A stretch of DNA of 64,000 bases, taken from the NCBI GenBank assembly GCA_022925895.1, contig JAKSYS010000004.1:1-64000 (forward strand), in the 5' to 3' direction. Below the pieces are notes generated by a model. It was not told the DNA's origin, made no database searches, and worked only from the letters and a program-made list of their open reading frames with translations. Positions 1 to 64,000 of this stretch are shown piece by piece; positions within the stretch are counted from its first letter, which is position 1; each line of letters begins with the position of its first letter. The translations under genes and the position numbers were made by a program. The DNA comes from Fragilaria crotonensis (taxonomy: Eukaryota > Bacillariophyta > Fragilariophyceae > Fragilariales > Fragilariaceae).

Positions 1-1441
1 TTGGATTGTTCTCATGTCTCCTTTGGGTAGAGTCCATTTATTCCTCCCCAATTGGACCATCACTGGTGGATATACAAACTTTTGCTTCTTCATGTGGCAT
101 GATTTGCCAAACCTCTGACAAAAGAATGCATGGAATCTGTCTACCATTAAATTGATTAACTGGGAAGCTCATTCTATAATAATTAACCAGACTTCAGTGG
201 CCCATACTCATGTGGTCAAATTCCTGATCAAGCAAACAAATGTGATGGCAGAAATCAAAGGAGTGTCTTTTTGTCCGGGTCAGACACTCAAGAATGCACA
301 AGGATCACTTCCACCAGCCACAGCATTACTAGTACTACTACTACTACATGTTGTGCTGAGCATAGCAATCACATAGAATGGCTCAATCAGTTCTTGACTG
401 GAATTAAGTTGCAATTTCTTTCTTCAGCCAAACACCTTCCCGCTGCTTTGTGCTGCCCTGGTGTTGTTGTTGGATGGGTTATGCCAGTGCTGGTTCTGCT
501 CCTGAACCGATATGTGAGAACTATCACCCCACACTGCTTCACATAATCATACAACAAAACAAGATTGGATGGGCTTCATTATTTTGGAGGAGATTTAGCA
601 TGGACTGGAGTCAACACCAGCGATGCTACTTGTCGCCTCCATGAGATGACAACAATGATCTCAATCAATAGAGTATAGCTCGGCATGGTAGCAGGCAAAT
701 TTAATCCAACTCATATGTTGGGAACAATGGAACAAGCTTTGGAAACAGCAGAGTCAAGAGACACAAGGGCACTAAAGGCACACCCGAGCAGAGGCCTCAA
801 AATGTGAAATGCGCCAACAATTAATGGAGATCTGGCTAGTACTGATGTCATCCTCATTCAAGCAAGAATGCAGGATGCAGTACAAGGCAAAAATACAGAA
901 GCTGTGACATCAAGACATTTCCAATCACAACAATCATTCCCAAGTAGGAGTCACCAAAATTGCTGGCCATTCATGTGCCTATCTTTTGGAAAAGATATCA
1001 GCTTATCAGAGAATTCTTGAATTGGCCATTGTCATGATGTCACCCAATGGAAAATGACTGCAGATCTCACCAGGAGTGTAGTGCCTATCCATGCATGTGA
1101 GTCAAATGCCTTCATCTTGGGCATAGTGGCAGCAGGTTAAATAGACTTGTTATTTTTTACCATTCCTCAGCATGAGTACTACCGGTAGTTGTCTTAGTTC
1201 TTGTTGACAACACGAACTGCCACGACACGACGCTGGATATACTGGTACTGTACTACTGTAGTACTGCACTATTGTAGTTCGTTTTTTTATGTACTGCATT
1301 CCGAGTACTGTAGTACGATCTCGATTAGTGCGCGAAAATTCAAAATGTGGTAGTAAGTACTGGGAATAACCAGTTTTTAACTGTCAACGCTCATCAAAAC
1401 ACGGACGTGAATTGGATTAGGGCCGCGCGGAAAGTCATATG
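1..1441. repeat. Unnamed dispersed repeat, copy A (5' part; runs off the left edge)
   Basis: This stretch aligns over its whole length with 6490-7892, with many point differences and small indels, so the two are old paralogous copies. No intact gene is visible. The short open frames are interrupted and differ between the copies. The last 150 bases are rich in GTAC and in TACTG/CAGTA words. The copy is interrupted at 1442-1444 by the Harbinger element and resumes at 5621. I cannot name the family, and the true left end lies outside the window. Confidence 0.75.
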
Positions 1442-1711
1442 TCAGGCCGGTGCTTTCAGCCAACGAAACGTTTTCCCAAAACGAGCATGCACGTTTTGTC
1501 TTTGCGGAAACTCAAAAATTGGTCCTTGCAGTCGTACTCCCTAGAATTAATTACAAAGCAGACAACTTGGAATGCTATTCATATTGGCATGTATAAGAGT
1601 AGAAGAAATTTGGCGTTGAATCGATTTGAGTACAAAAGATACTAAAGTTATCATGTGGTTCAGTAGAGCTTTATTGGCAGAATAGTCGACACATCATGCA
1701 AGTATCATACG

Positions 1712-3460
1712 TTGAAGAACAAAATTTCCGCCATGAGCAAATCCACAAAAAACCGGTCGAAACGGTCGACCAACATATCGGGCGGACTCCAAAAAGAGAT
1801 ACAGGCACTCATTGCGTATGCCTGCTATGATTCGCCTTCTCTGATCCGGCGAGGAGGGTCTCTGGGGGGAGAGCGCGATCGAAAACAAGATGACTTCCAT
1901 CTTCTATGGAGAAGGTACGAATGGCGCCGACCCAAACTTGATCACGTACGACGATCCGTTTTTGCTCGGCTTGAACAAATTCAAGGGGCTCTACACGCAT
2001 TCGGTACATGCGGCCGCAGGAGGGCCAACTTCATCCACTGGAGAAGTGATTCTTTCGATTCCAGCTTTTTTACACCGCCACAAGAAGCTCTTTATCTACG
2101 TTGGTGAGGGTTCGATTGATAAGGCGATACTGTCGCAAAAGTCACTGCTTTCGGTTGGAGAGAAGATTTCGGGCCGCACGCTTCATCGCAATGCCAAGAC
2201 GGTCTTGTGCAATTGCAAGAAGATGATGGCGATTGTAACGAGAAAAGGGTTCGCCGTATAGAGATGGAAAGTTTCCATCCGGAACGAACTGGGAGGACTA
2301 TATATTGTGGTGCCTCATCAAAATGGGCAAGGAATGCGATCGTGCGGAAGCGGAGAAGATAGATTCTGCCTGTTGTCGTCGTCGCCACCAATAGTAACGT
2401 CGTCAAAGGGGGAGAAAGCAAACGGACGAGCACGAGGAGGAGATGTTGGATTCTTGGGCGAGGACGACAACGAGCAGAATGATACACCAAGCATACTTGC
2501 CAACTCGAGCGAAGATTCAGACGAGGCGGACCGGTACCCAGATAAGACGTTCTTTCGGTGTGGTGTCGGCTTTCTTGCGTGGGCCCTATGGGGGCACATA
2601 CCAATCCACAATAGTGCTTGCATGCAATCAGATTCGTTCGGCGACCTCAAAAAAAATGCGTCGGTCGGCAGAAACGTAGCGTCTCGTGCGCAGATGCGCA
2701 AGTTGATGATTGCAGAATGTGCGGCGAGTGTCGATAACCGTCGAGGAAGGAAGCGTCGCGTCACTGAGGATGAAGTGCTGCCTGTGCCTGCACCGTTAGT
2801 CGATTCGTCCAGCAAGTTGATTCTTGCCAAGACGTTGCAATATTTGAACGCCGATTCCTTGGAAAAGGAAAGGCAGAAGAATGCACAGTTCATGATTAGA
2901 AACGTTCGTGACAAGTTGACTGCGCGTCGTCGGAACGAGGATTCAATTCTGCGAGAGCTCGATCGATTTGCAAAACACTAAAAGAAGGCTGGTCAGGCTT
3001 TGCTTGACAAACGTGATGCGCTAGAAATAGAAATCGAAAGCTCGACGGGTTGCAAACTGACGAATATCGTCGACACAGCGACATGATCAAGGAACGAAGC
3101 CGCTTGGAGATTCTTGCAACGTCGTCTTCATCGGATGCCGCGACAACAATTGTAAGAAGTGATCCTAGCAATGAATCCTCCTCTGGGGATTTGTCCGATG
3201 ATGAGGATGACGTTGTCGATGTAACTCCGGCGGCGGCCGCGGCGATGCAAACAATTGTAAACACAGGATGTTGCATTGAATGCAATACACCTTCCAATCA
3301 CTTGTGTCGCAAATGTGAGAAGTGTGTTTGCTCGTTGTGTTGTGGTCAGCGAGAGCTCGAAAATGTTTGGTGGTGCAACGCGTGTTTTAGCACGCAAACG
3401 GTTGCGAATCAACAATCAATTCGCGATGGCAACTACGATTCTGACAAGGAGGACAATTGA
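1712..3460 (+). pseudogene. Accessory protein of the Harbinger element (coiled-coil plus C-terminal zinc-binding domain), broken
   Basis: Open frames run 1712-2107, 1890-2261, 2307-2981 and 3050-3460 with several frame changes, plus a stop at 2979-2981 inside what reads as a continuous charged helix. The middle part is acidic, then rich in Arg/Lys and heptad-like (about 2800-3110). The C-terminal part carries a compact cysteine-rich motif, CCIEC-x8-CRKCEKCVCSLCC-x11-CNAC (3265-3390), resembling a B-box/FYVE/RING-like zinc fold. Harbinger elements usually encode a second, Myb/SANT-like DNA-binding protein needed for transposition. I see no clear SANT tryptophan pattern, so the zinc domain may play that part here. 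The role is inferred from position within the element. Short introns could explain some of the frame changes. Confidence 0.55.
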
Positions 3461-3536
3461 TGATAGTACTACCACTAGATAGCAATGAACTTAGTAAAGC
3501 AACAAATATATATTACGTAATTGATTAGATGTAGTA

Positions 3537-5369
3537 CTACCCAGGAAGGATAGGAACTGGCTCCGTATTTTTTGCGAAACGCTTCGGCCACTTCAACTTG
3601 TTCTCATGAAAGGCGATGTTGAAATTCTCAATCAACATCGCCCTGAATCGATTAAATTCAATCGACTTCACGCTTGTTCCCGATCGAAAGCGAGCATCAT
3701 TATCTAGTATGTCGCCGTCGTCGTCGTCATCATCGTCGTCGTCACAATCACGTGCATCATCCTCGTGATTCATTTGAAATCCGAATCGCGAGCTATCGAA
3801 CGTTCGCAATCTATGACCTTCGTTTCCAATAGTATCTACAAGACGTCGAATCGCAGCAGGGATATCCTCGTCTTGGAACTCTCCATCGTCGTTCTCATAG
3901 CTCGATGGGACACCATCGTCCCATTTGTGTGACAATCCGTCGACATCCAACAAGTGGTTGTGCAAAGCACAGCAAGTCATCCATATGTTGTCGCTTGCTT
4001 CAGTATTGTGGACGCGGATGCCCGTCTTTAGTATCCTCCAACGACCTTTAAGGATGCCAAACGTGCACTCTACGTCCTTTCTAAGTGCTTCTAGCCACTG
4101 GGAGAAGCGTAGCTCCGATCGATTGCACGTGTCTTTCATTGGAGGAATCGTCGTCGGCCATCGGAGGTACCCATTGTCGACGATGACGTATGCGCCCTTG
4201 ATCGTCACGTCCTCTACTTCGTCGCCAGTTGTCACAGTACCAGTATCGTCCTTTCTTCCCCTTTTCAACGTGAAATCAACCATCTCATCGAAAGCACCAT
4301 CACGTAGATCCGACATGAACGAATCGAAACGAATGAGAGCCTTGTCGTTCCACCTTCCTGGGTGGCCTGTGGTAGTATGTAGGATCTGACGGCGATGATT
4401 GACCGTCAGATTATAGGTCCTTGTTGTTGCATCTGACCCCATTTTGTAGCCAATGTGCGCTTGTCGAAACGCAGCAGTGACCTTGTCCAACGGGATATGA
4501 GTAGCATCGGTGCTACCGATACATCCAGGAAACCCGGCCACCGCATACTCGGACTCGCAACTTCGCAAGTCGGCCGTACTCTGAGGCATTTGCACGAAGC
4601 GAGGGTACAAAAATTTCGCACCATACGTCGTGAAAGCGTGAAAAAACAGCGATGGACATCGCGACTTACTTTGGCCTCTTCGATGTCATCAAAAGTCCAC
4701 CCCCTGCCCAAGTACCGAAGTGAGCCTAAAGGAGAAGTTCAAGGGCGAAACTTTCTTGTTGTTTTGCCTTCCAGTGAAGCCATGATCGGCTTCTGTCCGC
4801 CATCAGTCAAACAAACCATCGCAATCGTCACCACAAACCCATTCCAACACCTGTATGTATGACACATACGGCAACCTGAACCTCTGTCGGAAAACCTTAT
4901 TCCAAAAGGGCAGTCCGGTTCAGGATTCTCCACATAGTCAATCCACCAGCTGCTCATTTGGGGCACACTCTACTCATTTTCCAGTGGTTGGGTCGCAATA
5001 CCACTGCCTCTTCATCTTTCGTCTTTTTTTCCGGCGACCGCGAAATCTCTCACGATGACGCCTGAGGTCTATCGCGTCAAATTCTTTCTGTTCCTTGTCC
5101 TCAAGCTCAACCATACCCATCATCGTTAGCAGAACGTTTCTTTTCCTCTCATCTGCTGCCGCCTGCTGTGCCATGTATTCTTCAAGCTTGTCGTCGTCGA
5201 CCGCGCCATCATCATCGATACAATCGTCCTCATTGCCCAAATATCCATCTTCATCCAATAAACCTTCATAGAACGCGTTCAGAGCATCATTAGTATCCAT
5301 CCTTCTATGTGGGTTGATGCTATGTTTATAGATGCAATATGATGAAGTCGCCGCCAATGCTGTTGTCAT
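3537..5369 (-). pseudogene. PIF/Harbinger transposase (DDE_Tnp_4 type), frame interrupted
   Basis: The largest frame (4610 down to 3537, 357 aa) carries the catalytic core. The first Asp lies in GCIGSTDATHIP, the second in VIVDNGYLRWP, and the Glu in VECTFGILKGRWRIL followed by CCALHNHLL, which is the classic D-D-E pattern of Harbinger transposases. An acidic run of nine Asp and a conserved-looking tail (FRAMLIENFNIAFHENKLKWP) end the protein. Upstream, other frames carry GRGWTFDDIEEAKVSRDVHRCFF (4711-4640) and FRQRFRLPYVSYIQ (about 4890), both typical of the N-terminal half, and an acidic/basic leader (5369-4974). The N-terminal half is therefore spread over about three frames, by frameshifts or by unrecognised introns. 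The enzyme would bind the terminal repeats and cut and paste the element. Confidence 0.8.
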
Positions 5370-5620
5370 TGGAAGGTTGCAATTCTACAAAACATCATCC
5401 GATGCATCTCGAAAACCCTATTAAGGAATACTTTAGTGATGGGGTTTGTAAAAAATCCGGCTGTTCACAAACGCTCGAAAACGGTTTGTTAAAAACCCGG
5501 ATTCACAAAGCGAGCATGCCCGTTTGCGATGACTTTTTGTGGCTGCAAGGACGATATTTTCACAGAATAGACTACTACGGTTTGTTTTGCGAGACATTTT
5601 GTTGGCTGAAAGCACCGGCC

Positions 5621-5766
5621 TCATACAACTATTGTAAGTGTATGATTTTCGACGTTTGACCTTGCTCGTACGTCTCGTATGTACGAGAATGTACGCACAA
5701 CTGGACCTTAGGGCAGGTCGGAAAGTATACTCTAATTGTATGACTCTTGGGAAAATCCTTGTATGC
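5621..5766. repeat. Unnamed repeat copy A, 3' part after the Harbinger insertion
   Basis: From about 5634 the sequence (GTGTATGATTTTCGAC, then ACTGGACCTTAGGGCAGG) matches 11407-11532, the 3' part of copy B. Similarity stops after AAAATCCTTGTA. Removing the Harbinger element and one TCA gives a sequence collinear with copy B, apart from about 13 extra bases next to the insertion point. Confidence 0.75.
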
Positions 5767-6489
5767 ATACTGATAAGCGGTGGAGGAAACCATACACCTA
5801 AGGTATGACTCTAAAAAGGTACGGAAATGATATTAGGAAATGTAGTTATCCAATGTTAGTCATATTGAAACATTCAACCATGAAGTATCAATAAGACAGG
5901 AATGTGTGCATCGCTTTACGTAGCGCAAACGTAGTACATTACGTTGTACCAGTACTAGCGTACTCGGCCATTACGTAGTATGATACATTAGATAGTACTC
6001 CGAGTGCCAGGTACAGTACGTAACGTTGAACATTACGTGGTACATTACGCAGTGAATTCCCTACTCTAGCTAGTAAATTCAGTATTAGTACTCTATTCTC
6101 TATTTCTCTATTAGGTACTACTATCATAGTAAATTTCATGGTACTGTAATGTATTTGTACTCCGAGTACACGGTAACAGATTACCGTGGTGCATTAGGCA
6201 CTGAATTCCGTAATAAATTCCGTAATAAAATCCGAAGTACATTCCGTAGTACAGTGCTTTATATTCTAGTAGTTCAGTAATAACATTGTGTATTCCAGAG
6301 TTCCATATTCACATAAAAACCTATTTTCAATTTTTATTGTGCTGCTGTCGCATCCTTGATAAGGAATACTCAAACCACATGGATGGGCACTAACTTGGAT
6401 ACAATAGCAGCCACCAATTTGTATTCCAGCAGAGTCCAGCCAGATACAGCAGTCAGAGTATTGCTACTACCAGCAATGCACAACTCTGT
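5767..6489. other. Spacer between repeat copies A and B; GTAC-rich, no gene
   Basis: No credible coding region is seen. From about 5925 to 6260 the sequence is dominated by short words around TAC/GTA, such as GTAC, TTACGTAGTA and ATTCCGTAGTAC. Part of 6300-6489 may belong to copy B, but copy A is cut by the window edge there and cannot be compared. Confidence 0.5.
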
Positions 6490-7892
6490 CGGATTGTTCT
6501 CATGTCTCGGGCTAGAGTCCATCTATTCCTCCCCGATTGGACCATCATTGGTGGATATACAAACTTCTCTTCATGGGGCATCTGCCAAACATCTTCTCCT
6601 CAAAAACATTTGACAAAAGAATACATGGAATCTGTCCACCCTTAAATTGATCAACTGTGAAGCTCATTATAATGCCACCATTTACCAGACTTTAGTGGCC
6701 CAGACTCATGTAGTCAAAATCCAGATCAAGCAAACAAATCTGATTGCGGAAATCAAAGGTGTGTCTTTGTGTGCGGGACAGCCACACAAGAATGCACTAG
6801 GATCACTTCCAGCCACAGCATTAGTACTACTACTATATGTTGTGCTGAGCATGGCTATTGCATAGAATGGCACAATCACTTCTTGACTGGACTTTGCTTT
6901 CTTTTTTCAGTCAAACACCTTCCCGCTGCTTTGTGCTGGCTGCCCTATTGTTGGATGGGTTATACCAGCAGTGCTGGTTCTGCTCCTGAACCGATATGTG
7001 AGAGCTATCACCCCACAGTGCAACACATAATCATACAACAAAACAGGATTGGATGGGCTCCATTATTTTGGAGGAGATTTAGCATGGGCTGCAGTCAACA
7101 CCAGCAATGCTCCTACTTATCGCCTCAATGAGGTGACACGATGACCTCGAACAATATAGCTAAGCACCAGCATGGCTGGCCAATGTAATTCAACTAATAT
7201 GCTTGGAACAATGGTACAGCTTTGGAAACAGCAGAATCAAGAGACACACGGGCACTTTGACGACACCCAAGCAGAGGCCTCAAAATGCAAAATGTGCCAG
7301 CAATTAATGGAGATCTAATACTGACATCCTCATTCAATGCAGTACGAGACAAAAGTTCAGCAGTTGTCACATCAAGACATTTCCAATCACAACCAACATT
7401 CCCAAGTAGGAGTCACCAAAATTGGTGGCGATTCATGCGCCTATCTTGTTTTGGAAAAGTTATTAACTTATCAGAGAATTCTTTAATTTGGTTGCCATGA
7501 CTATGTCACCCAATGGAAAATGACTGCAGATCCCACGAGTGTAGTGCCTATCTATGTTAGTCAAATGCCTCCATCTTAGGCAAATTAGTAGCAGGTTAAA
7601 TAGACTTGTTATTATTATTTAATTTTTCTCAGCCAGCGTAGTTGTATTAGTTATTGACAACTCGAACTGCCACGACAAACGCTGGATACAATGGTACTGT
7701 ACTACTATAGTACTGCATTATTGTAGTTCGTTTTTCTTATGTACTGTACTTCGAGTACTGTTGCACAATCTGGATTAGTGCGCGAAATTCAAAATGTTGA
7801 AGTAAGTACAGGGGAATAACCATTTTTTAACTGTCAACGCTCGTCAAAACACGGACGTGAATTGGATTAGGGCCGCGCGGAAAGTCATAACT
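6490..7892. repeat. Unnamed dispersed repeat, copy B (5' part)
   Basis: This is the direct-orientation paralogue of 1-1441. It has the same order of blocks, including GGATTGTTCTCATGTCTC at the left and GAATTGGATTAGGGCCGCG at the right end. Many substitutions and indels separate the copies. A former coding content cannot be excluded, because short peptide stretches are shared by the copies in one frame, but both are heavily interrupted and I recognise no family. The copy is split at a TA (7893-7894) by a Tc1/mariner-type element. Confidence 0.75.
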
Positions 7893-7894
7893 TA

Positions 7895-10800
7895 TGGCTG
7901 GTTGAAAAAATCGGAAACTTCCCGTAGCTCTGCGTAGCCCTAATACGTGACGTCATAATTAGCGCCGTCCGATGATAGCGCGCCATTATTTTTCCGCACA
8001 AACAACACGACAAACGCCTCTCGACCATGGCGAAAACGCCGTCATGCATTTCTCCTGCAGTAGTGTGAATCAGGTGGAGCCAAAGCATCTAATCCCTTCT
8101 TAATTTGCTTGAAAATGCAATCAAGCTATTGGCTCCACCCAAGAGAAAGGTATCGCTTCATTAGAAGTTCAATAAAATACCTTTGTCGTGAACCACGCTT
8201 CCGACACAAGTGGAGGACTGCCGACCACCTTGTTTCACTCTGTCATGAGTGGTATACAATTCAGAACCACTACAATTCAATGCAGATGATCTCAATAGTG
8301 CTTTGTTGAAAGATCCAGCCTTGAAGCTTGATATGAACGCAGAAAAATCGGCTTCAAATCAGTTTGGGATCTATCACGATACGTACCGGCCAAAGGATAC
8401 AAAACGAAGAAATCATTGCTACTACTTGTGTGATCCAGATGGAAATGAACATGTCAATAGTCCACCAATAGGAAAGGCATGGTACAACACTTTTCCACAA
8501 TTGGATGATGAGATAAAGGCGCTGGAGCGTGTGACTCGGAACAAAGAACAACGACAGTTTCCGGCCGACGTAATCGAGTTGATTTCAATTGCAAATCAAG
8601 CACCGCCACTGCAACATAAAAATCAAAATAACGACGACGATGAAAGAGCAGCTAAAAGACTTCGCCAATCTGAAATTAATACTACTAGTAGTAATTACAC
8701 AGCACGTCATTCCACTAGTTGTAGCAGGAGCGGGCAGGGGCGAAGTGACGACGGAGGAACAAAACGCATCTCCCGGACTCGCACCACCACAACTTGCACC
8801 AGGTTACAACATTTGGTGGGAGTCGACTGAGGCATTCAGGCTTTTCAATGCTTCAAGAGGAAGGAGACTTCGATTGACCGACTAGAGGAGCTGATCGCCG
8901 TGCTTGAGAATGCCAACGCAACTGCAGTGTCGTACAAGATGATCGTCGAGGTCTGGATGCTGACGAAACAATGAGTGAGCACAAGAAAGAGGACATCCGA
9001 ATGAAAGCGAGATATCTTGCACAGGCTTACCGTATTGCAATTGAAGAGATGCCATTCAAGACTTGGAACGATTGTTGTCGTGACGCAATCGATCAACTCG
9101 CCACTGTCCATATCAAATATATCAAGAATGAAAAAGTTCTGCAACGATGGAATGTTGAGTTTTGCAAAACAAAATCATTTCGCATCAAGAGCAGGGGGAA
9201 AAGAGACTTACCAGCTTTCCTGGAGGCCCATCCTATTGTTGTTACGGTAATGAAAGAGTATGGGCGCGAGAATCTCTCTGACCTTTCAATCGATATGATG
9301 CACTCATACCTCCACAACACAATTATAAAATCACTTGTCATCGAACGCCTGCAAGGAAAGGAAGCAACAAGTGAAAGTGAGTTCGAAGAAGAAAAGTTGA
9401 ATCTGTTGCGAGAGTGGCTTGAGCTGTCTTTGCCATGCCACAACTTACCGATGGATGTTGCACCTTGGATTTCGATACGAAACGCATCGAAAGGGATATT
9501 ACGTTGACGGACACGAGAAGAAAGCGACGGTTGAGTATCGGTGGGACTTCTGCGAGCGCTACTTGCTCCTTGAGCGCCAGATGTTTCGTTGGATTCAAGT
9601 CAGTCTGGAAGAGGCCGAAGCTGCAAGCGTTAGGCAAAGTCACAGCGGGCAGTGGATTCACATATACGGACGAACTTACCGGCAATACAATGGTCGAATA
9701 TCATGTCGACACCTGCAAGGAATTCATGCACCAAATGAACAAAGCATTTGGCGGAAATGTCAGCGTACGATCGAATCCAGAAAAGCGTCCTCTCATTGTG
9801 TTTGGACAAGACGAATGCATCGTGAAGCAGTATTCCTTCACGCACAAGAGCTGGAACAGGCCAAATCGCGAGCAGGCACTGATCCCAAAGATGACGGCCT
9901 CGGGTGATGATCTCAGCTTTCGTTTCACGCGAGTTTGGGTATGGAATGGCGCTTACAAGCAACGAACTCCAACGCGTGAACGCAGCAAGACTAGGAACGA
10001 AGTACAAGGATGAGACAGCAGCCAGAAAGAAACGAGGAAGCGAACTCAAGCAACCACTTACCACGAGTCCCTTCGTTTTGGAGTTTGAGTACGGTGCATC
10101 AGCGGAGGATACTGGACGTACGATTCAATGGTCCTACAATTGGAAGACTGCGCGGATGTCGTCAAGACTCTCTATCCTCAATATGACTTTCTATTCCTTT
10201 TTGACCACTCTTGTGGTCATGATCGAATGCCAGATGATGCACTGCGAATAGAAGGAATGAACAAGGGATACGGGGTGAGCAAAACATCATGAAAGATAGC
10301 GTAATCAAGAGCGTTGACGGTTACCTCGGACCACACAATCACGATTTCAAGCTCAATGTTGGCGACGTCCAATCCATGGTATTTCGTCCAGGTGACGATG
10401 GGCCATACTGGATGACCCCAGAGGCGACAGCAAACAAGGAAAGATCATTTTGGAACGACCGTAATCACAAAGGAGTACACAAGCCACAGCTGATTAAAAT
10501 GCTTCAGCAAGAAGGCATCAAAAACCCGAAAGGAAGCAAGCAACAGATCAAGAACATGGCAGAACGCGCAGGCATCGCACTTACATACCAGAAACAAGAC
10601 ATCCTCGAAGGCTGGGAAGGAAAAGCAAAGGGATGGAGCAGATTCTTTGGGAGCGAGGATGGATCGATCCCAGCCAAGATCAAAATCTTATACAGTCCAT
10701 GGTAAAAAGATTCAATGGGAGCAGTCGAGAAGGACAAGAGTCTTCGGTACCTCATGTCGAACCTCAAGGACTTCGAGGCCCAGAAACAATGCTTCAAATC

Positions 10801-11404
10801 AAGGCCAGGAGATGGGCCTGTTCATGGATCGAACACCAAAATGCCACTGTGAGCTTGCTGGGAAGGGATTGAATACGCGTGGGGATGTGCCAAAAATTAT
10901 TTTCGACGGCAACCTTTGAAAGACAAGAGAGGCAAGGACAACTTCCGTCGGACAGTGAAAGTGCTTTTCAAGAAATGTCATTACAGCAGAGCGCGTACGA
11001 ATGTTTTCGCAACGCGCCCGAGCATACATTCTTGCGTATCACAAGATCCGACAAGATCAACTTACTGATTCGTCGCCAACTTCTGAATTAGACGACGCTT
11101 CCGCCTCTCCTGTGAAGGTGGAAAAGCTGCTGAAGAAATTCAAGACACATAGATGTGCCATGGACTTCGACAGCACCTTCTGCAAGGCTGTATTCCTTGA
11201 TGATATTGAGGACGATATGGAAACATGATCATCGTGATTGATGATTGCTTTTGTGATGCTGGCATCAGAATTGAGAATTTGTATCCATTTGTTAAAGATT
11301 CGTTCTTTTTTCTACAGAAATGGCAGTACTACTTTGTCGTGCTAATAATTTTGTATGCAAGTGTACGCAGGCTACTGGAAGTACTCTGATTTTGCAACCA
11401 GCCA
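7895..11404 (+). mobile_element. Tc1/mariner-type DNA transposon 1 (3.5 kb), ends intact
   Basis: The terminal inverted repeats are TGGCTGGTTG (7895-7904) and CAACCAGCCA (11395-11404), flanked by the dinucleotide TA on both sides (7893-7894, 11405-11406). A TA duplication is the mark of the Tc1/mariner group. A single transposase-like coding region fills 8249-11228. The element lies inside repeat copy B. Its sister at 11820-15384 has a similar length and a related terminus (CAGCTGGTTTT), so the two belong to one family. At 3.5 kb, both are larger than classical mariner elements because the transposase has long N- and C-terminal extensions. Confidence 0.85.
8249..11228 (+). pseudogene. Large DDE transposase of Tc1/mariner-type element 1, frame interrupted
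   Basis: The blocks in order are: a basic/acidic N-terminal region (8249-8830); a helix-rich region (8971-9420) that aligns with the sister element (RARYLAQAYRIAI... TWNDCCRDA); then WMLHLGFRYETHRKGYYVDGHE (9450-9520), the DGHE motif that precedes the nuclease in this family. The catalytic residues are the Asp of FGQDEC (about 9800), the Asp of FLFDHSCGHD (about 10200) and the Glu of GIEYAWGCAKNYFRR (about 10870), which matches the mariner PIE-x-xWG-x-K signature. A tail motif KLLKKFKTHRCAMDFD (11128-11175) is shared with the sister element. Coding passes through at least five frames, by frameshift or unrecognised introns. The protein would cut at the terminal repeats and insert at TA. Confidence 0.75.
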
Positions 11405-11406
11405 TA

Positions 11407-11532
11407 GTGTATGATTTTCGACATTTGCCCTTGTTCCTACGTGTCGTTTGTACGAGAATGTACGCACAACTGGACCTTAGGGCAGGTCGGAAAGTATACT
11501 TTAATTGTATGACTCTCGGGAAAATCCTTGTA
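11407..11532. repeat. Unnamed repeat copy B, 3' part after transposon 1
   Basis: This part is collinear with 5634-5766 at high identity (GAGAATGTACGCACAACTGG, then TTAGGGCAGGTCGGAAAGTA). It ends with AAAATCCTTGTA, after which the copies diverge. It establishes that transposon 1 interrupts one repeat unit. Confidence 0.75.
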
Positions 11533-11819
11533 CTGCAGTGTATACTCTGCTCAGGTCCTGAAGTGTACACTCCGCTCAGGTCCTGGCGTGTCAGAAATAT
11601 GTGTGGCCTCCCTCGCACTTCATTCTTACTGAAGTCCTCGGTTTCTATGACTCGCCAAATCTGGTTGCCTTCCTAATGTTTTTTGGATATTATCGGGCGC
11701 CTGGCTTAATCAACGCCCATCCAATATCAAGCAGTGCTCTTGAATGTATTCTTGTACAAATACATCTCCATATGAATAAGTGCTTGGTTCCTCACCGGAC
11801 ATTCCGAGGAATCCAGGTA
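11533..11819. other. Spacer between repeat copy B and Tc1/mariner element 2; no gene seen
   Basis: The spacer holds a short duplicated phrase, CTCAGGTCCTG, near 11550 and 11576. Nothing else is recognisable. The target TA of element 2 closes the segment at 11818-11819. Confidence 0.4.
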
Positions 11820-14800
11820 CAGCTGGTTTTCTGTTCTAAAATCCGGGCGCACGTCCCAGTATTAATTCTACGCTAGACCGATTTCACTGCCAATATGACG
11901 TCACGAGGGCGGGACTTTGTCGTGTTGGAAGCAAGGCTTCCACAATGAGATTTTCAAGCCGTCGTTTGCAACATTTCCATTCTAATCTATAGATTTACCT
12001 CCTGCAGTCACCTTCCTATGTAACTCAGTGAACCTACTGTTGGTGATAAATCTATAGATACAATGGTTGACAAAGGTAAATATGCTATTTTGACTGATGC
12101 CGTCATGCTACTTCGAACAGACATCACGTATGGTCCGAGATTGTCAAATTGCTGGCTTCCTGCATCAACTTGGGCTGAAGCTTTAGGGAGATTTGATGTC
12201 AATGCGTCCCTTGGCGTCATTGATGTAAGAAGGTTCAATACAGGGATGTCCAAGTCGGCTTCTTTCGGAGAATTGATGCACCGATTTGATGGATCAAACA
12301 CAACAGGAGTGTTCAGAGTCACATACAAGAACACATTCTATTACTACTTCACAGAGAAATCAAGGCAGATACGGTACCCATGTCCACTTAACAGTGCATG
12401 GAACGAAAAGTAATGGAAGCAGCCGCAAATGTGCTAGTCATTCCAAGCACAAGATCAAGACCCGCTCTCGACACAATGATAACTACACCTGTCAACACGG
12501 AGGCTACAACGGGAGGAAGGATCGGAGACATTGTTGAGCAATCACCGAGCAAACGAGCAAGGATAGGAGATACTGGTGCGGCCGCTGTAATGATTGCTGC
12601 TGATGCTTCTAGCTCAAGTTACTGGCCATGTAGCCCAGAGGCATACCGAGTGTTCAAACCACCAAAGAAACATGGGACAACGAATTGCGAGGATGGGAAT
12701 GATACTGATTTCGATTCTGAAACTCCAATGGAAGCACTTCAGAGAAGGATTGTACTGCTTCAAAGCGTTCATGAGGAAGAAAATAATTGGAGGAATGTTG
12801 TGCAAGGTAGAGATATCGACAACGTGTGTACCAAAGCTGAGATATGCGCTGTCAGGCAAAGGGCGACGTTTCTTTGTTATGCGTACCGATTGGCTCTTGC
12901 AAAAATGAATGAATGGACGTGGCAAGACTGTTGCACTGAATCTTGTAAGGTATTGAACACTGTTGGTATGACGCAAGCAACCTTCTATAAAACCATCGCA
13001 AATTGGAACATTGTGTTCCGTAATTTTGAATGCTTCCCAAACCCAAACTTGTCTGTTCAGTGTGGAAACGACCTCTTCCTCGAGTTCTCGAAGTGTTTCC
13101 ATGCGCAAAGGAGCAGATTGTTGCATTTGGCGTCGAGAACTTGTCACATCTTTCAATTGAAGCAGTCTATCAATTCGTTCATTCGTCTGTAATCCCAAGG
13201 CTGGCTGCGTTGTGGAAACGTGAATCGGTAGTAGACGAAGATACTGCAGAAACGTCAACATTGAGTACAAGTACTACAGCCATTAATCCTACTAGCAATC
13301 CTGTCGATGTCGATCAAGATGAGGATGATATTGCGCTATTCCTTCGCGCACATAGACTTAAAAACATGAGCTTCACAACAGCATGGCGCTGGATGCGATT
13401 ACTCGGATTCAAGTATGATACGAGAAGGAAGAGCTTCTACGTCGATGGCCATGAACGTGAAGATGTTGTCGCACATCGAAATGCATTCTGCAAGAACTAC
13501 CTTACCGTGCTTGAGCCACGTTGTCGGCGTTGGATTCAGCTTCCACTCAGTGAAGCTGCTACGATCAAGACCTTAGACACAGATTTCGGACATCATTACT
13601 ATGATATTATATCTGATGAGACTCGGGTTGAGTTTCACGTTGACTATTGGAAGAATTGCATATCAAGAATCAAAAGGGGAGAAGAGGCAGCGCGAGATGT
13701 TGAAGCAAAAACAAGCATACGAGTGTCATCATCAGTCAGGCCCTTGATGATTATTGGTCAAGATGAGTCTGTCTTCGCGCAGTATCTACTGTCCTCCAAA
13801 CAATGGGTTGGGCCAAAGGACAAGTGCCACTTCTGCCCAAGTCGGAGGGCGATGGGTATATGCTTTCTGCGTTCGTGTCACGCGAATTCGGCTTTGGCAG
13901 GCAGATGACAGAGGATGAGTTACAAAGAGTGAATATGGCAAGGCAAACAGCAGCTCTCGGCGGTGGAAATTACCTCGATACAACAGCTGCGATGGAAATC
14001 TTGGGAACAACGAGGAAGCCGATTTTGTTGGAATCCCCCTTCGTAAAATACTTGTTCATCGGAATCAATAATCAGGGTTATTGGAATTCATACCACATGA
14101 GTCTTCAGCTTGAGGATGTGGTTGATTGCCTACGAATCCTATATCCAAGCTTCGATTTTGTATTTTTGTTCGATCATTCTCAGGGACACGCTCGCAAACG
14201 TGATGGTGCACTCAGTGCGATCAACATGCAAAAGAACTTTGGAGGATCAAAACAGCAGATGAGAGACACAGTCATAATGTCACAAGAGGGTTATCTGGGC
14301 ACACACTCACCAACCCTGGGCATCGGAGACACACAGTCAATGGTATTCAATACTGACGACTGTGGCCCATGGTATTTGACACCAGAGCAACGTGACTTAC
14401 AACGTCATGATCGAATAATGGGGAAAAGAAGCAAGCCAATTGAAAAAACAAAGAAGACCCTTCTTGAAGAGCTCAACGAAAAGGGTGTGACGCTCCAACA
14501 AAAACGCGGGTACACTAAAGCCGAACTTCAGGAATTGGCAAGAAACAATTCAATCGAAACTCACAAAGAAGTCGACAAAATCCTATCTGGATGGGAAGGA
14601 AAATCTAAAGGCATGCTACAAGTTCTGTGGGAAAGAGGACTGATTGATCCAAGTGAGTTAGATAAATACACTGTCGACGGAAAGAAAGACACAATTTCAG
14701 GAAGATTGACTTACGGTATTCCCTACGCCATCTCATCGCAGAGTGTGCTGATTTCAAGGATGAGGAAACGGCACTTCAGTACCTTGGATCTCAGCTGGGC

Positions 14801-15384
14801 ATCACGGTACTTCTAACACCAAAGTTCCATGCCGAATTAGCAGGGAAGGCATTGAATTTTGCTGGGGTCACGCAAAGGCTTTCTACCGACGGGTTCCTGT
14901 ATCTCAAAAGAGGACGAGAGAATTTCAAACAACTTGTGAGAGATTCAACGTGTTCAATCAAGGAGTTGACCAAAGAAAGGATGGGAAAGTTTGCTTCGAG
15001 AGCACGCGCATATATTTGTACTTACCATCATCTTTTTGAGTCAGCAGAGAATGAGGCAGCAAGGTCGTACCCACAACTTCATCGCCACAAGTATAACAGA
15101 AGATCAAGGACTTCTGTACTCCGAAATCCAACGCCTGATGAAATTGTTCAAGTCTCACAGGTGTGCATTGGACTTCGATCGTGGCTTCGTCAACAGTGCA
15201 CTCAAAGAAGCAAAGACAAGAAACGAGGAGGACGAGGTGTGATCATCATGTCGACAGAGATGGATTTTTATGGTCGCAGGAGACAGCTGCTACTAAAACT
15301 TGATAAAGGATATGGAAATAATATGCGTGCATGGTACGAATTGTACACAACCTACGTTCGGACGCTTCAACGAAAAACCAGCTG
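11820..15384 (+). mobile_element. Tc1/mariner-type DNA transposon 2 (3.6 kb), ends intact
   Basis: The terminal inverted repeats are CAGCTGGTTTT (11820-11830) and AAAACCAGCTG (15374-15384), flanked by TA (11818-11819 and 15385-15386). Its transposase is homologous throughout to that of element 1 but clearly diverged, so this is a separate, older split within the family rather than a recent duplicate. A perfect ATCTATAGAT word occurs twice just before the first start codon (about 11989 and 12048). Confidence 0.82.
12063..15242 (+). pseudogene. Large DDE transposase of Tc1/mariner-type element 2, frame interrupted
   Basis: An ATG at 12063 opens a 116-codon frame. The main coding blocks follow at 12398-13192, 13030-13908, 13803-14816 and 14852-15242 in changing frames. 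Motifs in order: TWQDCCTES (about 12915), WRWMRLLGFKYDTRRKSFYVDGHE (13390-13455), IIGQDESVFAQY (Asp 1, about 13760), FLFDHSQGHARK (Asp 2, about 14170), a helix-turn stretch with GWEGKSKGMLQVLWERGLIDP (14590-14655), IEFCWGHAKAFYRR (Glu, about 14855) and MKLFKSHRCALDFDRGF (15135-15190). All are shared with element 1 in the same order. About four frame changes are needed. Whether they are mutations or small introns cannot be decided from sequence alone. Confidence 0.75.
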
Positions 15385-15386
15385 TA

Positions 15387-15770
15387 CAAGTACCGCAGCT
15401 TCATCCTGTCCTGGTGCATTTAAAGAAGGTGCAACATTGGAAAGTAGCGAGCTCTAACGGCAATTTGCGAACATTCCTTTGTGATACTTACAGGACTTGT
15501 GCATTCGATCATCTAAGTATGCAAGCATCATAATTTAAGTATTGCGTGGACTTAGAAAGTCACATACAAACGATACCTTACTAACTTAACGCTTAAATGC
15601 CGGCTATCCTCCTATTCGCAGGATATCTCCACTTCAATCATTGATAATGTATTCAGACGTGTTGTTCACCAAAGGCACCCCAGGATCTGCTGCATAGAAT
15701 GCACATTTCACACGTATTCTTCGGTCACCTCACAATTTTCGAACTTAGTCAGGTTGTTGCCTTAAAAACG
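15387..15770. promoter_or_regulatory. Upstream region of the proline-rich secreted protein gene
   Basis: No coding region is credible. It presumably holds the promoter and 5' leader of the gene starting at 15771. No convincing TATA box is seen. A TC-rich stretch lies near 15690-15730. Confidence 0.35.
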
Positions 15771-17864
15771 ATGAAATTCAACTCTCTCGCTCTGGCATGT
15801 GCCATCCTATCTGCATCTTCGGATCTTGCCGTTGCAAGGAAGATCGAAAATGCTAACACTCTTTTCAAGGACGACCAGAACTACTGGAACCGCCTCCTCA
15901 GTACTGATGGTTCAATTCCAGTGGAACCTCCTGTTGAGCCGCCAGTGGAACCTCCTGTTGAGCCGCCAGTGGAACCTCCTGTTGAGCCGCCAGTGGAACC
16001 TCCTGTTGAGCCGCCAGTTGAACCTCCTGTTGAGCCGCCAGTTGAAACTCCTGTCGAGCCGCCAGTTGAAACTCCTGTTGAGCCGCCAGTTGAAACTCCT
16101 GTTGAGCCGCCAGTTGAAACTCCTGTTGAGCCGCCAGTTGAAACTCCTGTCGAGCCGCCAGTTGAAACTCCTGTTGAGCCGCCTGTTGAGTCGCCAGTCG
16201 AGCCGCCAGTCGAGCCGCCAGTCGAGTCGCCAGTCGAGCCGCCAGTCGAGTCGCCAGTCGAGCCACCAGTCGAGCCACCAGTCGAGCCACCAGTCGAGCC
16301 ACCAGTTGAGTCACCAGTTGAGCCGCCTGTGGAACCGTCTGGTACTCCATCGCCCACCAAGTCCATGAAGGGATCCCCTGCACCATCTACATCCGGAGGC
16401 AACGGCAATCCTTCACCGACGACTCCAGCACCAACCAAATCAATCAAGGGTACTCCAACGCCGGGTGGAAGCGTTGCGCCTGTCCCTGGTCCTCCTGTCA
16501 CGCCTGACACTCCAGCGCCCACCAAGTCCACGAAAGGATCCCCCGCACCATCTACTTCCGGAGGCAATGGCAATCCTTCCCCGACGACTCCATCGCCAAC
16601 CAAATCGATAAAGGGTACTCCAACTCCAGGTGGAACTGCCGCTCCCGTGGCTGGTCCTACCGTTGCTCCCGTAGCTGGCCCTCCCGTTGCTCCCGTAGCT
16701 GGCCCTCCCGTCGCTCCCGTGGCTGGACCTCCTGTCTCGCCTGTGGCTGGTCCTCCTTCCGGAGGCTCAACTGGTGGAACTCCAGCGCCAACCAAGTCGA
16801 TTAAGACAACTCCTACGCCAAGCGGCGGCATCGCACCTGTTGAGGGTCCTCCTTCCGGTGGCTCCACTGGTGGAACTCCAGCGCCAACAAAGTCGATTAA
16901 GACAACTCCAACGCCAAGCGGAGGCATAGCACCTGTTGAGGGTCCTCCTTCCGGTGGCTCCACTGGTGGAACTCCAGCGCCAACCAAGTCGATTAAGACA
17001 ACTCCTACGCCAAGCGGAGGCATCGCACCTGTTGAGGGTCCTCCTTCCGGGGGAAAAGGATCGCCTTCTCCTTCAGGAGGCTCAATTGGTGGATCTCCAG
17101 CACCAACCAAGTCGATTAAGACTACTCCTACGTCAAGTGGAGGCGTCGCGCCGGTGGAAGAACCTACTTCTGGAGGCTCCGGCGGAACGCCAGGACCAAC
17201 TAAGTCAATCAAGGCAAGTCCTACGTCTGGTTCAGGTGGGGAAGGATCACCCTCATCTGGTGGAGGCGTCGCGCCGGTGGAGGAACCTACTTCTGGAGGC
17301 TCCGGCGGAACTCCAGGACCCACTAAGTCAATCAAGGCAAGTCCAACGTCTGGTTCAGGTGGGGAAGGATCACCCTCATCTGGTGGAGGCGTCGCGCCGG
17401 TGGAAGAACCTACTTCTGGAGGCTCCGGCGGAACTCCAGGACCCACTAAGTCAATCAAGGCAAGTCCAACGTCTGGTTCAGGTGGGGAAGGATCACCCTC
17501 ATCTGGTGGAGGCGTCGCGCCGGTGGAGGAACCTACTTCTGGAGGCTCCGGCGGAACTCCAGGACCAACTAAGTCAATCAAGACAAGTCCTACGTCTGGT
17601 TCAGGTGGGGAAGGATCACCCTCATCTGGTGGAGGCGTCGCGCCGGTGGAAGAACCTACTTCTGGAGGCTCCGGCGGAACTCCAGGACCATCAAAGTCGA
17701 TCAAGACAAGTCCCACGTCTGGTTCAGGTGTGGAAGGGTCACCCACATCTGGTGGAGACGTTGCGCCTGTGGACGAACCTACCTATGCCGTCGACGGAAC
17801 TCCAGGACCATCGAAGTCGATCAAGCAAGGCACGCGTCGTCTTTCGAGGCGAGTCGTTCATTAA
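15771..17864 (+). CDS. Secreted Pro/Val/Glu- and PTKSIK-repeat protein (cell-wall or matrix type)
   Basis: The frame from the ATG at 15771 gives 697 aa. The first 22 residues form a signal peptide (MKFNSLALACAILSAS, cut near AVA-RK). Residues about 45-190 are an almost pure PVEPPVE(T/S) tandem array built from a 24-bp DNA unit. From about 190, longer modules follow, each with a P(T/S)KSIKxxP core set in Gly/Ser/Pro/Thr. The last five modules are near-identical 41-residue (123-bp) units (17157-17770). The protein ends KQGTRRLSRRVVH, a basic tail. Evenly spaced Ser-Lys pairs in a secreted, low-complexity chain recall diatom frustule or mucilage proteins such as silaffin-like proteins. That role is inference. 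The ATG at 15699 would put 24 residues before the signal peptide and is less likely. Open frames on the opposite strand are composition artefacts. Confidence 0.8.
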   Translation: MKFNSLALACAILSASSDLAVARKIENANTLFKDDQNYWNRLLSTDGSIPVEPPVEPPVEPPVEPPVEPPVEPPVEPPVEPPVEPPVEPPVETPVEPPVETPVEPPVETPVEPPVETPVEPPVETPVEPPVETPVEPPVESPVEPPVEPPVESPVEPPVESPVEPPVEPPVEPPVEPPVESPVEPPVEPSGTPSPTKSMKGSPAPSTSGGNGNPSPTTPAPTKSIKGTPTPGGSVAPVPGPPVTPDTPAPTKSTKGSPAPSTSGGNGNPSPTTPSPTKSIKGTPTPGGTAAPVAGPTVAPVAGPPVAPVAGPPVAPVAGPPVSPVAGPPSGGSTGGTPAPTKSIKTTPTPSGGIAPVEGPPSGGSTGGTPAPTKSIKTTPTPSGGIAPVEGPPSGGSTGGTPAPTKSIKTTPTPSGGIAPVEGPPSGGKGSPSPSGGSIGGSPAPTKSIKTTPTSSGGVAPVEEPTSGGSGGTPGPTKSIKASPTSGSGGEGSPSSGGGVAPVEEPTSGGSGGTPGPTKSIKASPTSGSGGEGSPSSGGGVAPVEEPTSGGSGGTPGPTKSIKASPTSGSGGEGSPSSGGGVAPVEEPTSGGSGGTPGPTKSIKTSPTSGSGGEGSPSSGGGVAPVEEPTSGGSGGTPGPSKSIKTSPTSGSGVEGSPTSGGDVAPVDEPTYAVDGTPGPSKSIKQGTRRLSRRVVH
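15919..16330. repeat. 24-bp coding minisatellite (PVEPP array)
   Basis: Tandem 24-bp units (CCTCCTGTTGAGCCGCCAGT core) encode PPVEPPVE. The left units are nearly identical. Units to the right differ at GAA/GAG, GTT/GTC and CCT/TCG positions, which gives PVETP and PVESP variants. The graded change suggests expansion from the left. Confidence 0.85.
17157..17770. repeat. 123-bp coding tandem repeat, about five units
   Basis: Units repeat with an exact 123-bp period (for example AACCTACTTCTGGAGG at 17161, 17284 and 17407). Units 1-4 are almost identical. The fifth has diverged (VEGSPTSGGDVAPVDEP). The array is inside the gene at 15771-17864 and keeps frame. Confidence 0.85.
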
Positions 17865-18241
17865 TTCATAATTACACATTGTTAGTGGTGCGCGGGATTT
17901 CCTACATCAGGTGCAAGTCAAATCAAGAAAGCTATAACAAGACATCCAAAGATAATATAGCGATTAGCCATAATGCATAATTCATAAAGATTGTTGTGAT
18001 TCATGGTCGGCGCCTCGGCCTATTCTAGTATGTTCAAGGTTCAAGTACAAATTTGTGTCGTGCTTGAGTGCTACACGAGATATCGCTGAGGAAACAGAGG
18101 TTTGAGAGATTCTAGGTCTGGATTACTGTATCGTATTCTTAGTACCTGCTACTGTATGCATAGCAGTCTCGGATTGGTTCTACTTTACATAGAGTCAATA
18201 ATCAAGTACTAGCTAGCTAGTACATGCCAGTATTTTTTATG
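17865..18241. other. 3' flank of the repeat-protein gene, up to copia I; no gene seen
   Basis: This presumably includes the 3' UTR of the gene ending at 17864. An AT-rich stretch follows the stop. No coding region or structured RNA is recognised. Confidence 0.4.
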
Positions 18242-18246
18242 GAGCA

Positions 18247-18571
18247 AATTGAAACCTACGCTGCACTGGACTGCGATGCCATCGTTGTACTGTGCTACTG
18301 TGAGGTCATCCACTGAAACGAGAAACACGATACGCTGTACTGTCCCGTCTCTAATTAATTTCGTACGAACTACCCGACAAAAAGGTTGGAATGTCAAATG
18401 CCATTTGACACGTTCGACGAGTTTGTCGTTCGAACGATCGAGTGCCAATTTTACTGTAGCTTATAATTTCTCAGAATGTACTTTGTGTGAAACCTTCCTA
18501 CAGTAATTTTCCTACGGTACTACGTACTATTTTCTATGATTAGAGTATCATCTCCGGTGATAGTCTCAAGT
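18247..18571 (+). repeat. 5' LTR of copia I
   Basis: It starts AATTGAAACCTACGCTG and ends GATAGTCTCAAGT, and matches 25104-25441. It is preceded by GAGCA. The priming region begins GGTTATTTTGCCC at 18572. Confidence 0.88.
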
Positions 18572-18889
18572 GGTTATTTTGCCCAATCTATAGGCTAACT
18601 CCCTCACGCTTCCTACCAGGCAAGCCAATTCCTCTTCTAAGGAATTTGTTGTGTCCTTTCCAAGGACACTCAGGTTGATCCTTTCCAAGGATCTGTTCTC
18701 CGATTGCTCCGCAATCATCTACGCTGCAGTTCTAAGTCAATGCAGTTGACCACTCTACAGTTACCAACCAAGCAAGTCTCTCCGAGCGCCTAAGTTACCA
18801 ACTAGGCTACTTATTCTACATTAAATAGCACGCCGTGCTAGTAGTTCTACTCAAGACCTTTCCAAGCTCTCCTTTCTGATCTCTCCGAG

Positions 18890-20404
18890 ATGGTGTCTCC
18901 GACTCCAACTTCTGACCCCATCACCGCGTCACCGACGCCACTTGTCTCCGACCCTATTGTCGCCTCTGATAGGCCCGATAAGCCCATTATGGGCAACATT
19001 GTTCCCCTTTCCAGGGATGATTGGTCCGCTTGGACTGGCAGCAAGCCAGCTCCTGGTTGGGTCGGCCTCGATCCGAGCGCCGCCAATGACATCACGTCAC
19101 CAAACCAACTCCGTCCTGTCCATGCCTCCGCCTCACAAAAGGGGTACAACTTTCATTGTACCGGCATGACAACCCTCTTTACCCAAGCGAGCAGTCTTGT
19201 CGACTTCCAGAACGCCGTTTGGGACCATCTTGTTGATTGCGGGATGGACACCATCGCTTACCTCCCTGATCCTGAGAGCTCGTCCGTGATGACAAACGTC
19301 GTCAGGAGCCAGTCTTGCTACACCGTCGCGACAGCGAAGACTCTCAGCTCCCAGCAACTCCTTCGTTACAACAAGTACGACAAGTCAAACAACCTCGCCG
19401 CCACCAAGTTTCTTCTTTCCTCTCTCGATCCGGCTCTCATGAGCAAAATCAAAGAGAAAATGGACGACAACGATTTGTTTCATGTCGTCTGGCTCCAGCT
19501 CATCAAGACAATCCAGTTGACGTCGATCGAGCGCTTCGAAGACCTGAAGGCCGCAATCAAGGCCCGTCACCCGTCTCAGTACGCCGGCAAAAACCTCGAA
19601 GCCCTCGCTGCCGACTATTGAAAGGACGCACGTGAGCTCACGACGGCAGGTCAGTACGATCACAACCTGACACTTACCATGCTCAAGACCTTTCTTCTGG
19701 CCGGCGGAGCCGGAAACAAAGACTTCCGCTTTCCTCTTTGTTCGACGAAGCAGAAGCTTGACCAGGCGCTCCTCGATATTGGATACAAGGAAAAGTCAGG
19801 CGCCCATGCTCACATGGTCGCCGAGAAATTGACATTCCAAGATATTTGTTGCCAAGCTGAAGACGCGTACCGTATGCAATTTGACAGAAAGGAATGGCCT
19901 CCAGCGAGTCATGCACCTGATGTCCGAGCTCCTTCTGCGACGTTTGGCAATGTCGCAACTGCACCCGCAGGTATCTCCCGAGCCGAGGTACTTACGTTGA
20001 TTCAGTCCCAGGCGTCCGGGACCGAAACTCCAACGAAGAAGGGCAATTGCCACAAGTGTGGAAAACCCGGTCATTGGGCGAACAAGTGTCCGGAGCTCAA
20101 TCGTAAGTCCGGATCGTCCTCCTCCTCTGGGTCCCGCCAGGATCGCACCAACAAACATAAATCCTGGCGCACAATTCCACCACTTCCCAGAACTAGCAAT
20201 TCCAAGAAAGTGAAGGATAAAACCTTCAACTGCTGGTGCGAAACACACACACGACCGCCACTCACACCGGTGGAGAACGTCGTCCTCCCGCTCCGGCACC
20301 GTCGCCAAGAGCAAATCTCATTGTTTTGGCGCCGGATCCTTCTGTTTGGTTGTTTGACTTCCCAGTCAAACCAAACGTTGCGTCTCCTCCTCATTCGCTT
20401 TTAA
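18890..20404 (+). other. Copia I gag region
   Basis: A capsid-like helical region (about 18900-19620, and on to about 19950) is followed by a retroviral-type zinc knuckle CHKCGKPGHWANKC (20048-20089) and a Ser-rich basic tail. The N-terminal part begins with a Ser/Thr/Pro-rich stretch. The zinc knuckle would bind element RNA inside particles. The region is a fossil and is not fully open. Confidence 0.8.
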
Positions 20405-20947
20405 ACCTCATCCGAGGCACAAACCCATGGCTACTTCTTGCCTAGCTACTCCCTTGCTATCTGTGCCTTTGTTCCTAATTTGGTTACTTTGGCTATCTAT
20501 CTTGCGTCCGCCATCCCATGGTCGACCATTTTGGCTTGGGTTGCCAACAATCTTCATCAACTTGTGCTCCGTCACCCAACCGTTGCGTTTGCTCCTACCG
20601 TTTGGATTACTCTTCTCCTTCTTTCGCTCTGACCGCCCAAGTCGTTAACGCAATCTCCCGTTGCTTCGACGGCTCCCTCATCGCCTCCGCTCACTCGAAT
20701 TCAACGTCGTCGCTTCTCGCGACTCCTCAAGGAGTCGTTCGCTCCGCCTCGCTTCAACTCCGGCATCCGAGCCAGCAAGTAACACCGTTCGTATCCTCTC
20801 CGTCTCCGACGACAAGGCTATGTTGCGTCGCGACCTCCAACGGTTGCTGAGCGCGACGACTTTCGTCACTTCGCGACTCTCAAAGAACGCGCACTCCGTC
20901 TTCAACGTCGCGCCGACAAGCTTCGCAACTCTCGTCGCCCTGCTACG

Positions 20948-23900
20948 TTGACGCCTACCACAGGCCAAAAGGGAGAGGGAAACGGCACCACCCAGCGTTC
21001 GTGTCCTTCTTGGTGCTCCAAACGCTCCCGTCCGTCGCAACGAAACGCAAGGTATTGCCCTGTGGCACCCGCCAACTCGCCCGACCCGTTTGCGATCGCT
21101 CCGCTCACGTTTCATCAACGTGTTGCCGCCAACAAAATCCTTTCGCACGTTCATTTGGCATGCCATTCGACGCCGCTTCGTATGGCCCTTCAAGCTCCTG
21201 CACGCATGCGAGAATTGCTCGGCCCCAAAGCAAACACGAGCCCCATCATTTGGGATTCGGGCGCCAGCATTTCGATCAAGCCTGACCTCTCTGATTTTGA
21301 AGGACCCGTCACGTCGCCCGGAACGATCACGCAGCTTAAAGGAATCACCAAAGGTCTGCAGATTAAAGGCCAAGGCAAAGTCACCTGGGCCGTTCACGAT
21401 CAACTCGGCAACTTGCGACTCCTCAAAGTCCCCGCGTTCCATGTTCCAAACATCAAGGTGCGCCTCCTCTCGACGTCAAGTCTCCTCGAGACTTACCCTG
21501 ATGAAACGATCACCATCGAACCGAATCGTCTAAAGCTCAGTGGCATTCCGAACGACGTCAGCCGAGGACCCGTCACTGCAAACGTCAACCCGCAGAACAA
21601 CTTACCAACTTCGGAAGCGTACAACACAACCGATCCTTTCAAGGCCGCTGATGCACTTGTTTCAATCATGAACACCGTCCACGAAAGAAACCTTAACCTC
21701 AGGGAAGCAGAGAAGGAATTGCTTCGTTGGCACTATTGTTTGGGCCATGTTGGTTTCAAAAAGGTGCAATTCATCCTGCGTTCGGGGGTCGTCAGCAAGA
21801 CAGAAGAAAGTCGTCGATTGCAAACCGCTGCGTGTCGACTTACCTCGTTCCCAAAATGCGCTGCCTGCCAATATGGCAAACAACATCGACGTCCGATCCC
21901 TGGCACGACGCCTTCGTCGATCGTCAAAGATAGAGCACACGCTCTTAAAACGGACAACCTTCTCCCTGGTCAACGCATCTCCGTTGAACATTTTATTTGC
22001 AGCACTCGCGGACGTCTACTCACCTCCGCCGGAAAAACGAAACTCGACGACATGTACACTGGCGGCTGCATCTTCGTCGACCACGCCTCCGGCTACATTT
22101 TTGTTGAACATCAAGTGAGTTTGAACTCACACGAAACTTTCAAGGCAAGAGAGAGTTTCGAGCGAATGTGTCGCAACACAGGAGTCACGCCGCAAGAGTA
22201 TCTCACCGACAACTGGAAAACGTTTACGTCTGCCGAGTTCTCTTGCAACCTTTCCGACTTCCAACAAGTCATTCGATTCGCTGGCGTCGGCGCTCACCAT
22301 CACAACAAAATCGCCGAACGCAACATTCGAACCATCATGGCCATCGCACGGACCATGATGTTGCATTCGGCAATCCATTGGCCGGACGTCGCCGATCCCA
22401 CACTCTGGCCCCTCGCCGTCAAGCATGCTGTGTTCATAGTGAACCACATGCCCGACCCACGAACTGGCCTGTCCCCGCACGACGTCTTCACAAAGACTCG
22501 CTGGGAACAGAAGAAATTGATGGACGTCCACGTCTGGGGATGTCCAGTTTACGTCCTCGACAAAATGATCTCGGACGGCAAGAAATTGCCACGTTGCTGG
22601 ACTCCTCGCTCAACTCGCACCGTCAACCTCGGATTCTCCGACAAGCACCCCAGCTCCGTTCCTCTCGTTCTCAATCCTCAGACGGGGTACATCACCCCGC
22701 AGTTTCATATCGTCTTCGACGATTGGTTCGCTACTGTTCCCGCTTCCGCCGACAACCTTCCAAACTTCAACGATGATTGTTGGCAGCTCATGTTCAAAGA
22801 CTCGACGTTCCAATACGTCCTTGATGACGAAGATGAAGAAAGGTTGATTGCTGAGTCTACCGACTACAAACAAGCCAACAAACTCTTTTCCCCAAATGCA
22901 ACGCGTCGCAACTGCTCTCGACAACGCGACTCCTCCTCAGGTTCTCCCAGTTGCTCCTCCTCCGCTGTCAACCCCGTTGCAGCCTCCAAGGGAGCAAATC
23001 GCGACGCCACCACCAGTCATTGTGCCTCCTCCTCCTTCCACTTCGTTGCTAACTCCAAGGGAGGCAACTCCGCAGCCACCCACGTTGATGGCGCCGCAAC
23101 TTCCGACACCGACTCCAGTTAAACTCTTCCAGTCGCCGCCGACTCCAATTCGTCCTACAAACGAAAGTGACAAGGAAGTGAGCGAGCAACCAATCGCTCC
23201 AAAGGCAACAAAGGCAAAGAACACACCCGTCAAGCACGTACCTCGTCGTTCCACTCGCAATCGTTCAGCTCCGGTCCGTCATGGATACGACGGACAACAA
23301 GGACACGGTTACAACGCTGAACTCGACGGCACCTCCCCTCGAATGGCTTTATAACGAAGTCGCTGAGTGCCTTTCACCACCTCCCTCGTCGTATAAGGCA
23401 AGTGTCAGCGATCCTGACACTTTGAGCTTCAACGAAGCGATGAGCAACCGCGACAACATCGAAAAATGGCTGAAAGCTGCAATCGACGAAATTCTAAGTT
23501 TGCAGAAAAACGGTACATGGATCGAAGTGCCGATCACGGAAGCCAAGACTCGAATTTTGCCCGGTACTTGGGTGTTTTGTCGCAAACGTACTCCCGATGG
23601 TACTATCAGTAAGTACAAGGCACGCTACTGTGTAAGAGGCAATCTCCAAAAAGATGTTCAGGAGACTTTTGCCCCAGTTGTGGCTTGGAGTACTGTACGG
23701 TTGTTCCTAGTTCTTTCGCTAACTTTGAACTGGAAAACTTGCACAATCAACTTCAGCAGCGCGTTTGTTCAAGCCCCGCTTTCGGATCCAGTCTGGATCC
23801 ATTTGCCACGTGGATTCCACTCTCCAAGAGGCCACGCCACGTGCCTTCGGCTTTTGAAAAGCCTTTATGGTCTGAGCGTGGCGCCAAGACTTTGGTACCA

Positions 23901-24993
23901 GCATCTATCGGAGGCTCTTCGTGAGGAAGGCTTTAAGGCCTGCGCCAACGACCCGTGTCTGCTCTACAAGGATACAATAATGGTTGTCCTATATGGGGAT
24001 GATTTGGGTATCGCCTATCGCGACCAAAAAGACCTCGACAAGCTCTTCGCCAACTTAGAAGCGAAAAATTTGAGTTTCACTCGCGAGGGCACGTTCACCG
24101 ACTTCCTCGGCATCAATTTCACTCGTGACGCGACAAATGGGACCCTGACCCTCACTCAGAAGGGTCTCATTCAAAAGATTAAGGAAGCGACTGGCATGTC
24201 CGACAGCAATTACAACTGGACGCCAGCCGCTCAGGCCGCACTCGGAATCAATCCCGACGGACCTCCTATGACGGAAACGTGGAGCTACCGTTCCATCGTC
24301 GGCATGCTTCTCTATCTGTCCACCAACACTCGCCCCGACATCGCATTTGCCGTCAGCCAGGTTGCCAGGTTCTGCCACTGCCCGAAACAAAGCCACGCGT
24401 CCGTCGTCAAGACTCTCGTCGTTTGCTACTTGCATCGCACGAGCGACATGGGCATGATCGTCAAGCCCACCGGCACGCTGGATCTCGACTGTTATGTCGA
24501 CGCCGACTTCGCAGGCCTTCATGGCCACGATCCCAATTGTTCTCCGACCTCCGCAAAGTCTCAAACTGGGTACATCATCACGCTCGGTGGATGTCCCATT
24601 TTGTGGAAGTCTCACCTCCAAAGTGAGATTTCCTTGTCCACGCTCGAAGCCGAATACTCCGCTCTCAGCTCCGCGATGCGTACGCTCTTGCCCCTCCGCT
24701 CCATGCTCCAGGAAATTGCCTCCGGCATCAAACTCCCTCGCACGTTCACGTCGACGATCAAGTGCCAAGTCTTCGAAGACAATAATGGCGCGCTTCTTTT
24801 CGCCGTAAACCAGCGCATCACCAACCGCACGAAGTACTTCCAGGTGAAGTGGCACTTCTTCTGGCAGCACGTGCGTGATGGCACGGTCGCAATCGTGAAG
24901 GTTGACACTCAGGAGCAGTGGGCGGATTTTCTTACGAAAGGACTGAATTGTGAGAGCTTTGAACGCGTCCGCAAACTTGTTCAAGGATGGTAG
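20948..24993 (+). other. Copia I pol region (PR, IN, RT, RNase H)
   Basis: The protease is at IIWDSGASISIKPD (about 21245). GAG-pre-integrase is at LLRWHYCLGHVGFKKV (about 21720). The integrase core follows with Asp, Asp and Glu blocks (CIFVDHASGYIFVEHQ; YLTDNWKTFTS; HHHNKIAERNIRTI, about 22060-22330). RT has TWVFCRKRTPDG (about 23565), INFSSAFVQAPL and the YGDD active site (about 23992). RNase H has DCYVDADFAGLHG and LSTLEAEYSAL (24487-24665). This is a standard copia polyprotein, open in two large frames. Confidence 0.88.
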
Positions 24994-25103
24994 CGGCCAC
25001 CCAAACCCTTGTGTCTCTTGTTCAAACTGTAACCCTCATTTGACTCGTATTTATTTTAACTGACGTTTTGTGATCTGTTTCTGCATTTATGGATGAAAGG
25101 GAG

Positions 25104-25441
25104 AATTGAAACCTACGCTGCACTGGACTGCGATGCCATCGTTGTACTGTGCTACTGTGAGGTCATCCACTGAAATGAGAAACACGATACGCTGTACTGT
25201 CCGGTCTCTAATTAATTTCGTACGAACTACAGTACGAGTACCCGAGAAAAAGGTTGGAATGTCAAATGCCATTTGACACGTTCGACGAGTTTTTGTCGTT
25301 CGAACGATCGAGTGCCGATTTTACAGTAGCTTATAATTTCTCAGAACGTACTTTGTGTGGAACCTTCCTACAGTAATTTTGCTACTGTACTACGTACTAT
25401 TTTCTACGATTAGAGTATCATCTCCGGTGATAGTCTCAAGT
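25104..25441 (+). repeat. 3' LTR of copia I, next to the Nudix gene
   Basis: It is preceded by a purine stretch ATGAAAGGGAG and followed by GAGCA (25442-25446). It ends 144 bp before the Nudix start codon, with the LTR in the same orientation as that gene. Confidence 0.88.
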
Positions 25442-25585
25442 GAGCATTTTCAAGTTTCCACCGTGATGTTACTGTTGCTACTCTAGTTGCAACATTTTCC
25501 CTGGACTTCGACATTGTTGAACAATTCCTTACTCCTCTCACCGCCACAAAAGGAAAGAGTGCCAACCAAATTGAACGCAGTAATC

Positions 25586-26443
25586 ATGACAGTGCTCAGC
25601 ATTAGATTCCGTGATTGTGACGTTCCCATAACCCACCCTACTGTGAGTAGGGAGCTGGTCGAGAAGGCCCTTGATTCGGAAATTTTTCAAACCTGGAAAT
25701 CCCGAACTGAGAAAGAAGTATCAAACAAGAAGATTATCTTGCACGGAGTCGAAATTCAGTCGGTAGACATGTTTGGATCACGTCGTGTGGGGTTTGTCAA
25801 ACTCAAGGCCGATGCATCGCTCTGCTCAAATGGAGTGGAAACGCAATCCAAGATTCCTGGAATTGCCCTACTCCGAGGCAATGCGGTGGCAGTGTTGGTA
25901 GCACTTCTTTGTGATGACGGCCATGTGTACACAATTCTCGTCGACCAAGCCAGAATTCCAATCGGTGCAGTGTCTTGCCTCGAACTTCCGGCTGGAATGA
26001 TTGATTTCGAGAAAGATACCATGGTTGGTACTGCGATCAAGGAAGTTCAAGAGGAATGTGGGATACGGTTCAAAGCGTCGGAATTGATTAACCTAACAGA
26101 CATTGCATTTGCAGATGCCTTCGCGAAGGGTCACTTGCCGTATTTGGGTGTTGCACCTTCTCCAGGAGGATGTGATGAATTCATTGGGATTGCCTTTGTT
26201 GAAAAGAAAGTTACGGCTGTCCAACTCGACGCCATGAAGGGGCGATTGGCGGGCGAGCGTGCGCAGGGAGAGCTTATCACACTGCACATTGTCCCTTTTG
26301 ACGAAGCATGGAGAATTTCGGGGGATTCCAAGTGTTTATGTGCAATGTTCATGCTCGAGAAGCTTCGTGCTGAAGGGAAAGTACCAGCTCCCTTTGAGTC
26401 AGCCACTGCACTGGATGACGATGCCTTGCGTCAGTCGTCGTGA
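25586..26443 (+). CDS. Nudix hydrolase, ADP-sugar pyrophosphatase-like
   Basis: The ATG at 25586 opens 285 aa. The Nudix box reads LPAGMIDFEK then TAIKEVQEECGI (about residues 138-160). It fits the family pattern with Lys in place of the usual Arg before the first catalytic Glu, and the EE pair is intact. Upstream, the stretch GNAVAVLVALL and the LVDQARIPIG strand match the ADP-ribose/ADP-glucose pyrophosphatase group, close to plant NUDX14. Such enzymes hydrolyse nucleoside diphosphate sugars in a metal-dependent way, which can limit ADP-glucose or ADP-ribose. Substrate is inferred. No targeting peptide is obvious. The upstream in-frame triplet at 25487 is TTG, so it was not used. The gene converges on the exonuclease gene, with 98 bp between the stops, and copia I sits in its promoter. 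Confidence 0.88.
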   Translation: MTVLSIRFRDCDVPITHPTVSRELVEKALDSEIFQTWKSRTEKEVSNKKIILHGVEIQSVDMFGSRRVGFVKLKADASLCSNGVETQSKIPGIALLRGNAVAVLVALLCDDGHVYTILVDQARIPIGAVSCLELPAGMIDFEKDTMVGTAIKEVQEECGIRFKASELINLTDIAFADAFAKGHLPYLGVAPSPGGCDEFIGIAFVEKKVTAVQLDAMKGRLAGERAQGELITLHIVPFDEAWRISGDSKCLCAMFMLEKLRAEGKVPAPFESATALDDDALRQSS

Positions 26444-26541
26444 GTAGGGTGCATGTGGGTGATTGTGAGGGGGCTGCGGTGGAACTAATTGAAAGGAATG
26501 TACCGTACATGAATCCATTTCACTTCAGTGTTCTTATAGAT

Positions 26542-29500
26542 TTAAAAGACAGCGTTCGAGGCAAGAGCACTCTCAGCACCTTTTCGCGCTTCGTCTGCAA
26601 CCATCTGACAAAATGGCGACTCTGCGACAGCAACAAGTTCATCGTACTGAATGAACTCCAACGAAATTTCATACCCCTTTTCATCTCTAGACCATGCAAC
26701 AATCTTGCATTTACCGCAGGATATGTACTTGGAATTCGACCTTGGTCTCGCAAAAAGCAGGATATCTCGTTCCTGCTTCACCTTCGGTACATACTCCATG
26801 GAGTCGTCGAAGCACCCAGCATTATACAGGAAGGATAGGTCGTTGTCTTTAAAACCATTCACTGTCGCGACCGAGAAATTCATCTGGCGACCCTCATTCG
26901 AGAATTGGTTTTGGTACTTCCACTCTTTCGTGTTAGGGTGACCAGAAAGGTTAACAAAGAGTAGCCAACAATTGCTCATTTCGGCGATTCCACCTCTTCG
27001 ATTAAACCGAAGAACGAGATCCGAGGCCATTGACTCAACAAGTGCATCTCCCATAACCGCCTCTGCACAGGAATCCTTGGTGTAGCCTATGTAAGTGCTA
27101 ACCGGAGGAAGCGCATTCAGATTAGCACACAGACTTCGCAGAGGAATGGTTTTGGCTCGCATTCGGTCATCACGTTGTTTTCTGACGCTTCTCCGATTGT
27201 TTAACGGAATTGTCTCCATATTGGGAACCAAGTACGGGAGAGGCGGAGCCTCTTTGCTGGTAGGCCATACCTGCTTTGCAAGCCGAACTCCTAGCATCGT
27301 ACCTTCGTTGCCCATTTCGACTCGATAGCGCATTGTAGAGTCATGGGCGTCGTCGAGATTTGTCATACGAACACTTTGACGAACGTGAGCATGACGCTGA
27401 AAGAAGTCCAAGTCCAATTCATCTCGAAGAAACGCCTCTTGCAGAAGGTGACGCGGTACAGCAGCGTCTAACGCCCCGTAGCAGATTTGTGATTCTTGAA
27501 GTGGTCTTGCCTCCCAGTCCGAACACTGCAATGTTTTGTCAAGTCTTTTCTTCAGCATCATGGCGACAACAAGCTGAAGGCTGCTGCTTTGGTATTTTGT
27601 GGTTGCGCCCGAGATACTTCGTGCCACGGTTTGGAAGTCGATAACAGAATCAAATCGGCGAAAGCAAGGCATGTGTGGATAGGAAAAGGCAAGCCTGTTC
27701 AGGTCTTGGACAACTCCGAACCCTACTAATGCAATGCCAGGGGCTTCAAAAAGCTTTGCCAGTGTGTCAGATATGTACTGCTCAGTAGCTGACATTTGCA
27801 GGAGGGCATCGCCGGTCCGCTGCTGACAGAGGGTCATGACATCGATGACAAATGCCTCCTTCCGGGAGCTGAGTTGAAGGACAGCTACTGGTCTTTCCTG
27901 CTGTTGTGAGAGCCCCCTAGGTTGCCATTCGCTATCAAGGCCCCAAGCATGGCGAGCAATGTCGGCGCCTGTCATGACGCTAGATTCGCGAGACGCATCA
28001 TTGAATGTGGCGATGGACTCAAACACAGCCAACGCCAGCCTTTGGATACTCTCAAGGCAATTTACGACCACAATCTGAGCTGGGACTTCAACAACATGTT
28101 GCAATTCCAAGACATCAAGGTCGTTGACATCGACTGGAGGTGGAGAAAGAGTGGCAGTGGCTTTCTCACGAGGCTTTTGCGCACGTTGATGCTTGGGAAC
28201 CAGGTATTTCAACCTGGGAGTTCTGCCCCACCGTTCGGAAGCCAGAGCATCCCTGATCTCTTCGTTGGTTTTCCTTAGGGATCGAGCAAAGCCGTCCCCC
28301 ACTGGTATTCCATTCACGTGAGGTAGTTGCAGCTTGACATGGAGAAAATCCTTCAAAGCCTCTTCAATATCATCATCCATATTTGCATCATCAATCGGAA
28401 AACGAGGATCAAGATCGCCATATTTGTGAGAATCTGAATTCGACTGCCTGAAATTCTGAAATGACCGACCGCTTCGAAGCTGTTCCTCCTCAATTCTGTA
28501 CATTTTTTGACAAAGTGTCTCCGAAAGGTGGCTGGACGCCAGCGAGCACGGTGTTTGGCCCTTGTTGTTCACTATGAGTAGGTCAGCACCAAGGTCCAGA
28601 CAGTGGTCAACCATTTCTACTCTCGATCGAGTCAGCGCATAAAATATTGGTGTTTTGCCATAATTTCCATCACCAGTGGCGACAACGTTGAGGAGGTCTT
28701 TGCCAAGCTTCTTGCCCGCCTCAAGAAAGAGATCTAAAACTTCAGTTGTCCCACGCCAAGCGGCATTGTGTACAGGAGTTTTGCTGTACTCACCGTCCGG
28801 TCCACCGAACATGAGAGAAAATAGGTCGTCGCCAGCCTCGTCCAAGCATTCCTTAACCTGGTCGATGTGGTACACATCTTTTCCTGCCACGTCTCTCAGT
28901 CGCCTGGCAAGAGGCTTGCTTCGCCAACTTTCAGCAACCGGCTTGGGAGCATTTTGCGTTCTACAATTGTCGGCAGTACGTTTCGCGGTTTCACATGGTT
29001 TTGCTTTGGCCGTTCTACTCAGTTTACCGGCGTCATTTTGGTGAACACCAGCGTCACTGGTCGCCAACTTGTGGACTGACGCATCTATCGTTGCTTCACA
29101 GAATCGCATCATTTCAGTGGGATCGATTTGCAAGTCATAACCGTAGTCTCCAGATCCCGTTCTAAGTGTTTCGAGACCGATCAATTGCTCGTCAAAGTAC
29201 ACTGTGATTGGCACGTCGTGACCAAACGGAGGGATGGTTCCGCTTCGAAAGCCTGTTAAGGACTCCGCCGTGGACTTGTCTGCCATTCGGAGTCTTGTGA
29301 CATCCCGACGGTTCAAAACCTGATGCAACCGGGCTTCATCGATGCGATCACGTACTCGAAGCGCAGTGGCAAAGTAAAACTGTGCGTCCGCATTCGTTGT
29401 TGCTTCCCAGATGAGAGTTTTACAGCTCCCACTGTGCACGCCCTCTTCGACTAGAGAGAAGTCAATTCCATGCGATTTCAACCTGTGAGTTAATCGTTCT

Positions 29501-29667
29501 AATGGAGTGCATTCTGCAGAAGCTGAGATTGACGATTCGCACATGTTGACGTTAACAGAGGTATATGAGGAGAAACGATGATACGGATTTACACTTGGCC
29601 TATCGTAAACGAAGCTGTGTACAGGAAAAGTCAGATCTATCAGAGCGTACAGTATTGATCCTATCAT
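26542..29667 (-). CDS. YbaK-type deacylase, ankyrin repeats and DEDDy 3'-5' exonuclease fusion protein
   Basis: A single 1041-aa frame starts at an ATG (29667). Residues 60-195 are a YbaK/ProRS-INS-like deacylase domain (SLTGFRSGTIPPFGH, then ITVYFDEQLIGLETL and RTGSGDYGYDLQI), a fold that removes misloaded amino acids from tRNA. Residues 285-395 hold two or three ankyrin repeats (KTPVHNAAWRGTTEVLDLFL, GKTPIFYALTRSRVEMVDHC). Residues 570-750 are an EXD/WRN-like exonuclease: D578 and E580 in GLDSEW, D655 in VGFGVVQDLNRL, Y730 and D734 in CYGALDAA, so all four acids and the Tyr are present. Residues 860-1041 form a C-terminal domain with a WKYQNQFS and ILLFAR pattern, weakly recalling DUF3427-like modules. 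The N-terminal 30 residues could be a targeting peptide, and Met42 is an alternative start. A tRNA or RNA quality-control role is inference. Confidence 0.82.
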   Translation of the reverse strand: MIGSILYALIDLTFPVHSFVYDRPSVNPYHRFSSYTSVNVNMCESSISASAECTPLERLTHRLKSHGIDFSLVEEGVHSGSCKTLIWEATTNADAQFYFATALRVRDRIDEARLHQVLNRRDVTRLRMADKSTAESLTGFRSGTIPPFGHDVPITVYFDEQLIGLETLRTGSGDYGYDLQIDPTEMMRFCEATIDASVHKLATSDAGVHQNDAGKLSRTAKAKPCETAKRTADNCRTQNAPKPVAESWRSKPLARRLRDVAGKDVYHIDQVKECLDEAGDDLFSLMFGGPDGEYSKTPVHNAAWRGTTEVLDLFLEAGKKLGKDLLNVVATGDGNYGKTPIFYALTRSRVEMVDHCLDLGADLLIVNNKGQTPCSLASSHLSETLCQKMYRIEEEQLRSGRSFQNFRQSNSDSHKYGDLDPRFPIDDANMDDDIEEALKDFLHVKLQLPHVNGIPVGDGFARSLRKTNEEIRDALASERWGRTPRLKYLVPKHQRAQKPREKATATLSPPPVDVNDLDVLELQHVVEVPAQIVVVNCLESIQRLALAVFESIATFNDASRESSVMTGADIARHAWGLDSEWQPRGLSQQQERPVAVLQLSSRKEAFVIDVMTLCQQRTGDALLQMSATEQYISDTLAKLFEAPGIALVGFGVVQDLNRLAFSYPHMPCFRRFDSVIDFQTVARSISGATTKYQSSSLQLVVAMMLKKRLDKTLQCSDWEARPLQESQICYGALDAAVPRHLLQEAFLRDELDLDFFQRHAHVRQSVRMTNLDDAHDSTMRYRVEMGNEGTMLGVRLAKQVWPTSKEAPPLPYLVPNMETIPLNNRRSVRKQRDDRMRAKTIPLRSLCANLNALPPVSTYIGYTKDSCAEAVMGDALVESMASDLVLRFNRRGGIAEMSNCWLLFVNLSGHPNTKEWKYQNQFSNEGRQMNFSVATVNGFKDNDLSFLYNAGCFDDSMEYVPKVKQERDILLFARPRSNSKYISCGKCKIVAWSRDEKGYEISLEFIQYDELVAVAESPFCQMVADEARKGAESALASNAVF

Positions 29668-29830
29668 TCTATATCAAGTCTAGGAAACAAAGGCGACACT
29701 CGCCTTCGACCTCCCTGAAGGAGGACGCTATCGACGCTAATAGAGCGTGTGAGTAGTCGTGACTCATCCAACAAAGCAAAAGAATCCAAAACAGACCCTC
29801 CCATTTGACGACAATGCCAGCAAAAGATGT

Positions 29831-29875
29831 CGACACTGGCAGGACTCGAACCTACGCGGGATAAACCCAATTGAT

Positions 29876-29906
<31 letters not shown>

Positions 29907-29912
29907 AGTGTC
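29831..29912 (-). tRNA. tRNA-Ser (anticodon AGA)
   Basis: On the minus strand the acceptor arm GACACTG pairs with CAGTGTC and is followed by discriminator G, as expected for serine. The D arm is TGGCCGAGCGGTTAAGGC. The anticodon arm is ATTGA-CTAGAAA-TCAAT with anticodon AGA. A long variable arm (TGGGTTTATCCC) follows, and the T arm is GTAGGTTCGAGTCCTGC. The length is 82 nt without CCA, as usual for a class II tRNA. No intron is present. A T-run (ATCTTTTGC) just downstream can stop Pol III. Confidence 0.95.
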
Positions 29913-30116
29913 TCTATGGTGAATAAGGTATCACTAAAATACTTGTGTAGTGTAACAACTATTGCTAGAAACGCGGATTTTTTCCGTTTGCTAGTATTAT
30001 GCGAAATGCCGTACAAGTAGTACAAGCAATTGAACGAACGGATGCTACAAGCAGAGCATTTTTCATCGTTCTTCAGCGTGCCGTTGTTCTTGCCATTTTC
30101 GCTAATCGACTCAACA

Positions 30117-30659
30117 ATGAATCGCTATATCCTCCTCGTCATCACCCTCCTCTTCCTTCCTGTATCAACCTTTGCTGAAACTCTCACGGGAAAGATCATC
30201 TCGTGCAGTGGGTGAAAGTTGAACCGCTACCCTCACCTCAAGTCTTTTTTGAAAGACTTTGAGGCAGAAGAGTACAGAGGTGTAGCAGTTCAGTTCGTTT
30301 CTGGCAAGCCTGCCGTCCTCTCCATCTATTCCGATGGCGATCTGAAGGAGGAAGTCGATTTGTATCAGTATGTTTCCAAGGAGGAGCTCCACAGGCTGAT
30401 GGTGGAGAAAGGATTCATACGCATGTCTCCAGATGAGGTTCTCGCGATGAAGGAGCGCAAGGCGGTGGAGCTAGCAGAAGAACAAAAACGTCGCGTGGCG
30501 GAGCGTGCATACTACCGAGAGGAGTCGAAAAAAAGACGAGATGCAAAGCTGTCGGCTCAGAAGGCGGAGTTAAAGGCTGCAGTGGAGAAAGAACAGGCGG
30601 CGGCGGGGGGGGGAGCAGGTCAAGGTTGGTGTTGGGGAGGAATTGTAGAGTCGACCTAG
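30117..30659 (+). CDS. SelM/Sep15-like selenoprotein with in-frame TGA (Sec33)
   Basis: The ATG at 30117 opens a signal peptide (MNRYILLVITLLFLP... ending SFA). Then comes C30-S31-G32-Sec33, encoded TGC AGT GGG TGA (TGA at 30213-30215), followed by LNRYPHLKSFLKDFEA and VQFVSGKPAVLSIYSDG, then VEKGF. This is the thioredoxin-like Sep15/SelM fold, whose redox motif is CxxU. Reading through TGA gives 180 aa. The paralogue at 31412 has TGC at exactly this codon. A Lys/Glu-rich helical tail follows. The run of nine G at 30605-30613 shifts frame relative to the paralogue: the shared ending VGxGEEL plus stop lies in the +1 frame, ending at 30648. SelM-type proteins act in ER redox chemistry. A candidate SECIS lies at 30686-30736. 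A simple nonsense pseudogene is the main alternative. Confidence 0.85.
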
Positions 30660-30685
30660 AGCAGAACATTTATTTCTGGCATTTT

Positions 30686-30736
30686 CTGCGAATGACACAA
30701 TCCCGTACCATCAAGGAAGTGGTTGTTGAAATGCAG
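30686..30736 (+). promoter_or_regulatory. Candidate SECIS element (SelM-like, CC apical loop)
   Basis: This lies 27 nt after the stop codon. A basal stem CTGC (30686-30689) pairs with GCAG (30733-30736). A UGA (30693-30695) faces GA (30728-30729), which would form the non-Watson-Crick quartet. Helix II pairs ACAATCCC with GTGGTTGT with one mismatch. CC at 30708-30709 lies 12 nt after the UGA, where eukaryotic SECIS elements have AA or, in vertebrate SelM, CC. The fold was drawn by hand. The basal stem is short, so this is a candidate only. Confidence 0.5.
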
Positions 30737-31411
30737 GTGTTAAGAAATTTAGTTTTCAACTTTTTGCCCCAGCAGGTTACAAGGTTAGTTGACACTGATA
30801 GACGAACGCCCTTGGCCTGGAGTAGCAGTAACATCACCTGATCTGGCCTTTGTTTCCAAGCCTGACACCAGCGCCGGTCAATAATACTATGAAACCAGAT
30901 AGAAAGGGCTTAATGACTTTATTTGACGATGAAGCTGATAATTGCGGGTTGCTATGAATGGGAAATGACCATGGTGAAGGTCAAAGGAAAGTGTAGGAGG
31001 AAGCAGTTAAGTAGTGTGGGAAGGTACTTCCGGTAGTATTGCTCAGCAACATTTGCTTGTCTCTTGGATTGGGATGTACTACAAAGAGCATACGCATCAT
31101 ACGTTGTTCGGGTTGGCAGAGGTCAAGATATGTCCTGATGCACTCTAACGCTACTAGGATGTTGGGGCGGTGAGATGTGCCGTTGTTCGTTACCGGTATC
31201 ATAGTAGAAGTACTACGAGACTCCGTACTCCAGTACAGTAGACTAGTAGTTTTAGGAGTTGTGAATAGACCAATACACACATGTACCGTAGTATGACATA
31301 CGCATCGGAGTAGTGGTACAGTTGTACAGTCGGCTGCGGTCTGTGTGTTATGCATTCAAAAGGCTGGCTCCAATTCACCTAAAATTCATTTTTGGAGTCG
31401 TCGATTCGACA
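30737..31411. other. Intergenic region between the two SelM-like genes; no gene seen
   Basis: The left part (to about 30860) has counterparts after the second gene (for example CCTGATCTGGCCTT near 30837 and 32350), so it belongs to the duplicated unit. GTAC-rich words and runs like AGTACTACGAGACTCC occur at 31190-31320. The rest presumably holds the promoter of the second gene. Confidence 0.45.
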
Positions 31412-31924
31412 ATGACGCCCCATCTCCTCCTCGTCCTCATCCTCCTGTTCCTTCCTCCTTCTATCCTCGCGCAAACTCTCACAGGGGTGATCGTCTCGTG
31501 CAGTGCGTGCAAGTTGAACCGCTACCCTCATCTCAAGTCGTTCTTGAAGGACTACGAGGCAGAAGAGTACAACGGTGTCGTGGTTCAGTTCGTTCCTGGC
31601 AAACCTGCCGTCCTCTCCATCTATTCCGATGGTACACTGCAGGAGGAAATCGATTTACATCAGTTTGCTTCGAAGGATGAGCTCCACGCGCTGATGGTGG
31701 AGAAAGGTTTCGTACGCATGTCGTATTTCGAGGTTCAAGCGATGAAAGAGCGGAAGGCAGTGGAGCTGGCAGAAGAACAAAAACGTCGAGAGGCGAGGCG
31801 TCCGTACGAACAACAGGAGGCGATCAAAAGACGAGATGCAAAGATGGCCTATTGGAAGGAGGTGTTGAAGGAAAAGGCTGCGGCGGGAGAACAGGTAAAG
31901 GTTGGTGCTGGGGAGGAACTCTAG
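31412..31924 (+). CDS. SelM/Sep15-like protein, cysteine form (Cys33)
   Basis: The ATG at 31412 gives 170 aa with a signal peptide (MTPHLLLVLILLFLPP... ILA). The redox motif is C30-S31-A32-C33 (TGC AGT GCG TGC), then LNRYPHLKSFLKDYEA, VQFVPGKPAVLSIYSDG and LMVEKGF. It is collinear with the Sec gene at 30117, about 1.3 kb upstream, including the same start context and the charged helical tail. The protein ends GAGEEL, which resembles the C-terminal ER-retention signals (KDEL type) of lumenal proteins. A thioredoxin-like redox role in the ER is the family expectation. The tandem pair arose by local duplication. Confidence 0.87.
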   Translation: MTPHLLLVLILLFLPPSILAQTLTGVIVSCSACKLNRYPHLKSFLKDYEAEEYNGVVVQFVPGKPAVLSIYSDGTLQEEIDLHQFASKDELHALMVEKGFVRMSYFEVQAMKERKAVELAEEQKRREARRPYEQQEAIKRRDAKMAYWKEVLKEKAAAGEQVKVGAGEEL

Positions 31925-32744
31925 TGTCGCCGTTAGAGAAGACATCTATTTCTGGCTCATTCTGAGAATTGGATGATCCCTTCTAATGACAGGAGAGGAC
32001 GTGGTTCTTGTGTAATCGTTCTTTCAGCTGGCCAAAAGGCTGTGTCGGTGAAAGAAAGGGCTGAGGCGGAAGTATGGGACATTGGGCAGCACGTGTTTTG
32101 TCACCATCTGGGAGATGAACAAGTCTGACCTCTTCTGCGATGGACACAATCACATACCTTCGAGGAAGTGGTTCTTGAAACGCAGAGATGTGATGAAAAT
32201 CTTACAATAGTTCTTATCGTGTACTAGGAGCAGGTTAGTATTACACTCCTGCAGACAGGAGACCAGACGTAGTACCGTAGCTTGTTGATCTTCACCTCCA
32301 TCGGCAAGTGACAATTCCTCATGTAGCACAGTAAAGCTAAAGTTACTCCTGATCTGGCCTTCAACTAGTTGGAGCTGCATGCATATCTCCACTCCTTCTC
32401 CACTCCTAGAGTAGACCTACTTTACTCTCTCTAACGAGGGTTGGGTGTCGGGTCCAACGTCTGGCATAACGTCTGGCATAACGTCTGGCATAACGTCTGG
32501 TACACCGAGTACACAGTACTCCAGTACTCCAGTAGTGAGAACACCGTACCCCGAACCATCTTCTGTACTCCAGTCAAGACTCCAGACTCCAGAGCTCCAG
32601 AGTCCAGAGTGACTGGGAGGACAGGTGATGCATATGATTACCTGGTACTTGCGTACTTCCACCATTGACAAGAAAGAGTTCAACTCCTCCAGTATGGACC
32701 AAAACGGGCAGTAGCGAGGGGCTACTCGTATTGGCTGTTTAATG
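31925..32744. other. 3' flank of the Cys SelM-like gene, with decayed SECIS-like hairpin and a short tandem repeat
   Basis: No further gene is seen. At 32135-32185 lies a clear homologue of the SECIS candidate after gene 1, with the same CTGC/GCAG stem and CC. The quartet UGA is changed (CGATGGA instead of GAATGACA). At about 32457-32500 a 12-bp unit (AACGTCTGGCAT) is repeated four times. CCAGTACTCCAGT-like words follow near 32520-32600. Confidence 0.6.
32457..32500. repeat. Four tandem copies of a 12-bp unit
   Basis: AACGTCTGGCAT is repeated head to tail, and the last copy is incomplete. No coding or structural meaning is apparent. Confidence 0.8.
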
Positions 32745-32749
32745 TTTAA

Positions 32750-34661
32750 TGTTAAACATTCCGTATCGCCCTACATATTTTTACGTTATCCCTATCCCTA
32801 ATTACTGACGCCCGAGTGCACAGTAAAACAATACATCGATGCTCCAGTAACCAGTGCGACACTACACGACTGGAATCAAAACTCGTCGATTCAAAACATG
32901 TTCATCTCATCCCATGAGATTGAACAATCAATTTCAAACGAGGCTCAACGCCTCGTATACCAAAAACAACGCCGTCGCACGAAACGACGTCTTCCGAAAA
33001 CGAGGAGTGTTCCTCATTGTTCCAAAAGGAACACTCCCCATCATCAGACCTCTCATCAAGGTCGCCCTCTCCTTTTTCCCACAATTGTCAATTTTTCATA
33101 TTTTAGTGTCACTCACCTTTTTACTTACTGCACATATTTTTCGCACGATGATGATGATCGACCATGACGCGTTTTTACCCGCCGTCGTCATGACATCATA
33201 TACACCGTGCTGTATAAATATTAGTAGCCAGTACGACGGTACTCACTACGACGACAATACAGCACAACACGGCGACCGGTACAACAGTACCTCTCGCACA
33301 CAACTTCCTCTGCCCGTCGATAGTACGCGCACGTCTGAGTTTACCGTTACTGTACATAACGATAAACTAATAGACAGTGCCCACTATACGACTAGGCCTC
33401 GGCAGGGTAAGGTAAAAGATAAAGGGTAAAGCTAACGGCCTTTACCTTTACCCTTTAAGAAATTACCCCATAAGGAAACTCATTACCTTTACCTTTACCC
33501 TTTAAGGAAATGTGTTACCTTTACCCTTTAGGAAATTACCCTTTAAGGGAAATCGTTACCTTTACCCTTTACCCTTTAAGGAAATCCTTTACCTTTTACC
33601 CCTTAACTGTTAAAAGTTAAAAGGTAAAAGGTAATTTCCGGGTAAATATACGATTACAAATTCGTGATTATGGAGTTGAGCGAGTACAACAACAACACCT
33701 TTGTGCACACATCGACACTCGACACCTGGACGCATTGAGTACATCCAAGCAGCCGATTAGCTAAGAACACCATGCTAATCGTAGAATAAACACCATTGTG
33801 TTTCATGCTATGAAATTAATTGACTATAATGATTAGTACTCTGCTTCTTAGGCGCACTCGGAGTCATCGGCAAACAAATTATCAAACTGGACATCATTCA
33901 GCATGCCAACGGCACTATCATCCAGGACTTCCTCCACCACCCACTCATCTTGTCCCATCTCTATCATGTTGACCACTGCATCAATTGATTCGTTAGGCGG
34001 GTGAGTTGCTGCAGCTTTGAGTAAAGTGTGAAGTGAAAAGCGAATCGCAGAATAATCTGGTAACAGATGCTTGCTCATACTACGTGCTACTAGTGTATGA
34101 TGTAGAATGTACAAAGTCCTACGTCCTATGCATCAATTATCTTGAACTTCATCAATATATGGATCTCCCTTAAAGGGTAAAAGGTAAAGGGTAATTAACG
34201 GGTAATCCAAAGCGTTACCTTTACCCTTTAGGAAATTACCCTTTAAGGAAAATCATTACCTTTACCTTTACCCTTTAAGGAAATGTTTTAATTTTACCCT
34301 TTAGGAAATTACCCTTTAAGGAAAATCGTTACCTTTACCCTTACCTTTTACCTTTTAACCTAGGGGTAAAGGGTAATTTTCTTACCCTGCCGAGGCCTAT
34401 ATACGACACGCGATATTTATACTAGTCAGTCTCTCGCACATACGTGTAGCGATAGAACGACAGATAGTACATGTATCGTCATCTGTAGCGGTAGACAGCA
34501 CTGCGTAGCTGTACCGTTTATAGATGAACTATGCAGTAGTCAGTGTCGTACTAGACACTTACCTACTGGGGGCGTACCCCGTAACGGTTACGTCCTGGTT
34601 CTTAACCCGAACCCTATGCCGACCTGCGCGTCGCTAGGTTCCGTTAACCCGAACCATATCA
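32750..34661 (+). repeat. 5' LTR of copia II (contains the hAT-like insertion)
   Basis: It matches 50095-52266 once both internal insertions are left out. The priming region starts TGGTTGCTCGCC at 34662. Confidence 0.88.
33393..34399. mobile_element. hAT-like non-autonomous DNA element (1007 bp) with dense subterminal repeats
   Basis: Inverted termini TAGGCCTCGGCAGGGTAAG (33393-33411) and the complement (34381-34399) are flanked by the 8-bp duplication TATACGAC (33385-33392, 34400-34407). An 8-bp duplication is typical of hAT elements. About 200 bp at each end is a tangle of TTACCTTTACCCTTT and AGGAAATTACCC words in both orientations, which could act as multiple transposase-binding sites. 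The core (33650-34160) has one open frame of 88 codons on the minus strand (34114-33848) with no recognised domain, so it is probably non-autonomous. Confidence 0.85.
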
Positions 34662-34755
34662 TGGTTGCTCGCCTAGGTTCCCCGTCCTGGCCCATATCCT
34701 GACCGGTCGCCGGGTTCCCTCCCCGGAAACTCCGACCTGTCTCAATTTAAATCTG

Positions 34756-37700
34756 GTGCCTAGCACCGATTTAAATTGCTCTAACCCTTGTTCTTTTTCA
34801 TTCCAGCCCTCACCCAATACCAGCAGTACATGTCCCTACTGCTGGGGAAAAGAAATTCTCATTCCTTGCGCTCCCTTTTTTTTGCAAAACTGTTCTCACC
34901 CAACTAACACTTCATCCTCAACTTTTGCAACACTCACCATGGCCAACCCAGCGCCCACCCGTTCGCCTCCAACCAAGGCCAACCCTCCCTCCGCCCATTG
35001 TGTGAAACCTACGAAGCACATGGCGAACTACATCGCCGCCGACGGCGATTTTGCAGCTCCTTTTGATGCACTCAAAAATGCTGTTCTACCTTGCAACACT
35101 TCAAACATCTATGCTGCAACTTCTAACCACTTCACTAACACTTATCCTACAGCTGGAACTAACACCTTCACGCCCAAGAAGAGCACCAACAAGGCTCCAG
35201 GCGATTTTCAGCGCGCTCGCACGGCCCTGACTCCTCAACAAGAGTCCGCCGAGATCTCGCGTTTCCTTGCAATCGTCGAGCAAGAACGCGCCCAAGACAC
35301 CAAGACCAGGGTTACCTACGCCTGCAAACCCTCCAACGAAGCAGGATCTACCGAAATGGGTCGCTCCCATTCTATTCCCAACGCAAACGGCGCCACCAAC
35401 GACATCGAAGCCGCCGAACCCAAAAACGACAATGACGACGACGCGCGCAATAACACTCCTCCCTCCCGCGCCAAGAAGACTCCCCACTCGCCTCCTACGA
35501 AAGGCCTATCAAAAAACAACGTGTTAGCTTTGATACCAACGTCGCAATCATCAAGAACAAGCACTACAATGAAGTCGTGAAATGCGACTCTTTCAAGATC
35601 CCGGCTTTCAACGCCGAAGACCTCTCCAACGACAAGAGGGGTACCATTCGAACCGTCTCCGAAAGTGCTTTCCAATGCACTTCTCCAATCCGCAATCCGA
35701 CGATTCCTCGCAGAGAAATCGACGGATCCGCGAAGCCCATCAAGTTATTCGACGAAAACGCACGTTTCACTACCGTGCTCCCCAAGACGCTCTCCCGAGA
35801 ATTCTGACGACGCCATCCTCTCCGGCGACGAAAGAGCTCTCGAACAAGACCTCACTGACCTTAATCCGCCAGAAATTGGCGGAGAACGAGACGAAACAGT
35901 GACGGCAGAAATGGATGACAACCATTCCAAAAACGCAAATTCATGTATGGCGCCGACAACGAGTATACACCCGCGACGCCAGAACATGTGGTTTTTCCTC
36001 CTGGTACTGTTTTTACGGCGGTCTCTACGACAGACGAACAGTTCTTCCGCGAGTACTGCCCTTCTACGCCTGGGCACGCTACCCGTTTCTACCCACACCG
36101 CATCAATGCGGTCATACACCGCGGCAGAGTGTTCTTCCCTGGGACTCCGCCCAGCACAACCTCCGGCCGCACTCGCGGCATTTCAGTCACCAGTCTCCCC
36201 GACGAGAACACCCCCGTCCACGGTGACGCCATCAATGGCCCCGGTCACAACGACGGCATTGGTCCGATGTCCGAGCACGATCCCGAATCGAAAATGCCGT
36301 TAACCCCAACTTCAACGCGACATTTGCGAAAATGTCCTTGCTGTAGTTAACATGTCAGCCAATACCTCTATCTACTCGCCGCCTGCGCTGAGTAGTAGGC
36401 GTAGCGTGCATTTGTACATGCCTGAACTCACACGTACGTCATGTACTCTCACACTGCCTTTACAGACGGAATCCGAACAAAACCAATGGACGAAATATTC
36501 ATCAAGACTCCTCCCGACGAGAAATCGAAATTCCCTACGTCGACTTGCCCTCCCACGGACACCACCCACGCGTCTGTGGACATGCTGACGTCTACGTTTC
36601 CAGCACAGCCACACGCAATGTCCGCCTTCCATCGCCCGACACCAAGATCTACGGTGAGACAGACAAGACGAACAAGAAAACTACCCGCGTCAGTCACATA
36701 TCACAATTTTTTATCCAACAAAACTGCAGCTCCTACAAACTGCAATCCATTTTATTTTCAACCCATCTCTGAAGACCCTCATATTTTTCATCCCATCGTC
36801 GACAGCGACGACTACGAGACATCATCTACCGCGTGCAACACCTCACGTCTCATTCAAGACCCTGAAGCTTTAGGATTCCAACGCCCTTCAGCTTCGACAG
36901 ACATCCATCTCCCTTCACGTTTGCATCCGAAACTTTTTCGCCTTTATTCTCCCACTTCACCGCCACCGACGGCGCCTACGACTGCCTTTCTACGACTACA
37001 GGCATCACCAACTTCGTCGAAGCCATGTCAAGTGATCACCCTACGGATCCCTACCGACTTGACACTCCGTTTGTCCCCCTACCGACAGACAGCACATTGG
37101 ACCCAATCCACCATGTGCCCTTCCTGCAGCACTCCTCTAAGCTTGACTCAAGGACTAACCCTCATGCTGCCCTTCTATATTACCCTGATGCAACTTTGCA
37201 GGATAATGTTAATGGGCCAGTCACCATGCGCAATCTACCTGCATGCGTTGACGTTAGCATCACCGCTGCATCCTTCTGCCTCCGGTACCTCCAATCGGAC
37301 GCTGCGACAAAGAAATGTATCCGTGACCTCACTACGGACCACCTACGTCATTTCTTCCGCGAACTTCACCCCGTCCTAACTGTGGATCATACAACTATTG
37401 CTGACAATGATGACAGCATTGAGTACATCCAATGTATGCAACACACTTTAAACAGGACAACCAACTTAGTCATGGACAATTTACCTGCTGAATTGCTCCA
37501 AACTAACTTCCCAGATGGCACCCCTGCCTCTTATCTGAGTCTCCTGACTGATCATGAGCCAGACACCCCAGGCCATGAATGTGCCCTTGCCATTCTCTAT
37601 GCCTTCAAAACACTGCATCTTGTTCACTTTCTGACCTACCCCTCAAGTCAAGATTCCACTTTCAAGTTCATGCCACATGACCTCTCTGATATCATCCGGA

Positions 37701-38970
37701 ATGTGCCATCCTTTGCGACAGCACTGCGTTTATTTCCCAACCGAAGTAATTTCAGAGACGTCCCTGCATTCCTTCACACTTTCTTCCAAGACCAGCAAGT
37801 TGCTTCCAACCCCTTCGACAAGCGACAAGACAGCCAACGCTCATCCTACAATGAGCATCCTACCAACTTTGGCTCAACCTCACTATTTGCCTTCACTTAT
37901 TCTCCGCTTGTGAACGGCTTTGGTGACCCATCTCCCGAAGTCCCACCTAGAAGCTCTCTAGCTGCTAGGTCCCTCATCTCAGCTGCCCTCAACACCATGC
38001 ATCTCTCTCTACCAAGGTCACCAATGGTGATGACCCAGATTTGCAACCTACCAACATCATTCTTGAGCCCTACCCCAGCTGACATGATCTTCAACTACCA
38101 TTGCTCTGCCTTCCCAATGGCTACTCTACCTACAACTGAGCAGCTCCATGGCAACACTACCTATGCAATGAACCCTGCTACCACCCTAGCAGTGAACTTT
38201 GTGATTTGTCGAGATATATCTCCAAATTACCTCCAAGAGATCGACATCCCCGCTGGAAACCATCAATATTCCTCGGACAAGTCCCACTTCATCCCAATTT
38301 CTACCAACACCCACAACTACTCGATCGACTTTCTACCAGATCATGAGTATCTCCTCTTCCGTGTTGTCAAGACTCTCGATGTTATCGATCCCCAACGTGT
38401 GCTACCGCAGACCCCAGAACCATCCAATGTCCTCATCTTCCAAGGTACACACTCAGAGAACCCATCCTACACCTCTGGATCTCAAGTTGAACTGCCTATT
38501 CCAAAGGAAGGAGCACACACCTTCCCTATCATCTATGATTCTGGCAATCTGCCCATCATTTTTGATCACAGAAATGGCAATGTTGAACCCTACACTTCAA
38601 CCACAGTTCAAGCCCTTTTTCAGACTCAAGCTTGCATTCCTATGACTGCAAACTATGAAGCAAATCAATGGGCATGTCCTAACAATCCCAGTCAACTTTG
38701 GCGCCAGTCAAACCCTGTCCACCATGTCGTTGATGATCCTCACACTGTTCCCCTTGATCTTGCTATCAGACTTATCCAAGTTATCACCACGAAACGTGGA
38801 TCCGACAATGTCTACCGTGCTTGGGCCTTGCCACATCTTCAAGACGCCCTCCAAAAGCCGGCTGATCAGATCAAACACAATCGCTTTTCATTTCTCTGGC
38901 AACAGCACAATCACCCAGAATACCCATACACAAACAAGACTCCAGAATTACTCCTTAATGTCATTCCTGG
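34756..38970 (+). other. Copia II extra coding region upstream of gag, function unknown
   Basis: About 4.2 kb of mostly open plus-strand sequence lies between the priming site and gag, in several frames. The first part is Thr/Pro/Asn/Ala-rich. The last part (from about 37025) is a 650-codon open stretch with globular-looking composition, such as CAMQHTLNRT-like helical and LPDHEYLLFRVV-like strand segments. I find no zinc knuckle, protease or membrane segment, and no known family. The gypsy element interrupts its far end. Extra genes in plant and algal LTR elements exist, but this one cannot be assigned. Confidence 0.55.
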
Positions 38971-38974
38971 TGAG

Positions 38975-39358
38975 TGCAGTACACCGCACGTGCCCTTAGC
39001 GTAGTGCGATACAGTATACTATATTACTAGTATCCAGTACTACAATACAATGGCCATGTATAGTACTTGGATATACCGGTAGACTAGTAATACCATAGTA
39101 CAGTGCAACAATAGAACACTGATCCTGTACAACAGTACAACCGTACAACAGTAGAATGAGAACTGTCTGACATCTCTTGGAGACTCACTGAGTCTCCTAG
39201 ATGAATGAAAGAGAACAGTCCAATCCCACCAAGGATGGGACTGCTCTCTTGTTTTAAAAACTAGTCTCATAACTTTTAATAAGGTGCAACTATTAATCCT
39301 TTAAAACTAGCTACAAATTAGCCTCCAAAATAAAACTGATTACTTCGCGCGTAGGGCA
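38975..39358 (+). repeat. 5' LTR of the gypsy element
   Basis: It has the same length and sequence as 43819-44202. GTAC-rich words fill its first half. The sequence just after it contains the palindrome AGTGAATTCACT (39360-39371), and no clear tRNA-type priming site is seen. Confidence 0.9.
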
Positions 39359-39392
39359 CAGTGAATTCACTCCCAGTAGTCAGTACATCACC

Positions 39393-42300
39393 ATGACGAA
39401 CAAAAATAAAGGTAAGCGCAAAGCGTCTGAAAATTCGTCTGCGGAACATGTTGCATTCCGTCAGTCGAACCTCGCGTTGAATCCGCCGTCGATTTATTTT
39501 GATAGGCCCAAGAAATCGACAGAGAAATCTGACGATGAGGGCAACTATAAAAAATCGACGTTCCGATTGAAGCCGAAATGCGAACTCCAAAATATCGAAA
39601 GAGAATTCGTTTGTTTGGAGACTACGACACCTCGCCAGAAGCGTGGGTGAAGTGGCGCATAGAGCTCGAGGAGGTCATTCGTGACTATCCGCTCGAGTCT
39701 GGCGAACAAAAGCGTCTATGGCTCTGGCACTACTTAAGGGCAGTGCAAGAGACAAATTCCAGCAAACGTGGCGTAGACTCGATACGGAGAACGTAGCGGG
39801 TCCCGCACGACAGAGGAAGACTCAAACGAGATTTTCCAGCTGGTAATGACGGAAGTTGGTAAGTCTTACTTCCCAATCTTGCATGCGTACCAGAAGCAGG
39901 TGGTGTACATGCAGCATTACCTACGTCTTGGAAGTCATACGGTTCGTAACTTTGCTACGCGTTTACGCGAGCTAAATAATTACTTACCGTATTTTCCACG
40001 GGAAGAAGGTAAGGCTGAACCGTCTAAATTGTCTGATGACGACTTGATTCAAATTCTCAACCAGGCGAAGCCTGAAGAATGGCAAGCGGTCATTCTTGGT
40101 GCGAACATCGAGCTTTATAAGTTCGATTTTCAAGGCACTGTTGATTATTTTGAGAAACTTGAACTCAGACAGGCACTTGAGGCCAAACGTCGTAAGGTGG
40201 ACAAATCCGATAACCCTGAGGGCACGAAAAAGGGCAATTGGAACGGTAAGTCCGCTGACAAATGGCAACGGCCAAAACACAGTCGTCTAAGTATAAGAAG
40301 TGTGCGCATTGCGGTCGTACGAATCATACTACGAAAGACTGTTGGTTTAACCCTGAGAACAAGGGAAACAGAAACCTGGTAAGAAAAATGTCGGTTTTAC
40401 CGACCGAAATGTCTTGATGACGCAGGAGCAGCTTAACGCTATCCTTGAGCGTCTTCCACGCAACCCGAAGTCTGGCAAGCGTAAGGTCCGCGACTTTACA
40501 CCCGAATTCGGATGCAGAAATCGTGGAAATGTTCAGTCCCAAGACAACCATTAGCACAGTAGAGACTAAAGAAGATAGTGACGAAAGTTCCATCTACTTT
40601 GGTTCATTTTCTAGTGAGATATTGCCATCCAAAGATGGCCATGGCAGTAAGAGACAAAAACAAAAACACAAAACCACCGAAGTCGTGGGCGAAGTGATGG
40701 GAACAGGCAAACCCGGCATTGTTCGCATTTTGCTAGACACTGGAGCATCTGCGACAATTATACTTAAGGATGCGATACGGGGCTTAACTGGACCGGTATT
40801 CAAAACATCACATACACGATGGCACACTATGGGTGGTCAATTCGTAACGAAACTGCAACGGGAAATTAAATTCAAATTACCCGAGTTTAGTATGTCAAAG
40901 ATAGTACAATGGGTGTGTCACGAGGACACACATACGTTCGCAAGAATGCACAGTATGACATGATCATCGGTGCAGATTTACTATCAGAATTGGGTATCGA
41001 AATTAATTTCAATACACAACGGATAGTATGGGAAGGTGTAGAAATTCCCATGAAAGAAAAACACGTAATATCCGATCTACAGAATGCTACAGCTATCTAC
41101 TACCACAGTATCGAACCTACGGTACTCAAGGAAGCAGAAGCGAGGCAGAAACGTATACTGGATGCAGACTATAGTGCGTTAGATCTGGATGACTACGCAC
41201 ACATGGATACGCACCTAAGTAACGATCAACAAAAACAACTCGTACGTTCGCTACGAAAGTATCCGAAGTTGTTTAGTGGAGGACTGGGCGTACTCAATGT
41301 ACCGCCTGTACATCTCGAACTACGGCCCTTAAGTAAGGATGAGAAGCCGTATCACGCTCGTCCGTTCCCTGTACCAAAATGCTACGAGGAACAACGAAGA
41401 AAGAAATTCAACGTTTATGTGACATAGGAGTATTAACGGTGCAATGACTCCGAGTGGGCGGCACCAACGTTCATACAGCCTAAAAGACTGGTGACGTTCG
41501 AGTCCTAACGGACTTTCGTGTACTTAATAGGTACATAAAACGTAAACCATACCCGTTACCCAAGATTGCAGACCTTCTTCAGAAACTTGAAGGGTTTAAT
41601 TGGGCAACGGCTCTGGACTTAAGTATGGGCTACTACCATATTGTCCTGGATAAAGAATCCAGCTATCTATGTACAATGATTGTACCCTGGGGCAAATATC
41701 GCTACTGTCGCCTACCTATGGGTTTGAATGGCAGTCCTGACATCTTTCAGGCCATAATTAATGACATTATGGGCGATTTGCCTAATGTGCGTGCGTACTT
41801 AGATGACATACTGATTACAACAGCAGGTTCCTACGAGGACCATCTTCAGCATGTTGAACTCGTGTTGCAACGCCTAACTGATGTTGGCTTTGCCGTTAAC
41901 CTACGTAAATCCTCGTTCGCTGTGACCGAGCTTGATTACTTAGGATATTGGATTACTCGTCGCGGTATCCAACCTCAACCTAAGAAAGTGGAAGCGATTA
42001 TGCGGCTGACACCACCAACTACCAAACGGCAGTTAAGACGTTTCTTAGGTATGATCAATTACTACCGTGACATGTGGCGACGTAGAAGTCACATACTAGC
42101 ACCGCTTACGGCGCTGTGTTCTGCCAAAGCTAAATTTATTTGGCACGATAAAGAACAGAAAGCATTTGAAGACATTAAGGCCATAATAAGTCGAGAGACA
42201 TTACTGGCTTATCCTGACTTCTCAAAAGACTTTCACATTTATACGGACTCCAGTGATTATCAACTGGGAGCAGTCATAATGCAAAATGACCGTCCGTTAG

Positions 42301-43780
42301 CTTTCTACAGTAGGAAACTTAACAGCGCTCAAAAACGTTACACGACTGGTGAACAAGAGCTGTTATCCATAGTAGAAACACTTAAGGAATTCAAAAATAT
42401 ACTATTAGGTCAAAAACTGATAGTACATACCGATCATAAGAATCTCCTATATCAGAAAATGTCCACTGATCGTATAATACGATGGAGACTCCTGATAGAA
42501 GAGTTTGGACCTACCTTTCTACATATAAAAGGAGAAAAGAACGTCATTGCTGACGCCTTGTCAAGATTAGATGCGAACTTCAATGAGAAGTTACCAACAG
42601 AGCCTACAAATGATACGATGGCTTACATCTTCATGACAAAAACAGACGTTAAAGAAACTGACTTTCCGTTAAGTCCTATGCTAATCGCTAAATACCAACG
42701 GTTAGATAATGAGCTTAAACGAAGAAGTACGAAATCAAAAGTCAGAACTTCAATACCAAAACAATTGAAGGAGTTGAGGTCATTACGTACCAAGGAAAAT
42801 ATATATTCCTATTCAACTTCAACAACGCGTAGTGGCTTGGTATCATGAGTATCTAGCACACCCAGGCGAATCACGCACTGAAGCAACGATACGACAAACA
42901 TGTACGTGGCCAAAATTACGTAGTCACGTTGAGACATTCTGTAAGACGTGTCGTACGTGTCAACTATTTAAGAAACAAAGGAAGAAGTATGGACACTTAC
43001 CTCCTAAGGAAGCTGAAGAACTTCCCTGGTCTCGTGTAAACGTAGACTTGATTGGACCATACGTTGTACGTACTCCAACGTCTACGCATACACTTCGTGC
43101 GTTGACTATGATTGATCCCGTAACAGGATGGTTCGAAGTCATAGCAATACCAGATAAGAACGCACATACTGTTATGGAAGCGTTTAATAATACGTGGTTG
43201 ACGAGATATCCACGACCCCAACATATAGGGTATGATAACGGTTCCGAATTCAAAGCACAATTCAAACAAATGTGCGAGAATTATGGTATGAAAGAAAAAC
43301 CGTCATCCAGTTACAACCCACAATCAAACGGTATTGTAGAACGAGTACATCAAGTACTGGGTAATGCACTTCGGACATTCGAACTCGAACAAAAAGAACT
43401 CGATGCGAATGACCCTTGGGACCGTTCTAAGTGCAGCTGCGTGGGCAATACGTAGTACAGTACATACTACATTAGATGCTACACCCGGACAGTTAGTATT
43501 TGGACGCGACATGTTGTTGCCCATCCAATTAAAGACGGATTGGGCTAGGATAAGACAACGTAAGCAAGATACTATTAACGCCAATAATAAAAGGAAAATG
43601 CTAAACGCATTGAACACGAGTACCGTGTTGGCGAAAAGTCCTACTAGAAAACCAGGACTGATCTCCAAATTATCCGCCCCACGCAGGGACCTTATCGGAT
43701 TACTGAAACCTATGCTAATGGTACAGTACGCATTCAACGTGGCATTGTCAATGAACGTGTCAACATACGTCGACTAACAC
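39393..43780 (+). other. Gypsy gag-pol region
   Basis: Gag occupies about 39393-40380 with a zinc knuckle KKCAHCGRTNHTTKDCW near 40300. The protease is at RILLDTGASATIIL (about 40730). RT has FDGLNGSPDIFQ-like and YLDDILITTAG (active site about 41797). RNase H has HIYTDSSDYQLGAV (about 42237) and HTDHKNLLY. Integrase starts with the zinc-binding HEYLAHPGES...CKTCRTCQLF (42842-42965), then VDLIGPYV, DNGSEFKAQF and the Glu block YNPQSNGIVERVHQ (43315-43355). No chromodomain is evident. Confidence 0.88.
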
Positions 43781-43818
43781 CATATAAAGAACGCGTACCG
43801 CCCAATTAGGGAAGCGAG

Positions 43819-44202
43819 TGCAGTACACCGCACGTGCCCTTAGCGTAGTGCGATACAGTATACTATATTACTAGTATCCAGTACTACAATACAATGGCCA
43901 TGTATAGTACTTGGATATACCGGTAGACTAGTAATACCATAGTACAGTGCAACAATAGAACACTGATCCTGTACAACAGTACAACCGTACAACAGTAGAA
44001 TGAGAACTGTCTGACATCTCTTGGAGACTCACTGAGTCTCCTAGATGAATGAAAGAGAACAGTCCAATCCCACCAAGGATGGGACTGCTCTCTTGTTTTA
44101 AAAACTAGTCTCATAACTTTTAATAAGGTGCAACTATTAATCCTTTAAAACTAGCTACAAATTAGCCTCCAAAATAAAACTGATTACTTCGCGCGTAGGG
44201 CA
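43819..44202 (+). repeat. 3' LTR of the gypsy element
   Basis: It appears identical to 38975-39358, and GTGAG follows. Confidence 0.9.
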
Positions 44203-44216
44203 GTGAGTCTAGTTCC

Positions 44217-46370
44217 TTGTGTTCTGACAATGAAAGCACAGCCAAATCTATTACTTGCAACTCACTTATCCCTCCTGGCCACAGACACAATGATGTGAAT
44301 GTAGCAACAGAGGATAATTGCAATGTAATTAGATATGATTTGGAAAAACAACAATGTCCTCTTGAACACAATGCATTAGTTGTTCTCACACGCAGATCAT
44401 CGCTTCTACCGGAAAACAACCCGGGAATCGAACCTGCAACCCCCAATCCTGAAAATTCGGACAGTTCTACCGAAATTGACGAAACAGAACATGAAACGTC
44501 AGCAATTCCTGAAAACTCACCCATTTCTGACACTCCTGCTCCTTTTATTGACACTTCGCAACAAAATCCGACAGAAAATCCGTCGAATCCCTTGCAGCGT
44601 CTGTCACGTGCAGTCGGACAAATTCTAACACCAAAAACCCCCTTGTCCGACACAGCAGACCAAAACCAGCATCCACCCGCTGAAATTGTTCCCAAAACAC
44701 CAACGTCAAGACCAAACGCTCCGTTACCGACAAAACGCTCAGAAACTCACCCAACGTTCGCTTACCCGCCAAGACAAGAGACATTCTTCGACGACGACGA
44801 CGACCAAGACGACGAACAAGAAGACGACAACGGACCGCCTCAGATTCCCTTAGGTTCTCCTGATGCCCTGACTTCATCAACAAGAACCGACTTCACATAT
44901 CCTCCGATTGAAGATTTGACAAGAACGCTCCTGAAATACGCCAAGACTGCAAACCTTCGAAAACTGAACTATCCAAGTGATCTTCTCCAACGACGACGTC
45001 AGTTCAATGCCTTTATGGACAACCTTCGAATTGTTTGCAACATATCTCCATGGACACGCAACGTCTTTGACCTTTGGCCAAAGCAAATCAGCTACTCCCA
45101 TCCATGCATTGGCACAGCACTCTACAACCTGATCTTCACCAACATCAGTGATCCTTGCCAGAAGCACATCATTGACTGTCCACCTGATGCCAGAACTGCC
45201 ATTCTGACTCTAAGACGTCATTGTGCCCCACTCACCCAAGATCACATTGAACGCACGCGCGAATCCTTCTACTCGATCAAACAAGGTCACCAAGAAGTTG
45301 CGACATCATACTTGAATCGCATTCGGACTCTCACGCGACTGCTATCATGCCGGTATCCCTAACACCGATGCCGACATTATCAAGCGAACCATCCGTGGCG
45401 GCAGCAATCACCACTTTTATGCTGCTTCCTACCAACGTTTTGACGCCGACATCCGTCGAGCTGAGTTGAATGACGAAGAACTACCCACTTTTGCGGAACT
45501 TGAGAGCCATTTGCTGAACATCGACGACTCGCGTGGACTCACTCTCCCTTCCCAAAATCAACGCAATTACAACCAGCATGCAAACTCTGCACGTCAACCG
45601 TTTTCAAACCAATCCTCTCGACCTCGCCAAGGCACAACGCGCGTTTTCACACCACGCCAACAACATGCCTTCAGTTCTATGATGCGACCGTACACTGCTT
45701 CAAACAACAGACCACCGCATCGACCAAACAATCGAGGACCGAATCAAGCTCCTGCACCACCAAGACAACATAACAACAATGATCGCAGGAGCACACCACA
45801 ACAATCTCGCCCTTTTCAACAACAGAATCGCGGCTCACGCCCTCCTCTCAGACCGATATCTTCAAACAATGGAAATCAACGGCGCCCAAACAACACACCA
45901 GCTGTGAGACGAAAACCTAACACATCCAATGCTGCAAATATTGTATGCAATAACTGTGGTAGACTTGGCCACTATGCTAATCGATGCATAACCGCCAATC
46001 GCTCATCAACTAACCAGAACAACCGTGGAGGACCGCCGCCCAGAAATCCAAACAATGAAAATGCAGCACCCCGCAACCAGCGTGCTTACTTCATTACTGA
46101 CTCAACTGCTTCTAACTCCCATGCTTTTCACCATCAAGCATACATGGCCTCCTGTGATCTCCAGGACACCTTCAATGCCCCATCTGCAGTTACCTCATGG
46201 CCTGATGTCAATGCTCCTCAGATGGAAATCAACAGAGCATTGCTCAACAATGATTTCTTACCATCAGCACCAAACTCTCCACCCAACACAGGCTCAACAG
46301 AACTCTTCCCTGAAGACCCCTTATCAACACATCAAAGATTTGGACCACCAAGTCTTGACAACTGGCTACC
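44217..46370 (+). other. Copia II gag region
   Basis: A Pro/Thr/Asp-rich leader (to about 44870) precedes a helical capsid-like part (about 44880-45360, FDLWPKQISYSHPCIGTAL, QDHIERTRESFYSIKQG). A Gln/Asn/Arg-rich linker and a zinc knuckle CNNCGRLGHYANRC (45946-45988) follow. This is the usual copia gag layout. Confidence 0.82.
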
Positions 46371-49300
46371 TGACAGTGGTGCCACATGTCATTATACACC
46401 CGTTTTCAGCGATCTTCGTGATGTTGAAGCCTGCCACATCCCTGTTTCACTTGCTGATGGAACCACCAAGATCTCAACTTTCAAAGGAACCACTGACTGC
46501 TACTTCACCTCTGATGAAGGACAAAAGTCTATCCTTGGCCTAACCGATGTTTATTATATTGAAGGTCTCAGCCACCGCCTTCTTTCCCTGACAACCATCT
46601 CTGCAACCCAGAATTTCACAGTCATCATCCAGAACAGAGCCACTACAATCCAGTTCCCAAACAATTCAAAATACACATGGCCCCTGCTCCTGCATGAACT
46701 CCCAACACAGAATGCCTTTTCTACCATGGCACAACCTGTGGACACCACACCTGATGAAACTTCCTTCTCCCCTGCATTTGACCAACATGTTGATCCTACA
46801 CAAGCTGACACCTCAAGACCAACAACTTCTTTGCCTCTTGAGACCATATCCCGTCGCCTTGCGCACAGAAATTTCCGCAATCTCATGACCGGATCCCTGC
46901 ATCACGCTTGGAATGATCATACACTCGCCTGCGATTGACAAAAACACTTGGCCAATTCGTATCTCGATTAGCCAAAAACACGCTCGCAGCAAAATTCCTC
47001 TCAGACAAGGCTCAGAACCGTTTCACCAACTTCACCTTGATCTCATGAGAAACCCCTTTCGGTTTGGACTCACCACTGCAACAAACTATTCAGCCTACCT
47101 CTTTATTGTCACAACACCTGGCAAGCTAACTGGCTGGATAGGACTTCCAACTGAAAGCACCACATCCATCATCACAGCCCTTAAGTCCTGGCTTACTCAG
47201 ACAGAACTACTTGGCCGCACAAAGTCCGTCCGCTTCATCCGTACTGATGCCGGATCTGCCTTTACATCTGCAAAATTCATCACAGAATGCACCAACCTTG
47301 GAATTAAACTTGAAGCTGCTGCTCCAGAACACCAAGAAATGAATGGCATCTGTGAAGCCAAATGGAGAGAAGTCCACAACACTGCAAATGTACTTCTCAA
47401 CACTGCCCGACTTGGCGGTGCCTTCTTCCATCATGCACATGCCTATGCTGTTAGCATTATTAATGCTTGTCCAGCCAAGAATGTGACTGATCAACATGGC
47501 AACCCAACCACACCCTTCCAATACAGCTATGGCAGAAAACCAAGCCTTGCCAACTTCCGCGTATTTGGATGCCCTGTCTACTTCAAGCGCTACGAACCGA
47601 CCTTCCGCAACAAGCTGATTACCTATAAGCAACAACTCCAACGTGCTTCCCGTGGTATCTTCATCGGATTTCCAGAGAACTCAGCCGGATGGCTAGTTTA
47701 CTCTCCTGATCATCCGCAGCGCATCGTAATCACTCGCGACGCCTACTTTGATGAAGACTTCAGCTCTGCCCTTGCCTTCGATTCAAAGCCCTTTGCCGGA
47801 GCCATTCCCATCCGATCTCACTTGGATCCCAATGGACTCCAATCTTTGGACAACTCTGAACCATCAATTGTCCACCAAACCGGATCTGCTGCCAATCTAG
47901 GCATCACACCATCCACCTATCTTGAAGAACTCCATGACCCTGAACAACTTTTACAAGCACAAGACAATGGCCCTTCAAGCACTACCCATCCAGAAGATGA
48001 TATTGATGACACTGATCCCATCACAGAATCTGACATCTCTCCTGGACCAACACCACCAACTCCTCAGCTGATCAACTGGACCTTTCACCAACTGAGACAC
48101 ACCCCACTTCACAAGGAAATGACTTTATACTTCCAAGAGTGTGCTGAATCTCTGCCATCAGTTGATCCCATCCACACTGCCATGCTCGCGCCGTTGACGC
48201 ATCCACAACTTCGCCCACCGACGATCCCGTGGACAAGTATCTCCCTGAACCGCAATCCTTCAAAGCCGTTCTCAAACTTGACGATGACGTCCGCAATGCC
48301 TGGCTACATGCTATTCGCATGGAAATCAAGAACTTAATCGACCACGATACCTTCATCCTAGGTGAACAACCCCGGAAGGATGAACTTATCATCCCTGTCA
48401 AACTTGTCTTGAAAGCAAAACAAACTGCAACTGGTAAACTTGAAAAACTTAAAGCTCGCCTTGTCGCCCGTGGCGACTTGGAAAAACGACGATTGAAGAA
48501 AACTAAAGCTGCTTACCAGCAATTTCTCCAACAACAAAAACAAGACAATGCTGAAAACAATCCTGAATCCAGCAAGACAACTAACACCATCCCAATTGAG
48601 GTACCTCAACCTTTTGAGGACACATGGTCACCCTGTGCATCTTCAAGAGGGGTCAAGTTACTTCTCTCAACAATCTGTGCATCCCACCGCACTCTCAAAA
48701 GTACCGACTTCATTGGCGCGTATCTACAAGCCAAAGTCATCGGTCGCCACTTTGTCAGACTTCCACTTGAGTATGCATATTACTTCCCTGAATATGCTAA
48801 ATACTTTGGAACTCCAGCCCTTTTGAACAAGGGAATCTATGGACTTGTTTACTCTGGAAAATATTGGAACATTGAATTCTCTGAATGGCTTTACTCCAAA
48901 GGATTCATCCAATCCCAGTCTGAACCCTCCTATTTTGTCTTTTACAACAAACACAACCAATGGTTACGCCTTCTCTTCTTTGTCGACGACATGCTCTACG
49001 CTGGCAGCAATGACGCCATCGAAAAAGAATTCGAAGAATCTGTCCGCAATCGCTTTGACGTCAAGTTCCTTGGACCTGCTCAATGGTTCTTGCAAATGCG
49101 CATCCATCAACACAAAGACAAAACCTACACCCTCGACCAACATCGCTACGTTCTCAACACTTTGCAACGTTACGATCCCAACTCCGAGTTCCCTGAACGT
49201 GAAACACCATGCCCACCGGATTACACCTTCAGTAAAGACAATCGACCTGTCACCGATCATGACAAACAAGTTGTCGAACAACACGAGAAATGCCTCCCAT

Positions 49301-50082
49301 TCCGCTCCGCTGTATGTACGCTACTCTATCTTGCCTACAACACCCGTGCTGATATCCTCTTTGCAGTCTGCAAACTTGCAAAAGCCTGCGTCTGCCCTGG
49401 CGAACTCGACTTCCGTGCTCTTATCTGGCTGATTGGCTACCTACGCCGTCGCCCATATTATGCCATCAAGTTCTACCCGGATGCCACGACCAACCCTGTT
49501 TACGACATATGTCGTCAACACCGCATTCCCCATTCCGACTTAACCGTATTTTCCGACGCCAGCTGGCAAGATTGCCCTGACACTGGCCGCTCTACTGTCG
49601 GTTATATGATCTTTCACAACGGTGCTCTCATCGAAGCCAACTCTACGATGCCAACACCAATTGCTATGTCAACGTCCGAGGCCGAATACATGGCCGCATG
49701 CTCTGCATCCATGGCCACAGCTCACATTCGGATGCTACTCTACGACATGACATATCTCGGAACCAAACATTGGCGTGAATCTATGCAGCGTCTTCCAACC
49801 ATTCCATCGATTCTCATGATCGACAACGAAGCCACTGTGCAGATCGCCAAGAACGGCAAATTAACCCGCAAGACTCGTCACATCGAACGACGTTTCCACT
49901 ATGTCCGTCAAGGCCAACAAGACGGTATACATCAACTACATTGGATACCTTGCGATTCTCAACTTGCCGACATCCTCACAAAAACACAAGTCTCTTCCAA
50001 AATTGATCAACACATTGACAAAGTCTTCTGTACACTTCCTGATCACATGCTACAATCTACAAGTGAATCTACAGAGATTTGA
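46371..50082 (+). other. Copia II pol region (PR, IN, RT, RNase H)
   Basis: The protease is at WLPDSGATCHYTPVF (about 46363-46410). Integrase has the RTDAGSAFTSAKF and EHQEMNGICEAKWREV blocks (about 47235-47370). RT begins near 48230 with KLVLKAKQTATGKLEKLKAR, has TDFIGAYLQAKV and the FVDDMLYAG active site (about 48980). RNase H has VFSDASWQDCPDTGRSTVGY and MSTSEAEYMAA (49545-49700). This is a standard copia order. Confidence 0.87.
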
Positions 50083-50094
50083 TTCAAGAGGGGG

Positions 50095-52266
50095 TGTTAA
50101 ACATTCCGTATCGCCCTACATATTTTTACGTTATCCCTATCCCTAATTACTGACGCCCGAGTGCACAGTAAAACAATACATCGATGCTCCAGTAACCAGT
50201 GCGACACTACACGACTGGAATCAAAACTCGTCGATTCAAAACATGTTCATCTCATCCCATGAGATTGAACAATCAATTTCAAACGAGGCTCAACGCCTCG
50301 TATACCAAAAACAACGCCGTCGCACGAAACGACGTCTTCCGAAAACGAGGAGTGTTCCTCATTGTTCCAAAAGGAACACTCCCCATCATCAGACCTCTCA
50401 TCAAGGTCGCCCTCTCCTTTTTCCCACAATTGTCAATTTTTCATATTTTAGTGTCACTCACCTTTTTTACTTACTGCACATATTTTTCGCACGATGATGA
50501 TGATCGACCATGACGCGTTTTTACCCGCCGTCGTCATGACATCATATACACCGTGCTGTATAAATATTAGTAGCCAGTACGACGGTACTCACTACGACGA
50601 CAATACAGCACAACACGGCGACCGGTACAACAGTACCTCTCGCACACAACTTCCTCTGCCCGTCGATAGTACGCGCACGTCTGAGTTTACCGTTACTGTA
50701 CATAACGATAAACTAATAGACAGTGCCCACTATACGACACGCGATATTTATACTAGTCAGTCTCTCGCACATACGTGTAGCGATAGAACGACAGATAGTA
50801 CATGTATCGTCATCTGTAGCGGTAGACAGCACTGCGTAGCTGTACCGTTTATAGATGAACTATGCAGTAGTCAGTGTCGTACTAGACACTTACCTACTGG
50901 GGGCGTACTAGTTTAAGCACAATAGTGGGTTGAAAAATAAAAATTGACACCTAAAATCCCTCGTATGACACTCAAAGGGGTATCAATCGATGCGCAATTT
51001 CATAATGGATCGACTGGTTTAAGAATATTGGAGATCCGAGCGTTTTTCGAGAAGTTATGTTTAGTCGAAAATTTCGGGTACCAATTTTTTTTAACATAGT
51101 AATGGGACGACCTAGCTTTGCCCGTGTTGTCAAACCAAAAAAATCCTGAAAACAATTGGTGGGATCAAAGATGATGCAAATGAAGGCAACAACAATGGTA
51201 AAATTGAGTCCATTTGCCAAATATAACTCCCTAAAACAATCATCTAGATGACAGCAATTCTAAAATGCGTTATTGGAAGGTGTGTACGTTGTTCACTTGC
51301 GATCCAGAGTATGCAAGAAATGCCTCACGGTACCGATGGAGGAACTCCTTCCCATTCAATCAAAAGGATCCACAACCAAAACCTCATACCCGATCCTTCA
51401 ATCATTAAACTTCCAAAAGGCATTGCAACTCGGTGAAAAACGACCTCCTCTTAATGGTCGGCATCACCCTTACTCAACAGAATGAGGTTCGGCCGGTAGT
51501 CTGCGCTTCCCCTTGCCAGGTCTTTTCCAACGACGACGAGCGGTCCACAGTTGGTACAAATGACTACTCATGCATGCCATTTCCTCGTCCTCCAGCATGA
51601 CCACCACAGAATGACGAGCTGCTCTCCACCGCAACCGAGTCACAACGTTCATCATCCGCGGTGACAAGGCGCGATGATAAACTGCGAAAAAAATAGCAGT
51701 ACAAAATGTTAGTAGAAACACGTAAAAAAATTCAACAAAATTCGTTTGCAACTTGACATCAAAACTCACATCAAAGTGGCAGCTTCAGATGACAGTCTCA
51801 ACCTGAAACTCACCATTCTGACAACATCTTAATTCATGTACAACTTCTGCTGTTGCCCTGCTTTGGATCATAAGTCATCATAATCCTTGCTTTGCCGAGC
51901 CTTTTACTTGGTTGATCCATTCAAAGTATGAGCAATTGTTTTCAGGAAAATTGTCAAGCTTGAACAAAAAAATCTACGGAAATCGCTCGCCATATCTTTC
52001 GATAAACCATTGGTACGTCGGAACACCCTACACAACATCTCTACCCAATACAGTTATCTTCCAGTTTGATAGGTGGCTAAAGAGAAGTCTTAGTGTATGA
52101 ATACATCGATAACGGATGGAATCTGGAGTCGTCCCATTACTCCTGAAAACAATTCGTCCCGATACTGTGCTTAAACTAGTACCCCGTAACGGTTACGTCC
52201 TGGTTCTTAACCCGAACCCTATGCCGACCTGCGCGTCGCTAGGTTCCGTTAACCCGAACCATATCA
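50095..52266 (+). repeat. 3' LTR of copia II (contains the TA-flanked insertion)
   Basis: It follows the 5' LTR almost base for base (one T-run length difference near 50465 is visible) until the insertion at 50908, and resumes at 52180-52266. TTTAA follows at 52267-52271. Confidence 0.88.
50908..52179. mobile_element. TA-flanked DNA element (1272 bp), Tc1/mariner-like or MITE
   Basis: Terminal inverted repeats CTAGTTTAAGCACA (50908-50921 and complement 52166-52179) continue imperfectly to about 22 bp. The duplication is TA (50906-50907, 52180-52181). A second inverted pair, GTAATGGGACGAC, lies at about 51100 and 52128-52140. Interrupted minus-strand frames fill part of the interior (for example 51220-50972, 51769-51470), but no DDE signature is readable. 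It is therefore either a decayed Tc1/mariner-like element or a long MITE. Confidence 0.8.
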
Positions 52267-52271
52267 TTTAA

Positions 52272-52910
52272 TGCCAGAGATACAGTACTAAGTACTTACT
52301 GTACGTGTAGTTTGACACTCCGCATGTACTATCGTACTATGTTCTAAACCCAGATTGATATCTTGACCAAAATGCAAAATACTATGCGTGGTATTCATAC
52401 AAGTGCTCGTTACAGTACTGCAACATATTGTGGGATCGTACCACTACCCAGTAGCCAGTAGTCCCAGGTTTGTAGAATGATTCTTGCTTGTGTGTCATAC
52501 TTCATACTGTATTTCATACCTGGTACAGGTACTAGCACTGGAGTATGTCATAACGTGGGAACAATCGAACACTCAGCATGCTATAACACATTCTTTTAAC
52601 GCGCACTTGTCATTAGACCACTGTAGTACATATATCATACTCGGAGTTGTGGCGTAGTCGTATGTCATACTTCCAACCTTGAGATCGTATGTTTCCATTC
52701 GTGTGTCAAATGCATACTGCGGAGTACTGTAGACCTAGAGTACTACAGTACGATTTACGATCGAGCAGTCCCAGGTCCCAGGACAAACAATATCCGCGAA
52801 GTGCGCGCAGTCGATCGGACGACACATTTTTGTATTTGTTTGCCAACGCTGGCTCAACCGCTCTCTTTCACAAAGTTCGGTTCCAAATCTTCGTCTTCCC
52901 GTTCACCACC
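52272..52910. other. GTAC-rich intergenic region upstream of the second secreted repeat gene
   Basis: No gene is visible. Words such as AGTACTAAGTACTTACTGTACG and GAGTACTGTAGACC recur, with CATAC/GTATG words. The last 200 bp presumably contain the promoter of the gene at 52911. Confidence 0.45.
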
Positions 52911-54750
52911 ATGAGATTGCAAAATGCATGCCTTCTAAACCTGTTTTGTTTAATCAATGCAGTGGCAGCTTCAGCTGCTGTTCGAGGAGCTAAGCGAAAT
53001 GATCGTCACGATGCATATGCAATTCCTGCAAGTTCCAACATCGAAATCTCGAGACCACGAGGATCAAACAAGATTCGGTCTCTGAGTGCAACGAAAGTAC
53101 GAGCCATGTTTGAATGGGATCAAGATGGCGAATCACTGAAAGCTGTCTTGTTAGATATCTTTCGTTCCGGAATGGGCCAGATGGGTGGCGTGGCACCAGG
53201 AGGGATAGACGGCTTGGCACCAGCAGCAAAGGGGATGGGAAAGATGATGCATGAGGGAGATATAGCAGCGAGACCTGTGATGGGGGGAATGCCTGCAAAG
53301 GGCATGCAAAGTAAGTGCACAAGCGATCGATTCTGCGGACATTTTTGACATCTCAACAGTGATTCGTTCTTCAATAGTGGGCCCCAGACCAAAACTGGTC
53401 CCAACTCAGAACATCGGCGCAGGTGAAGCGCCGACCCAAAGACCGATCGCATCACCGATTTCGATGCCTACGGATGAACCAACAGCTGATCCTCCTACTG
53501 AAAAAGGGACCGGTGAACCAACTGCAGTACCCACTGTTCAGTCTGTAGCAATCACTGCTGAACCGACAGCTGTCCCAACTGTAAAATGGACCGGTGGACC
53601 GACAGCTATCCCAACTGTTAAGACATCTGGCGAATCGACTGTTTCTGGAGCTCCGGTCGCTGTGGTCACCACGGAGCCAACGGCAGCACCAACGGTGTTA
53701 GCGACTTCAGGTCCAACCGGTGCTCCGACGGCAAGGGCGACTATCAGTCCGACTGGTGCGTCGATGGCTGGGACAAGTACTAGACCGACTGGAGCTCCTG
53801 AGACTGAGGCGACTACAGGGACAACGGCATCACCGACGGTGTTGGGTACTGCAGGACAGACTGGTGCTCCGACGGCTGGGGCGACGACTGGACCGACGGG
53901 AGCTCCAATAGCTGTGATTACTTCGGGACCAACGGAGTCACCGACGGTGTTAGAAACTTCAGATCCTACAGGGGCTCCGATAGTCGGGGCAACTACTGAA
54001 CCAACTGGCGCACCGATCACTGGGACAACGACTGGACCGTCCGGCGCTCCGACAGCTGCACCAACAGCTGCACCAACAGCTGCACCAACAGCTGCACCAA
54101 CAGCGGCACCAACAGCGGCACCAACAGCGGCACCAACAGCGGCACCAACAGCGGCACCAACAGCGGCACCGGCAGGTACTCTTACAGAAGCCCCTACAGC
54201 AGCCCCTACAACAGCATCAACATCAGCACCAACATCAGCACCTTCATCAGCACCTTCATCAGCACCTTCATCAGCACCTACAGCAGCACCTACGACAACA
54301 CCTACAGCATCGCCTACAACAGCACCGACAACGACACCAACAGCAGCACGAACTGATGCACCGACTGGCGCTCCAGCTTCCAGTGACGCTTGCCCTGTTA
54401 TTCCGCCAACAGGATGTTCGGTTTGCGGTCCAGGACTGTGTGTATCAACACCAAATGAGCTTTTCTTTGGACCCCCCGAGGTCAGTTGTGGAGTGCTGGA
54501 GCAAGATGGCATCGACGAGAATCTCACTGCAGAACAATGTGCTACGCTTCCAGGCTTTATCGGAAGCACGTGTGGGTGCGTTGCCAAGGGCGCGGTGGCT
54601 GCCGATTCAATAAGCAGTCCATTCTCAGGACGCCTCCGGGTCGTGAAGGACCACCTTCTGGCAAATGGAGTAGAAAATTACAAGGAGGGTATTGCAACGA
54701 AAATGGGACTAGTTACGCACCGATCTTCCGGCCGAGTTCCGAGCAAGTAG
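52911..54750 (+). CDS. Secreted Ala-Pro-Thr repeat protein with cysteine-rich C-terminal module; one intron
   Basis: Exon 1 (52911-53310) starts with a signal peptide (MRLQNACLLNLFCLIN... AASA) and a Gly/Met-rich segment. The donor is GTAAGT at 53311. Exon 2 begins at 53360 (acceptor CAACAG) or 53378 (acceptor CAATAG), and both keep frame. Exon 2 encodes a long Thr/Pro/Ala repeat region (AAPT units, perfect 12-bp repeats at 54052-54170) and then a module CPVIPPTGCSVCGPGLC ... C ... C ... CGC (54388-54570). Multicopy proteins with this Cys spacing are known to me from diatoms. The function is unknown. The protein is about 590 aa, secreted and probably heavily O-glycosylated, so it is likely a cell-wall, mucilage or adhesion protein. 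The open frame on the opposite strand is a shadow. Confidence 0.78.
53311..53377 (+). other. Intron with two in-frame acceptors 18 nt apart
   Basis: The donor AAA|GTAAGTGC is at 53311. The candidate acceptors are AACAG at 53359 (49-nt intron) and AATAG at 53377 (67-nt intron). Each joins phase 1 to a TG dinucleotide, giving an ATG codon at the junction either way, so the products would differ by six residues. Confidence 0.6.
54052..54170. repeat. 12-bp coding minisatellite (APTA array)
   Basis: About ten tandem copies of GCACCAACAGCT/GCACCAACAGCG encode APTA. The left copies end in T and the right copies in G at the variable base, as if two sub-arrays expanded separately. Confidence 0.85.
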
Positions 54751-55074
54751 TGCAGGGACACGTGTGCACATAGTATTGAAAACAAGTTAGTAAATGGACG
54801 CACTTATCTGACTTAAAAGAGGGATCCAATGATATTGGATGGGTTGGCCAAAACCTTTGAATTTGAGGGGTCTACTGCACATCTTGCCCTCCAGCCCGAA
54901 CGGTTGCCTTGGTCTTTCAGTGGTGTGCTCGTGGAGTCCATATTCCAGTGTTTGTACTCCGTACTGTAGTACTCTAGGTAGTATCATATGGGTGCTGAGT
55001 CCCAGCACCGCAGAGTACGATATCGCTCCATATTTTTTTCACGTCGCATCTCACATCTCTTCTCACACTTGGTC
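54751..55074. other. 3' flank of the Ala-Pro-Thr gene up to copia IV; no gene seen
   Basis: A GTACTCCGTACTGTAGTACT stretch lies at about 54955. Nothing else is recognised. Confidence 0.4.
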
Positions 55075-55079
55075 GCACC

Positions 55080-55255
55080 TGTTGATCACGATGATGTCGA
55101 CATAAAGGTGAGCTACATAAATTATGGTAATGTTGTAGCTGGACTTGGGAGTGGAGCCATTGAGTGGCCTTGGTGAAGGTCATTGGCGTCTGGCATAATG
55201 ACCGACGCTCTGACGCGGTTGTGGACATTGGTTTCCAGGCTGCTGGGAATTAGCA
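55080..55255 (-). repeat. 3' LTR of copia IV
   Basis: It is identical in sequence to 60368-60543 as read. The pol frame runs a short way into it. Confidence 0.9.
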
Positions 55256-58200
55256 CACCCTCACCGGCAACCGAGTTAGGCGATGGAGCGCGAGGGGTGA
55301 CGAGCGTATCTTGAAGACATTCAAAGTAATTGCGTGACGGATTCGTGACGGCATGCAAATAGCTGGATCGAATTTCTTGGTGATGAGAGGCTGGATGATG
55401 TTTCGTGAAATAGTCGGCCTTGTTGAGTGCACCGCGACGCCAGTAAACAATGAATTGACCTTGGCGAACGCGGTCACGGACCCAGTAAAAACGCATGTCG
55501 ATGGCCTTAGAGCGGCGTTGTTTCATGGTGTCGTTGGCGATACCGGCGGCCGTGTTATTGTCAGTGACAATAGGAGTGGGGGGCTGGGGATGTCCAAGTT
55601 CCTCAAGGCAGGTACGCAGGGGACAGGCCTCTTTCCCGTTGTGAAATAAAGCGGCGAGCTCGGCTTCGGCGGCACTGGACACGACTTCCTTCAGGATTTG
55701 GCAAAGGACATTAATGGCGCCATTTCCAGGGGGAGGAGTGGCGTTGGCGGGAGGCGGTTTGGTTGGATCGGGAGGGCGACTGCTTAGGTAATGGTAGCCA
55801 GCGGCGCGGGACCGTGACTTGGGAGCAGAGAGGTAGGAGGCATCACTTTCAACGTGGAGTACCATGTCGCTGCGCACGTAGCGGACAGTGGCCTCGGGAT
55901 TGCTTGCCGCATAATTAAGGAATTGCGTGAGGGCGTGCATGGTTGATTTTGTACCGTGGGCCTGTTGTGTCGCGAGTGTGCCGATGGCAGTTAGCACGGT
56001 GGAGTCAACGGCACGAGCATAATAGAGGAACGTGCCGAGCACTTCTTGGACGCGTTTGGTGTCAGCAAGGTCAAGGGCAGGTGATGCATCCGGCAGTGGT
56101 GTGAGCTGTTGCTTGGCACCAAAGGTGGGCTTGATATACGCATGGGGAATGTTGGGCAACAGTGGGTGTTGTGTGTTGAAGCGTTTAAGTGCCCGTGCAA
56201 CGTAGCCGGGAATGGATATATCGACGGTGCCTCGGGTATAGTCCCAGTTGAGCGTGAGGCCGCAGTATCGCGCGCCGGTCCAATCCTCCGAGACGGCGTA
56301 TTGTAAGCGGAGGGAGTTCATCAGGTGCTCGGCGTCTTCGCGGCGTGTGTATTTGACCCCGAAGTCGTCGACGACGAGTGTGAAGGCGATCGGACGGGAG
56401 GCGTGGCGCCAGAGGCCGGGGGTGAGGGGGGCAGGACTATAGCCGTGGGGTTTCAGGAAGTCGGCAAGGCGGTCGTTTGCCAGTATGCCAGCTTGCGGTA
56501 ATCCGTACATGCCTTTTCGGATCTCGACATAGACATGGCCGTTGTGAATGAGTGGCGTGAGCTGGTAGTGTTCCATGATTGCGGGAGGGATCATGGAGAT
56601 GGGGATGCGCATATACTCATATTCGGTCATGGGTGTGCCGAGATAAAAGTCTTTCAGATCGCCCGTCATGAAGCGGCCATTCACGGTAGAGATGACACTG
56701 TTGAGCATGGTTTTGACAGTAGTGAGGTCGGCTGTCTTGGTGCTGACGTTGCCATCGTATTCGATACGGTCGCCACCGACAGTGATGCGAACGCGACGGG
56801 GGTTGCTTTTTTCGGGCCGTAGGGCTGCGACGACGCGAATGTACGTTGGCTTTTTATGTTTAGGGATATCGCGTACGGCAATGAAGTACATGGTGTTTGT
56901 GCCGGTGGGCATGGTTGCGTGGCCTTGGCAGAGGCGTCCGAATTCGTCGGTCATGGATGCGATCCATTCGGGCCCTTCGCTGCTGCGACTGAGTTCCGGA
57001 TATTCGGCAAGTTGGCCGGTATCAGGATTGAATGCATTGCCGTGCAGCGCGTAGTGGGCGGGATGGGCAGAGTGGGCGGTGACTGCTGTGGCGGCCAGAT
57101 GGGCGGGTGGTTTGCGGCGACGTCGTGACCGGCGTGTGGCGGTAGCGTATGTGATGGGCGCGCTCGACAAGGGGGGGGATGGTGGCAGCTCCACCCTCAG
57201 AGGTGCGGCAAGGACTGCGGTCGGAGGCAGTGGAGGTGGCGTGAGGGGTACGGGTGCGGGCTCGGTAGCGTCGTCGACGTGCACGAGGAGCGGTGATGTT
57301 GGATGCGCGGCTGGGGAAGGTGCCGGCAGTGGACTTGGCAGCGGTGGTGTAGCCGTGGGAGCGCAAATGTTGCTGAGGAGATTGGTGAGGAGCTTAAGGG
57401 AAGCGACTTGACTAGCAGTAGTGGGCGCAAGTGCGGAGCCGGGGGATGGATTGGAGAGTGCATGGTGAATGTCGGCAATGCCCGCAAGGACCAGATCGGT
57501 GGAGGATGCAATGGGCATCGGGATCTGTGTCGGAAACCAGACGAGGGTGTCGGAGATTCGAGTTGCGCGGGAGTCGAACATCCAGACAGAGTAGCAGCGG
57601 TAGGAGTCGAGGGCAGGACCCACATACCAGCCGTCCAGTGCGTGGGGTGCCCAGGTGCCGCGGGTAGCAGGCTTGTCATGAACGAGTACGCGTATGCCGG
57701 GGGGAGCAATGGGAGTGCGATTGAAATCGAATTGCCCGTGGAGCTGTGACCAAGCGGACAGCTTTGGATTGATGCGGGAGCTCCGAAGCAGGTTGAGTGT
57801 GACAAGAGCCTGGGGGAGGAGACGATCCCAGAGGTGGAGGGGGAAGTGTTTGTCGACACTGCAAAGGCCCCCTATGAAATGATTTTTGAAGGTGCGGATA
57901 GCACGTTCGGCGGCATTGCGGCGATGGACACCGGGTGGTGCAAGCTGAAAGTCAATTCCCTCGTCGTGAAGGAAACTTTTGAGCGGTGCGGAGCATTCGT
58001 TGTCGAGGCGTTGGAGAGCAGGGCGGAGACCTGCATTACATAACTGGGTATGCAAGGTTTTATAGCCTTGTAGAATTGCGTGGGCACTGCGATCCCGAAT
58101 TGGCTCTGCGAGAATGCAATTGCTGTCATAGTCATAGACAATGATAAGGTAGTTATTCCCAGTGCTGGATGGCGTGATAAAACGCCCAGTTTGATCTGAG

Positions 58201-58832
58201 TAGACTTGGCCGGTAGGTTCCATGACTGCGGCGTAGCAAAAGTGAGAACGTGCGCCAGGAGGGAGGGCGTCGTCTGGTGCAGGAAAGGCCTCGTTGTCGT
58301 GTTCGAGTTCCAGGATGGGGGCGCCGGACGATCCTTGAGTTAGCTTGGTGGAGCGTTGGTGTTGGCGACTCTGATCAAGATGGCCTTTGATCATGGCAGG
58401 AGAATGAGGTGGATGTTTGCGGAGGAGTTCACGGGTGAGGCCAGGAAAGTTAGTGAGGTATCCTTTTGCGAGAGCCTGGTCAAGCGTAGAGAGGGCCGGC
58501 GAGAAGAGTGCTGCATGGGCAAATGCTACGAGTTGGGCAGGTGTGGCAGAGCCGATGGCGGAGAATGCGGAATGATCGACGCGGGATGGGCTTGCAGCGG
58601 GTAACTGCACATGCCACAGGCGTGTGGCAAGGGTACGGGTGCCAGTAAGTACAATGGTGTGTTGAAATGTGACTGTCAATGTGGTGGCTGTAAATTCGGC
58701 AACGCAACCGGCGTCGCACAATTGACCAATGGAAAGGAGGGAGGCGGTGGCAAGTGATGGTACAATATGGACATGACGAGCCGCCAGTGGAAGGAATGGC
58801 AAGTCCAATTCGGCTTCATGCGTTGAAGTCAA
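55256..58832 (-). other. Copia IV pol region (PR to RNase H)
   Basis: In element order the parts are protease-side and pre-integrase sequence (58830-58350), integrase with YDYDSNCILAEPIRDRSAHA, LDNECSAPLKSFL and HRRNAAERAIRTFKNHF (58150-57860), and a Pro-rich linker. RT follows with IRVVAALRPEKSNPRRVRIT and LVVDDFGVKYTRREDAEHLM (56860-56300). RNase H has HVESDASYLSAPKSRSRAAGY, the AEAELAALFHNG block and PIVTDNNTAAGIAND (55860-55540). The active-site block reads VDDF, as in several diatom copia lineages. Confidence 0.88.
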
Positions 58833-59093
58833 AATGGTGCCTCCAGGTGTGTGGATGGAGATCGGACACGATGTTGGGCGTCGGTTTATGACGGGTGCAT
58901 CAATAGTGCAGAAGTGTGCCGTACTACCGGTGTCGGCAATGGCGGGGACGGACGGAGGCAGAGCGATGGTGGGAGGACCTACGGGTGCAAGAGCAGTGGG
59001 TTCTGGTGGGCTGGCAACGGGAATAACTATAACGTCGTTACGGGTTACACTAGAAGACTGGGCTGTGGCAGGATGTGTAGGCTTCCCACCGGG

Positions 59094-60206
59094 TCAGGCG
59101 GGGGATGTAGGTGGCGGTGCGGAAGCGGGAGCGCTGCCGCGAGGGGTGCGACCGCCGCGGAGGATGGTGTTATTGCCACCCATCATGTGGCGAGTGGTTG
59201 CCGTTGTTTGGTGGCCAGGACCGGGACGGTTGCAAGTGGCACTGGTGTGCGTACGGTTGGTACCCAAACCATGTGTCCAACAATAGAAGAAAGGCTGACC
59301 GTCGGCGATCGTCGTCGTAGTAGGGCCAGGTGGAGGAGTGGTTAAGGAAGGGAGAGCAGCAGCGGCAGCGGCGGCGAGCGGCGGTGCAGGGCCGGGAGGT
59401 GTGGTAATGGCGGCGTGGGCACCATGATATCCGCTGTCAACGCAGTCAACTTGCGGGCGCTCTTTGTTCGCCTTTTGGAAGTGCGATTGGTAGCGCGGCA
59501 TGGTCCACTCGGTTTCATCAAGGTCGCGCCATTTCTCTACCGCAGTGGTAAATACTCCAGTTTTTCGAAAACAGGGAGGGTGAGGCGAATGACGGCGGCG
59601 GCAGTGATGGGTTCGGCACCAGCGACAGCGTAACGTTGCACCTCCTTGATCATGAACCAGAAACCCTCCATCGGTTCGTCAGGATTCCAGTCGGCGGAGA
59701 GGGCGCACGATTACGTTCGAGTTCCTCAGGTGTGAAGCGGCCGTAGGTGGAGCGAAGGTGGTGGAGCATTGTGGCACAGGAGACGTCGGCGAAACCGAAG
59801 TCGACGTCCGCGAGAATGTAGAGATATGTTTTGTCGACAGCCAGGAGCAGTTGTTTTTTCAATTCCTGGGCCACGGTGGTGTAGCGTCTATGCTCGTCGA
59901 GGGAAGCGGCATACTGACGATTGGTCTCCGTAATCTGGGCGGAAGTGGCACCGGGACGTGGATAGGTTGATCGCCAGGATGTATCGGCGTTGTGAAGGCC
60001 ATACCTGTGCGTGTGAGATAAAGGTCTGGCGGCATCACGAGGGCCAAATGGCCGTTTTCGCCGCCGCCTCGTGTGGAATGGATCGCACGGGCATTGGCAT
60101 AGAGCTCCTGTTGGAGGAGTTGCAAAGTCTTGTTCGTTGGTTCCGAGGGGATAGACGTTAGGACAGGATGCGGGAAGGGAAGCGTCGTGGACGCGGGAGT
60201 GCTCAT
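59094..60206 (-). other. Copia IV gag region
   Basis: It contains KTYLYILADVDFGFADVSCATMLHHL split across shorter words near 59830-59750, followed by GRFTPEELERNR. A non-canonical zinc motif follows, FFYCWTHG...HTSATCNRPGPGHQ with MMGGN (about 59290-59170). Both are features I associate with diatom copia gag proteins. The zinc motif is CHCH-like instead of CCHC. Confidence 0.78.
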
Positions 60207-60354
60207 TGTGCGAGACGTAAATTAGGCGCTCAAGGCGGTGCAGGCTGGCACAGTTGAGCGGAAGGAACACACGACACAGCGACGGAGGCAGTAGTGTGTA
60301 GTGGGGTGCCGGGGGATTCGCAGCGGAGGCGAAGGCGGCACGAGGGGGGAGAAG

Positions 60355-60367
60355 ATTTATGTAGCTC
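60355..60367 (-). promoter_or_regulatory. Copia IV priming site with exact complement in its own LTR
   Basis: The 13 bases just inside the 5' LTR (element sense GAGCTACATAAAT) are the perfect complement of 60398-60410 inside that LTR. This would allow fold-back priming of the type known from Tf1 elements. I saw no clear tRNA 3'-end match. Confidence 0.55.
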
Positions 60368-60543
60368 TGTTGATCACGATGATGTCGACATAAAGGTGAG
60401 CTACATAAATTATGGTAATGTTGTAGCTGGACTTGGGAGTGGAGCCATTGAGTGGCCTTGGTGAAGGTCATTGGCGTCTGGCATAATGACCGACGCTCTG
60501 ACGCGGTTGTGGACATTGGTTTCCAGGCTGCTGGGAATTAGCA
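60368..60543 (-). repeat. 5' LTR of copia IV, adjacent to the REV7-like gene
   Basis: It is identical to 55080-55255. The following GCACC lies 81 bp before the start codon at 60630, with the LTR transcribed away from that gene. Confidence 0.9.
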
Positions 60544-60629
60544 GCACCAACAGGTTTTTGGTTTCCGTCCAACGATGATGTGATTACGGCGCGCATCTGT
60601 TAGTGTCCGCTTACATATAAACCTGATCA

Positions 60630-61211
60630 ATGGATGATTACGCTAGTGTCATATCGTCCCTAGCATCAGCGGCCCTGGAGGCATTCCTTCACCAGCTTCT
60701 ATACGTGGGAAATGTCTATCCACTGGATTCCTTCACCAAATCCACATTTCTAGGGATTGTTGGATATGCGAATCGTCACTCTGGCGTCGTGGACTACATT
60801 TCGCAATGCGTAGGGGTTGCCGTCCCTGTACTTTTATCTGGTAGTGGTGGCCAGATGATTGTCCTTGTGGGCAAAGAACACTTTATCTTGACGATGCGCA
60901 TCAATTCACAATCGATGGCGACCGAAGAAGGCGGTCCTACTTTACGCCTATTGGAATCTAGATTTCGAGATTTGATCTTGAGCGTGCATGCCATGGAACG
61001 ACGGCGGGAGAAGCACGACTCATTTCAGATTCAACTACGACCAGTACGTGATTGTGAGGAACTCGTGAGAGGTATCAGCGATGGAAAATGGTATCAAGTC
61101 AACCAGGAGCCGCGCGACAACGACGCCGTCATACGACCTATATATGACGTTCATAGTGGAGACTGTGAAATTGCCTTCGTCTCCCAGCTATTCAATCTAA
61201 ATTTCAACTGA
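60630..61211 (+). CDS. REV7/MAD2L2-like HORMA-domain protein (DNA polymerase zeta subunit)
   Basis: The ATG at 60630 gives 193 aa, close to the usual 200-210 of REV7. The N-terminal helix LEAFLHQLLYVGNVYPLDSF matches the family hallmark (aiHlILYVReVYP). Next come GVVDYISQCVGVAVPVLLSG, the strand ILTMRI, the helix LLESRFRDLILSVHAME, FQIQLRPV and the C-terminal seat-belt-like segment W...DNDAVIRPIYDVHSGDCEIAFVSQLF. REV7 binds REV3 and REV1 in translesion synthesis and acts in shieldin- or checkpoint-type complexes. Those roles are family knowledge. MAD2 itself is less likely, because the YVGNVYP motif is REV7-type. An AT-rich ACATATAAACC lies 15 bp before the ATG. Copia IV occupies the upstream region. 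Confidence 0.87.
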   Translation: MDDYASVISSLASAALEAFLHQLLYVGNVYPLDSFTKSTFLGIVGYANRHSGVVDYISQCVGVAVPVLLSGSGGQMIVLVGKEHFILTMRINSQSMATEEGGPTLRLLESRFRDLILSVHAMERRREKHDSFQIQLRPVRDCEELVRGISDGKWYQVNQEPRDNDAVIRPIYDVHSGDCEIAFVSQLFNLNFN

Positions 61212-61788
61212 CTTTTTGCGTTGCTTCACCTAGCACGCTGGTCAATGTACATCATATGCCCAGAACGTTCAGCTCTGCTTCAAGGACATGAATCACGATT
61301 TCACCCTCCCTTGCTGTCTTATTGAAAGTTGTAACACTAGCGTGACCCGAGAGATGAGGTGGATTGTAAAGGTTAGGAGTTTGCTACCCAGCAAGATACT
61401 CAAGACTCACTCTCACAATATGTTTGTCGGATACTCAGTTTATTCCCATGGGGCGCGATGTCTCGTTTCGTACATGCCATGTACACCATTCGTTGTGGGA
61501 AACTGATCTGGGACGAATCTCTGTCGAGATGTTACAAATATAATTGCGTGCCAAATGCAAAAGATGGATGAATATGGACAAAATCATGTTAACAAACGCG
61601 TACTGCAGCACCGTTACACGAGAAACGGGACACCGACTTGTAGCAATCAATTCGCTAACGACACGCTACATTCGCATCACCATGAAGTCGCTTTCTTTTT
61701 CTTGGTCGAGACCAGAGATACCGAGGTATCATTCCTTCTCAATAGGATTTTCATAAATCTCCGTTTTTACCGTCCTACACCCCTTGAA
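61212..61788. other. Region between the REV7-like gene and the small membrane protein gene; no gene seen
   Basis: This holds the convergent 3' ends of the two flanking genes. The short open frames lack any recognisable motif and overlap on both strands. Confidence 0.45.
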
Positions 61789-62320
61789 TCACAAACCCTT
61801 CCCACCAAACGCAGCCATACCACCTGCACATGCACCATATACCATAAATGCCAACTGCGGTGGCGAAAGAGTCCTATGTTGGTACACAAAGCTGGGATGA
61901 ACAAAGGGGACACCCAACAGACCGGCTTGAACTCCAACATATCCAATCGCACCAGCACTCACAATGTTGTGAATCAGGGATTGCCGTCCATGGATTGCCT
62001 CCATTGGACACTGAAGTATATTGTACACATAGATTGCACCCATGTATTTACCTGCCAATGGATAACAAAATAAACCAACATTAATGAGCATAATTCACCG
62101 GAATGAAGAAAATCCTCGAGTATAATTGAAAGATAGAGTACTCTGAAGCTGCAGGTGATCATGGACGCACACGGCAACAGAACTCACCGAAAGTACGGGG
62201 ATCCAATCGAGCGCCTTGCATGACATTATAGGCACCAAAAAGCCCTCCGTATATGACCGAAGGAACGATGGGATCAATCAGACAATTTACCTGATATCCA
62301 AGCGTTCGAGTTGAAACCAT
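61789..62320 (-). CDS. Small multi-pass membrane protein, Tim17/22-like fold suspected; two exons
   Basis: Exon 1 runs 62320-62188, the intron 62187-62052 (GTGAGT ... GGCAG, 136 bp) and exon 2 62051-61789, giving 131 aa. The protein has Gly-rich hydrophobic segments: PIVPSVIYGGLFGAYNVM, FGKYMGAIYVYNIL, IVSAGAIGYVGVQAGLLGVP and FMVYGACAGGMAAFGGKGL. Four short Gly-rich helices in a small protein recall the Tim17/Tim22/Tim23 superfamily, which includes complex I subunit NDUFA11, so a mitochondrial inner-membrane role is plausible. I cannot choose the subfamily. The intron is supported by clean splice sites and by the joining of a TFGKYMGA stretch across it. Confidence 0.65.
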
Positions 62321-62824
62321 GTTGCCGAACGAAAGGAAATGATTTCCTTGATTACTGAAAATTGGCGAAACGATGGCGACCGGAATATGATACACTACAC
62401 AGTACGATGTACAGTACCCGCATACCACAGCACCGATGTCCGATGTCGTCTTGCCAGAGGAAAGACTGACACCGTCTGTCTAGCACTATTATCATACGTG
62501 GTACTCATATACAAGTACTTGAGTACGAGTAGTATGCATACAAGTACGGGGAAGCGGACACGCCGACTATACATGTAGTGATTACGGTACGTGTACCAGT
62601 ACAGTAGTAAGCGCAGACGCAATCGCTACTAGACTGCAAGTCTTTCCTCCTTCGAAGAACGTCGAGGTGAAGCAGTGTGTAAAAGGTTGAAAGCAGCCGT
62701 CGATGCTCTAACTTACAATATGATACTTGGCTGGCGGTTTCATTGCGGCGAAGTGTTATAAATCGTTCACAGGAAGAAACCGGCAGCTGCCATGGAATAC
62801 TACAGTGTAGACTAGCAGTGCCCG
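62321..62824. other. GTAC-rich intergenic region
   Basis: This lies between two minus-strand genes. At 62395-62615 GTAC occurs about ten times in some 220 bp (for example GTACGTGTACCAGTACAGTA). No gene is seen. The promoter of the membrane-protein gene should lie at the left end. Confidence 0.45.
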
Positions 62825-63463
62825 TCATTCTAGATCTTCATGTATCCACTTTAATCTCACCTCACAGCCACTTGCCACCATCATGGATGAAACGGGACAC
62901 CTCGCTTCTGTTTTCTCAGCAAGAATCACCAGCTGATCTGCAGACATCAATCCTTTTTTGAGATGCACCTTAACAGTTCCTTCCACACTTTGTATCCATG
63001 CGGGAATGGTAGAATTTGCAAGGATTGGCAAAGTCAGTGCTCCTCTATTATCCCGACATGCATTGATATCGAATTCCAATCGATCAATCAGTACACGAGG
63101 TTGCATATTGCGTCCCACGTACACTGCCGTGGCTTGCGTACAGCCAAGCAAGGCTGCCAAGAGGAGTTCGACAGGTTGGGGATGAGCATCTTGCCCGCCC
63201 ATTTTTTTGGGCAAATCGGTCCTTATTTCGTGCCCTGTGGCCGTCTTGAGACATGTACCCGACCTTTCTCCCAAGCCCTCGATATGATATGATTGACAAA
63301 ACTCGGTTGGGATTTTTGTTCTAAATTGGACCAATGGTGAATGCTGTAAATCGGCTTGCCCTTTCGAAAGGACGATAGCGCCATTCCGAAAATGACGTTT
63401 CCCAGCAGTGGCAATTTCGTTCGCATAAGAGACCCGACGTGTGGGACGGACAAAGCGATTCAT
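62825..63463 (-). CDS. OsmC/Ohr-family protein (thiol peroxidase-like)
   Basis: The ATG at 63463 gives 212 aa. The open frame continues upstream only to a TTG, so 63463 is preferred. The first 25 residues are basic and Ser/Arg-rich (MNRFVRPTRRVSYANE), a likely mitochondrial presequence. The OsmC core has PKKMGGQDAHPQPVELLLAA followed by LLGC, whose Cys is the peroxidatic position, then VLIDRLEFDI. The second Cys is in TEARCPVSSMM, the resolving position of the family. OsmC/Ohr enzymes reduce organic hydroperoxides with thiol or lipoyl donors. Spacing and size fit the YhfA/OsmC-like subgroup, so the exact substrate is uncertain. Confidence 0.85.
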   Translation of the reverse strand: MNRFVRPTRRVSYANEIATAGKRHFRNGAIVLSKGQADLQHSPLVQFRTKIPTEFCQSYHIEGLGERSGTCLKTATGHEIRTDLPKKMGGQDAHPQPVELLLAALLGCTQATAVYVGRNMQPRVLIDRLEFDINACRDNRGALTLPILANSTIPAWIQSVEGTVKVHLKKGLMSADQLVILAEKTEARCPVSSMMVASGCEVRLKWIHEDLE

Positions 63464-64000
63464 GATTCTTGGTTGCAAAGGCAGGTCGCGTTCATTTCGA
63501 TCAATCCATGCTATGGCGAAGAACTCGCCTCTGCTGCGCAATGTACTAAGATGTTTGAACTTAGAGCTTTTTTGTCAGTAGAGTCAGTGCTGGTACTCTC
63601 CGGTAGAGGTATGCGCATACAGTATCCAGTCCGTTGCGGAATCTGACTGTCAAAATACACATTATGTGTGTCGATTGTTGGTCAGAGGGCTGGATGTGGG
63701 ATGGGTGGGCGCTTGGTAATAATATGATCCGTGATCTCTTGATTTTCCCATCGTTTTTGGTATCAGGGCATCCAGGGGTAGCAGTAATTAGGAATTTGGA
63801 TATTCGGTTAAGGATTCGGCAACAGCAAATTGCGCTACAAGGTATCATACCAGATACCAGGTACTGTACACGAATGCTCTATTGTGCAAAGCCGACATAC
63901 GGGACTGGAGAGTTCAGATGGCTACCGTAGTCTCTCGTCCCGTCTACATATATACATACATATATTTGATATGGACGAATATAGAGGAGACTATTTGTAC
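63464..64000. other. Upstream flank of the OsmC-like gene to the window end; no gene recognised
   Basis: Overlapping short frames on both strands (63561-63930) have no recognisable motif. An alternating TATATACATACATATAT tract occurs at about 63948-63966. Confidence 0.4.

Follow-up and report, generated by a model that had tools for sequence, protein, structure and literature searches.

Tandem SelM-type genes of the diatom Fragilaria crotonensis with a probable selenocysteine codon in one copy and a cysteine codon in the other

The genome of Fragilaria crotonensis carries two adjacent SelM-type genes that differ at codon 33, which is an in-frame TGA in the first (gene 1) and TGC, encoding cysteine, in the second (gene 2). 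The TGA is best read as a selenocysteine (Sec) codon, based on purifying selection downstream of it, the start of most homologue records past this codon, a gene encoding eEFSec, and two further genes, SelT-like and glutathione peroxidase (GPx), with TGA as the catalytic codon. Altogether, it is very probable that a SelM gene duplicated in tandem, and that gene 1 kept Sec together with its SECIS element, whereas gene 2 exchanged Sec for Cys and its SECIS element decayed. The window analysed here is a stretch of 64,000 nucleotides (bases 1-64000 of contig C548, which has 402,767 bases), and the assembly searched comprises 62,107,879 bases in 881 contigs.

Gene 1 (positions 30117-30659, forward strand) encodes 180 residues as printed, with the TGA read as U, and matches the Pfam family Sep15_SelM (PF08806) with 48.4 bits and an E-value of 9.9e-13 (cut-off 26). 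Its TGA at 30213-30215 (forward strand), aligned with the Cys of gene 2 and of the homologue P0002, is the sole in-frame stop upstream of the TAG at codon 181. Gene 2 (31412-31924, forward strand) encodes a Cys paralogue of 170 residues ending in GEEL, with the TGC codon 33 at 31508-31510 (forward strand). It scores 53.8 bits against PF08806 (E-value of 2.1e-14; same cut-off), and its nearest solved structure is SelM (PDB 2a2p, E-value of 1e-7), compared to a weaker match to Sep15 (PDB 2a4h, E-value of 0.022). SelM proteins bear a CxxU or CxxC motif, in contrast to the CxU motif of Sep15. The two genes have CSGU and CSAC, respectively, both of the SelM type, with Gly in gene 1 and Ala in gene 2 beside the Sec/Cys residue; CxU is also the motif given for SELENOF in the available part of PMC7539508. 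The earlier note, made from the letters of the window, had placed TGA and TGC at the same codon within a C-S-x-(U/C) motif of the Sep15/SelM fold, which proved exact for both codons and correct for motif and family. An assembly-wide search with PF08806 (62.1 Mb; 3 candidates, all 3 scored) found two matches, which are genes 1 and 2. Similar to SELENOM (PF08806, PDB 2a2p), the pair has the Sep15/SelM domain, CxxU or CxxC, and in gene 2 a putative ER-retention-like tail at the C-terminus, which is -EEL or -DEL in most homologues. It differs from SELENOM in a long charged C-terminal coil and in the tail of gene 1, which is out of frame in the assembly.

The printed frame of gene 1 closes at the TAG at 30657-30659, and its final ~15 residues have no counterpart in the homologues. 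The homologous end (...GEEL, followed by a TAG at 30646-30648) lies in a different frame, past a run of nine G (G9, 30605-30613, forward strand) from which the tail is out of frame compared to all homologues. This frame fault is either a draft-assembly error or a real allele. The genome of F. crotonensis SAG 28.96 is described, in the available part of PMC9476933, as 61.85 Mb in 879 nuclear contigs with a BUSCO completeness of 81%, from nanopore and Illumina data. The span 30117-31924 given in the earlier note encloses both genes but does not account for this different end of gene 1, nor for the relevant 3′ elements, one of which (30684-30737) sits in the gap between the genes and the other (32133-32186) past the end of the span. 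Immediately upstream of gene 1, a tRNA-Ser (AGA) lies on the minus strand at 29831-29912.

The DNA of the two genes is identical at 461 of 589 positions (78%) in a BLAST alignment that runs from ~11 bases upstream of the start codons to 30693 and 31969, respectively, in the 3′ regions. Over codons 34-145, they differ by 22.25 synonymous changes at 72.5 sites and 33.75 non-synonymous changes at 263.5 sites, with a dS of 0.395, a dN of 0.14 and a dN/dS of 0.36 (Fisher p of 0.001, from rounded counts), and over codons 34-100 the dN/dS is 0.28. These low ratios indicate that the part past the TGA remains under selection as protein. Codons 1-32, mostly a signal peptide as judged by eye, are little constrained (dN/dS of 0.71), so that the proposed conservation of both flanks of the TGA stands for the downstream flank and poorly for the upstream one.

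Two protein searches (14 of 358 and 16 of 611 candidates) gave 20 distinct homologues, of which P0001 is gene 2 itself. Among the other 19, a single one from another source (P0002, a Cys protein of 85% identity) has Cys at the position of codon 33, four have W (P0004, P0008, P0009 and P0014), and 13 have their first residue at codon 35 or beyond. In five of them it is codon 35 itself, two codons past the TGA (P0003, P0005, P0006, P0007 and P0016). In addition, P0013 starts by eye at codon 33 and has a disrupted frame, and the record P0019 carries the name of Skeletonema marinoi. Judging from protein records only, we take the late starts and the W residues as the outcome of how gene callers handle TGA, although records may also begin late for other reasons.

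For the Sec machinery, eEFSec is encoded on contig C415 (18640-19104; PF21208, E-value of 4.1e-26). Its 710-residue frame matches both PF21208 and PF21131, and among solved structures the eEFSec chain 5izk (E-value of 2.8e-124) is far closer than the best SelB chain 4ac9 (E-value of 1.5e-44). A SelD-like protein of the Cys type, fused to a pyridine nucleotide-disulfide oxidoreductase domain (C753:64624-65583), exceeds the cut-offs of TIGR00476 and TIGR03169. Its top score is to TIGR04369, “fusion_not_SelD” (367 bits, under the cut-off of 700), and therefore we do not regard it as proving that Sec is synthesised. The genome search with two SepSecS families had no first-look candidates, and the Rfam tRNA-Sec model gave only four sub-threshold matches in the genome (53 of 5073 candidates scored), all on the organelle-like contig C881 (150 kb), which ARAGORN called Leu, Leu, Ser and Gly. 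Two patterns of the tRNA-Sec anticodon and T-loop had no hits and 51 hits, respectively, the latter compared to 11 in a reversed control. ARAGORN found no tRNA at 46 of these 51 places (30 and 15, plus one inside the window); the other five, on C424, C473, C522, C575 and C577, lay outside its scan, and their matched letters repeat those of a scanned place. Several pattern hits are repeated letter for letter on two or three contigs (such as C98, C129 and C242), as if haplotype duplicates remain in the assembly. The earlier note had held that a genome devoid of Sec machinery would refute its reading; eEFSec is present, whereas the searches of this draft assembly did not find tRNA-Sec, and its draft state may or may not be the reason why tRNA-Sec and SepSecS were missed.

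TGA also occurs at Sec positions elsewhere in the assembly. Among four matches to PF10262 (Rdx), two lie on the same strand of contig C173, 19.5 kb apart (54882-55295 and 74351-74758), and form a second Sec/Cys pair, which we take to be SelT-like. One copy reads CVG-TGA and the other SEEC without a stop; in the latter, the first Cys of the motif is also lost. The two paralogues share 111 of 151 residues, with a dS of 0.30 and a dN of 0.15 in the last exon. Directly 3′ of their stop codons, the stretch AATGAC...TTGATAATG is kept in both; its folding energy is -11.8 kcal/mol for the Sec copy and -7.8 kcal/mol for the Cys copy, and it fails the strict SECIS rule. In addition, one of seven GPx matches (C76:97959-98174) carries TGA as its catalytic codon (NVASQ-TGA-G). 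Another GPx that appeared to hold two TGA codons (C282:57705-58029) is of the Cys type (NVASEC) and loses its frame midway; its TGAs are out of frame, and it is not a selenoprotein.

Behind gene 1, a SECIS candidate at 30684-30737 (forward strand) fits the rule NTGA-(10-13)-AA/CC-(15-39)-GA, taken from the available part of PMC2375036, with the quartet ATGA at 30692-30695, CC at 30708-30709 (spacing of 12) and GA at 30728-30729 (spacing of 18). It is the only candidate under this rule in the 750 nt of 30651-31400. Dinucleotide shuffles of this 3′ region contain some candidate in 55 of 200 cases and an equally stable one in 11 of 200, so the structure taken alone is weak evidence. The comparison with gene 2 appears stronger: a separate BLAST match aligns 30675-30736 with 32124-32185 (51 of 62 identical, E-value of 4.5e-13), scoring 71 where shuffles reached 24 at most. 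The putative degenerate copy at 32133-32186 (forward strand) is identical to the candidate at 45 of 54 positions and keeps 14 of the 15 stem pairs, two of them via changes from G-U to G-C and from U-G to U-A, whereas one C-G pair has become C-C. It retains the CC, which mammalian SelM SECIS elements also carry, and has TGGA (32141-32144) in place of the quartet ATGA; the spacing rule yields no candidate in the 750 nt 3′ of gene 2. The stretch at 31942-31969 (forward strand), up to the end of the BLAST match at 31969, seems to be a colinear remnant of the sequence directly preceding the SECIS candidate (score of 31 against a shuffle maximum of 23), and from there to about 32123 the gene 2 sequence has no significant match in the 3′ region of gene 1. 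A dispersed-repeat origin of this conserved island was rejected, as a genome DNA search matched the island itself only; that search is insensitive, since the copy 3′ of gene 2 escaped it as well. No further copy of the island was found downstream of gene 1 (499 of 500 shuffles were as good), and the idea that the SECIS stretch was duplicated in tandem within the 3′ region of gene 2 was set aside as weakly supported (score of 27, reached by 1 of 500 shuffles).

The TGA might encode Sec while the conserved island is some other UTR element, the real SECIS being non-canonical or located elsewhere, which we regard as unlikely. It would agree with the Rfam model SECIS_1, which has no match in the window stretches around the two genes, behind the SelT-like TGA gene, or in the genome (133 of 1211 candidates scored), and with the 11 shuffles of equal stability. 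The spacing rule likewise finds no SECIS in the 1460 nt past the SelT-like TGA gene or the 1634 nt past the TGA codon of GPx, and does pick out a weaker one (-7.8 kcal/mol) 3′ of a Cys GPx gene; either SECIS elements in this species depart from the rule, or the element behind gene 1 has been misread. Moreover, a short exact match of 14 bases occurs further downstream too. Against these points, the quartet and both spacings behind gene 1 fit the published rule, the sole rule-fitting place in 750 nt coincides with the conserved island, and the quartet is among the bases changed in the Cys copy. If the 3′ element were not a SECIS, the “fossil” argument for the direction of the exchange would fall.

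That gene 1 is dead or truncated, with the TGA as an ordinary stop, the tail also out of frame and gene 2 alone working, is very improbable. Two frame faults within one gene and the failure to find tRNA-Sec in the draft assembly would fit such a gene, whereas the purifying selection past the TGA argues against it, as do the same break at codon 33 in many relatives and the short branch of gene 1, which is 97% identical to P0010 over 105 columns. The tail fault, for its part, falls in the G9 run of a nanopore-based assembly.

With the TGA of gene 1 read as Sec, the likely history starts from an ancestral diatom SelM selenoprotein gene, with an in-frame TGA and a 3′ SECIS, that would have duplicated in tandem. 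Gene 1 would have retained both features, with Sec inserted at codon 33 via eEFSec, and its product would be a thioredoxin-fold oxidoreductase of the ER lumen, its redox pair being CxxU. In gene 2, a single substitution from TGA to TGC would have replaced Sec by Cys, after which the SECIS would have been free to decay, the present copy being devoid of the U of the core quartet. A change from Sec to Cys after the tandem duplication is the most likely direction, since a SECIS-like element whose core is broken is to be expected behind a Cys gene if that gene once had Sec, and is otherwise unexplained; gene 2 combines the Cys codon at the Sec site with such a degenerate element, subject to the SECIS reading. 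Sequence evidence supports all three proposals of the earlier note, namely the SelM identity, the Sec codon and an exchange of Sec and Cys between the tandem paralogues, the direction of which that note had left open.

The opposite direction, in which a Cys SelM gene acquired a TGA in gene 1 beside a pre-existing SECIS, is likewise very improbable. A single substitution suffices either way, and the phylogeny leaves room for it: in an unrooted tree of 18 proteins, built on the columns after the Sec codon with P0001, P0012, P0013 and P0020 left out and with several deep branches weak and long, the Cys pair of gene 2 and P0002 is unsupported as a clade (76/42). This direction would nevertheless not account for the SECIS-like copy 3′ of gene 2, and it contrasts with the 13 of 19 other homologue records that resemble TGA genes and with Thalassiosira pseudonana, reported to have two Sec SelM genes (PMC2375036, available part). 

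In the same tree of 18 proteins, gene 1 clusters with P0010 (support of 83/92), and gene 2 with P0002 and P0003, the latter starting after the codon (99/96). This grouping suggests that the duplication, here taken as one followed by a change from Sec to Cys, predates the separation from the source of P0002; codon 33 may have changed only afterwards, within the gene 2 line. With a dS of about 0.4, the exchange is not very recent, and the notion that it was caught “in the act” is too strong, given also the Cys protein P0002 in another source. Relatives of the two genes were absent at the DNA level from viral contigs and prokaryote genome contigs.

Read-through of the TGA as a residue other than Sec, for instance Trp, is extremely improbable despite the W in 4 of the 19 records, since this W is presumably the output of a gene caller applying a TGA=Trp code, the site aligns with the redox Cys/Sec, eEFSec is present, and TGA recurs at the Sec positions of other families in the assembly.

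The pair has several counterparts among known algal systems. Similar to F. crotonensis, the diatom T. pseudonana has duplicate SelM genes among its selenoproteins, but both are reported as selenoproteins in the part of PMC2375036 at hand, whereas here one copy has Cys and the two are adjacent. The accessible part of PMC7539508 describes, in the diatom Fragilariopsis cylindrus, a duplicated GRX gene with one Sec and one Cys copy and homologous flanks, and links Sec-Cys substitution to duplication. That is another family, and the SelM pair differs in being in tandem with both 3′ elements comparable base by base. The same part reports a SECIS that persists in a Cys-PRX gene of Symbiodinium minutum, in addition to earlier reports; this resembles the SECIS trace 3′ of the Cys homologue found here, except that in F. 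crotonensis the intact counterpart adjoins. Clusters of selenoproteins of the same family are reported there as well, for SELENOW, SELENOU and PRX. Titles and abstract openings on tandem Sec/Cys pairs of SelM, on selenium and F. crotonensis, and on Sec/Cys paralogues under selenium deficiency contained nothing on this pair. Algal Sec/Cys duplicates are already published, and the SelM pair is a new and legible example.

Adjacent copies with alignable 3′ elements make the changes on leaving selenium readable, namely those in the codon, in the core of the SECIS and in the motif neighbour (G to A). The SelT-like pair adds a second case in the assembly, so that this species would lend itself to testing why Sec is retained or given up. 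It is conceivable, though doubtful, that selection keeps such pairs in at least two redox families, SelM and SelT-like, with the selenium-independent Cys isoform standing in when selenium in lake water is low. Diatom SelM records in databases are often cut at the Sec codon: the 13 that begin past it (P0003, P0005-P0007, P0010-P0012 and P0015-P0020) are probably truncated annotations.
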